From Nevskiales bacterium (GTDB taxonomy: Bacteria; Pseudomonadota; Gammaproteobacteria; Nevskiales; DATLYR01), in the NCBI GenBank assembly GCA_035574475.1, contig DATLYR010000161.1:1-40786 (forward strand): a stretch of DNA of 40,786 nt. The letters are read 5' to 3'. How positions within the stretch are numbered: position 1 is the stretch's first letter; every line of letters starts with the position of its first letter. Shown in pieces: positions 1 to 40,786 of the stretch. Made by a program: the position numbers and the translations under genes. The notes under the pieces are model-generated. The model saw only the letters and a list, made by a program, of their open reading frames with translations, was not told the DNA's origin and searched no databases.

Positions 1-1
1 C

Positions 2-157
2 ACCACGCGCGGCTTTCGCGAGCCCGAGGTGCGCGCGCTCACCCACTGGATCTGCGACGTGCTCGATCGCATCGACGATGAGGCGGTGAGCGCGCGGGTG
101 CGCGCCCAGGTGCAGGCCCTCTGCGACCGCTTCCCGGTGTACGGTAAAGCCCGCTAA
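2..157 (+). CDS. glyA: Serine hydroxymethyltransferase, C-terminal end (partial)
   Basis: Only the last 51 codons are present; the gene runs in from the left edge and stops at 155-157. The residues [17 protein letters not shown] followed by a tail ending [11 protein letters not shown] are the typical end of GlyA, a PLP enzyme that interconverts serine and glycine with tetrahydrofolate and methylene-tetrahydrofolate. The active-site lysine lies outside the window, so the call rests on the C-terminal signature alone. The neighbouring methylamine operons release formaldehyde and carry folate genes (a GcvT-like protein and purU), so a glyA copy here fits handling of methyl carbon through folate and serine. 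Whether it is a second, methylamine-dedicated copy or the housekeeping gene cannot be told from the window. Confidence 0.85.
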
Positions 158-271
158 ATGTCGAATGATCATTCCGCGGCTCTTCGCGGCAAGCCCGCCA
201 AATATCACGGCTACGCACACGATGAAACCTTATGATCAAATAAGATATTGATATAAAAGCATTATTTATTT

Positions 272-287
272 TGGCACGGCATTTGTT
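272..287 (+). promoter_or_regulatory. Possible sigma-54 type -24/-12 promoter
   Basis: TGGCACG-N4-TTGTT matches the -24 element fully and the -12 element except that the expected GC is GT. It lies in an AT-rich stretch 54 bases before the cupin start. The rest of the 158-340 gap shows no gene. No enhancer-binding regulator is encoded in the window, so this is a sequence match only. Confidence 0.25.
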
Positions 288-340
288 ATGTGACTCACCA
301 AGGCGCAATCCCGCGTCCTGCGCCACACGAGGTGATCACG

Positions 341-835
341 ATGCATGCACACACCCAATCCCATCGCTTCGCCCATGCCGTGCTGGGCGCCAGTCTGCTT
401 TCCCTGCTGGCGTCGGCGTCTGCCGTTGCCGGTACCTGCCCGCCGGACAAGATCGGCAAGAATGCTCTGGCCGGTGCCCCGACGATGCCAAGCGGCGTTA
501 CCGACCGCGAACTGGCCTCGATCGATCTGACCAAGGAGAAAGTCAAGCTGAACCAGCGCCGCCTGCGCTTGCGCCACATGACGATTCAGCCCGGCGGTGT
601 CGTGCCGCTGCATAGCCACGCCGACCGGCCGGCGCTGATCATGGTGGATTCCGGTGAGCTCTACGAATACAGCAGCCAGTGCCGCGAGCCGCTCCTGCAC
701 AAGGCCGGGGACATCTCGCGCGAGGCGCAGGGCACGCTGCACTGGTGGAAGAATACCGGCACCGCGCCGGTGGAGCTGACCATCGCTGACATCGTCAACG
801 ACGGCAAGCCCGATCCGCGCAAGGACGGCATGTGA
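341..835 (+). CDS. Secreted small cupin-domain protein
   Basis: A 164-residue protein. An in-frame start exists at 290, but the ATG at 341 has a good ribosome site (cgaggtg, 327-333) and is followed directly by a signal peptide: His/Arg-rich n-region, hydrophobic stretch AVLGASLLSLLASASAVAG, and a likely cleavage after AVA or AVAG. The mature part is one cupin beta-barrel with a metal-site-like pattern (PLHSHADRP, then a GELYEY turn and a later LHWWKN strand). Its substrate is unknown. It is followed 93 bases later by a YeeE/YedE-type permease on the same strand, so the two may form a small unit. A role in periplasmic binding or sensing is inference only. Confidence 0.7.
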   Translation: MHAHTQSHRFAHAVLGASLLSLLASASAVAGTCPPDKIGKNALAGAPTMPSGVTDRELASIDLTKEKVKLNQRRLRLRHMTIQPGGVVPLHSHADRPALIMVDSGELYEYSSQCREPLLHKAGDISREAQGTLHWWKNTGTAPVELTIADIVNDGKPDPRKDGM

Positions 836-928
836 GCCCTGCGCCAGGGGGTCCGCCCGGGCATCGGAGCGCCGCGCCGATGCCTTTGCTGCCTGCAGCG
901 CGACTGCGCTGCGGAGGTGATCCGTCCC

Positions 929-1933
929 ATGCCTGCATCGATGTTTGCGCTCGCTGCCGTCCTGACCGTGGCCATGATGCTGGCGGCCGTCATGGGCTTT
1001 GCCATTCAGCGCGGCGCAACCTGCACCGTAGCCGCCGTCGATGAAATCCTCAAGCAGCATCGCGCCTACCGTCTGCTCGCCATGGTCGAGGCCTCCATCT
1101 GGGTATTGGGCGGAGTGCTCATCGGCAAGGCGCTGGGTCTCGTCAACCTGATGCCGGCGGGCTACCGGCCGAGCTCGCTGACCGTGCTCGGCGCCGTGCT
1201 GCTCGGTCTGGGCGCCGCGGTGAATCGCGCCTGCGTGTTCGGCGCAATCGCCCGCTTCGGGTCCGGCCAATGGGCGTATGCGGCAACGCCGCTCGGATTT
1301 TATCTCGGCTGCCTGGCCTTTCCGCTGTTGTTTCCCGGGCTGGCTCCGACCCCACTGTCTAGCGAAGCACCGGCCTTGCGGGCACCGCTCGGATGGGCCG
1401 TCCTCGCCGCGCTCTGGATGGGCTGGCGCGTGCTCCGGCCGCTGGCGACGGCCGTCAGGCAGCGCACCGCACCGGCAGCGGCCTGCCTCGGGTTGCGGCA
1501 ATGGCTCAGCGCTACGCGCTGGACGCCCCATGCAGCCACCGTCGTGATCGGCATCACCTTCCTGCTGCTGCTGTGGCTGGTCGGCGCCTGGGCGTACACG
1601 GAGGTGCTCGCCGAACTGGCACAGGGCATGGCGATGGATCTGGGTGCACGCACGCTGCTATTTCTGGCCCTGCTGGCCGGGGCCGCCTACGGCGGCTGGA
1701 CGGCGGGCCGCTTCCGCCACACCCGCGTCACCGCGGGCCTGAGTCTGCGCTGTCTGGCCGGCGGCCTGCTGATGGGGCTCGGCAGTCTGCTGATTCCGGG
1801 CGGCAACGACGGCCTGATCCTGCTCGGCATGCCGCTGCTCTGGTCCTACGCCTGGATCGCGTTCCTGACTATGTGCCTCACCATTGCGCTCTATCTGCAG
1901 GGCTTCGCGCTCCTCTCCCGACCTGCTGCGTAG
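929..1933 (+). CDS. YeeE/YedE-family (DUF395) membrane transporter
   Basis: A 334-residue, strongly hydrophobic protein with about nine or ten membrane segments. The repeated Cys-containing motifs QRGATCTVAAVDEIL near the N terminus and NRACVFGAIARFGSG in the middle, and a later GLGSLLIPGGNDGLIL segment, are typical of the YeeE/YedE family. Characterised relatives (TsuA) move thiosulfate or related sulfur compounds through the inner membrane using conserved cysteines. An in-frame GTG at 917 overlaps the strong ribosome site GGAGGT (913-918), so the ATG at 929 is chosen. No TusA-like or rhodanese gene is adjacent. The upstream secreted cupin is the only likely partner, and the substrate stays unassigned. 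Confidence 0.75.
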   Translation: MPASMFALAAVLTVAMMLAAVMGFAIQRGATCTVAAVDEILKQHRAYRLLAMVEASIWVLGGVLIGKALGLVNLMPAGYRPSSLTVLGAVLLGLGAAVNRACVFGAIARFGSGQWAYAATPLGFYLGCLAFPLLFPGLAPTPLSSEAPALRAPLGWAVLAALWMGWRVLRPLATAVRQRTAPAAACLGLRQWLSATRWTPHAATVVIGITFLLLLWLVGAWAYTEVLAELAQGMAMDLGARTLLFLALLAGAAYGGWTAGRFRHTRVTAGLSLRCLAGGLLMGLGSLLIPGGNDGLILLGMPLLWSYAWIAFLTMCLTIALYLQGFALLSRPAA

Positions 1934-2004
1934 CGGGCTGCTGACCCAAAGAGAGCCCCGCCGACGGCACCCCGTGAGGTGGCGCCGCCCCCGGGGCCAA
2001 ACTT

Positions 2005-2026
2005 CCCCGCGGTCGTTACCGCGGGG
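2005..2026 (-). terminator. Hairpin after etfA, probable terminator
   Basis: A perfect 9-bp stem (ccccgcggt / accgcgggg) with a 4-base loop lies 11 bases past the etfA stop. On the minus strand it is followed by aagtttgg, only weakly T-rich. It sits between the convergent permease and ETF genes and is the natural end of the leftward tmd operon. Confidence 0.5.
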
Positions 2027-2037
2027 ATACGGAGGAC

Positions 2038-3000
2038 TCAGGTGAAATGGTTGCGTAGCTCGCCGGCGATCTCGAAGATGTCGCCGACCACGCCGTAGCG
2101 GGCGATGTTGAAGATCGAGGCCTCGGGGTCCTTGTTGACGGCGATGATGTTGGGCACGTGCTTCATGCCGGCCATGTGCTGCACCGAACCGGAAATACCC
2201 AGCGCGATGTAGATCTTGCAGTTGCTGACCGTCTTGCCCGACTGCCCGACCTGACGGTACTTCGGCAGCCAGCCGTTATCGGCGATCGGGCGCGAGCAGC
2301 CCAGCGTGAAGCCCATCCGCTCGGCCAGTTCCTCGAACTCGGCGACGTGCTCCTCCTCACCGATGCCGCGGCCGATCGAGAGCATGTACTCGGCCTGGGT
2401 GATGTCCACTCCGTCGCCGGCCTCGGGCTCGCGATACCCCAGGTGCTGGCTGCGCGGCGACGCGGCCGGGGCGTCGAAGACGCTGACAGCGGGGCTGGCG
2501 CTACCTTCGGCGGCCTTGAAGGCGTTGCCGCGCAGGGTTAGCAGCACCGTTGCCTTGCCGGGGAAATCGAGTTCGACATGCACCTTCTCGCGATAGCCGG
2601 CGCGGGTCGCGACCAGGGTGTCGCCCTCGTAGCGCAGGCCGAAGACATCAGTGGTAAAACCATAGCCGCCTCTGACGGCGAGCGCCGGCGCGTAGCCCCA
2701 GGCGTCGATGCTGTGCGGCAGCAGCACCAGCGCCGGGCGGCGGCTGCCGATCAGCGCCAGCACTGCCTCGGTGTAGACGTCGCTCTGGAACTCGGCGACC
2801 GGCACGGCGACCTTGATCAGCTCGTCGACCCCGCCGACGCCGAGCCGCGCAAGGTAGGCATCCGGGTCTTGGGCAAGCACGGCCACGGCGACCGTGCCGC
2901 CCCTGGCCGTCTTCAGCTCAGCCGCCGCCGCGATGCACTCCAGCGTCACCGGGTTCAACTCGCCGCGACGATGCTCCGCAATAACCAGTATCCCGCTCAT
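2038..3000 (-). CDS. etfA: Electron transfer flavoprotein, alpha subunit
   Basis: A 320-residue ETF alpha subunit. The C-terminal FAD domain is clear: CSRPIADNGWLPKYRQVGQ, then KIYIALGISGSVQHMAG and NKDPEASIFNIARYG, the segments that hold FAD in this family. With EtfB it accepts electrons from flavoprotein dehydrogenases. The length is close to that recalled for the Methylophilus W3A1 ETF (321 aa), the physiological acceptor of trimethylamine dehydrogenase. Its start overlaps the etfB stop (ATGA at 2997-3000), showing translational coupling, and it is the last gene of the leftward operon that begins with tmd. The obvious role is to carry electrons from Tmd to the membrane Fe-S protein encoded upstream in the operon. 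Confidence 0.95.
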   Translation of the reverse strand: MSGILVIAEHRRGELNPVTLECIAAAAELKTARGGTVAVAVLAQDPDAYLARLGVGGVDELIKVAVPVAEFQSDVYTEAVLALIGSRRPALVLLPHSIDAWGYAPALAVRGGYGFTTDVFGLRYEGDTLVATRAGYREKVHVELDFPGKATVLLTLRGNAFKAAEGSASPAVSVFDAPAASPRSQHLGYREPEAGDGVDITQAEYMLSIGRGIGEEEHVAEFEELAERMGFTLGCSRPIADNGWLPKYRQVGQSGKTVSNCKIYIALGISGSVQHMAGMKHVPNIIAVNKDPEASIFNIARYGVVGDIFEIAGELRNHFT

Positions 3001-3797
3001 CCGTTCACCCCTCTCAGCTCATTGATGATCTCGGCCAGGCGCCTGGCCTGCTCCGCCGGCGTGCCCTCGATCAGCTCGGCCTGCCCCTTGGCCGGCACGT
3101 ACATGCGCCGCACCCGGCAGGCCGAGCCGGCCTCGCCGACCTGCGCATCAGACAGGCCCAGCTCGCGGTGCGACAGCACCTCGATCGGCTTGGCGCTGGC
3201 CTGTTTGATGCCACGCAGCGAGGCGTAGCGCGGCTCGTTGATACCGAGCTGGATGGTCAGCACCGCCGGCATCTGCACCGCCAGCTCCTCCTGCAGCCCG
3301 CCTTCGAGTTCGCGGCATACTTTGGCGCTGGCTGCACCCGGCGTGTAGTCGAGCGCGGAGACCACCGCCACGTGCGGCCAGCCGAGCAGCGCGGCGACAC
3401 CGACCCCGGTCTGGGCGTAGGCGTGATCGGCGGCCTGCGCGCCGGTCAACACCAGATCGGCGCCCTCGCGCTCGGCGAGCCGGGCGAGCAGCCGCGCGAT
3501 TACCGTCGGATCGGAGCCCGCCAGCGCCGCGTCCCAGACGCGGATGCCGCGCTCGCCGCCCTTGGCCAGGCACTTGCGCAGGCCCTCCTCGGCCTGCGTC
3601 GGACCCACCGTGACCGGCACCACCTCGACCGCCGCACCGTGCCGCTCCTGCAGTTGCAGCGCGACTTCCCAGGAGTAGTCGTCCCATTCGTTGAGTTCGT
3701 GGTTCAGGTAATCGGGATCGACGTCCCGGCCGTCCTCCCGCAGTTCGAAGTCCTCGTCGAGGACCGCCACTTGCTTCACAGGCACTAGGATCTTCAT
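2997..3797 (-). CDS. etfB: Electron transfer flavoprotein, beta subunit
   Basis: A 266-residue ETF beta subunit. The frame is open further upstream, but MKILVPVKQ is the family start and gives the start at 3797, 6 bases after the preceding gene's stop. Marks of the methylotroph type are EDGRDVDPDYLNHELNEWDD near the N terminus, LTGAQAADHAYAQTGVGVA, GINEPRYASLRGIKQASAKP (the loop region that docks dehydrogenases) and RRMYVPAKGQAELIEG near the end. These segments resemble the W3A1 ETF that pairs with trimethylamine dehydrogenase rather than housekeeping fatty-acid ETF. EtfB holds AMP and carries the recognition loop for the dehydrogenase. The placement in the tmd operon supports a dedicated ETF. 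Confidence 0.95.
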   Translation of the reverse strand: MKILVPVKQVAVLDEDFELREDGRDVDPDYLNHELNEWDDYSWEVALQLQERHGAAVEVVPVTVGPTQAEEGLRKCLAKGGERGIRVWDAALAGSDPTVIARLLARLAEREGADLVLTGAQAADHAYAQTGVGVAALLGWPHVAVVSALDYTPGAASAKVCRELEGGLQEELAVQMPAVLTIQLGINEPRYASLRGIKQASAKPIEVLSHRELGLSDAQVGEAGSACRVRRMYVPAKGQAELIEGTPAEQARRLAEIINELRGVNG

Positions 3798-3802
3798 GTC
3801 GT

Positions 3803-5209
3803 TCACACTCCTGGATGGGTTGTTGCGGCCGCCTGGCGCGGGCCGGCCGCCTCGCTCATCGCACCGGCCGCCAGGGTCTGAACGGCGGCGAACCTGACCT
3901 GGGGATCGGGGTCCTCGACCAGGCACCAGCGATCATCCACGCGAAGCTGCGGGTGCCGGGCGAGCAGCATGCGATTCAGGGGATAGGGATCTTCCAGCAG
4001 CAGGCGCAGTGCCGTGTGCGGCGCCCGGCGGTTGAGAATCACCGCGCGGCGCACGTCGCGCTCCGGGTGGCGCGCGATCCGTTCCAGCACCGCAGCGGGC
4101 GTGACGGAGTTCTGCCCGAGACTGGAGAGCACGTCGCGGTCGCTATCTCGTACCAGCTCGGCCAGCGTCGCCGCGGCGATATCCGGCCGCAGCGCCACGC
4201 CGGCGCGCACCCAGGGGTGGGCATCACACCCGAGTCGCGCCAGCAGATCGGCCGGACAGCGCGGATTGCGCGCCACCGCGCGGCGCACCTCCGCCACCGC
4301 ATCGCCGGCCAGCCGCCGCAGCACGGCCGTGGAAACCCTGGGGTTGAAGGCCAGCCAGCGGCGTACCCAGACGTCGGGATCGCTGGCGAGCCGCTCCAGG
4401 CGCGCGGCGCCGAGCCAGGCGCGCCGTGCCTCGCTGCGCCGCACCTCGCGCGCCGGATCGACGGCGCGCGCCTCCAGCTCGTCCTCCGGCAGGGCCTGGC
4501 TGCGCACCGCGGCGGCGCGCACCTGGGCGTCGGGATCGTCGAGCAATTCGACCAGATATTCCGCCGGCGCGGCCGGATTCTCTGCCAGCTTGCGCCGCAC
4601 CACGGCGTCCGGGCTGCGCAAGGCGGCGCGCTGCAGTTCCACCGGGCAACGCGGATGGGCCGCCACCGCAGCGCGCAAATAGGCATCGCCGCGCAGCCAC
4701 AGGTCGCGCAGCAGCAGGGCATCGGCGTTGGGGTTGCGGGCGATGTCTTTGAGCTCGGTGAGCGCGGCGCAAGCGGCGAGCTCGCGCAAGGTGGCCAGGC
4801 CGGTGGCGGGGTTGGCGCACAGCGCCCGGCGGATCGCCGGCCGCCAGTCCCACGGCAGCGCCGCGAGCAGGCCGGCAGGCGCGTGGCGATGGGCGGCGAC
4901 GGCCTCCAGCACCGCGCTCGGCGGCGCAGCCGCCACCAGGCGGCGCAGCGTATCCGCCGTGGTTGCCGGATGGCTGGCGACTCGCAGCAGCACCTGCACA
5001 TCATCGGCCGCGGCACCCACCAGGGCATCCAACAGCGAGTACGGGGTGTACGGCGCCGCCGCCCACAGCCGCCGCTGCCGGGGCGTGGCCAAGAGGATGA
5101 CTTCGAGCGCACGGCGCGCCTCGGCCGCGACGTAGGGATGCAGCGCACCCGCCACATAGCTGTCCGATGCGGCCAGGGCGCGCTCGAGGAGCCGCTGCAG
5201 CGCGCTCAT
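3803..5209 (-). CDS. HEAT/LRV-type repeat protein within the tmd-etf operon
   Basis: A 468-residue, Ala/Arg/Leu-rich protein made almost entirely of helical repeats of about 24 residues. Repeats carry a pattern like NPxxPxxLLxxLxxDxxxxVRxAVA, for example around HPRCPVELQRAALRSPDAVV, NPRVSTAVLRRLAGDAVAEV and NPRCPADLLARLGCDAHPWV. This resembles the leucine-rich-variant (LRV) and HEAT families. Azotobacter LRV proteins carry an N-terminal 4Fe-4S cluster, but no such cysteine cluster is visible here. There is no signal peptide. It lies between the membrane Fe-S protein (4 bases) and etfB (5 bases), so it is co-translated with them. Such solenoids usually act as protein-binding scaffolds; a role in assembling or docking ETF, Tmd and the membrane protein is inference. 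Operons of this kind are not generally known to include it. Confidence 0.7.
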   Translation of the reverse strand: MSALQRLLERALAASDSYVAGALHPYVAAEARRALEVILLATPRQRRLWAAAPYTPYSLLDALVGAAADDVQVLLRVASHPATTADTLRRLVAAAPPSAVLEAVAAHRHAPAGLLAALPWDWRPAIRRALCANPATGLATLRELAACAALTELKDIARNPNADALLLRDLWLRGDAYLRAAVAAHPRCPVELQRAALRSPDAVVRRKLAENPAAPAEYLVELLDDPDAQVRAAAVRSQALPEDELEARAVDPAREVRRSEARRAWLGAARLERLASDPDVWVRRWLAFNPRVSTAVLRRLAGDAVAEVRRAVARNPRCPADLLARLGCDAHPWVRAGVALRPDIAAATLAELVRDSDRDVLSSLGQNSVTPAAVLERIARHPERDVRRAVILNRRAPHTALRLLLEDPYPLNRMLLARHPQLRVDDRWCLVEDPDPQVRFAAVQTLAAGAMSEAAGPRQAAATTHPGV

Positions 5210-5213
5210 CGCC

Positions 5214-7370
5214 TCACTCCTGCTCGGCCAGCGCCGGCCCGGCCGCTGCCGCGACGGCTTCCTCGCCGAAGTCCATGCACTCGGCCACCAGCTCGATCAG
5301 CTCGCGGATCTTGAGCTTGCCCTCGTGGCCGGTGGTCTTGACCGCGTCCTCGAGCATATTCATGCACTTGGGGCAGTTGACCACCACCGTCTCGACCTCG
5401 CCCAGCGCCGCTGCCTCGCGGATGCGGTTCTCCGAGGGCTTCTCCCGGCCGAGCGGATCGGGTGTCCAGATGCGCCCGCCGCCGGCGCCGCAGCAGAAGG
5501 AGTTGTCGCGACTGCGCCCCAGCTCGATCAGTTCGCCGCCGAGCCGGCCGATCGCCTGCCGCGGCGCCTCGAAGCCCTTGTTGTAGCGGCCGAGGTGGCA
5601 GGGATCGTGATAGGTGACGCGCGCGGCGAGCGGCTTCTTCAGCTTGATCTTGCCCTCGGCCAGCAGCCGCTCGAGCAGGGTGCTGGCATGCTCGACCTCG
5701 AAGCGGCCGCCGAACTCAGGGTACTCGTTCTTGAGCGTATTGAAGGAGTGCGGATCGGTGGTGACGATGCGCTTGAAGCGGCACTGGCTCAGGGTTTCGA
5801 GGTTGGTCTCGACCAGGTACTGGTACAAACCCTCCTCCCCGACCCGGCGCACGTCATTGCCGGCGTTGACCTCGGCCTCGTAAAGGATGCCGAAGTCGAC
5901 ACCGGCGGCGTGCAGGATGCGGGCGAAGGCCTGCGACACCTTCTGATAGCGCGGATCGAACGAGGCGAAGTCGCCGACGAACCACAGCACGTCGACCGCC
6001 TCGCTGCGGGCGTCCTTGATCTCGAAGCCGAGCTTCTTGGTCCAGGCCGGGCGCTTGCGCTTGTTCTCGCCGAAGGAGTTGCCTTTCTTCTGGATGTTCT
6101 GCAGCGCCGTGCGCACCATCGGGTCCATCGCGCCCTGCTCGATCAGCGCCCGGCGCATCTCGACGATGACCGGCACGTGCTCGATACCGACCGGGCAGAT
6201 CTCCACGCAGGCGGCGCAGGTGCGGCACGACCACAGCGTCTCGGCGCGCACCTGGTTGACGCCATCACCGCTTGCGGCGAGCGCCTCGGGCCCCGGCAGG
6301 GCGCGCCCGGAGAGGAGCGCCTCGGACAGCTCGCGCAGGCTCAGGATCAGGTCGCGCGGCGACAGCGGATAACCGCTGGCGTTGGCCGGGCAGGCTTCGT
6401 GGCAGCGCCCGCACTTGGTGCAGGCGTCGAAGTGCACCAGCTGTTTCCAGGTGAAATCGGTGATCCGGGTCGCGCCGATGCGCTCCTGCGCCAGATCCGC
6501 CTTGGGCAGGCGCTGCACCGGCAGGGGGTCGCGCAGGGCGAGCGCGGCCATGGCGGTGAAGATGTGCTTGGCCTTGGTGAACGGGATCAGCCCGATCAGC
6601 GCCAGCGCCAGCAGGCCGTGCAGCCACCACAGCCCGAGGCGCAGCGCCGCCGCGCCCTCGGCATCCAGCCCCAGGCCCTTGAAAATCTGCGCGAGCAGCG
6701 CGCCGAGCGGCGACCACCAGCGGTAATCCCACACCGCCGCATCGGCCTGCAGCCACACCAGCCGCGCCGCCTCGAGCACGAAGCCGCTGACTCCGATCAG
6801 CAGCAGCGCCCAGAGAAAGGCCCAGTCTTCGCGGCGGTAGGCGCTGCGGTCGTAGTCGGGATCGTCCGGCGCGCGATCGGGACGCGCATAGTCGAGTTTC
6901 GGCAGCGCCAGCCAGCGGCGCCGATACATCATGTAGACAAGGCCCGCGAGCAGCGCGATGCCGGCCACATCCAGCACCAGCGAGAACCACAGGTAGAAGG
7001 CGCCATGCCAGAAGGTGATGCCGGTCAGCGGCTTCAGGATGTCGTATTCGAGGGTGATGGTCGCGGTGCCGAGGAACAGCAGCGCGAAACCGAAAAAGAT
7101 CTGCGCATGGGCGCGGCCCGCGGCGCGGTCCCGGCGCCTGAGCGTGCGGTGGCTGAGCACGGTTTTGGCCATGACCACCAGGCGCGTCCCAAGCCCGGCC
7201 AGATCCAGCGCTCGCCCGCGGGCGTATTTGCGGTACTGGACATAACAGCCATAGCCGAAGGTCGCCAGGGCGGCGATGGCAGCCAGGTAGAAGGCCGCCA
7301 GCATCCAGGCGGGGAAGTCCTGAAACAGGACGCGCGTGATCTGCTCGGGGCTGTGCGCTGGGTCGATCAT
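5214..7370 (-). CDS. Membrane Fe-S oxidoreductase, DgcB-like, probable ETF:quinone link
   Basis: A 718-residue protein; MIDPAHSPEQ at 7370 is the sensible start although the frame is open upstream. Residues 20-270 hold about five or six membrane helices like the haem-b or quinone domains of NarI-type proteins. A two-cluster ferredoxin domain follows, with CTKCGRCHEACP (317-328) and CRTCAACVEICP (382-393). The C-terminal half has two cysteine-rich CCG modules of the heterodisulfide-reductase type (YHDPCHLGRYNKG, SFCCGAGGG, NCPKCMNML). The layout matches DgcB of dimethylglycine catabolism. In this operon it most likely takes electrons from ETF and reduces quinone, replacing the usual ETF-ubiquinone oxidoreductase. 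This is inferred from architecture and neighbours; no direct assay is recalled for a tmd-linked member. Confidence 0.8.
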   Translation of the reverse strand: MIDPAHSPEQITRVLFQDFPAWMLAAFYLAAIAALATFGYGCYVQYRKYARGRALDLAGLGTRLVVMAKTVLSHRTLRRRDRAAGRAHAQIFFGFALLFLGTATITLEYDILKPLTGITFWHGAFYLWFSLVLDVAGIALLAGLVYMMYRRRWLALPKLDYARPDRAPDDPDYDRSAYRREDWAFLWALLLIGVSGFVLEAARLVWLQADAAVWDYRWWSPLGALLAQIFKGLGLDAEGAAALRLGLWWLHGLLALALIGLIPFTKAKHIFTAMAALALRDPLPVQRLPKADLAQERIGATRITDFTWKQLVHFDACTKCGRCHEACPANASGYPLSPRDLILSLRELSEALLSGRALPGPEALAASGDGVNQVRAETLWSCRTCAACVEICPVGIEHVPVIVEMRRALIEQGAMDPMVRTALQNIQKKGNSFGENKRKRPAWTKKLGFEIKDARSEAVDVLWFVGDFASFDPRYQKVSQAFARILHAAGVDFGILYEAEVNAGNDVRRVGEEGLYQYLVETNLETLSQCRFKRIVTTDPHSFNTLKNEYPEFGGRFEVEHASTLLERLLAEGKIKLKKPLAARVTYHDPCHLGRYNKGFEAPRQAIGRLGGELIELGRSRDNSFCCGAGGGRIWTPDPLGREKPSENRIREAAALGEVETVVVNCPKCMNMLEDAVKTTGHEGKLKIRELIELVAECMDFGEEAVAAAAGPALAEQE

Positions 7371-7444
7371 GGCCGCTCCTCTGGTCGGGCCGGACGGCCG
7401 CCGCCGTCCCCCGGGAAGCCCCCGGGGCGGCGCGGGTTGGCGAC

Positions 7445-10105
<2,661 letters not shown>

Positions 10106-11254
10106 ATGACGAGTCAATCCGCCCTGAAGATCGAAGAGCTGCCGCGGCAATCGGTGCTGAACGTCCGCCACCGCGAACTCGGCTCGACATTCAACGGCAT
10201 GGCCTGGAACGACATGCCGACGCCGTGGGATTACCGGACCGATCCCAATGACGAAGTGATCGCGGTGCGCACCTGCGCCGGTCTCTACGACGTCTCGATG
10301 CTGCAGATGCGTCGCGTCAGCGGGCCCGACGCCTTGGCGGTCGTAGACTATCTGGTCAGCCGCGACATGACCAAGATCAAGCCCGGCGTCGTCGCGCTGT
10401 GCAACGAGGTCGATGACAACGGCATCGTCTGCGACGACATCAGCATCTTCTGCGACGGCGAGAACCGCTACCGCGTCGTGACCGGCTCGGGCGACACCGC
10501 GCGGCACCTGGCGCGGATCGCCAAGGGCAAGAACGTCGTCATCGAGGAGAACCGCGACACCCACATCCTGTCGCTGCAAGGGCCGAAGGCGCTGGCGGTA
10601 CTCGCCCCGCACACGCCCTTCAATCTGGCCAGCCTCAAATATTTCACGCACGCCGACACGACACTGTTCGGCCGCAAGGTCAACATCGGCCGCCTCGGTT
10701 ACTCCGGCGAGCAGGGCTACGAGATCTACTGCGCCGCCGCCGATGCGGTGTTCCTCTGGGACGCCATCCTCGAACACGGCAGGAAGGCCGGTGTGATGCC
10801 GTGCTCCTGGGCCTCGCTCGACCTGATCCGGGTCGAGGCCGCGCTGGCCTTCTACCCGTACGAGATGCCCGGCGGCGCCACCCCCTGGGAGTGCGGCATG
10901 GGCTGGGCGGTGTCGCTGGACAAGAAGGGCGATTGGCAAGGCAAGGCCGCCGTCCTGGCGGCCAGGGGCAAGGAGCGCAGCAAGCTGGCCGGCATCGTCT
11001 GCAAGCATCACCAGGCGGTCGAGCCGGGCGCCAAGCTCTACAAGGACGGCAAAGAGGTGGGCGTCGTCACCAGCCCTTCCTACAGTCGGTACCTAATGAA
11101 GTCCTTGGCCCTGGCACAGATCAAGCCCCAATACACGGCTCCCGGGACCACGCTGGAAGTGAGAGGCGCGCAGATCGCCTGCCAGGCGCTCGTCGAGCCG
11201 ATCCCCTTCTATGACCCGATGAAGATCCGGCTGCGCCCCGAGAACTTCAAATAA
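10106..11254 (+). CDS. dmmD: GcvT-like folate-binding protein, DmmD-like
   Basis: A 382-residue member of the aminomethyltransferase (GcvT/YgfZ) fold family. The frame opens at a GTG at 10067, but the ATG at 10106 follows gagaggt and suits the family length. Family marks include GLYDVSMLQMRRVSGPDALA, where folate-binding begins, and GRLGYSGEQGYEIYC, the central Y-x-G-E-x-G-Y-E-I type motif. In dimethylamine monooxygenase clusters (dmmDABC) a GcvT-like protein accompanies the oxygenase and is thought to capture the released formaldehyde on tetrahydrofolate. It is the first gene of the rightward operon, facing tmd. A true glycine-cleavage T protein is unlikely because no gcvH or gcvP is near. 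The letter D follows recalled gene order and is less certain than the family. Confidence 0.8.
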   Translation: MTSQSALKIEELPRQSVLNVRHRELGSTFNGMAWNDMPTPWDYRTDPNDEVIAVRTCAGLYDVSMLQMRRVSGPDALAVVDYLVSRDMTKIKPGVVALCNEVDDNGIVCDDISIFCDGENRYRVVTGSGDTARHLARIAKGKNVVIEENRDTHILSLQGPKALAVLAPHTPFNLASLKYFTHADTTLFGRKVNIGRLGYSGEQGYEIYCAAADAVFLWDAILEHGRKAGVMPCSWASLDLIRVEAALAFYPYEMPGGATPWECGMGWAVSLDKKGDWQGKAAVLAARGKERSKLAGIVCKHHQAVEPGAKLYKDGKEVGVVTSPSYSRYLMKSLALAQIKPQYTAPGTTLEVRGAQIACQALVEPIPFYDPMKIRLRPENFK

Positions 11255-11460
11255 CCCGCGCGGCAGCGCACCAACGATGACCGGGTGCTTCGCTCAGGGA
11301 GCGCCCGAACCAGACCTGACAACCATTACGACCATCGAGGAGCCTCCACAGAATGCTTTCCCCCACAGTGCCTCGCCGCAATGGATGTGTAGTCCGGACG
11401 CTCGATCCCAGGTGAAAGCAGGCGATTTGCGGAGGTCTCCCCTGCCAAAGGTGGAGAACC

Positions 11461-13098
11461 ATGAGAGATGATGCGACTGTGATGACGCCGGAACTGGCGC
11501 TGACGCCTTCTGGCGCCGCGGGCGAAGGTTCCCTGCAACGCCAGATCGATTGGACGGGCGCCTTCTGGGTCGCCAGCGGCGTACCGGCGCTGGTGCTGTT
11601 TTCGATCGGCGCGATCGCCGCGACGGTCGGCAAGCCATCCTGGCTGGTGTGGACGATTTCGATCGGCTTCGGCTTCCTGCAAGCCTTCACCTATGCCGAG
11701 ATCGCTGGCCTCTTCCCCGACAAGACCGGCGGCGCCTCGGTGTATGGCGCGATTGCCTGGGTACGCTACAGCAAGCTGATCGCGCCGATCTCGGTGTGGT
11801 GCAACTGGTTCGCCTGGGCGCCGGTGCTGGCGATCGGCTCGGGGCTGGCCGCCGGCTACATACTCAGCGTGCTGTTCCCCGCCGATGCGGCGATCAACAC
11901 CTGGCAGCTCACGCTGCTCGACCTCGGCTGGCTCAAGGAAGGGCTGACGCTGCGCATCAACGCCACGTTCATCATCGGCACGGTATTGCTGCTGATGGTT
12001 TATGCCATCCAAAACAAGGGCATCCTCAACGCTGCGCGCACGCAGATGATCCTGAGCCTGTCGGCGCTATTGCCGCTGCTGCTGGTCGGCATCGTGCCGT
12101 TGCTGAGCGGCGACCTGCCGCGCGAGCACTTCGCCCCGCTGCTGCCGATCGCCCACGATAGCGCCGGCGCAGTCATCGACGGCACCTGGAACATGGCTGG
12201 CATCACGCTGATGGCCGGTGGTCTGTTCATCGCCGCCTGGTCGACCTACGGCTTCGAGACTGCGGTCTGCTACACGCGCGAGTTCAAGGATCCGAAGACC
12301 GACACCTTCAAGGCGATCTTCTACTCCGGCCTGCTGTGCGTGTTCGCCTACACGCTCATCCCGCTGGCCTTCCAGGGTGCGCTCGGCCTCGAGGGCATGC
12401 TGGCCGAAGACATCTACAGCGGCATGGGCGTGGGCAAGGCGATGGTCGGCATGGTCGGCGGCGGCTATGTGCTGGAGAACATTCTGGTGGTGATGCTGGT
12501 GCTGGCGGTGGTACTGTCGATCATGACCACGATGTCGGGTGCCGCGCGCACGCTGTACCAGGCCTCGGTCGACGGTTGGCTGCCCAAGTACCTGTCGCAC
12601 GCTAACGCGCACGGCGCGCCGACCAGCGCGATGTGGACGACGCTGGCGTTCAACCTGGTGCTGCTGATGATGTCCGACTACGTGTTCGTGCTTGCGATCT
12701 CGAACGTCGGCTACCTGATCTTCAACTTCCTCAACCTCAATGCCGGCTGGATCCACCGCCTTGACCGGCCGCACTGGGAGCGGCCGTTCCGGGCTCCGAC
12801 CTGGCTGATCGTCATCGGCGCTGTCCTTTCCTTCGTCAACCTGACCCTGCTCGGCATGGGCGCCAACATCTGGGGCGCGGGCACGCTGATCTCCGGCCTG
12901 CTGTTCGCCGCGCTGATCATTCCGATCTTCGCCTACCGCCACTACATCGTCGACAAGGGCCGCTTTCCCGAGGAGATGGTCTCCGACCTGCACCTCAGCG
13001 ATCGCGGCGTGGTCAACGGCGCCGGCATCTGGCCTTACGTGACGCTGGTCGCCGCCGCCATCGTCGTGTTTGTCGCCAACCGCATCGCGGTCTACTGA
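11461..13098 (+). CDS. APC-superfamily permease, probable methylamine or amino-acid importer
   Basis: A 545-residue integral membrane protein with about twelve hydrophobic segments spread over residues 30-540, starting MRDDATVMTPELALTP at 11461 after aaaggtggagaacc. A GAFWVASGVPALVLFSIGA helix begins the core, and GFETAVCYTREFKDPKTD follows the helix-6 region as in the amino-acid/polyamine/organocation superfamily. It sits inside the dmm operon, between the GcvT-like gene (206-base gap with no gene) and dmmA. That position suggests import of tri- or dimethylamine, or export of a product, but APC members move many amines and amino acids and the specificity cannot be read here. There is no sign of a BCCT betaine carrier. 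Confidence 0.8.
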   Translation: MRDDATVMTPELALTPSGAAGEGSLQRQIDWTGAFWVASGVPALVLFSIGAIAATVGKPSWLVWTISIGFGFLQAFTYAEIAGLFPDKTGGASVYGAIAWVRYSKLIAPISVWCNWFAWAPVLAIGSGLAAGYILSVLFPADAAINTWQLTLLDLGWLKEGLTLRINATFIIGTVLLLMVYAIQNKGILNAARTQMILSLSALLPLLLVGIVPLLSGDLPREHFAPLLPIAHDSAGAVIDGTWNMAGITLMAGGLFIAAWSTYGFETAVCYTREFKDPKTDTFKAIFYSGLLCVFAYTLIPLAFQGALGLEGMLAEDIYSGMGVGKAMVGMVGGGYVLENILVVMLVLAVVLSIMTTMSGAARTLYQASVDGWLPKYLSHANAHGAPTSAMWTTLAFNLVLLMMSDYVFVLAISNVGYLIFNFLNLNAGWIHRLDRPHWERPFRAPTWLIVIGAVLSFVNLTLLGMGANIWGAGTLISGLLFAALIIPIFAYRHYIVDKGRFPEEMVSDLHLSDRGVVNGAGIWPYVTLVAAAIVVFVANRIAVY

Positions 13099-13148
13099 AG
13101 CCTGGCCGGGCCCGCAGGCCGGGCCCGGCACCACTGGGGAGGCTGAAC

Positions 13149-13772
13149 ATGTTGGTCACTGGCATCAAGAGTCAGCCGGTCTACGCCGAGCTGATGCCCG
13201 ATCCGCGCGGCACCCGTCACCTGTTGCTCGCCGAGGGTGACGGCGGCGCCGCGCTGCTGCGGCTGTACGCCTCGTTCCACGCCGAGTGCCAGCCCGGCGA
13301 ACCTTGCCTGCCGTCGCGGGAGATCCATTACCTCAGGGCGCCCGCGCCGGCCATCGATCACTCGGCCGCGCTGCGGCGGCTCGAGGCCGACGCCGTCGCG
13401 CTCTATGACAACCTCGACGATTTCCGCGCCGCGCTGCGCAACCTGCTCGACGAGGCCTGCATGGGGCTACGCCTCTACGTCGCCGGGCGCGAGGGCTTCC
13501 TCTGGACGGTGAGCACGCTCGCCAGCGAATTCGGCGTCTACAAGGACGAGATCCAGCGCGAACTCGTCGGCACGCGCGCCCGTCCCGTCTACTGCGTGCA
13601 TTGCAAGACCCTCAACCACGACGTGACCACCAATATCGCACGCTGCACCGGCTGCGGCGTGATGCTGCTGGTCAGGGATCACTTCTCGCGACGCCTCGGC
13701 GCCTACATGGGGGTGTGCGTCGATGCCGAGATGCCCGGCGAGATCCCGCCGATCGAGGAGGTTTTCCGATGA
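13149..13772 (+). CDS. dmmA: Dimethylamine monooxygenase subunit, DmmA-like
   Basis: A 207-residue protein of the DmmA-like family. The N-terminal part is a mixed alpha/beta domain that ends with an FLWTVSTLASEFGVYKDEIQ segment. The C terminus carries a zinc-ribbon-like motif (YCVHCKTLNH, then ARCTGCGVML) with two CxxC pairs, the family's clear mark. It lies directly before the reductase gene, overlapping it by ATGA at 13769-13772, and the haem-subunit gene is next. DmmA, DmmB and DmmC together form the enzyme that oxidatively demethylates dimethylamine to methylamine plus formaldehyde. The small subunit's exact job is not settled. The ATG at 13149 has a gggaggct ribosome site. Confidence 0.8.
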   Translation: MLVTGIKSQPVYAELMPDPRGTRHLLLAEGDGGAALLRLYASFHAECQPGEPCLPSREIHYLRAPAPAIDHSAALRRLEADAVALYDNLDDFRAALRNLLDEACMGLRLYVAGREGFLWTVSTLASEFGVYKDEIQRELVGTRARPVYCVHCKTLNHDVTTNIARCTGCGVMLLVRDHFSRRLGAYMGVCVDAEMPGEIPPIEEVFR

Positions 13773-14713
13773 ACGACACGCTCTCCGTGCTGGTCGCCGA
13801 CGTCGAGCAACTGACGCCGCTGATCAAGCTGTTCACGCTGGTGCCGGTGGGCGGCGGGCGCCTGCCCGGCTTTTCCGGCGGCAGCCACATCGTGGTCACG
13901 ATGGAGGATCGTGGCAAGCGGCACCGCAATCCGTATTCGCTGCTGAGCTCGCCGGAAGACACCCGCTATTACCAGATCGCGGTGCGCCGCGACGATGCCG
14001 GGCGCGGCGGCTCACGCTTCATGCACGAACGCGTAGCGCCAGGCACCGTGCTCGCGATCTCCACACCGTTCAACCTGTTTCCGCTCAACCGCCTGGCACG
14101 CAAGCACATCCTGATCGCCGGCGGGATCGGCATCACGCCCTTCCTCGCCCAACTCGCCGACCTGCGCCGCAACGGCGCCGAGTACGAGCTGCACTACGCT
14201 TACCGCAGCCCCGAGCATGCGGCGTTCCGTGACAAGCTCCTGCAGGAGCATCCGGGGCGGGTCCATTTCCACTGCGGACCGCAGCGGCTGCAACCCGAGG
14301 TGCTGTGCGCCGCCCAGCCGCTCGGCACCCATCTCTACGTGTGCGGCCCGCAGCCGCTGATCGACGCCGTGATCGCCGCCGCCCGGGCCGAGGGCTGGCC
14401 CGACAGCCACATCCACTGGGAACGGTTCAGCGCCCCGCCCGAGGGCAAGCCATTCACGGTGGTGTTGGCGAAAACGGGAATCGAGATCGGGGTGGCCGCC
14501 GATCAGACGGTGCTCGAAGCGCTGGAGCACGCCGGCCTCGAACCGCGCTGCCTGTGCCGTGGCGGCGCCTGCGGCCAGTGCGAGACGGCAGTCCTCGAGG
14601 GCGAGGTCGAGCACCACGACCACTACCTGTCGGCCGCGGACAGGGCCGCGCACCGCAAGATGATGATCTGCGTCTCGCGCGCGCGCAGCGAGCGGCTCGT
14701 CCTCGATATCTGA
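13769..14713 (+). CDS. dmmB: PDR/VanB-type ferredoxin reductase, dimethylamine monooxygenase reductase DmmB
   Basis: A 314-residue reductase of the phthalate dioxygenase reductase type. The order is flavin domain (HRNPYSLLSSPEDTRYYQIAV, about residues 50-70), NAD domain (HILIAGGIGITPFLAQL and a later LYVCGPQPLIDAV), and a C-terminal plant-type 2Fe-2S ferredoxin (CLCRGGACGQC and a last Cys in MMICVSRA). It moves electrons from NAD(P)H through flavin and 2Fe-2S to the partner oxygenase. The start overlaps dmmA by four bases. Genes of this family commonly pair with Rieske oxygenases, but none is present. The next gene is the DUF3445 haem subunit, so the partner is the oxidative N-demethylase. 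Confidence 0.88.
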   Translation: MNDTLSVLVADVEQLTPLIKLFTLVPVGGGRLPGFSGGSHIVVTMEDRGKRHRNPYSLLSSPEDTRYYQIAVRRDDAGRGGSRFMHERVAPGTVLAISTPFNLFPLNRLARKHILIAGGIGITPFLAQLADLRRNGAEYELHYAYRSPEHAAFRDKLLQEHPGRVHFHCGPQRLQPEVLCAAQPLGTHLYVCGPQPLIDAVIAAARAEGWPDSHIHWERFSAPPEGKPFTVVLAKTGIEIGVAADQTVLEALEHAGLEPRCLCRGGACGQCETAVLEGEVEHHDHYLSAADRAAHRKMMICVSRARSERLVLDI

Positions 14714-14737
14714 ATCCGCACCCGGAGGAGATCCAGC

Positions 14738-15787
14738 ATGTCCATCGCGGTCCAGCTCAAGCCGATCGAAACCTTTCGCGATGACTACACCTTCAGCAAC
14801 AGCCCTGAGGCGATCCGCCGCTTCCCCTTTCCGTTCCCCGAAGACCACTACATGTATTCGGTGAACATCGAGCCGCATGTCCGCGGAGCGCCCGGCTCGG
14901 TGTACGAGGCGGTGTTCGACACCGACGAGCACTACCTCTCGGAAATGGAAGACCGCCGCCTCGTGCTCGAAGAAGATCCGCAGCGCTGCATCGTGCTGCC
15001 GCACATGATGGATGCGCAGTGGGACACGCTCGAGCTGCTGATGGAGAACCTCGCCGCCGACTATCCGCAGCTGTTCACGCTGGCCCGCGACGGCAGCCGC
15101 TGGAGCTGGGAGAACAAGCCGCTCGGCATCCGCCACACCTTCACCTTCGGCGACGCCTCGACCCTGCCCTACGGGCCATTCGAGTACATCACCCGCCAGG
15201 CGCAGGGCGACTTCGCGCTGCTCGACCAGCGCGACGACGATCTGTTCATGGACGGTGGCATGGTCACCACCCAGGCCGACTGGTCATTGGCAGTCGATGC
15301 TGGCATGAGCTTCATCGAGTGGCACGCTCCAGTGCCGGTGGCACACGAGCTCGGCGTGTTCGAGCGGGCACTGAAGTTCCTGCTCAACCTGCAGATCGGC
15401 AAGCCAGTGCGGCGCCTGAACTGGACCATGACCATCAACCCGCGGCTGGATACCTCGCCGGAGAACTACCACCGCTGGGGCAAGGACCGCGCCACGGTGA
15501 CGCTCGAGAACGCCGGCCGGCTCGCCCACCTGCGCGTCGAGCTGCAGACTCTGTTCCGGCTGCCGCGCAGCAACGCCATCCTGTTCGGCATTCGCTGCTA
15601 TCTGATCAGCATCGACGAACTGGCCACGATCCCGAAATGGGCCAAGCGCATGCACCGCGTGCTGAAGACGCTGCCTGCGCCGCTGGTCGATTACAAGGGG
15701 CTGACGCGCTATCGCGACACCGTGGTCCGCTACCTCGCGCCCTTGGACGACGGCGCTGCGCTGAGTCATGGCACCGGGCCCGAATGA
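14738..15787 (+). CDS. dmmC: DUF3445 haem-dependent oxidative N-demethylase, catalytic subunit
   Basis: A 349-residue member of the DUF3445 family (haem-dependent oxidative N-demethylase, HODM alpha type). Family marks include the FPFPFPEDHYMYSVNIEPH entry, the RDGSRWSWENKPLGIRHTF central segment, and a LFRLPRSNAILFGIRCYL helix near the C terminus. Characterised relatives use a PAS-like fold to bind haem and O2 and demethylate dimethylamine to methylamine and formaldehyde. The ATG at 14738 follows cccggaggagatccagc. The gene order dmmD-(permease)-A-B-C matches the known dmmDABC cluster apart from the inserted permease, which is the basis for the letter. It supplies the step after Tmd, giving two unlike N-demethylation chemistries side by side. 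Confidence 0.85.
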   Translation: MSIAVQLKPIETFRDDYTFSNSPEAIRRFPFPFPEDHYMYSVNIEPHVRGAPGSVYEAVFDTDEHYLSEMEDRRLVLEEDPQRCIVLPHMMDAQWDTLELLMENLAADYPQLFTLARDGSRWSWENKPLGIRHTFTFGDASTLPYGPFEYITRQAQGDFALLDQRDDDLFMDGGMVTTQADWSLAVDAGMSFIEWHAPVPVAHELGVFERALKFLLNLQIGKPVRRLNWTMTINPRLDTSPENYHRWGKDRATVTLENAGRLAHLRVELQTLFRLPRSNAILFGIRCYLISIDELATIPKWAKRMHRVLKTLPAPLVDYKGLTRYRDTVVRYLAPLDDGAALSHGTGPE

Positions 15788-15843
15788 GATCCCGGCACAC
15801 CTCACACCAACCCTATCTCACCCGCAATCCAGGAACTGTAACG

Positions 15844-16698
15844 ATGGCCCGGACTTACCGACTGCTGCTCGCCTGCCCCGACCGCCACGGCATCGTCGCC
15901 GCGGTCAGCGCCTTCCTCAACCACCACCGCGGCTGGATCGTCGAGGCCAGCCACCACGCCGACCCGGAAAGCGGCTGGTTCTTCATGCGTGACGAGATCC
16001 TCGCCGACTCCCTGCCTTTCGACCTCGACGGCTTCCGCGCCGCCTTCGCCGACCTCGCCGCCGAGTTCGACATGCGCTGGCAGATCACCGACTCCGCCGC
16101 GCCCAAGCGCGTGCTGCTGCTCGCCAGCCGCGAGGCCCACTGCCTCGCCGATCTGCTCTATCGCTGGCGCAGCGGCGAGCTGCACTTTGACATCCCCGCC
16201 GTCATCGCCAACCACGATGAGCTGCGCGGCTACGTCGAGTGGCACGGCATCCCCTACCACCATCTCCCCGTCACCCCGGACACCAAGGCCCAGGCCTTCG
16301 CCACCGTCAGTGCTCTGATCGAGGAGTACCGCGCCGACACCATCGTGCTCGCCCGCTACATGCAGATCCTCCCCCCCGAGCTCTGCCGCGCCTACGCCGG
16401 GCGCATCCTCAACATTCACCATTCCTTCCTGCCCGCCTTCGTCGGCGCCCGCCCCTATCACCAGGCCGCCGCGCGCGGGGTCAAGCTTATCGGCGCCACC
16501 TGCCACTACGTCACCGATGCCCTCGATGAAGGCCCGATCATCGAGCAGGACGTCATCCGCGTCAGCCACCGCCACTCGGTGGCGGAGATGGTGAAACTGG
16601 GCAAGGATGTCGAGAAGACTGTGCTCGCCCGCGGCCTGCGCTACCACCTCGAGGATCGCGTGCTCATCCACGGCAACAAGACCGTGGTATTCGACTGA
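15844..16698 (+). CDS. purU: Formyltetrahydrofolate deformylase
   Basis: A 284-residue PurU. An N-terminal ACT-like regulatory domain (LLACPDRHGIVAAVSAFLNHHRG region, residues 5-85) precedes a formyltransferase-fold hydrolase domain with the catalytic set in LNIHHSFLPAFVGARPYHQA and CHYVTDALDEGPIIEQDV (Asn, His, Asp). PurU hydrolyses 10-formyl-tetrahydrofolate to formate and free tetrahydrofolate. At the end of the dmm operon it would release methyl carbon as formate for oxidation and recycle folate, a placement seen in methylotrophic and betaine-degrading clusters. The start at 15844 follows a 56-base gap with a weak ribosome site (ccaggaactgtaacg). Confidence 0.93.
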   Translation: MARTYRLLLACPDRHGIVAAVSAFLNHHRGWIVEASHHADPESGWFFMRDEILADSLPFDLDGFRAAFADLAAEFDMRWQITDSAAPKRVLLLASREAHCLADLLYRWRSGELHFDIPAVIANHDELRGYVEWHGIPYHHLPVTPDTKAQAFATVSALIEEYRADTIVLARYMQILPPELCRAYAGRILNIHHSFLPAFVGARPYHQAAARGVKLIGATCHYVTDALDEGPIIEQDVIRVSHRHSVAEMVKLGKDVEKTVLARGLRYHLEDRVLIHGNKTVVFD

Positions 16699-16720
16699 CT
16701 TCCGAAGACAGCGTCGCCGG

Positions 16721-16748
16721 CCCCGGCGCCATCATCTCAGCGCCGGGG
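16721..16748 (+). terminator. GC-rich hairpin after purU
   Basis: A 9-bp perfect stem (ccccggcgc / gcgccgggg) with a 10-base loop starts 23 bases past the purU stop. There is no T-run after it, so intrinsic termination would be weak. It marks the likely end of the dmm operon. Confidence 0.4.
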
Positions 16749-16860
16749 TCGCGCAACACCAGAGCGCCACAGTCCTCTGGAGACTTGCGACATATACAAA
16801 AGAGGTTATTGACTGGCATCGGATATTGCACCAAGTTATTTGGGCTGCCCCCCCCTCGCT

Positions 16861-16886
16861 CCGCTTCCTTCCCTTGAAGGAAGCGG
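16861..16886. other. Hairpin in the leader region before the histidine kinase
   Basis: A 10-bp perfect stem (ccgcttcctt / aaggaagcgg) with loop cccttg follows a run of nine C. It lies about 130 bases before the kinase start, in the 316-base gap 16699-17014 that otherwise shows no gene. It could be a leader structure or a terminator for leftward transcripts; neither is proven. Confidence 0.35.
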
Positions 16887-17014
16887 TAGCATCGAACAAG
16901 AACAACACCAAGGCCCGATGAGCAATGCAGCTGGGTCCCGCCGCCGGGATCGAGCGGTTGCTCGCAAGCGGCTCTCATAACGAAAGAAGCGGTGTGATCG
17001 CCAAAAGCAACTAG

Positions 17015-18466
17015 ATGAAAGCGCCAGCCTGGAAGCCAGCATCGCCACGCGATGTGCCGAAAGTGTCGCGGCTCATCGGGCTGAGCGGCCTGGGCGCTCT
17101 CGTGGCGACGGGCGGCAGTTGGTGGGCCGCCGGCCTGCTCGGCGGCGCGCCTGCGCTGGCCGCTGGCACTCTCGGCCTGCTGCAGGGCGGGTTGCTGCTG
17201 CTGACTCTGCTCCTCGACCTCTACCTGCTGTTCGTATGCAGGCGGCTGGCCGCATTGCACCAGAGCCAGACGGCACCACCGCAGTCGGAAACCGCGCCCC
17301 CTGACAGCGCCGGCTCCGACCGCGTCCCGGCGGAGCTGATGCAGAACGTGCTCGCCAGCCTGTTGGAAGAGCCGGAATCCTCCGAACCCTTCGTCGAGTT
17401 GCTCAAGAAAATCGAAAGTCTCATCGGCGCCACGGCGAGCATCATTTTCTTGCGCACGGAACCCGACGGCGAGTTCGAGCCCTGGGCCTGGACCTCGGCC
17501 AATGAGCGCGATCGGCTGAGCAGCCTGGTGCGCTATTCCGCCGCCGAACTGGGACTCGGCGCGCGCGCTGCGGTCCGGCTCATCCCCTATCCCGACGAGC
17601 CCTATCTGTGCCTGATCGCGGTTCGTCTGGGCGAGGAAACGCAACCGACCGGTCTGTTGCTGCTGCAAGCGCCGGCCACCGCCGATACCGACAGGCAGTT
17701 GCTGCCGTACCTGGAAACCCTCGGACGGCGGCTCTCCGAGCTCGTCTACAGCGCGCGGCGCGCGCAACTCAACCGCCGGCTGGCGCTGTACGACGAGCGG
17801 GCGACCATCGCCCGTGAGCTGCACGACTCGCTCGCCCAATCACTCTCTTATCTGAAGATGAAAGTCAGCTGCCTGCAATCGCTGCTGCAGCAGGCCCCAT
17901 CGGCCGTCGAACCCCTCGACGTCAACAGCGTGATCGAGGATGTCCGGAACAATCTCAACCGGGCGTATCGGCAGTTGCGTGAAATCATCACTGCCTTCCG
18001 CCTGACGATGAATGGCCGCACGCTGCGGCAGGCGCTCGAGGATTCGATCGAAGAATTCGAAAAGCACAGCAGCATCGTCTTCGAACTCGACAACCGCCTC
18101 TCCAGTGACAGGCTATCGGTCGATGAGGAGATGCAGGTTCTCTACATCATCCGCGAAGCCCTATCCAACATCGTGCGCCATTCCCATGGCAAGCACGCCC
18201 GCATAACACTGTCCGAACGGGAGGATGGAACAGTCCTGATCAGCGTCACGGATGACGGTATAGGCTTCCAATCGCCCACCAGCCAGGTCCGGCATTATGG
18301 GCTGATCATCATGCAAGAGCGGGCCCACAGCCTGGGCGGGGACATCCGTTTCGAGGCCGGCCCCAGCAATGGCACCTGCGTCAAGGTGAGCTTTCGTCCC
18401 AAGAAAAATCTACATGCGCCTATCCCACCACCGAGGAGACCACTAGATGAGCCAGTCGAACCGTAA
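17015..18466 (+). CDS. Membrane histidine kinase, HisKA_3 (NarX/DegS-like) type
   Basis: A 483-residue sensor kinase. Two membrane helices lie at about residues 20-45 and 48-75 with almost no loop between them, so there is no periplasmic sensor domain. Residues 105-240 look like a cytoplasmic GAF-type domain. The dimerisation and phosphoacceptor helix contains ARELHDSLAQSLSYLKMK with His270, the HisKA_3 pattern, followed by an ATPase domain with EALSNIVRHSH (N box) and VTDDGIGF (G1 box). The 3' end overlaps the response regulator start by 20 bases, so the two are translationally coupled. The signal is unknown. The position next to the methylamine operons suggests, but does not show, control of them. 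The ribosome site is weak. Confidence 0.9.
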   Translation: MKAPAWKPASPRDVPKVSRLIGLSGLGALVATGGSWWAAGLLGGAPALAAGTLGLLQGGLLLLTLLLDLYLLFVCRRLAALHQSQTAPPQSETAPPDSAGSDRVPAELMQNVLASLLEEPESSEPFVELLKKIESLIGATASIIFLRTEPDGEFEPWAWTSANERDRLSSLVRYSAAELGLGARAAVRLIPYPDEPYLCLIAVRLGEETQPTGLLLLQAPATADTDRQLLPYLETLGRRLSELVYSARRAQLNRRLALYDERATIARELHDSLAQSLSYLKMKVSCLQSLLQQAPSAVEPLDVNSVIEDVRNNLNRAYRQLREIITAFRLTMNGRTLRQALEDSIEEFEKHSSIVFELDNRLSSDRLSVDEEMQVLYIIREALSNIVRHSHGKHARITLSEREDGTVLISVTDDGIGFQSPTSQVRHYGLIIMQERAHSLGGDIRFEAGPSNGTCVKVSFRPKKNLHAPIPPPRRPLDEPVEP

Positions 18467-19109
18467 CACGGTCTTGATCATCGACGACCATCCGATCTTC
18501 CGCAACGGGATTTCCCAGTTGATAGAGTTCGGCGGCGATTTCCAGAAGATCGGGGAAGCCGCCTCAGGCGCCGAGGGCATCGAGTTGGCCAAACGCCACA
18601 AGCCGGACCTGATCTTGCTGGATTTGAACATGCGGGGGATGAACGGCATCCAGACCCTGAAAGCACTAAAGGAGATGGATCTGGATTCGCTGGTGATCAT
18701 CGTCACCGTATCCAACGCTGAAGAGGATCTGGTCGCCGCCCTGCGGGTCGGCGCCGACGGCTATCTGCTGAAAGACATGGAGCCCGAGGAGTTCATGGCC
18801 AAATTGCGCAGCGCTGCCGCGGGCCAGGTCATCCTCGATGAAAGACTGACGAAACTGCTGGCTCACGCCCTGCGGGGCGACAACCATACACCAGAGCCAA
18901 GCGAAGTCGCGCTGACCAACCGCGAATGGGAGATCCTGACCCTGATCGCCGACGGTCTGTGCAACAAGCTGATCGCCCGCGAACTCTCGATCAGCGACGG
19001 CACCGTCAAAGTCCATGTCAAGCATCTGCTGCAGAAGCTCAACCTGCGCTCGCGCCTCGAGGCCGCCGCCTGGGCTCACCAGAACGGCATTACCCGAGCG
19101 CGGCACTGA
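18447..19109 (+). CDS. NarL/FixJ-family response regulator
   Basis: A 220-residue two-domain regulator. The receiver domain has the acidic pocket in LIIDDHPIF, the phosphoacceptor Asp59 in LLDLNMRG, and the conserved Lys in YLLKDME. The output is a LuxR-type helix-turn-helix (LTNREWEILTLIADGL, then SDGTVKVHVKHLLQKL). It is the cognate partner of the overlapping kinase gene. NarL itself is not implied: the kinase lacks the nitrate-sensing periplasmic part. Targets cannot be read from the window; the divergent tmd/dmm promoter region is the nearest plausible one. Confidence 0.92.
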   Translation: MSQSNRNTVLIIDDHPIFRNGISQLIEFGGDFQKIGEAASGAEGIELAKRHKPDLILLDLNMRGMNGIQTLKALKEMDLDSLVIIVTVSNAEEDLVAALRVGADGYLLKDMEPEEFMAKLRSAAAGQVILDERLTKLLAHALRGDNHTPEPSEVALTNREWEILTLIADGLCNKLIARELSISDGTVKVHVKHLLQKLNLRSRLEAAAWAHQNGITRARH

Positions 19110-19120
19110 GCCGCGCTCGG
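19094..19120. terminator. Hairpin over the response regulator stop, between convergent genes
   Basis: An 11-bp perfect stem (ccgagcgcggc / gccgcgctcgg) with loop actga, which contains the response regulator stop codon. The next gene runs the other way and ends 47 bases on. No T-run follows on either side, so it is a candidate bidirectional terminator or RNA end-protecting structure. Confidence 0.45.
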
Positions 19121-19167
19121 CCGCCAATCTCAGCTGCCTTGCCCGCCGCCCCCGGGATGGGGCGTCA

Positions 19168-21306
19168 TCATCTTGGTGCGCCGGACTCGCCGAGCAGCGT
19201 CTCATAGGGCAGATTGGCCACAGCGACTGGCGCAGCGATGCCGTTGCCCTGGGCGTAATCGCAGCCGAGCTCGCGGATCAGCGACAGTTGCTGCTCGGTC
19301 TCGATACCGTCGACGATCACCTTCATGTGCAGCGCGTGGGCGAAGGCCACGAGCGCCGCAATGAAGTTCGCCTGCTTCTGGCCGGCCAGGATGGTGGCAC
19401 CATCCAGGCGAATCATGTCGATCGGCATATCCTGCACCACTGCCAGCGAAGCCGTGCTGCTGCCGAAGGCATCGAGCACGAAGCGCAGGTTACGCGCCCG
19501 CAGATACTCCAGGCGCTCGCGGGCCATCGTGGGATTGCGGGCGATGAAGTCTTCGCTGATGCAGAAGGCAAAACCGCACGATGCGGGCCCGGTCTTGTCC
19601 AGGCGCTCTTCGAGCCGCGCAATGAAATCCTCATCCAACAGCGCCTCTCCAGGGACCTGGAGGTAGACGGTGACGTCCTCTTTCCACGAGAAGCGCTGCC
19701 ACGACTCGATCTGGGCACATACCGCGGCAAACATCCATTCCCATAGCCGAATGGTCAGTTGCGTGTTCTCCACCAGCGCGATGAACTGGTCGGAGAACAT
19801 GTTGCCGCGCCGCGGATGCGACCAGACCAGGCGCGCCTCGAGCCCACCGACTCGGCCGTTTTGCAGCGAAATGGTGGGCTGCCAGTACAGGCACAGCTCG
19901 TTGCGCTCCAGCACCACTTGCAGCTCGTCCTCCATCTGCGACAAGGCCGCCACCTTGGCATTGATCTGCAGATCGAATACCTCGTAGCGCCCACCGCCGA
20001 GGGCCCTGGCTCTGCCCAAGGCGAGCTCCGCATCCTGCAGCATGTCTTCGCTGCGCTCGTATCCGCTCGCGCTCAGCGCGATGCCGATGCTGGCCGTGAC
20101 ATAGACTTCCGAATCGTCGATCTGCAGCGGCGCGCGTAGGCTATCCTGGATGCTGCGGGCGACGTTGATGACCTCACGGATATCGTTGACGTGCTCCAAC
20201 AAGATCCCGAAGCGCTCATCCTTCAGCCGCGAGATGACGGGCGCAGGCTCGATGCCATCTTTCAGCAAGCGGCTGATCTGGAAAGCCGCCCGGTCCACGA
20301 ACTTGGCGCCGAAGCGGTTGAGGGGGCCGTGTGTACGGTCGAGATCCAGCAGCAACAAGGCAAACGCATAACCGTCGTTGAGCTTCGCCTTCTTGAGCGC
20401 GTGGTTGATGTGATCGATGAACAGATCCGATGTCCGCAAACCGGTGACCAGATCATATAAAAGCTGATCCCGCAGCCTCTGCTCATCGCGCTTGCTCTGC
20501 GTGACATCGATGATGAAACCTTCGAGCGCCAGCAGTTCGCCGCTGCTCGAAAAGATACCGGAGCCGCGCTCCCAGGCCCATTTCTCGCTGCCGTCGGCAG
20601 TACGGATGCGATAGACCAGTTCGAAGCGCCGTTCCTCGCGCAGCGCCGCCTGCACCTCGTTCCAGACCCGCTCCCGGTCATCGGGATGAATCAGGCTGCC
20701 ATAGGACAGATGGCGGCTGTCGATGATATCGGCCGGGGCGTAGCCGGTCAGCTCGCGGCTGCCCGCGCTGACATACTCCATCGTCCAGTCCTGGTTGTTG
20801 CGGCCCCGATAGGCCATGCCCGGCAAACCGTCGATGAGGTTGCTCAGCGCGCGATGGCTGGCCTGCAGCGCCTCGTCCTCCCGGACGCGTTCGGTGACAT
20901 CGGTCAGCGTGCCGACCACTGCGGTAGCATTATCAGCGACGATGGACCTGGCGCGCATCTCCACCCAGATCAGGCCATGCCCGTCGATCAGGCAGCGCAG
21001 CCTGAGCGCGCCCGGATCCCCCTCCCCGGCCCTGACCCTTGCCAGATACTCGCTGCAAACCTCGATATCCTGCGGATGGAAATATTTCCGAAAATCCGTC
21101 CCCAGGCTTTCCTGCACGGAAAACCCGGTGAGCCTCTGCCAGCCTTCGCTCAGGAAAACCCAGGCCCCGGTCGTTTCGATTTGAAAGACGGCTTGTGGCA
21201 AGCAATTGATCAGGTTGAGATAATCTGGCCGGCATTCGGATTCATCGCCGGTATGAAGTATCTTGGCGCGTTGCACGGAGAGCAGCCAGTTGCTTAACGC
21301 ATTCAT
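19168..21306 (-). CDS. PAS-PAS-GGDEF-EAL protein with degenerate output domains
   Basis: A 712-residue cytoplasmic protein. Two PAS domains cover about residues 30-140 and 155-275 (the second with PAC end GFIIDVTQSKRD). A GGDEF domain follows, in which the signature is replaced by LKDERF (361-366), and an EAL domain in which the EAL triplet is EAR (490-492), the metal-site DDFG is DAFG (612-615), and the usual Asn in VNLS is Tyr (VYLQ). The LKxD lysine is Arg, though EGxET survives as DGIET. Neither diguanylate cyclase nor phosphodiesterase activity is expected. A c-di-GMP- or protein-binding relay role fits better. It is convergent to the two-component pair and has its own upstream region. 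Confidence 0.88.
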   Translation of the reverse strand: MNALSNWLLSVQRAKILHTGDESECRPDYLNLINCLPQAVFQIETTGAWVFLSEGWQRLTGFSVQESLGTDFRKYFHPQDIEVCSEYLARVRAGEGDPGALRLRCLIDGHGLIWVEMRARSIVADNATAVVGTLTDVTERVREDEALQASHRALSNLIDGLPGMAYRGRNNQDWTMEYVSAGSRELTGYAPADIIDSRHLSYGSLIHPDDRERVWNEVQAALREERRFELVYRIRTADGSEKWAWERGSGIFSSSGELLALEGFIIDVTQSKRDEQRLRDQLLYDLVTGLRTSDLFIDHINHALKKAKLNDGYAFALLLLDLDRTHGPLNRFGAKFVDRAAFQISRLLKDGIEPAPVISRLKDERFGILLEHVNDIREVINVARSIQDSLRAPLQIDDSEVYVTASIGIALSASGYERSEDMLQDAELALGRARALGGGRYEVFDLQINAKVAALSQMEDELQVVLERNELCLYWQPTISLQNGRVGGLEARLVWSHPRRGNMFSDQFIALVENTQLTIRLWEWMFAAVCAQIESWQRFSWKEDVTVYLQVPGEALLDEDFIARLEERLDKTGPASCGFAFCISEDFIARNPTMARERLEYLRARNLRFVLDAFGSSTASLAVVQDMPIDMIRLDGATILAGQKQANFIAALVAFAHALHMKVIVDGIETEQQLSLIRELGCDYAQGNGIAAPVAVANLPYETLLGESGAPR

Positions 21307-21459
21307 GCTTGTTCGACACCCCTTGCGGAGTTCGCACCTCTGAACAAATCCTTAGCCAGAGACTAGGGTGATTTGATATGGGATCGCGGGTCGTATTGCC
21401 TGGCTCAATAGTGGCGGAGCCGCCTCTCCCTGGGCAAGCCCGCTGGAGGAGTATTCATT

Positions 21460-22467
21460 TTAGTATATGGAACACCATGGACCGCGGTAAAAAGGGACCT
21501 TGGCCCCCTGCCATACCAGGTTCGCTGGTACGCGCCGCTCGCCGCTCGGCACCACGCCGAAACGCTCGCGATAACGACGGGCGAAGTGCGACCCCGAGGA
21601 AAAGCCACAGGCGAGTGCGACGTCGAGCACCGGCGCCGCGGTACGCAGAAGCAAACAGCGTGCGCGCAGCAGCCGCAGTTCGCGGTAGTAATCGGCCGGC
21701 GCACAGCCGAGATGGGCCTGAAACAACCGCTCGACCTGGCGCAGCGTGCTGCCGACGCGCCGGGCGATCTCGGCAAGCGCGAGCGGCTCCTCGACGTTGG
21801 CCGCCATCAACGCGAGCGCCCGTGACAGCTTCGGCGGTCGCCAGTCGCCGAAGCCGTGGCGCTGTGCAGCGCGGGCAGCGCGGACACGCTGGTAAAGCAG
21901 CGCCTGCGCGAGCACTGCAACCAGCGCCGGATCGCCCTGCTCGCGGGCGACCAGATGCAACATCATGTCGCGCGCCGCGCTGCCGCCGCCACAGGTATAG
22001 CGGTCGCGGTCGATCTCGAACACGCTGGCGGACACGATCAGTTGCGGGAACATCCGCCGCAGCATGGCGCGACTCGGCCAGTGGATCGTGCAGCGATAGC
22101 CGTCCAGCAGGCCGGCACGGGCCAGCCAGTAACTACCGGCATGCACCCCCCCGAGCGCAGTGCCCGCGGCGGCGAGCCGGCACAGCCACTGCAGCAGCGC
22201 GCGTGCATCCGCGGGCATCGCACTGCCCGGCGCGGCACAGACGAATAGCGCATCCAGCGGCGGCGCCATAGCGATTGCATAGTCCGGCAGCAGGCGCTCC
22301 TCTGCGCCCGCCACCGCTGCGCGGCTGCAGCCGAGTGTCAGCACCCGGTAGAGCGGCTCGCCGCTCAGCGCGTTGGCGAGCCGCAGCGGCTCGCAAGCCG
22401 CCATGAAACTGACGCTGGAAAAGCCCGGCAACAACAAAAAGCCGCAACGTCGCGTCTGTGCCTGCAT
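21460..22467 (-). CDS. GlxA/GbdR-like AraC-family transcription regulator
   Basis: A 335-residue regulator with an N-terminal DJ-1/PfpI-like domain (CGFLLLPGFSSVSFMAACEP to about residue 190, with GGVHAGSYWLARAGLLDG) and a C-terminal double helix-turn-helix of the AraC family (LALAEIARRVGSTLRQVERLF and DVALACGFSSGSHFARRYRERFG). This layout is that of GbdR, which activates glycine betaine and dimethylglycine genes, and of related regulators of quaternary amine use. It lies 5 kb from the dmm operon and is the best local candidate for its control by methylated amines, but the target is inference. The nucleophile Cys of true DJ-1 enzymes is replaced (GGVHAG), as is usual in regulators. Confidence 0.9.
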   Translation of the reverse strand: MQAQTRRCGFLLLPGFSSVSFMAACEPLRLANALSGEPLYRVLTLGCSRAAVAGAEERLLPDYAIAMAPPLDALFVCAAPGSAMPADARALLQWLCRLAAAGTALGGVHAGSYWLARAGLLDGYRCTIHWPSRAMLRRMFPQLIVSASVFEIDRDRYTCGGGSAARDMMLHLVAREQGDPALVAVLAQALLYQRVRAARAAQRHGFGDWRPPKLSRALALMAANVEEPLALAEIARRVGSTLRQVERLFQAHLGCAPADYYRELRLLRARCLLLRTAAPVLDVALACGFSSGSHFARRYRERFGVVPSGERRVPANLVWQGAKVPFYRGPWCSIY

Positions 22468-22930
22468 CTCTTCTTCGCTCTGGCCTTGTCCGAGGTGTTA
22501 ATAACCGTTTTGCGGTGGCGCGCGCAGCCCCCATGAGGAGTACTCCATCCCCTCAGGCAGGGCTGGGGCCGCTTCACGACGCATCCCGCGCCATGAGGAG
22601 TTGCACGCGTCAACAGCACACCCTGAATCTCGACCGCGATGGGGCGGAGCGAAGCGCCCGGCGGAGCCGGGGACGGATGAGCCGCTGGGGAGTTGCTTCA
22701 TCGCATGGCGCAACACTGGACCGGCGCCTGCGTCCGCGCCGAGCACCGGGTTTCAGGGTTGACAGGGCGTCAGATCAAAACGATCATAAGCGATCATAAT
22801 TAACAACCCAAAAAACCTTATAAAAAACAAGCTAATGAGTGATTTTGATCGCCATCGGCGCGATCTCAAAATAAAAGGGGGTTTTAGTGGTTTTTTCCTT
22901 ATATTACAACTCGTGAGAGGGATTTATCAC
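22468..22930. other. 463-base gap with repeats and an AT-rich promoter-like end
   Basis: No credible gene in the first 290 bases. An 11-base direct repeat, ccatgaggagt, occurs at 22531 and again exactly 60 bases later at 22591; the first copy runs into the palindrome ggagtactcc. Base composition then falls sharply from about 22770 toward the AT-rich ORF. An in-frame ATG at 22835 exists for that ORF but lacks a ribosome site. Confidence 0.4.
22759..22798 (+). promoter_or_regulatory. Promoter-like TTGACA with tandem cgatcata sites
   Basis: TTGACA, a 17-base spacer and GATCAT (22782-22787) make a fair sigma-70 promoter. The octamer cgatcata occurs twice, at 22781 and 22791, one helical turn apart and overlapping the -10, which is a common layout for a repressor site. 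It precedes the AT-rich ORF. Confidence 0.3.
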
Positions 22931-23326
22931 ATGACTTCCCAACTACCAAATGCCAGTCTAAAAAGAGTGCAGGAGGTGCTTGAAGCCATTAGAAACGATC
23001 AAAATCATCGCAAACATCCACCAGAAAAAGAACTTGTTGCAGAGATGCTGAAAATAATTGAGGAAATCATTGAGAAACATACACTTGCGCCATTTTGGCT
23101 GATGAGAATCGAAGCCACGTTCGCCATCATCGCCTTGACTGCGATGAAGAATGTGTTGGAAAGACAAGAAGAGTTTGCGAAAACGTGTGAGAAGATGCGC
23201 AAGGCTAGCGAGGATTTCTTAAAGACATGCATTCATGACATCGCATTGCGCACTTTCGCGCCGCACGAACTCGAAAAAACTCTCAACCTCCTCTTTGAGA
23301 TCCCTTGCAAACAGAACGATGCCTGA
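22931..23326 (+). CDS. AT-rich hypothetical protein, helical
   Basis: A 131-residue product starting MTSQLPNASLKRVQEVLEAI at 22931, after gagaggg about ten bases upstream. A longer start at 22835 has no ribosome site and adds an odd sequence, so it is not preferred. The family is not recognised. The protein is mostly charged, amphipathic helix (EKELVAEMLKIIEEIIEKH, then QEEFAKTCEKMRKASEDFLK), like phasin-type coiled segments, with a short hydrophobic helix (ATFAIIALTAMKNVLE). Codon use is Lys/Glu/Ile-rich and AT-rich, unlike every neighbour, which points to recent transfer. It stands alone between a regulator and a REP-like hairpin. No function is offered. Confidence 0.6.
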   Translation: MTSQLPNASLKRVQEVLEAIRNDQNHRKHPPEKELVAEMLKIIEEIIEKHTLAPFWLMRIEATFAIIALTAMKNVLERQEEFAKTCEKMRKASEDFLKTCIHDIALRTFAPHELEKTLNLLFEIPCKQNDA

Positions 23327-23403
23327 TTACGACAATCATCTTGAAAAACACCAAAGACTTTGTATTGAAACGAAAATAAAAAAACCTGATTGAGTCCATT
23401 TTT

Positions 23404-23429
23404 GTCATGCCCGCTGATGCGGGCATGAC
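23404..23429. repeat. REP-like palindrome
   Basis: An 11-bp perfect stem, gtcatgcccgc / gcgggcatgac, with loop tgat. It has the form of the GTCATtCCCGC-type palindromes found in many copies in proteobacterial genomes. A short T-run precedes it instead of following it, so it is not a rightward terminator. Only one copy is in the window. Confidence 0.55.
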
Positions 23430-23448
23430 GTTTGAAGGGGGAGTGAAG

Positions 23449-23733
23449 ATGCGCATGAGCATACTGGCAATCTCGGCGCTTTGCGGTTCACTGACGGTGG
23501 TGACGTCGGTGCGCGCAGCCGACCGGGACCGTGGACGCGCCCTCTATGAGAATCACTGTACCTCATGCCATGAAAGCGTGGTGCATGTGCGCGAGGATCG
23601 CAAAGTCGGCTCGCGTGGCGACCTGTTGAAGCAGATCACACGCTGGCAAAGCGTTTTGGAGCTGCAATGGACCAGGGCGGATGTGGATGACGTCGCTGAA
23701 TACCTGAACCGCACTTTCTACAAGCTACAGTGA
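23449..23733 (+). CDS. Small periplasmic c-type cytochrome
   Basis: A 94-residue protein starting at 23449 after a ggggag ribosome site. The signal peptide MRMSILAISALCGSLTVVTS ends at VRA-AD. The mature part of about 72 residues has one haem motif, CTSCH (in YENHCTSCHES), and a C-terminal helix DVDDVAEYLNRTFYKL typical of class I mono-haem cytochromes. A clear methionine axial ligand is not seen after the haem motif, so the sixth ligand is uncertain; His in VVHVRED is possible. The start codon lies 20 bases past the REP-like hairpin. No oxidase gene is adjacent, so its electron partner is unknown. Confidence 0.85.
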   Translation: MRMSILAISALCGSLTVVTSVRAADRDRGRALYENHCTSCHESVVHVREDRKVGSRGDLLKQITRWQSVLELQWTRADVDDVAEYLNRTFYKLQ

Positions 23734-23767
23734 GCCGCTCAGACATGATGCCTGGCCGGTCGGCCGG

Positions 23768-24118
23768 TCAAAGCAGCGACTCCAGATAGTCCTTCAGCGC
23801 CACCGCGTTGTTCAGTCGCGTCTCTTTCGAGCCGTAGAGCAAGGTCACCGTTCCCCCACGCGCAGCCTCCAACAGAGAATTCAGCGCCGCACGGTTCACG
23901 TCCAGTTCTGCGAAATACCGCCGCCTGAACTCGGGCCATCGGTCAGGCTCGTGCCCGTACCAACGCCTGAGTGCCTCCGAGGGCGCCACGTCCCTGGCCC
24001 AGATATCGATCCTGGCCGTGGCCTTCGCCAGGCCACGCGGCCAGAGGCGATCGACCAGCACCCGCACCCCATCGGCCTGGGATGCCGCCTCGTACACCCG
24101 CTTCACCTGGATCGCCAT
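23768..24118 (-). CDS. DUF488 (YeaO-family) protein
   Basis: A 116-residue protein of the DUF488 family: IQVKRVYEAASQADGVRVLV then DRLWPRGLAK, the family's strongest mark, and TLLYGSKETRLNNAVALKDY near the end. The biochemical role of the family is unknown. It is convergent with the cytochrome gene (34 bases apart) and divergent from prlF. It has no visible partner and looks like ordinary chromosomal background at the left edge of the defence island. Confidence 0.9.
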   Translation of the reverse strand: MAIQVKRVYEAASQADGVRVLVDRLWPRGLAKATARIDIWARDVAPSEALRRWYGHEPDRWPEFRRRYFAELDVNRAALNSLLEAARGGTVTLLYGSKETRLNNAVALKDYLESLL

Positions 24119-24207
24119 GCGTCGACGCTCAACTGCCTGGTCCTCTCAGCAAGCGTAGCCTGGATCACGTGCATTACTCTCGTCGCGATCATAGCCGGAG
24201 AACTGCC

Positions 24208-24537
24208 ATGCCCGCCACCCTCGAAGCCGAATCGACGCTGACCGACCGCTATCAGACGACGGTGCCGGCAACCGTGCGTCGCGCGCTGCGCCTGGGCAAG
24301 CGCGACAAGATTCGCTACACGATCCGCCCGAACAGTGAAGTGGTGCTCACTCGTGTCGAGCGAAATGAGGCAGCCGATCCGGCGCTCGGTGCGTTCCTCG
24401 GGTTCCTGGCCCGCGACATCAGCGAGCACCCCGAGCGCCTGCAGGCCGTGGACGCCGCTCTCGTGCAGCGCATCCAGTCGCTGGTCGGCGGTGTCGAGGT
24501 CGATCTGGACGCGCCGCTCGCGGCAGGCGATGAATGA
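24208..24537 (+). CDS. prlF: PrlF/SohA-type antitoxin, AbrB-fold
   Basis: A 109-residue antitoxin with an N-terminal swapped-hairpin AbrB domain (TLTDRYQTTVPATVRRALRL, KRDKIRYTIRPNSEVVLTRV) and a C-terminal helix region that binds toxin in the family (GAFLGFLARDISEHPERLQA). PrlF represses its own operon with YhaV and neutralises that toxin. The gene overlaps the yhaV-like start by ATGA (24534-24537), the usual coupled order. The antitoxin is intact while the toxin is cut short, so the pair is probably no longer active in toxicity. Confidence 0.88.
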   Translation: MPATLEAESTLTDRYQTTVPATVRRALRLGKRDKIRYTIRPNSEVVLTRVERNEAADPALGAFLGFLARDISEHPERLQAVDAALVQRIQSLVGGVEVDLDAPLAAGDE

Positions 24538-24725
24538 GCGGCAGCGCCCCGCTGGTCGTCAACGGCTGGGCGATCTACGCGCACCCCCTGTTCCTTGACC
24601 CACTCGATGCCCTGATCGGGGAGGTCGAAGCCCTCAAACAGAAGGATCCAGTCGGCTTCACCAAGAAGAACGCCACCAAGCGCCTGGCGGCCATCGCCAA
24701 GCTGGCCTTCGAGGTGATCCCGTAG
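24534..24725 (+). pseudogene. yhaV: Truncated YhaV-type RNase toxin
   Basis: Only 63 residues remain of a family that is usually about 150 long. The start is typical (LVVNGWAIYAHPLFLDPLDA, then NATKRLAAIAKLAFEVIP), and the frame then meets TAG and, in the next codon, TAA. The sequence beyond does not continue the YhaV family in any frame that I can see, so this is loss of the 3' part rather than one nonsense change. The missing part holds the catalytic region. The break lies about 280 bases before the first defence gene and may mark the left junction of that island. Confidence 0.75.
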
Positions 24726-24813
24726 TAAACCCGCCATGAACGCTGGGTAGCAAGCCGTAGGCGTGCTTATATGCTAATGCGCGGATGGGAGGATGAATCC
24801 GCACCCCCACGCA

Positions 24814-24839
24814 CTGCCCCGCTGCTTGAACCGGGGCAG
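24814..24839. other. Hairpin at the left edge of the defence island
   Basis: An 8-bp perfect stem (ctgccccg / cggggcag) with a 10-base loop, after the truncated yhaV. No T-run follows. It might stop read-through from prlF-yhaV. The rest of 24726-25002 shows no gene. Confidence 0.3.
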
Positions 24840-24941
24840 CCTGATCGTGCCACCTGATGTTGTACGGTGATTCGGCGGGCAAGCGGCGCCCGCGCCAATA
24901 CTAATCATTTTGCGACTCATTACATCTTATTTTGAGATTGC

Positions 24942-24970
24942 TTGCCGTCCTGTTTTGATATGTATATTCT
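24942..24970 (+). promoter_or_regulatory. Probable promoter of the defence operon
   Basis: TTGCCG, 17 bases, TATTCT, in the only AT-rich stretch before the WYL gene (about 24900-24985). It lies 32 bases before that start and probably drives the whole operon. WYL regulators of defence islands usually bind just here; no clear long palindrome was found by eye. Confidence 0.4.
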
Positions 24971-25002
24971 GCCGTTAAAGTTACGAGAACCGCTGCGCCC
25001 GC

Positions 25003-25893
25003 ATGTCCACCGAACGCCTACCAGAGATGACCCAGGCGCAACGCGACCGGCTCGCATTCGTCGAGTTGCGCCTGCGGTTCATCGGCGAGATCCGCCGCCA
25101 GGACTTGGTGACGCGCTTCGGCATCCAGGCGGCGGCAGCCACAAGGGACATCGCCCAGTACAAGGCGCTGGCCCCCGGCAATATGGAGTACGACACCAAG
25201 GGCAAGGTCTACGTCCGCGCCGCTTGGTTCCGCCCCCTGTTTGACTTCCCCCCCGAGCGCGTCCTCGTCTGGTTGACCCGGGGCTACGGCGACGGCGAAC
25301 CCATTCGCTGGAAGGGCGCGGTGGCTCATGACGGTACGGGCCTGCCCGAGAAGCTCGATCTCGAGCTGCTGTCGGTTCTGACGCGCGCCATCCATCGCGG
25401 CGCGGCCGTCGAGGTCTCATACCGCGCTCTGTCGAGCGGCCTGACGACGCGTGAGATCGTCCCGTTCGCACTGGCCGACAGCGGCCTGCGCTGGCACGTC
25501 CGCGCCTTCGACCGCAAGAGTGGCGAGTTCCGCGACTTCGTACTGGGGCGTCTCGACGATGCTCGCATCGTCACCGGCGCCGTGGCCGACCACGAGAAGC
25601 CCGATCAGGACATCCAGTGGAACCGGATCACCGAGCTCGAGCTCGTGCCGCATCCGGCTAACGTGCAGCACCCCGACACCATCGAGGCCGAGTACGGCAT
25701 GGAGGGCGGCGTGCTCAAGGTGCGGGCCCGTGCGGCGATGGCCGGCTACCTGTTGCGCCGCTGGAACGTGGACTGCACCGAAGATCACAGCCTCAAGGGT
25801 AGCGAGTACCACCTGTGGCTGCGCAATCGCCAGGCCCTCTACGGCGTTACCAACTTGGTGCTCGCGCCGGGTTACGACGTGTCTGAGCCCTGA
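25003..25893 (+). CDS. WYL-domain transcription regulator, BrxR/CapW-like
   Basis: A 296-residue regulator of the type found first in BREX, CBASS and DISARM-like islands. An N-terminal winged helix ([20 protein letters not shown], then [20 protein letters not shown], residues 15-60) is followed by a WYL-domain core ([20 protein letters not shown], then [20 protein letters not shown], about residues 135-190) and a C-terminal extension that ends [20 protein letters not shown]. BrxR and CapW repress their own defence operons and are thought to sense a nucleic-acid ligand through WYL. It is the first gene of the operon, 26 bases before the helicase. Control of the operon by this protein is inferred from family and position. 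Confidence 0.9.
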
Positions 25894-25919
25894 CGTCATC
25901 GGTCACAGGGAGGAATGCC

Positions 25920-28900
25920 GTGCTCAAGCTCGAACAGATCCAGAAGAACGCGGCCATCTCAGGCTTGGAGCCCGGACAGGTGGTGCGCATCGTCACGACC
26001 GAGCCGGTCGGTGACAACGCCCTCACCGTCTACTACAAGACCGCCGACGGCACGCTGCGCGAGCGAATGCTGTTCCGCACCGACGAGGCCCAGCTGTCGC
26101 TAGCCGAGGCGGGACGCCCTTGGGCCTTCGATGCGCCGGGCGAAGCGTTCAAGCTCGCCACCGAGGCCTACCGCATCCACCTGGCCCACCTGTTCGATCC
26201 CATGATGGCGGTGCACACGTCGAACGTGGAGCCGCTGCCGCACCAGATCACCGCGGTCTACGAATCGATGCTGCCACGCCAGCCGCTGCGTTTCGTGCTG
26301 GCGGATGACCCCGGCGCTGGCAAGACGATCATGGCGGGCCTCTTCATCCGCGAGCTGCTGATGCGCGCGGATGCCAAGCGCGTGCTGATCGTCGCCCCCG
26401 GCAGCCTGGCCGAGCAATGGCAGGACGAAATGTTCGAGAAGTTCGGCCTGTCGTTCACGCTGTTCTCGCGGGAGCAAGTCGAACAGTCGCGCAGCGGCAA
26501 CCCCTTTGACGACCACGACTTGCTGGTCGCCCGCGTCGATCAACTGGCCCGCGCGGACGACCTACAGGAGAAGTTACGCCTATCGCGGTGGGACCTGGTG
26601 GTGGTCGATGAAGCCCACAAGCTCTCGGCCAACTACTTCGGCAACAAGATCAACAAGACCAAGCGCTTTCAGCTGGGCGAGCTCCTGGGCTCGGTCACCC
26701 GCCACTTTCTGCTCATGACGGCCACGCCGCACAACGGCAAGGAAGAGGACTTCCAGCTGTTCATGTCGCTGCTGGACGCCGACCGCTTCTACGGCAAGTT
26801 CCGCGATGGCGCGCACAAGGTGGACGTCTCCGACCTCATGCGCCGCATGGTCAAAGAGGAGCTGCTCAAGTTCGACGGCACCCCGCTGTTCCCCGAGCGC
26901 CGGGCCTACACCGTCAACTACAAACTCTCCGACCTCGAAGCCGCCCTATACGCGGCCGTCACCGACTACGTCAAGGAGCAGTTCAACAAGGCCGACCAGT
27001 TGGCCGACAGCGGACGCAAGGGCACGGTGGGCTTCGCCTTGACGGCGCTGCAGCGCCGCCTGGCCTCCAGCCCCGAGGCCATCTACCAGTCGCTCAAGCG
27101 GCGTCGCCACAAGCTCAAGCGCCGCGTCGAGGAAGAAAAACTCCGTCAGCGCGGCCAGTCACTGGCCGAGACGCTGGGTGGCAACAACAGCCTGCCCGAC
27201 GACGTGTGGGAAGCCGCCGACGCTCTGTCGCCCGAAGACTATGAGAACTTCGAGGAGGCCGTGGTCGACCAGGCCACGGCGGCCCAGACTATCCAGGAAC
27301 TGGAGGCCGAGATCATCATCCTCGAAGGCTTGGAGGAGCAGGCCCGCCAGGTGGTGCATTCCGGTCAGGATCGCAAGTGGGACGAGCTCTCCCGCCTGCT
27401 GCAAGACACGCCGGAGATGCACGACGCCGAGGGGCGGCAGCGCAAACTCATCATCTTCACCGAGCATCGAGATACTCTGAACTACCTGGCGGTGAAGATC
27501 CGCGGCCTCATCGGCAACGAAGAAGCCGTGGTGATGATCCACGGTGGGGTCAAGCGCGAAGAGCGCCGCAAGGTGCAGGAGCTGTTCCGCAACGACCCCA
27601 TGGTGCGCGTGCTCATCGCCACCGATGCGGCGGGCGAAGGCGTGAACCTGCAAAACGCCAACCTGATGGTCAATTACGACCTGCCTTGGAACCCCAACCG
27701 CCTGGAGCAGCGCTTCGGCCGCATCCACCGCATCGGCCAGACCGAGGTCTGCCACCTGTGGAACATGGTGGCCGCCGAGACCCGCGAGGGCGACGTCTTC
27801 CAGCGCTTGTTCGAGAAGCTGGAGGTGGAGCGCCAGGCCCTGGGCGGCCGCGTGTTCGACATCCTGGGCGAGGTCTTCGAGGACAAGCCCCTCAAGGACC
27901 TGCTGATCGAGGCCATCCGCTACGGCTCGGATCCTGAAGTCCGTGCCCGCCTGCTCAAGAAGGTGGAAGGCGCGCTGGACACCCAGCACCTTGAAAACAT
28001 CATCAAACGCAATGCGCTGTGCGAAGAGGTGATGGACGAGAAGCGCCTGTTCGCGGTGAAGGAGGAAATGGAAAAGGCCGAGGCCCGCAAGCTGCAGCCC
28101 TTCTTCATCCGTGCCTTCTTCAACCAGGCCTTCCAGCAATTGGGCGGCGAGCTGCGCCCGCGTGAGCCTGGGCGCTACGAAATCACCCACGTCCCGGCCA
28201 TCATCCGCGAGCGCGACCGGCAAATCACCGGCCGCGACCGCCGCAACGCCGACCCGGTGCTACGCCGCTACGAGCGCGTCTGCTTCGAGAAGCAGTACGT
28301 GCGGCTGACCGACCGTGTCGGCGCCCCGATGGCCAGCCTCCTCCATCCCGGCCACCCCTTGATGCAGGCGGTCACCGACCTTGTGCTGGAAGCTCACCGC
28401 AACAAGCTCAAGCAAGGCGCGGTGCTGGTGGACCCGAGTGATATGGGTGTCACCCCGAAGGTGATGTTTATCGTCGATCACGCCGTCAAGGAAGGGGCAG
28501 ACCCCGCGCGCATCGTCTCGCGCCGCATGCAGTTCGTCGAGATCGACCCGCAGGGACACGCCATCAACGCCGGTTGGGCGCCTCACCTGGACCTGGAGCC
28601 CATTGCGCCTGCCGACCTCAAGTTGATCGAAGACGTGCTGGCCGCCCCGTGGATCGCCAAAGACCTGGAGCAACGGGCTTTGGCCCATGCCGGAAGCTTC
28701 CTGGTGCCCGAACACTTCGATGAAGTTCGCACCCGCCGCGAGCAGGCGGTGGACAAAACCCTGGCCGCCGTGCATGAGCGTCTGGTCAAGGAAATCAACT
28801 TTTGGTCCGACCGTTACATCAAGCTGCAAGACGACCTGGCTGCCGGCAAGGATGTGCGCCTGACGCTGGAGAACGTGCGCCGCACCATCGACGACCTGAC

Positions 28901-29450
28901 CGCCCGCCGCGAATCGCGCGAGAAGGAGCTGCTGGCCATGCGTCATGTGGTCTCCGCCACACCAGTCGTACTGGGCGGTGCGCTGGTGATCCCGGCGGGC
29001 CTCTTGATGCAACGCAAGGGTCAGCCCGGCTGGTCGGCGGATGCCGACGCGCGCAGCCGCATCGAGCACATCGCCATGCAGGCGGTGATGAACGCCGAAC
29101 GCGCGCTGGGCCATGAGGTCATCGACGTCTCGGCGCAGAAGTGCGGCTGGGACGTCACCAGCATCCCCAAGGCCCTCGACGGCCGTCTGCCCACCTCGCG
29201 TCACATCGAGGTCAAAGGCCGCGCCAAGGGTCAGACCACGATCACGGTCACCCGCAACGAGATCCTCTATGGCCTCAACCAGGCGGACAAGTTCATCCTG
29301 GCCATCGTGCTCGTGGACGGCGACGGCTACGCCGGGCCGTTCTACATCCGCAAGCCCTTCACCCAGGAGCCCGACTGGGCGGTGACCAGCATCAACCTGG
29401 ACCTGGACGCGCTGCTCGCGCGCGCCACGACCGCGGAGGGCTCGCTGTGA
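25920..29450 (+). CDS. SNF2/DEAH helicase with C-terminal DUF3883, DrmD-like
   Basis: An 1176-residue superfamily 2 ATPase that starts at a GTG after cacagggagg. Motif I is DDPGAGKT (129-136), motif II DEAH (230-233), motif III MTATP (266-270). The second RecA domain has [20 protein letters not shown] and [18 protein letters not shown]. The C-terminal 120 residues look like DUF3883 with [20 protein letters not shown], a restriction-like strand with an E-x-K. This architecture is that of DrmD, the SNF2 helicase of class 1 DISARM, and of similar helicases in other methylase-linked defence arrays. Expected activity is ATP-driven movement on DNA, possibly to recognise unmodified invading DNA. No DrmA, DrmB or DrmC gene follows, so this is not canonical DISARM. 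Confidence 0.88.
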
Positions 29451-29475
29451 GCCTGGGCTGCCCTCAGAAACAGAA

Positions 29476-29584
29476 ACGCCCTCACGGGGAGGGCGTCGGG
29501 CCAGGGCTGCTCACCTTGGCGGGGCTGCAAGAAGAGACGCCTCCCGAGGGAGGCGTCGGGCCGGAGATGCTATCTCCGGCGGGG
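29476..29584. repeat. 60-bp-period tandem repeat, two paired hairpins per unit
   Basis: Two units lie between helicase and NYN genes. Each has hairpin 1, the constant core cgtcggg, then hairpin 2, then ggcgggg; the constant parts recur exactly 60 bases apart (29494/29554 and 29518/29578). Hairpin 1 is acgccctc/gagggcgt in unit 1 and gacgcctcc/ggaggcgtc in unit 2. Hairpin 2 is gccaggg/ccttggc and gccggagat/atctccggc. The stems differ between units yet stay paired, as in a conserved RNA structure. On the minus strand, each hairpin 1 is followed by a T/C-rich stretch like a leftward terminator. It resembles no riboswitch or CRISPR repeat I know. Confidence 0.7.
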
Positions 29585-29652
29585 TTAATGCGTCATATTG
29601 TCGTCAGACCAGGCTCTGCTGTCAAGCCGAGCAGCGTTTCCGGAGGCCAGCC

Positions 29653-30270
29653 ATGCAGCGCGTGACGGCCTACGTGGACGGCTTCAACCTCTACTTCGGG
29701 TTGAAGGATTCCAGCTTCAAGCGCTACTACTGGCTCGACGTCTCAGCGCTTGCACAGAGCCTCCTCAAGCCTGGGCAGCAACTGCTGGCCACGCACTACT
29801 TCACGGCCCGCATCCGCGCCAATGGCCGCAACTCGGCTGACCAGAAGCGGCAGAACGACTACCTCGAAGCCCTGGCCCTGCGCGGCGTGCGCTGCCAGTT
29901 CGGCCACTACCTGCAGAAGACACGCCAGTGCCGGCAGTGCGGCGCGAACTGGCCCGACTACGAAGAGAAGATGACGGACGTGAACATCGCCATTCAGTTG
30001 CTCGGCGATGCCTTTGACAACGCCTTCGACACAGCGCTCGTCATATCTGGTGACAGCGATCTGACGACACCCATCCGCAGGGTGCGCGAGCGCTTTGCCC
30101 AAAAGCGCATCGTCGTCGCCTTTCCGCCCAGTCGTTATTCGAACGAACTCAAGCGCTGCGCCAACGGCTACCTCACCATTGGTGAAGACAAGCTGCGGGC
30201 CAGCCAGCTGCCCGAACAACTCGTCAAGCCCGATGGCTACGTGCTCGCACGCCCTGCCACCTGGCGCTGA
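29653..30270 (+). CDS. NYN/PIN-like nuclease-fold protein
   Basis: A 205-residue NYN-domain (LabA/DUF88-type) protein. Acidic residues sit where the PIN-like metal site requires: Asp9 in VDGFNLYFG, EEKMTDVNIA in the middle, and SGDSDLTTPI near residue 133. A CxxC pair (RQCRQCGANWPDYEEK) just before the second acidic motif may bind zinc. The family cleaves RNA or acts on nucleic acids in several defence systems. It starts at 29653 after ttccggaggccagcc and runs to 12 bases before the DUF1156 gene. The structured repeat lies just upstream, so its transcript could be a substrate or control element; that is a guess. Confidence 0.85.
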   Translation: MQRVTAYVDGFNLYFGLKDSSFKRYYWLDVSALAQSLLKPGQQLLATHYFTARIRANGRNSADQKRQNDYLEALALRGVRCQFGHYLQKTRQCRQCGANWPDYEEKMTDVNIAIQLLGDAFDNAFDTALVISGDSDLTTPIRRVRERFAQKRIVVAFPPSRYSNELKRCANGYLTIGEDKLRASQLPEQLVKPDGYVLARPATWR

Positions 30271-30282
30271 AGGACTTCAAGA

Positions 30283-33171
<2,889 letters not shown>

Positions 33172-33182
33172 GGAGAGCGCGG

Positions 33183-34223
33183 ATGATCACGACGCTGGAA
33201 GTCCAGAAGTTCACCACGCTGCCGAACGCGGCTTGGTCGTTCGCCTCCGGCCTGAACGTGGTCGTCGGCGAGAACGGCTTGGGCAAGACCCATGTGCTCA
33301 AGCTCTTGTACGCCCTGCTGAAAGTGCAGGCCGACGCCAAGGAGTTGAACAAGGGCGTGTTGGAGCGCGCCTACGCCGACAAGCTGACCACCGTGTTCCG
33401 TCCGGAAAGCCTGGGTCGACTGGTCAAGCGCCGACAGGGGCACGGGCGCTGCGAAATCCGGCTCGAGATGCGCAATGCTGCGCAGAGCATGGCCGGGGCC
33501 TTTGCGTCGAACGCCAAGTCGCAGATCGAGATCGTCAAGGCGCCGACGGAGGGCTTGGCGCGCTCCCCGGCCTATCTGCCGACCCGGGAACTCGTGACCC
33601 TGTGTCCGTGGTTTGTGCCGCTCTATGAAAACTACCATCTGGAGTTTGAGGAGACGTGGCGAGATACCGTCTCCCTGCTTGGCAATCCGTCACTGAAAGG
33701 CCCTAGGGAAAAGCGCGCTGCCGAGCTGCTGGAGCCGCTGGAAAGGGCGATGGGGGGCAAGGTGCAGGTCGATCCGGCGAGCGGGCGTTTCTACCTGAAA
33801 TTGCCGGGCGAAGGCCGGATGGAGATGCCCTTGGTCGCGGAAGGGCTGCGCAAGATCGCGATGTTGGCGCGTCTTATCAGCACCGGCACGCTGCTGGAGC
33901 AGGGTTATCTGTTCTGGGATGAGCCGGAAACCAACCTCAACCCGAAGCTGATCAAGGTGGTGGCCGCCAGCATCCTGGCCGTCGCCGCCAGCGGCGTGCA
34001 GGTGTTCATCGCCAGCCACTCGCTGTTCCTGCTGCGGGAGCTGGAGATGCTGCTGGGCGACAAGCGCTACCAGAAGCTGCCGAGCCGGTGGTTTGCGCTG
34101 GCGGCCAAAGACGGCGATATCGTGCTGGAGCAAAGCGATCGGATCGAGGACATCCAGACCCTGGTCATGCTCGACGAAGAGCTCGCGCAGTCGGATCGGT
34201 TCATGAGCTGGGAGGGCGCGTGA
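33183..34223 (+). CDS. AAA ATPase, SMC/OLD-like
   Basis: A 346-residue ATPase. The ATG at 33183 follows aggag at 33171; an in-frame TTG at 33168 is less likely. Walker A is GENGLGKTH (29-37) and Walker B is LFWDEPETNLNP (Asp246-Glu247), with the ABC-like D-loop and switch His in FIASHSLFLLRELEML. Relatives include the ATPase part of OLD-family nucleases and the RloC/GajA-type AAA_21 group, but no TOPRIM nuclease domain follows. The next gene, whose start is three bases past this stop, could supply the nuclease. No coiled-coil arm is evident. Confidence 0.85.
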   Translation: MITTLEVQKFTTLPNAAWSFASGLNVVVGENGLGKTHVLKLLYALLKVQADAKELNKGVLERAYADKLTTVFRPESLGRLVKRRQGHGRCEIRLEMRNAAQSMAGAFASNAKSQIEIVKAPTEGLARSPAYLPTRELVTLCPWFVPLYENYHLEFEETWRDTVSLLGNPSLKGPREKRAAELLEPLERAMGGKVQVDPASGRFYLKLPGEGRMEMPLVAEGLRKIAMLARLISTGTLLEQGYLFWDEPETNLNPKLIKVVAASILAVAASGVQVFIASHSLFLLRELEMLLGDKRYQKLPSRWFALAAKDGDIVLEQSDRIEDIQTLVMLDEELAQSDRFMSWEGA

Positions 34224-34225
34224 GC

Positions 34226-34732
34226 ATGGTCCTGACGGAAGGCGCCTTGACCTTCACCTTCGCGCCCGAGGCCAAGGCTAGCAAATACGACGACTGGTCT
34301 TTCTATCGCAACCAGTTTCAACAAGGTTGTGCCAAGGACAACAAGGCGGTCGATTTGCTGTGCGAGTTGAATTGCAACGCCTGGCTGATCGAGGTGAAGG
34401 ATTACCGTGCGCAGGCACGTACCAAACCGATCGATTTGGCCGACGAGGTGGCGATCAAGGTGCGGGACACGCTGGCAGGGCTCTTGGCCGCAAGCCTCCG
34501 CGCCAATGATTCGACTGAACACGCATTGGCCGCCCGAATCGTCCAAGCGCGGCAGATGCGGGTGGTCTGTCATATCGAACAGCCCGCCAGAGCGAGCCGA
34601 CTGCGCCCGCGGGCGATCGAGCCGGACAAGCTCAAGCACAAGCTGCGCTCGCTGCTCAAGGCCATTGATCCCCATCCCATCGTTACCGACAGCAACCGCC
34701 ACGATCCGGCACTGCCTTGGACCGTGGCATGA
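34226..34732 (+). CDS. Small protein with PD-(D/E)xK-like motif
   Basis: A 168-residue product starting at ATG 34226 after gggaggg; a GTG at 34220 is a less likely alternative. Its family is not recognised. Residues about 35-65 contain DNKAVDLLCELNCNAWLIEV then KDYRAQAR. The strand-turn-strand with Asp in the first strand and E-V-K in the second is the arrangement of the PD-(D/E)xK nuclease core, and a basic helix follows. The C-terminal half is rich in Arg and Lys (RASRLRPRAIEPDKLKHKLR), suiting nucleic-acid binding. It sits between two ATPase genes in the operon. A nuclease partner for the AAA ATPase is a hypothesis from the motif and position. Confidence 0.6.
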   Translation: MVLTEGALTFTFAPEAKASKYDDWSFYRNQFQQGCAKDNKAVDLLCELNCNAWLIEVKDYRAQARTKPIDLADEVAIKVRDTLAGLLAASLRANDSTEHALAARIVQARQMRVVCHIEQPARASRLRPRAIEPDKLKHKLRSLLKAIDPHPIVTDSNRHDPALPWTVA

Positions 34733-34750
34733 AGCAAGGGATAGAACGAC

Positions 34751-37594
34751 ATGCATCTCAAACCCTGGCGCGAGATCGCCGTCCCTCACGAGGATGTGCT
34801 TAAGGGCACGTTCCAGCAAGCCGAGTTCGCGGCGGACCTGTCGCGCGTGCATGCGGGCACGGCCAATGCCGAGTACCAAAACCCGGCGTTGTTCTTCCAG
34901 CGCACCTTCATCACCGAAGGCATGCGTTTGCTGCTGGATTCGGTGGTCAGGCGTCTGACGGGCAAGGGCGGCGACCCGGTGATCCAGCTCCAGACGGCTT
35001 TTGGCGGCGGCAAGACCCACACCATGCTGGCCGTGTATCACCTGGCCAAAGGCGAAGCGCCTACCAGCGAGTTGCAGGGGGTTTCCGCGATTCTGGACGC
35101 CGCCGGGGTGACGGAGCTGCCCAAGGCCAAGGTCGCGGTGCTGGATGGCATCAAGGCTTCGCCCAACCAGCCGGTGAAACGCGACGGCCACACCATCCGA
35201 ACCCTGTGGGGCGATTTGGCGTGGCAGTTGGGCGGGGCCGAAGGCTACGCCCTGGTGGCCGATGCGGATGCCTCGGGCACCTCACCCGGCAAGGCGGCGC
35301 TGGAGGCGTTGCTGGCGCGCTACGCACCCTGCGTGATCCTGATCGATGAGCTGGTGGCGTATGTCCGGCAGTTCGAGGAGGGCAAGACGCTCACCGGCGG
35401 GACCTTCGACTCCAACCTGTCGTTCGTGCAGGCGCTCACCGAAGCGCTCAAAGCCGTGCCCACGGCGGTGTTGCTGGCGTCGTTGCCCGAATCGGAAAAG
35501 GAGGCCGGTAGCCAGCGCGGGGTAAAGGCGCTGGAGGCGCTGGCGCACTACTTCGGCCGCGTGCAGGCGCTGTGGAAGCCGGTGGCCACCGAGGAGGCAT
35601 TCGAGATCGTGCGCCGGCGCTTGTTTGCCAACATCCACGACCGGCTGGCCGCCGAGAACGTCTGCCGCGCCTTCGCCGACTTCTATGCGGCCAACCGCGA
35701 CGACTTCCCCGCCGAGACGCAGGAAAGCCGTTACTTCGAGCGGCTGGTGCACGCCTACCCGATCCACCCCGAGGTGTTCGACCGCCTGTACGAAGACTGG
35801 TCCACGCTGGACAACTTCCAGCGCACGCGCGGCGTGCTGAAGCTCATGGCCAAGGTTATCCATCGCCTGTGGAAGGACGGCAACAACGATCCGCTGATCA
35901 TGCCCGGCAGCATCCCGCTGATGGATGCTGACACGCGCAACGAGGCGATCTACTACCTGCCGCCGGGCTGGGACCCGGTGATCGAGCGCGACGTGGACGG
36001 CGAGCGCTCCGAGACCTGGGAGATCGAGAACAAGGACACCCGCTTCGGAGCCGTGCAGGCCTGCCGCCGCACCGCCCGCACGATCTTCCTGGGCAGCGCG
36101 CCGAGCACGTCCAACCAACTGGTACGCGGCCTGGAACTGGAGCGCGTGATCCTGGGCGTCGCCCAGCCCGGCCAGCAGGTGAACCTGTTCAAGGACGCGC
36201 TGCGTCGCCTGAGCGACCGCCTGCATTACCTGAATCACGCCAACAACCGCTTCTGGCTCGACACCCGCCCGAACCTGCGGCGCGAGATGGAGGAGCGCAA
36301 GCGCCGCTTCCAGGACAAGGAGGACGTGTTCCCGACCATCCGCGACCGCGTGCAGCGTGGCTTTGCCAGCGGCGTCTTCGGCGGCATCCACATCTTCACC
36401 GGCAGCGGTGACGTACCCGACGACTGGGCATTGCGGCTAGTGGTACTGCCGCCCGATGCGGCTTTCAGCAAGAGCGGCCAGAGCCTCGCCATCGACCGTG
36501 CCACCGAGATCCTGAAGAAGCGCGGTGACCAGCCCCGCTTCAAGCAGAACCGCCTGATCTTCGTGGCGGCTGACTACGAGAGCGTCAGCCGTCTGAAGGA
36601 CCATGTGCGCTCGTATCTCGCCTGGCGCAGCATCGTCGGCGACTACAAGGACAACCGCATCGTCCTCGACAACCTGATGGCCAAGCAAGCGAGCGCAAGC
36701 CTCGAACAGGCCGAGGAGACCGTGCGGCGGATGATCCGCGAGACCTACAAGTGGCTGCTGGCGCCGGTGCAGGAGGCGCGACCGGGCAAGGGCTTGTCCG
36801 ACCTGATGTGGGAGCATTTCCCGCTCAATCCGGGCGCGCAGAACTGGTCACAGGAAATCGAGCGCGTCCTCAAGGAGAACGAACTGCTCATCACCGAATG
36901 GGCTCCGATCCACCTGGCCCGCGTGCTGAAGGACTGGTTCTGGAAGGACGATGTCAAGGACGTTCTTGCGCTCACCGTCTGGCAGCAAACCTGCCACCAG
37001 CTCTACCTGCCGCGCCTGAAGGACGACACCGTGTTCCAGCTGACGCTGGCCGCGGGCGCGGAGAGCCGCGAGTTCTTCGGATTTGCGCAGGGCAAGGAGG
37101 ATGGCCGCTACGTGGGCTTCAGCTACGGCAAGCGGTATTCGCCGATTTTCGATGCGTCGCTGTTGCTGATCGAGCCGGTTGCTGCGGCAACCTACATGGA
37201 GGCGCTGCGCGCCGCGGAGGAAGCCTCGCATGCGAAGTCCGCCGAGGCCGGCGGCGCAGCAACGACGACCGTTCCCGCCGGTGGCGGCACGCCCCGTGCA
37301 GAGGGCTCGGGCAAGGGCGGCTATGCCACGGGCGGCGCCACTGCGGGGCAGGCGGTCAAGAAGCAGTTTTACGGCAGCATCGAGCTCGACCCGTTCCTGG
37401 CGAAGAAGCAGTTCGCCGATCTGGTCGACGAGGTCGTCCAGCAATTCACCATGCGCCCCGGCGTGAAGGTGAAGATCGCCATCGAGATCCAGGCCGAGTC
37501 GGCCACCGGTTTCGACGATGGGCTGCAGCGTGCGGTGAAGGAGAACTGCAACGTGCTGAAGTTCAAGAACGCGGAATTCGAGGCTGGCGAATGA
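34751..37594 (+). CDS. DUF499 AAA+ ATPase
   Basis: A 947-residue protein of the DUF499 family. It starts [20 protein letters not shown], the common family opening. Walker A is FGGGKTH (84-90, in [13 protein letters not shown]) and Walker B is [12 protein letters not shown] (Asp199-Glu200). A low-complexity Gly/Ala/Thr linker of about 60 residues (roughly 825-885) separates the ATPase body from a C-terminal domain of about 80 residues. DUF499 ATPases occur with DUF1156 methylases in anti-phage arrays; the mechanism is not established. The gene starts 18 bases after the small nuclease-like gene and overlaps the next tiny ORF by ATGA. Confidence 0.9.
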
Positions 37595-37650
37595 GCGCCC
37601 CTAAGCTCTTCGTCATCCGCCTTGCTGCGACGGGCAAGCCGCGCTCATGA
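37591..37650 (+). CDS. Tiny ORF coupled at both ends
   Basis: A 19-codon frame ([19 protein letters not shown]) overlaps the DUF499 stop and the SIR2 start by ATGA at each end. This can be a coupling peptide, or what is left of a gene lost between DUF499 and SIR2. Homology is not recognised. Confidence 0.3.
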
Positions 37651-37973
37651 CCAAGCTCGGGGCCATCGAGTTCGACGACCGCATTCTCGACGCCCTGCGC
37701 GACGACAAGCTGGTGGTCTTCGCCGGCGCTGGTGTTTCGATGGCACCGCCGTCGAATCTGCCCAGTTTCTGGAAGCTGACCCGTGATATCGCTCAAGGCA
37801 CGGGGCTTGAACCCACGGAGCCGCTGGATCGTTTTCTGGGTCAACTGCATCATCGCAAGGTCGCGGTCCACGAACGTGCTGCCCAGCTCCTGTCACCCGC
37901 AGGCAGCGCACCGAACACTCTCCATCAAGACCTGCTGCGGATATTCCGTACTGCGGAGCGCGTCAGGCTCGTG
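37647..37973 (+). pseudogene. SIR2-like NADase, 5' fragment
   Basis: The first 109 codons of a SIR2-family protein. Residues [12 protein letters not shown] (21-32) hold the GAGxS NAD-binding motif. The gene starts by ATGA overlap with the preceding tiny ORF, so it was the next gene of the defence operon. Homology ends after ERVRLV, exactly where the family continues with TTNFD. That continuation is found inverted at 38857. From 37974 the frame reads unrelated codons and then runs into MerR in the same frame, giving a 264-codon open fusion. SIR2 effectors in phage defence deplete NAD; this one cannot, because its Asn, Asp and His residues are on the other strand. Confidence 0.85.
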
Positions 37974-38010
37974 CCTCGGCAACTGAACCTACAGACCCTG
38001 TGCGGCCGGG

Positions 38011-38041
38011 ACGATACTTCCGCACTCAAGTACAGAGTCAA
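38011..38041 (-). promoter_or_regulatory. mer-type operator/promoter, directed leftward
   Basis: On the minus strand: TTGACT, 19-base spacer, TATCGT, with the GTAC-TTGA-GTGC dyad inside the spacer. The long 19-base spacer and this dyad are the hallmarks of MerR-controlled promoters (mer consensus TTGACT-N19-TAAGGT). It lies directly before the merR fragment, divergent from it, as in mer operons. The merT, merP and merA genes that it should drive are absent; it now points into the SIR2 fragment and the end of the DUF499 gene. Confidence 0.75.
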
Positions 38042-38045
38042 GGCC

Positions 38046-38309
38046 ATGAACAGCACGTCCGAGAGCGCGAACATGACGATCGGCGCCCGGGCGGGCGCGG
38101 CCGGCGTGAATGTCGAAACCATCCGCTTCTACCAGCGCAAGGGGCTGATGCCCGAGCCGGATCGGCTGCAAGGCCGCATCCGCCGCTATAGCCGCGATGC
38201 GCTCGGGCGCGTGCGCTTCATCAAGGCGGCGCAGAGGCTGGGCTGCAGCCTCGATGAAGTGGCCGATCTGCTCGAGCTCGAAGACGGCACCCACTGCGAG
38301 CAGGCCCGC
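38046..38309 (+). pseudogene. merR: MerR mercury-type regulator, N-terminal fragment
   Basis: About 88 codons from ATG 38046. The winged helix is complete ([56 protein letters not shown]) and reaches DGTHCEQAR, which includes the first metal-binding Cys of MerR. After that the normal dimerisation helix and the two other mercury-ligand cysteines are missing. The frame continues with an unrecognised stretch ([20 protein letters not shown]) and into antisense SIR2 sequence, stopping at 38441. DNA binding may survive, but dimerisation and mercury sensing should not. Confidence 0.8.
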
Positions 38310-38395
38310 GTGCGGGACCTGATCGAAGCCTGGCGCGATGCGCGCCGCACCGCGTGGCAGACCACCGTCAAGGTGGTCACGACTGCTATGCTGGC

Positions 38396-38860
38396 CGCAC
38401 CGCGCGCAGCCCGTTCGGCGAGCGGTTGCACGCCGTCATAAAGTTCGTTGTAGGCATCGGCACCAGTTCCCTTAGTAAAGCGGATAGGCCTGATGCCGAG
38501 CAGGTCCCAGCTCCCGTCTTCCTCCGTCAGTGCAAAGCGCCCGGCAACGCCATCAGCCGGAAGTGCCCGCGCCAAGTAATGCATGACCACGTCGTTATGG
38601 CTGTAGCCAACGAATAGCACGGTGAATTGACCGAAGACGGCCACTAAGCATCGCTGCGCCCAACCTTCCGTCAGGTACGCGCGCCCGAAATCCGCATCCG
38701 TGAGCACCAGATCCCGTACGCGGGGAAGCGCTCCATGAACGTGCACGATGCCGGTGAAGTCGTAGCCCAGCGGCAGGGCCGGAGCTCGGTAGACCTCGGG
38801 TGTTGAACCGAACAGCATGCTTGCGGCCGCTTCAAAGTGCAGGTCGAAGTTCGTGGTCAC
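38396..38860 (-). pseudogene. SIR2-like NADase, inverted internal fragment
   Basis: On the minus strand, from 38857 down, the protein reads TTNFDLHFEAAASMLFGS (TNxD motif), then IVHVHGALPRVRDLVLTDAD (catalytic His), LFVGYSHNDVVMHYLARALP, and DLLGIRPIRFTKGTGADAY, ending at LAERAARGA. This is the direct continuation of the 5' fragment at 37647-37973, so one gene has been split with the second part inverted. The GTG codon before the break is found at both joints. The remaining, usually long, C-terminal part of such proteins is missing from the window. Confidence 0.85.
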
Positions 38861-38956
38861 GCGTCCGTCGAGGATGGCCTCGACGATATCGGGTGCCAGC
38901 AGGGTCAGGCGCAGCACCTCGGCCATCCAGCCGGGCTCCAGCTTCAGCCTAGGCAT
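38861..38956 (-). pseudogene. Serine-recombinase C-terminal fragment fused to the SIR2 piece
   Basis: MPRLKLEPGWMAEVLRLTLL followed by APDIVEAILDGR joins straight to the SIR2 TTNFD segment. The string RLTLLAPDIVEAILDGR is characteristic of the C-terminal region of site-specific recombinases, where it normally continues with a QP-containing tail. Only about 30 residues remain. It shows that a recombinase gene took part in the rearrangement of this end of the defence island, or was carried in with it. Confidence 0.65.
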
Positions 38957-39032
38957 CGAGGGGGCTTCGCGTAACGTGTTTCGGCGCGCTTGCGGAGAGA
39001 TCCGTCTCCGGTTCACGGCTCCAATTGCCTAG

Positions 39033-39971
39033 TCAACGCGGCGACATGGTGATCATGAGGCCACCCAGCACGAGCAGCGCCCCGAGCACGAATGCCACTC
39101 CCAGATGATCACCCAACAGCATGGAGGCTGCGGCGATCCCAAAGATGGGCTGCAGATACTGGACGCTGGCTGCCACTCTGGCCGGCACGACGCGCAGCAG
39201 CCCGATCCACAGGAAAAGACCTGCCACCGTGACAATCACGCCGAGATACAGAGCCGCGCCGACGCCCTGCAAGCTCCATTGAACCGAAACGTTCGTCATC
39301 TCCCAGCCGGCCCAGGGCACGAGCGCGAGGAAGCCGAATAGCGTGCTCCAAGCTGCCACCGTCGCTGTTCCATATGCGGCGGTCAGCTCGACGCTCCAGA
39401 CGTAGTAGAAGGCGATGGCCACGGAGGACACCAGCATCCAGAACACACCGGCCATTGTGCTCGCGGAAGCTGTGGCGACTGTGTCCATGTCCCCAATTGC
39501 GACCAGCGCGATGCCGGCGAACGCAGTGAGCAGCCCGACCGACTGTAAGCGCGAGACGTGCTGGCGAAGTCGCAGCGCGGCGAAGACGACGATGAACAGT
39601 GGAATCGTCGCCGAGATGATCGTGCCCACCGATGCAGAGGTACCTGCCACGCCAAACGTCTGCGCGACCTGGCCCACGCCAATGCCCAGAAGCCCCAGTG
39701 CAGCGACATGCGGCAAGGCTCGTTTCGGGATCGATTGCCGCCCCAGAGCGAACACCACCATGAGGGGCACGGCCAAGGCAAAGCGCATGGCCGTGAGTGT
39801 CAGCGGCGGAAGATCCTCCAGGCCCAACTTGGTCACCGGAATCGACAATCCCCACATCAGGGCCAGCAACAGCATGGCACCGAGGCGCAGCAAGTTCTGA
39901 CTGCCGCGGCCATCGGAAGTCGAGCTGCAGGCACGAGCGACTTCGCTTTGGGACAGGGGCTGGTTGGTCAT
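39033..39971 (-). CDS. EamA-family (DMT) transporter
   Basis: A 312-residue membrane protein with ten hydrophobic segments and two EamA repeats (LLLALMWGLSIPVTKLGLED near the start; VSSVAIAFYYVWSVELTAAY in the second half). The frame is open to 40067, but the ATG at 39971 (MTNQPLSQSEVARAC) gives the family length. Members export amino acids, metabolites or toxic compounds; the substrate is unknown. A LysR-type gene lies divergent, 125 bases away, and is its probable regulator. The base composition is slightly lower in GC than the defence genes, and it is ordinary chromosomal content beyond the island's right edge. Confidence 0.9.
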   Translation of the reverse strand: MTNQPLSQSEVARACSSTSDGRGSQNLLRLGAMLLLALMWGLSIPVTKLGLEDLPPLTLTAMRFALAVPLMVVFALGRQSIPKRALPHVAALGLLGIGVGQVAQTFGVAGTSASVGTIISATIPLFIVVFAALRLRQHVSRLQSVGLLTAFAGIALVAIGDMDTVATASASTMAGVFWMLVSSVAIAFYYVWSVELTAAYGTATVAAWSTLFGFLALVPWAGWEMTNVSVQWSLQGVGAALYLGVIVTVAGLFLWIGLLRVVPARVAASVQYLQPIFGIAAASMLLGDHLGVAFVLGALLVLGGLMITMSPR

Positions 39972-40067
39972 GTGTCGCTGAAAGGTGACGTCGCGGCAGT
40001 GGTGTTTTTTGCGCGCTCGGCATTGTGCTGACGAGTGCAATTGCGGACAAACGATTTGTTTGCACAT

Positions 40068-40092
40068 AATGCGTGAGTCCTACTCACGCATT
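40068..40092. promoter_or_regulatory. Perfect inverted repeat before the LysR gene
   Basis: An 11-bp perfect palindrome, aatgcgtgagt-cct-actcacgcatt, lies between the divergent EamA and LysR genes and ends four bases before the LysR start. Its placement is that of an autoregulatory operator; the T-N11-A core of LysR sites fits inside it. No separate ribosome site is seen before the LysR ATG. Confidence 0.5.
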
Positions 40093-40096
40093 GCGA

Positions 40097-40786
40097 ATGT
40101 TCGACCGACTTCCACCCTTGCAGACTTTGCGTGCCTTCGAGGCAGCAGGGCGACTGCTGAGCATGACGCGGGCGGCCGAGGAGCTTCACCTGACACACGG
40201 CGCCATCAGTCGGCACATTGCTACGCTCGAACGCGACCTCGGAAAGCCACTGTTCCTGCGCCTGACGCGCCGCATCGTACTGACCGAGGCTGGTGCCGAG
40301 TTTCATGCGATAGTGGCTCGCCTGCTCGGCGAACTGGCCAGCGAGGCCCAGCGCCTGCGCGGTGAAGGCAGTGGCAATCGCCTGATCATCAGCACCAGTG
40401 TCTCTTTCGCCAGCAAGTGGCTGGCGCCGCGCTTGCCGAGCCTCAAAGCGAGCTGCCCGCAGTTCGATGTACACCTGGACGTGACGGATTTGAACGTGGA
40501 CCTGCGTGCCGGTCATGTCGATGCCGCGATCCGCTACGGATACGGCCGCTATCCGCACGTGATGGCCGAGCGCATCCTGGAAGAGACGGTCACGCCGGTC
40601 TGCAGCCCGGCGTACAGCGCCGAGGTGGGCGGGCTTGCATCACCCGCAGACCTGCTGCGCTGCACCCTGCTGCACGAGGTCGGCATGCTGGCCAACTGGG
40701 AGCAGTGGTTCGCGCTAGCGAGTCTGGGGCAGCAGCGCCCACCGCGCGGTCCCACGTACAGCCATGGCAGCATGGCTGTGGAGGCC
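40097..40786 (+). CDS. LysR-family transcription regulator, GcvA-like (partial)
   Basis: The first 230 codons of a LysR-type regulator, running off the right edge. The helix-turn-helix is clear (LQTLRAFEAAGRLLSMTRAA, EELHLTHGAISRHIATLERD), followed by the linker helix and the start of the substrate-binding domain (NRLIISTSVSFASKWLAPRL, DVTDLNVDLRAGHVDAAIRY). This is the GcvA/AmpR-like subgroup. It stands divergent from the EamA exporter, the usual layout of a LysR gene and its target. The missing C-terminal third prevents any statement on its ligand. Confidence 0.9.
   Translation, partial: MFDRLPPLQTLRAFEAAGRLLSMTRAAEELHLTHGAISRHIATLERDLGKPLFLRLTRRIVLTEAGAEFHAIVARLLGELASEAQRLRGEGSGNRLIISTSVSFASKWLAPRLPSLKASCPQFDVHLDVTDLNVDLRAGHVDAAIRYGYGRYPHVMAERILEETVTPVCSPAYSAEVGGLASPADLLRCTLLHEVGMLANWEQWFALASLGQQRPPRGPTYSHGSMAVEA

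Follow-up and report, generated by a model that had tools for sequence, protein, structure and literature searches.

The window analysed here, a 40,786-nt contig of a Nevskiales bacterium (DATLYR010000161.1, assembly GCA_035574475.1), carries an Hma operon, with HmaA, HmaB and HmaC occurring together and each recognised by its PADLOC model at E=0; the Hma system has been described previously (Payne 2021, PMC8565338). A probable regulator precedes hmaA, and the interval between the helicase stop codon (29450) and the start codon of a NYN nuclease gene (29653), whose product matches the defence family HEC-09, holds a short tandem repeat block (Table). An ATPase of the HEC-02B type, between hmaB and hmaC, is a second candidate for an embedded element; among the fetched stretches of other Hma loci it is absent except at L084.

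Table. Features of the locus, with positions in the window.
Feature	Position	Strand	Evidence
WYL-domain protein upstream of hmaA, probable regulator	25003..25893	+	PF13280 5e-11
HmaA helicase	25920..29450	+	PADLOC HmaA E=0
Small RNA unit 2, distal tandem copy	29465..29532	-	R1 70.1 bits, E 1e-15; terminator
Small RNA unit 1, NYN-proximal	29526..29592	-	Covariance model R1 80.8 bits, E 3e-19; covariation
Sigma70-type promoter of small RNA	29597..29625	-	TTGACA 29625-29620, 17-nt spacer, GACAAT 29602-29597
NYN nuclease, 205 aa	29653..30270	+	PF01936 2.8e-14; PADLOC HEC-09 1.2e-100
HmaB DUF1156 methyltransferase	30283..33171	+	PADLOC HmaB E=0; PF06634
HEC-02B-type ATPase	33168..34223	+	PADLOC HEC-02B 8.5e-166; embedded in same operon
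HmaC DUF499 ATPase	34751..37594	+	PADLOC HmaC E=0; PF04465

The repeat is real as originally described: two copies (29480-29524 and 29540-29584; 73% identity) lie exactly 60 nt apart, CGTCGGG (29494 and 29554) and GGCGGGG (29518 and 29578) are constant in both, and two hairpins fold in each. Its whole extent is 29465-29592, comprising 60-nt units of two hairpins apiece; the span first proposed, 29476-29584, captures the repeat, but falls short on both sides, leaving out the promoter and 5′ tail, which reach 29625, and the last part of unit 2, whose 3′ end is at 29465. On the minus strand, unit 1 runs from an ACCCC tail through a hairpin (29580-29560), a CCGACG link and a terminator hairpin (29557-29536) to a U-rich tail, and unit 2, which has no promoter of its own, places its two hairpins at 29520-29500 and, as terminator, 29497-29475. 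The consensus RNA has, in the same orientation, the order UAACCCC, hairpin 1 topped by GAU(A/C)GCAUC, CCGACG, hairpin 2 and a U-rich end. As predicted from these elements, the minus strand of the block encodes a small RNA about 65 nt long, whose gene is duplicated in the window. The bacterium's own genome contains only these two units, which rules out a dispersed REP-like repeat, and the randomly scattered copies that would have spoken against the original prediction were not seen. Searches of Rfam 15 at gathering and permissive thresholds, covering the window and nine relatives, returned no family matches, only unrelated tRNAs.

Structure prediction folds the minus strand of the block at -62.0 kcal/mol (z = -5.0 against dinucleotide shuffles; plus strand, z = -2.8); folded alone, copy 2 lies well beyond chance (z -4.9) and copy 1 within it (z -0.7). 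The claim of structure is settled by covariation in relatives: across 56 aligned homologous units, standard pairs fill 96.4% of pair cells and double-sided changes occur at 12 of the 17 pairs, a combination reached by none of 500 shuffles, and pairing falls to about 50% in a control in which the partners are slid. Stem letters change among relatives while the structure and the unpaired motifs (tail, link and loop) stay constant, bearing out the view that the block is a conserved RNA fold and excluding simple duplication. Under a fold model of nested pairs, two simple hairpins are predicted and no pseudoknot. An RNA on the plus strand is disfavoured by the placement of promoter and terminator, by an excess of G-U pairs in the minus reading (67, against 10 A-C) and by the U-rich end, which exists in the minus reading only (5.5 U after the last hairpin, against 1.8 on the other side).

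The promoter is the only promoter-like site between 29400 and 29700, and its counterparts at first copies in relatives score at least 9/12 in 77 of 84 cases, compared with 6% of shuffled flanks. Second tandem copies are promoterless, except in the arrays of L062 and L075, whose copies own promoters; a single promoter would therefore serve both units in the window, implying read-through of the first terminator. The earlier remark that the first hairpins resemble minus-strand terminators applies, within each unit, to the outer hairpin, a strong predicted terminator. Given its strand and its own promoter, the element constitutes a small RNA gene in its own right, outside the operon transcript.

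Relatives of the NYN protein were taken from 80 bacterial loci of many phyla, and the sequence upstream of the NYN gene bears the same element nearly everywhere. A covariance model, R1, run over 82 sources, places the RNA beside 76 of the 80 NYN loci; strong matches all lie on the strand opposite NYN, nearly all within 0.5 kb. Tandem arrays of at least two copies, as in the window, occur at about 33 of the 80 loci, with a single copy at the remainder. About half of the R1 matches were its own seeds, and independent checks were therefore needed: among 349 Pseudomonadota genomes the RNA was found in eight and a close NYN homologue (E<1e-80) in six, all six of which have the RNA, and 39 of 40 whole genomes with NYN also have the RNA, few bearing copies elsewhere. 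The four loci outside the 76 are L047, L079, L078 and L080. At L047 an insertion sequence separates an intact NYN gene from its RNA, which persists with its promoter on another contig (L143), and at L079 a broken NYN gene has its RNA on another contig. A weak, strongly diverged two-hairpin match lies directly 3′ of NYN at L078 and L080, whose NYN proteins lack the CxxC zinc-ribbon-like pair, a possible hint of RNA–protein co-evolution. Distances between RNAs and between NYN proteins correlate (Mantel r = 0.70, 0/2000 permutations), a correlation that common descent alone could explain, as the divergence of both may follow ancestry.

Association with the Hma genes is looser. Hma genes are altogether missing from 36 of the 80 NYN–RNA loci, at least 29 of which are on DNA longer than 10 kb, and because so many copies stand without Hma genes nearby, the RNA is assigned to NYN and not to Hma. 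The proposed tie to the defence operon is thus upheld for the nuclease and not for the DUF1156/DUF499 genes; RNA and NYN are, judging from their distribution, a module of their own embedded in Hma.

The position of the RNA relative to NYN varies. It lies 3′ of NYN at L062, L068 and L075, and directly upstream in the same orientation on a Streptomyces plasmid (L148; E 1e-7) and a phage contig (L151; E 1e-3), a ToxIN-like gene order confined to distant members. Such variation fits poorly with a purely antisense role and suits a trans-acting, protein-binding RNA. Where the pair is broken, in events that are few in number, the RNA is kept and NYN lost: NYN and most of hmaB have been deleted from a decayed Hma locus shared by a Sulfuricystis plasmid, pSTJ2 (L084), and a second genome (L092), with RNA and promoter intact, and NYN is broken at L079. 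The two RNA-bearing Pseudomonadota genomes without NYN are accounted for by this decayed locus in L092 and by an orphan RNA in L091.

The NYN protein matches its HEC-09 model (PDLC04163) over its full length, residues 1-205, and none of its catalytic residues (D9, N12, E104, D109, D134, D136) varies among 42 homologues. An AF2 model (pLDDT 93, pTM 0.87) yields good Foldseek matches only to VPA0982 (2qip) and the NYN domain of Marf1, and the plain expectation from sequence and model is that the protein would be an active RNase.

Copies of the RNA are also predicted in phages. Two consensus patterns that include hairpin 1 and the link, with hairpin 2 outside them, retrieved 12 and 15 viral contigs, most of them fragments, and a reversed control pattern retrieved none; conservation of hairpin 1 and the link in this set is therefore partly by construction, a caveat that excludes hairpin 2, the U tail and the two sequenced phages found by BLAST, Thermus phage phiLo and Dolichospermum phage Dfl-JY45. 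All 27 contigs are supported by R1 (E 2e-20 to 3e-5), and hairpin 2 is present in most. Three viral contigs of one sample (L155, L159, L164) have hairpin 1 and the link with no clear terminator hairpin; as copies of the RNA they are doubtful, and they possibly represent another use of the motif. NYN is absent from all 29 phage records except for a 22-codon remnant in phiLo, and a peptide-pattern search for NYN relatives in the viral contigs found none. RNA in a phage that lacks the toxin gene, the pattern expected of an antitoxin mimic, is thereby seen in 29 phage records.

Neighbours of the phage copies include genes for single-strand DNA-binding protein (SSB), baseplate hub, ribonucleotide reductase, ligase and terminases. 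Seven contigs (L168, L171, L173, L174, L177, L178, L180) have the RNA bordering a gene of 299-300 aa, which in L168, the contig scanned, matches PHROG 224, single-strand DNA binding protein; in contigs whose flank was inspected, the RNA starts right after the stop codon of this SSB-type gene. A further five (L170, L175, L176, L179, L181) have an identical RNA score, and four of these are 270-271 kb long. The phiLo copy is 97% identical (183/189) to Thermus oshimai plasmid pTHEOS01 across a segment spanning the RNA, its promoter and the first 22 codons of NYN, beyond which NYN is gone; by sequence and by analogy, this looks like the uptake of an antidote that left its toxin behind. Phage PhiTE has been shown by experiment to carry an antitoxin RNA without the toxin, once taken from a host toxIN locus (PMC3475682).

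It is considered quite probable that the RNA is the antitoxin of the NYN nuclease, working in a type III-like (ToxIN) manner, with phages using RNA mimics. Among the functions first offered for the block (an RNA partner, an RNA-processing site or a guard element), an RNA partner is the best. We infer that the RNA would be constantly made, bind NYN and hold it inactive; a phage that halts transcription in its host or breaks down the host's RNA would cause the small RNA to decay, upon which freed NYN would cut RNA and the infection would abort, and a phage-borne RNA would keep NYN inhibited. Within Hma the module would serve as a back-up or guard, and it also occurs alone.

The main rival to an antitoxin is an RNA on which NYN depends for activity, as cofactor, activator or guide, in the manner of RNA-dependent nucleases, the phage copies being decoys. 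The same obligate linkage and conservation of structure would be expected of such an RNA, and phage copies could titrate or mislead NYN; yet the RNA is kept where NYN is lost, a phage that dropped NYN and kept its activator is harder to explain, and a guide should have a variable unpaired segment, whereas tail, link and loop are constant, which together make this role unlikely. Antisense control of the type I kind, in which the RNA would pair with a complementary NYN mRNA leader, draws on the fact that at most loci the RNA gene faces the NYN upstream region, some 60 nt from the start codon. It is very improbable given the downstream and same-orientation arrangements described above, which rule it out as a general mechanism; stem letters also change under a kept structure and kept unpaired motifs, and the phages supply no NYN mRNA in cis as a pairing target.

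A functionless terminator or dispersed hairpin repeat would account for the strength of the outer hairpin, and there is nothing unusual about a terminator following a phage SSB gene, but a terminator needs neither the preceding promoter nor the conserved hairpin 1, 5′ ACCCC tail and CCGACG link, and dispersed copies are wanting in the bacterium's own genome, so that there is scarcely any case for it. Hardly more plausible is a guard-type sensor governed by the Hma proteins, which the location of the pair between hmaA and hmaB in the window would suggest, and against which stand the Hma-free loci on long contigs.

Returning to the antitoxin reading, the closest systems by working principle would be, by analogy, the type III toxin–antitoxins (PMC5086642) and AbiF–RCd22 (PMC12373285). 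As in ToxIN, CptIN and TenpIN, a nuclease gene here adjoins the gene of a short structured RNA with a terminator, and plasmid and defence-locus occurrence and phage copies of the RNA are likewise shared. Type III antitoxin RNAs come as tandem repeats; the window has two 60-nt units, and single copies outnumber arrays among the 80 loci. The type III toxin, however, has the ToxN fold and the protein here a NYN/PIN fold (Pfam, and Foldseek of the AF2 model); the type III RNA is co-transcribed upstream, whereas here it mostly points away from the nuclease gene, has a promoter to itself and takes the same orientation only in distant members; and known type III antitoxins are pseudoknotted, the fold predicted here, from a model of nested pairs, being two plain hairpins. 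As operon order and toxin fold differ, the module is likened to type III in its working and is not classed as classical type III. Nor does it conform to type I, where the RNA is complementary to the toxin mRNA, since position and orientation vary across members.

Among individual cases, the pseudo-ToxI of PhiTE (PMC3475682) presents the same pattern of phage antitoxin RNA without toxin, in a different RNA family; here the pattern extends over many unrelated phage contigs and is known from sequence only. AbiF, a defence RNase of non-ToxN type, is alike in being bound and neutralised by an ncRNA that is encoded next to it and contains its motif twice (PMC12373285), but AbiF is a HEPN protein, and its RNA lies upstream on the same strand and shares its transcript. 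In AvcID (PMC10511110), a type III-like RNA antitoxin also controls a toxin of another fold, there a deoxycytidylate deaminase, unlike NYN. In the literature covered, which does not extend to subscription journals and preprints, no paper was found that links an RNA with HEC-09 or describes a NYN toxin under an RNA antitoxin.

The module is likely to represent a widespread, undescribed toxin–antitoxin class, a NYN nuclease and a two-hairpin RNA with a divergent promoter, present in many phyla, embedded in Hma and countered by captured or evolved RNA copies in many phage lineages (T4-like phages behind SSB, jumbo phages of ~271 kb, phiLo and a cyanophage). On this reading HEC-09, an uncharacterised defence family, would gain a partner and a testable mechanism, and the range of RNA-antitoxin systems would widen by one RNA family and one nuclease fold; phage mimicry of antitoxin RNA, of which PhiTE is one of a few isolated examples, may be common and findable by sequence, and Thermus plasmid pTHEOS01 and Thermus phage phiLo offer a ready experimental pair.

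Some bacterial copies stand apart from NYN. The orphan in L091 (1501-1568) lies directly behind a tRNA gene, with neither promoter nor NYN, and L139 (2671-2738) and L140 (2658-2729) hold extra orphans in genomes that also have the NYN–RNA pair; that of L139 adjoins prophage-like genes (DNA methylase, primase-like) and is perhaps another phage mimic, and all three could have other roles. Enterobacteriaceae plasmids of 3.4-4.3 kb (L123, L124, L125; E. coli, Klebsiella) commonly encode distant relatives of NYN, at about 32-34% identity. An R1 scan of distant NYN loci (30-45% identity) on such small plasmids found the RNA absent, and in L123-L125 inspection by eye shows hairpins immediately upstream of NYN and oriented like it, which may belong to another RNA partner.
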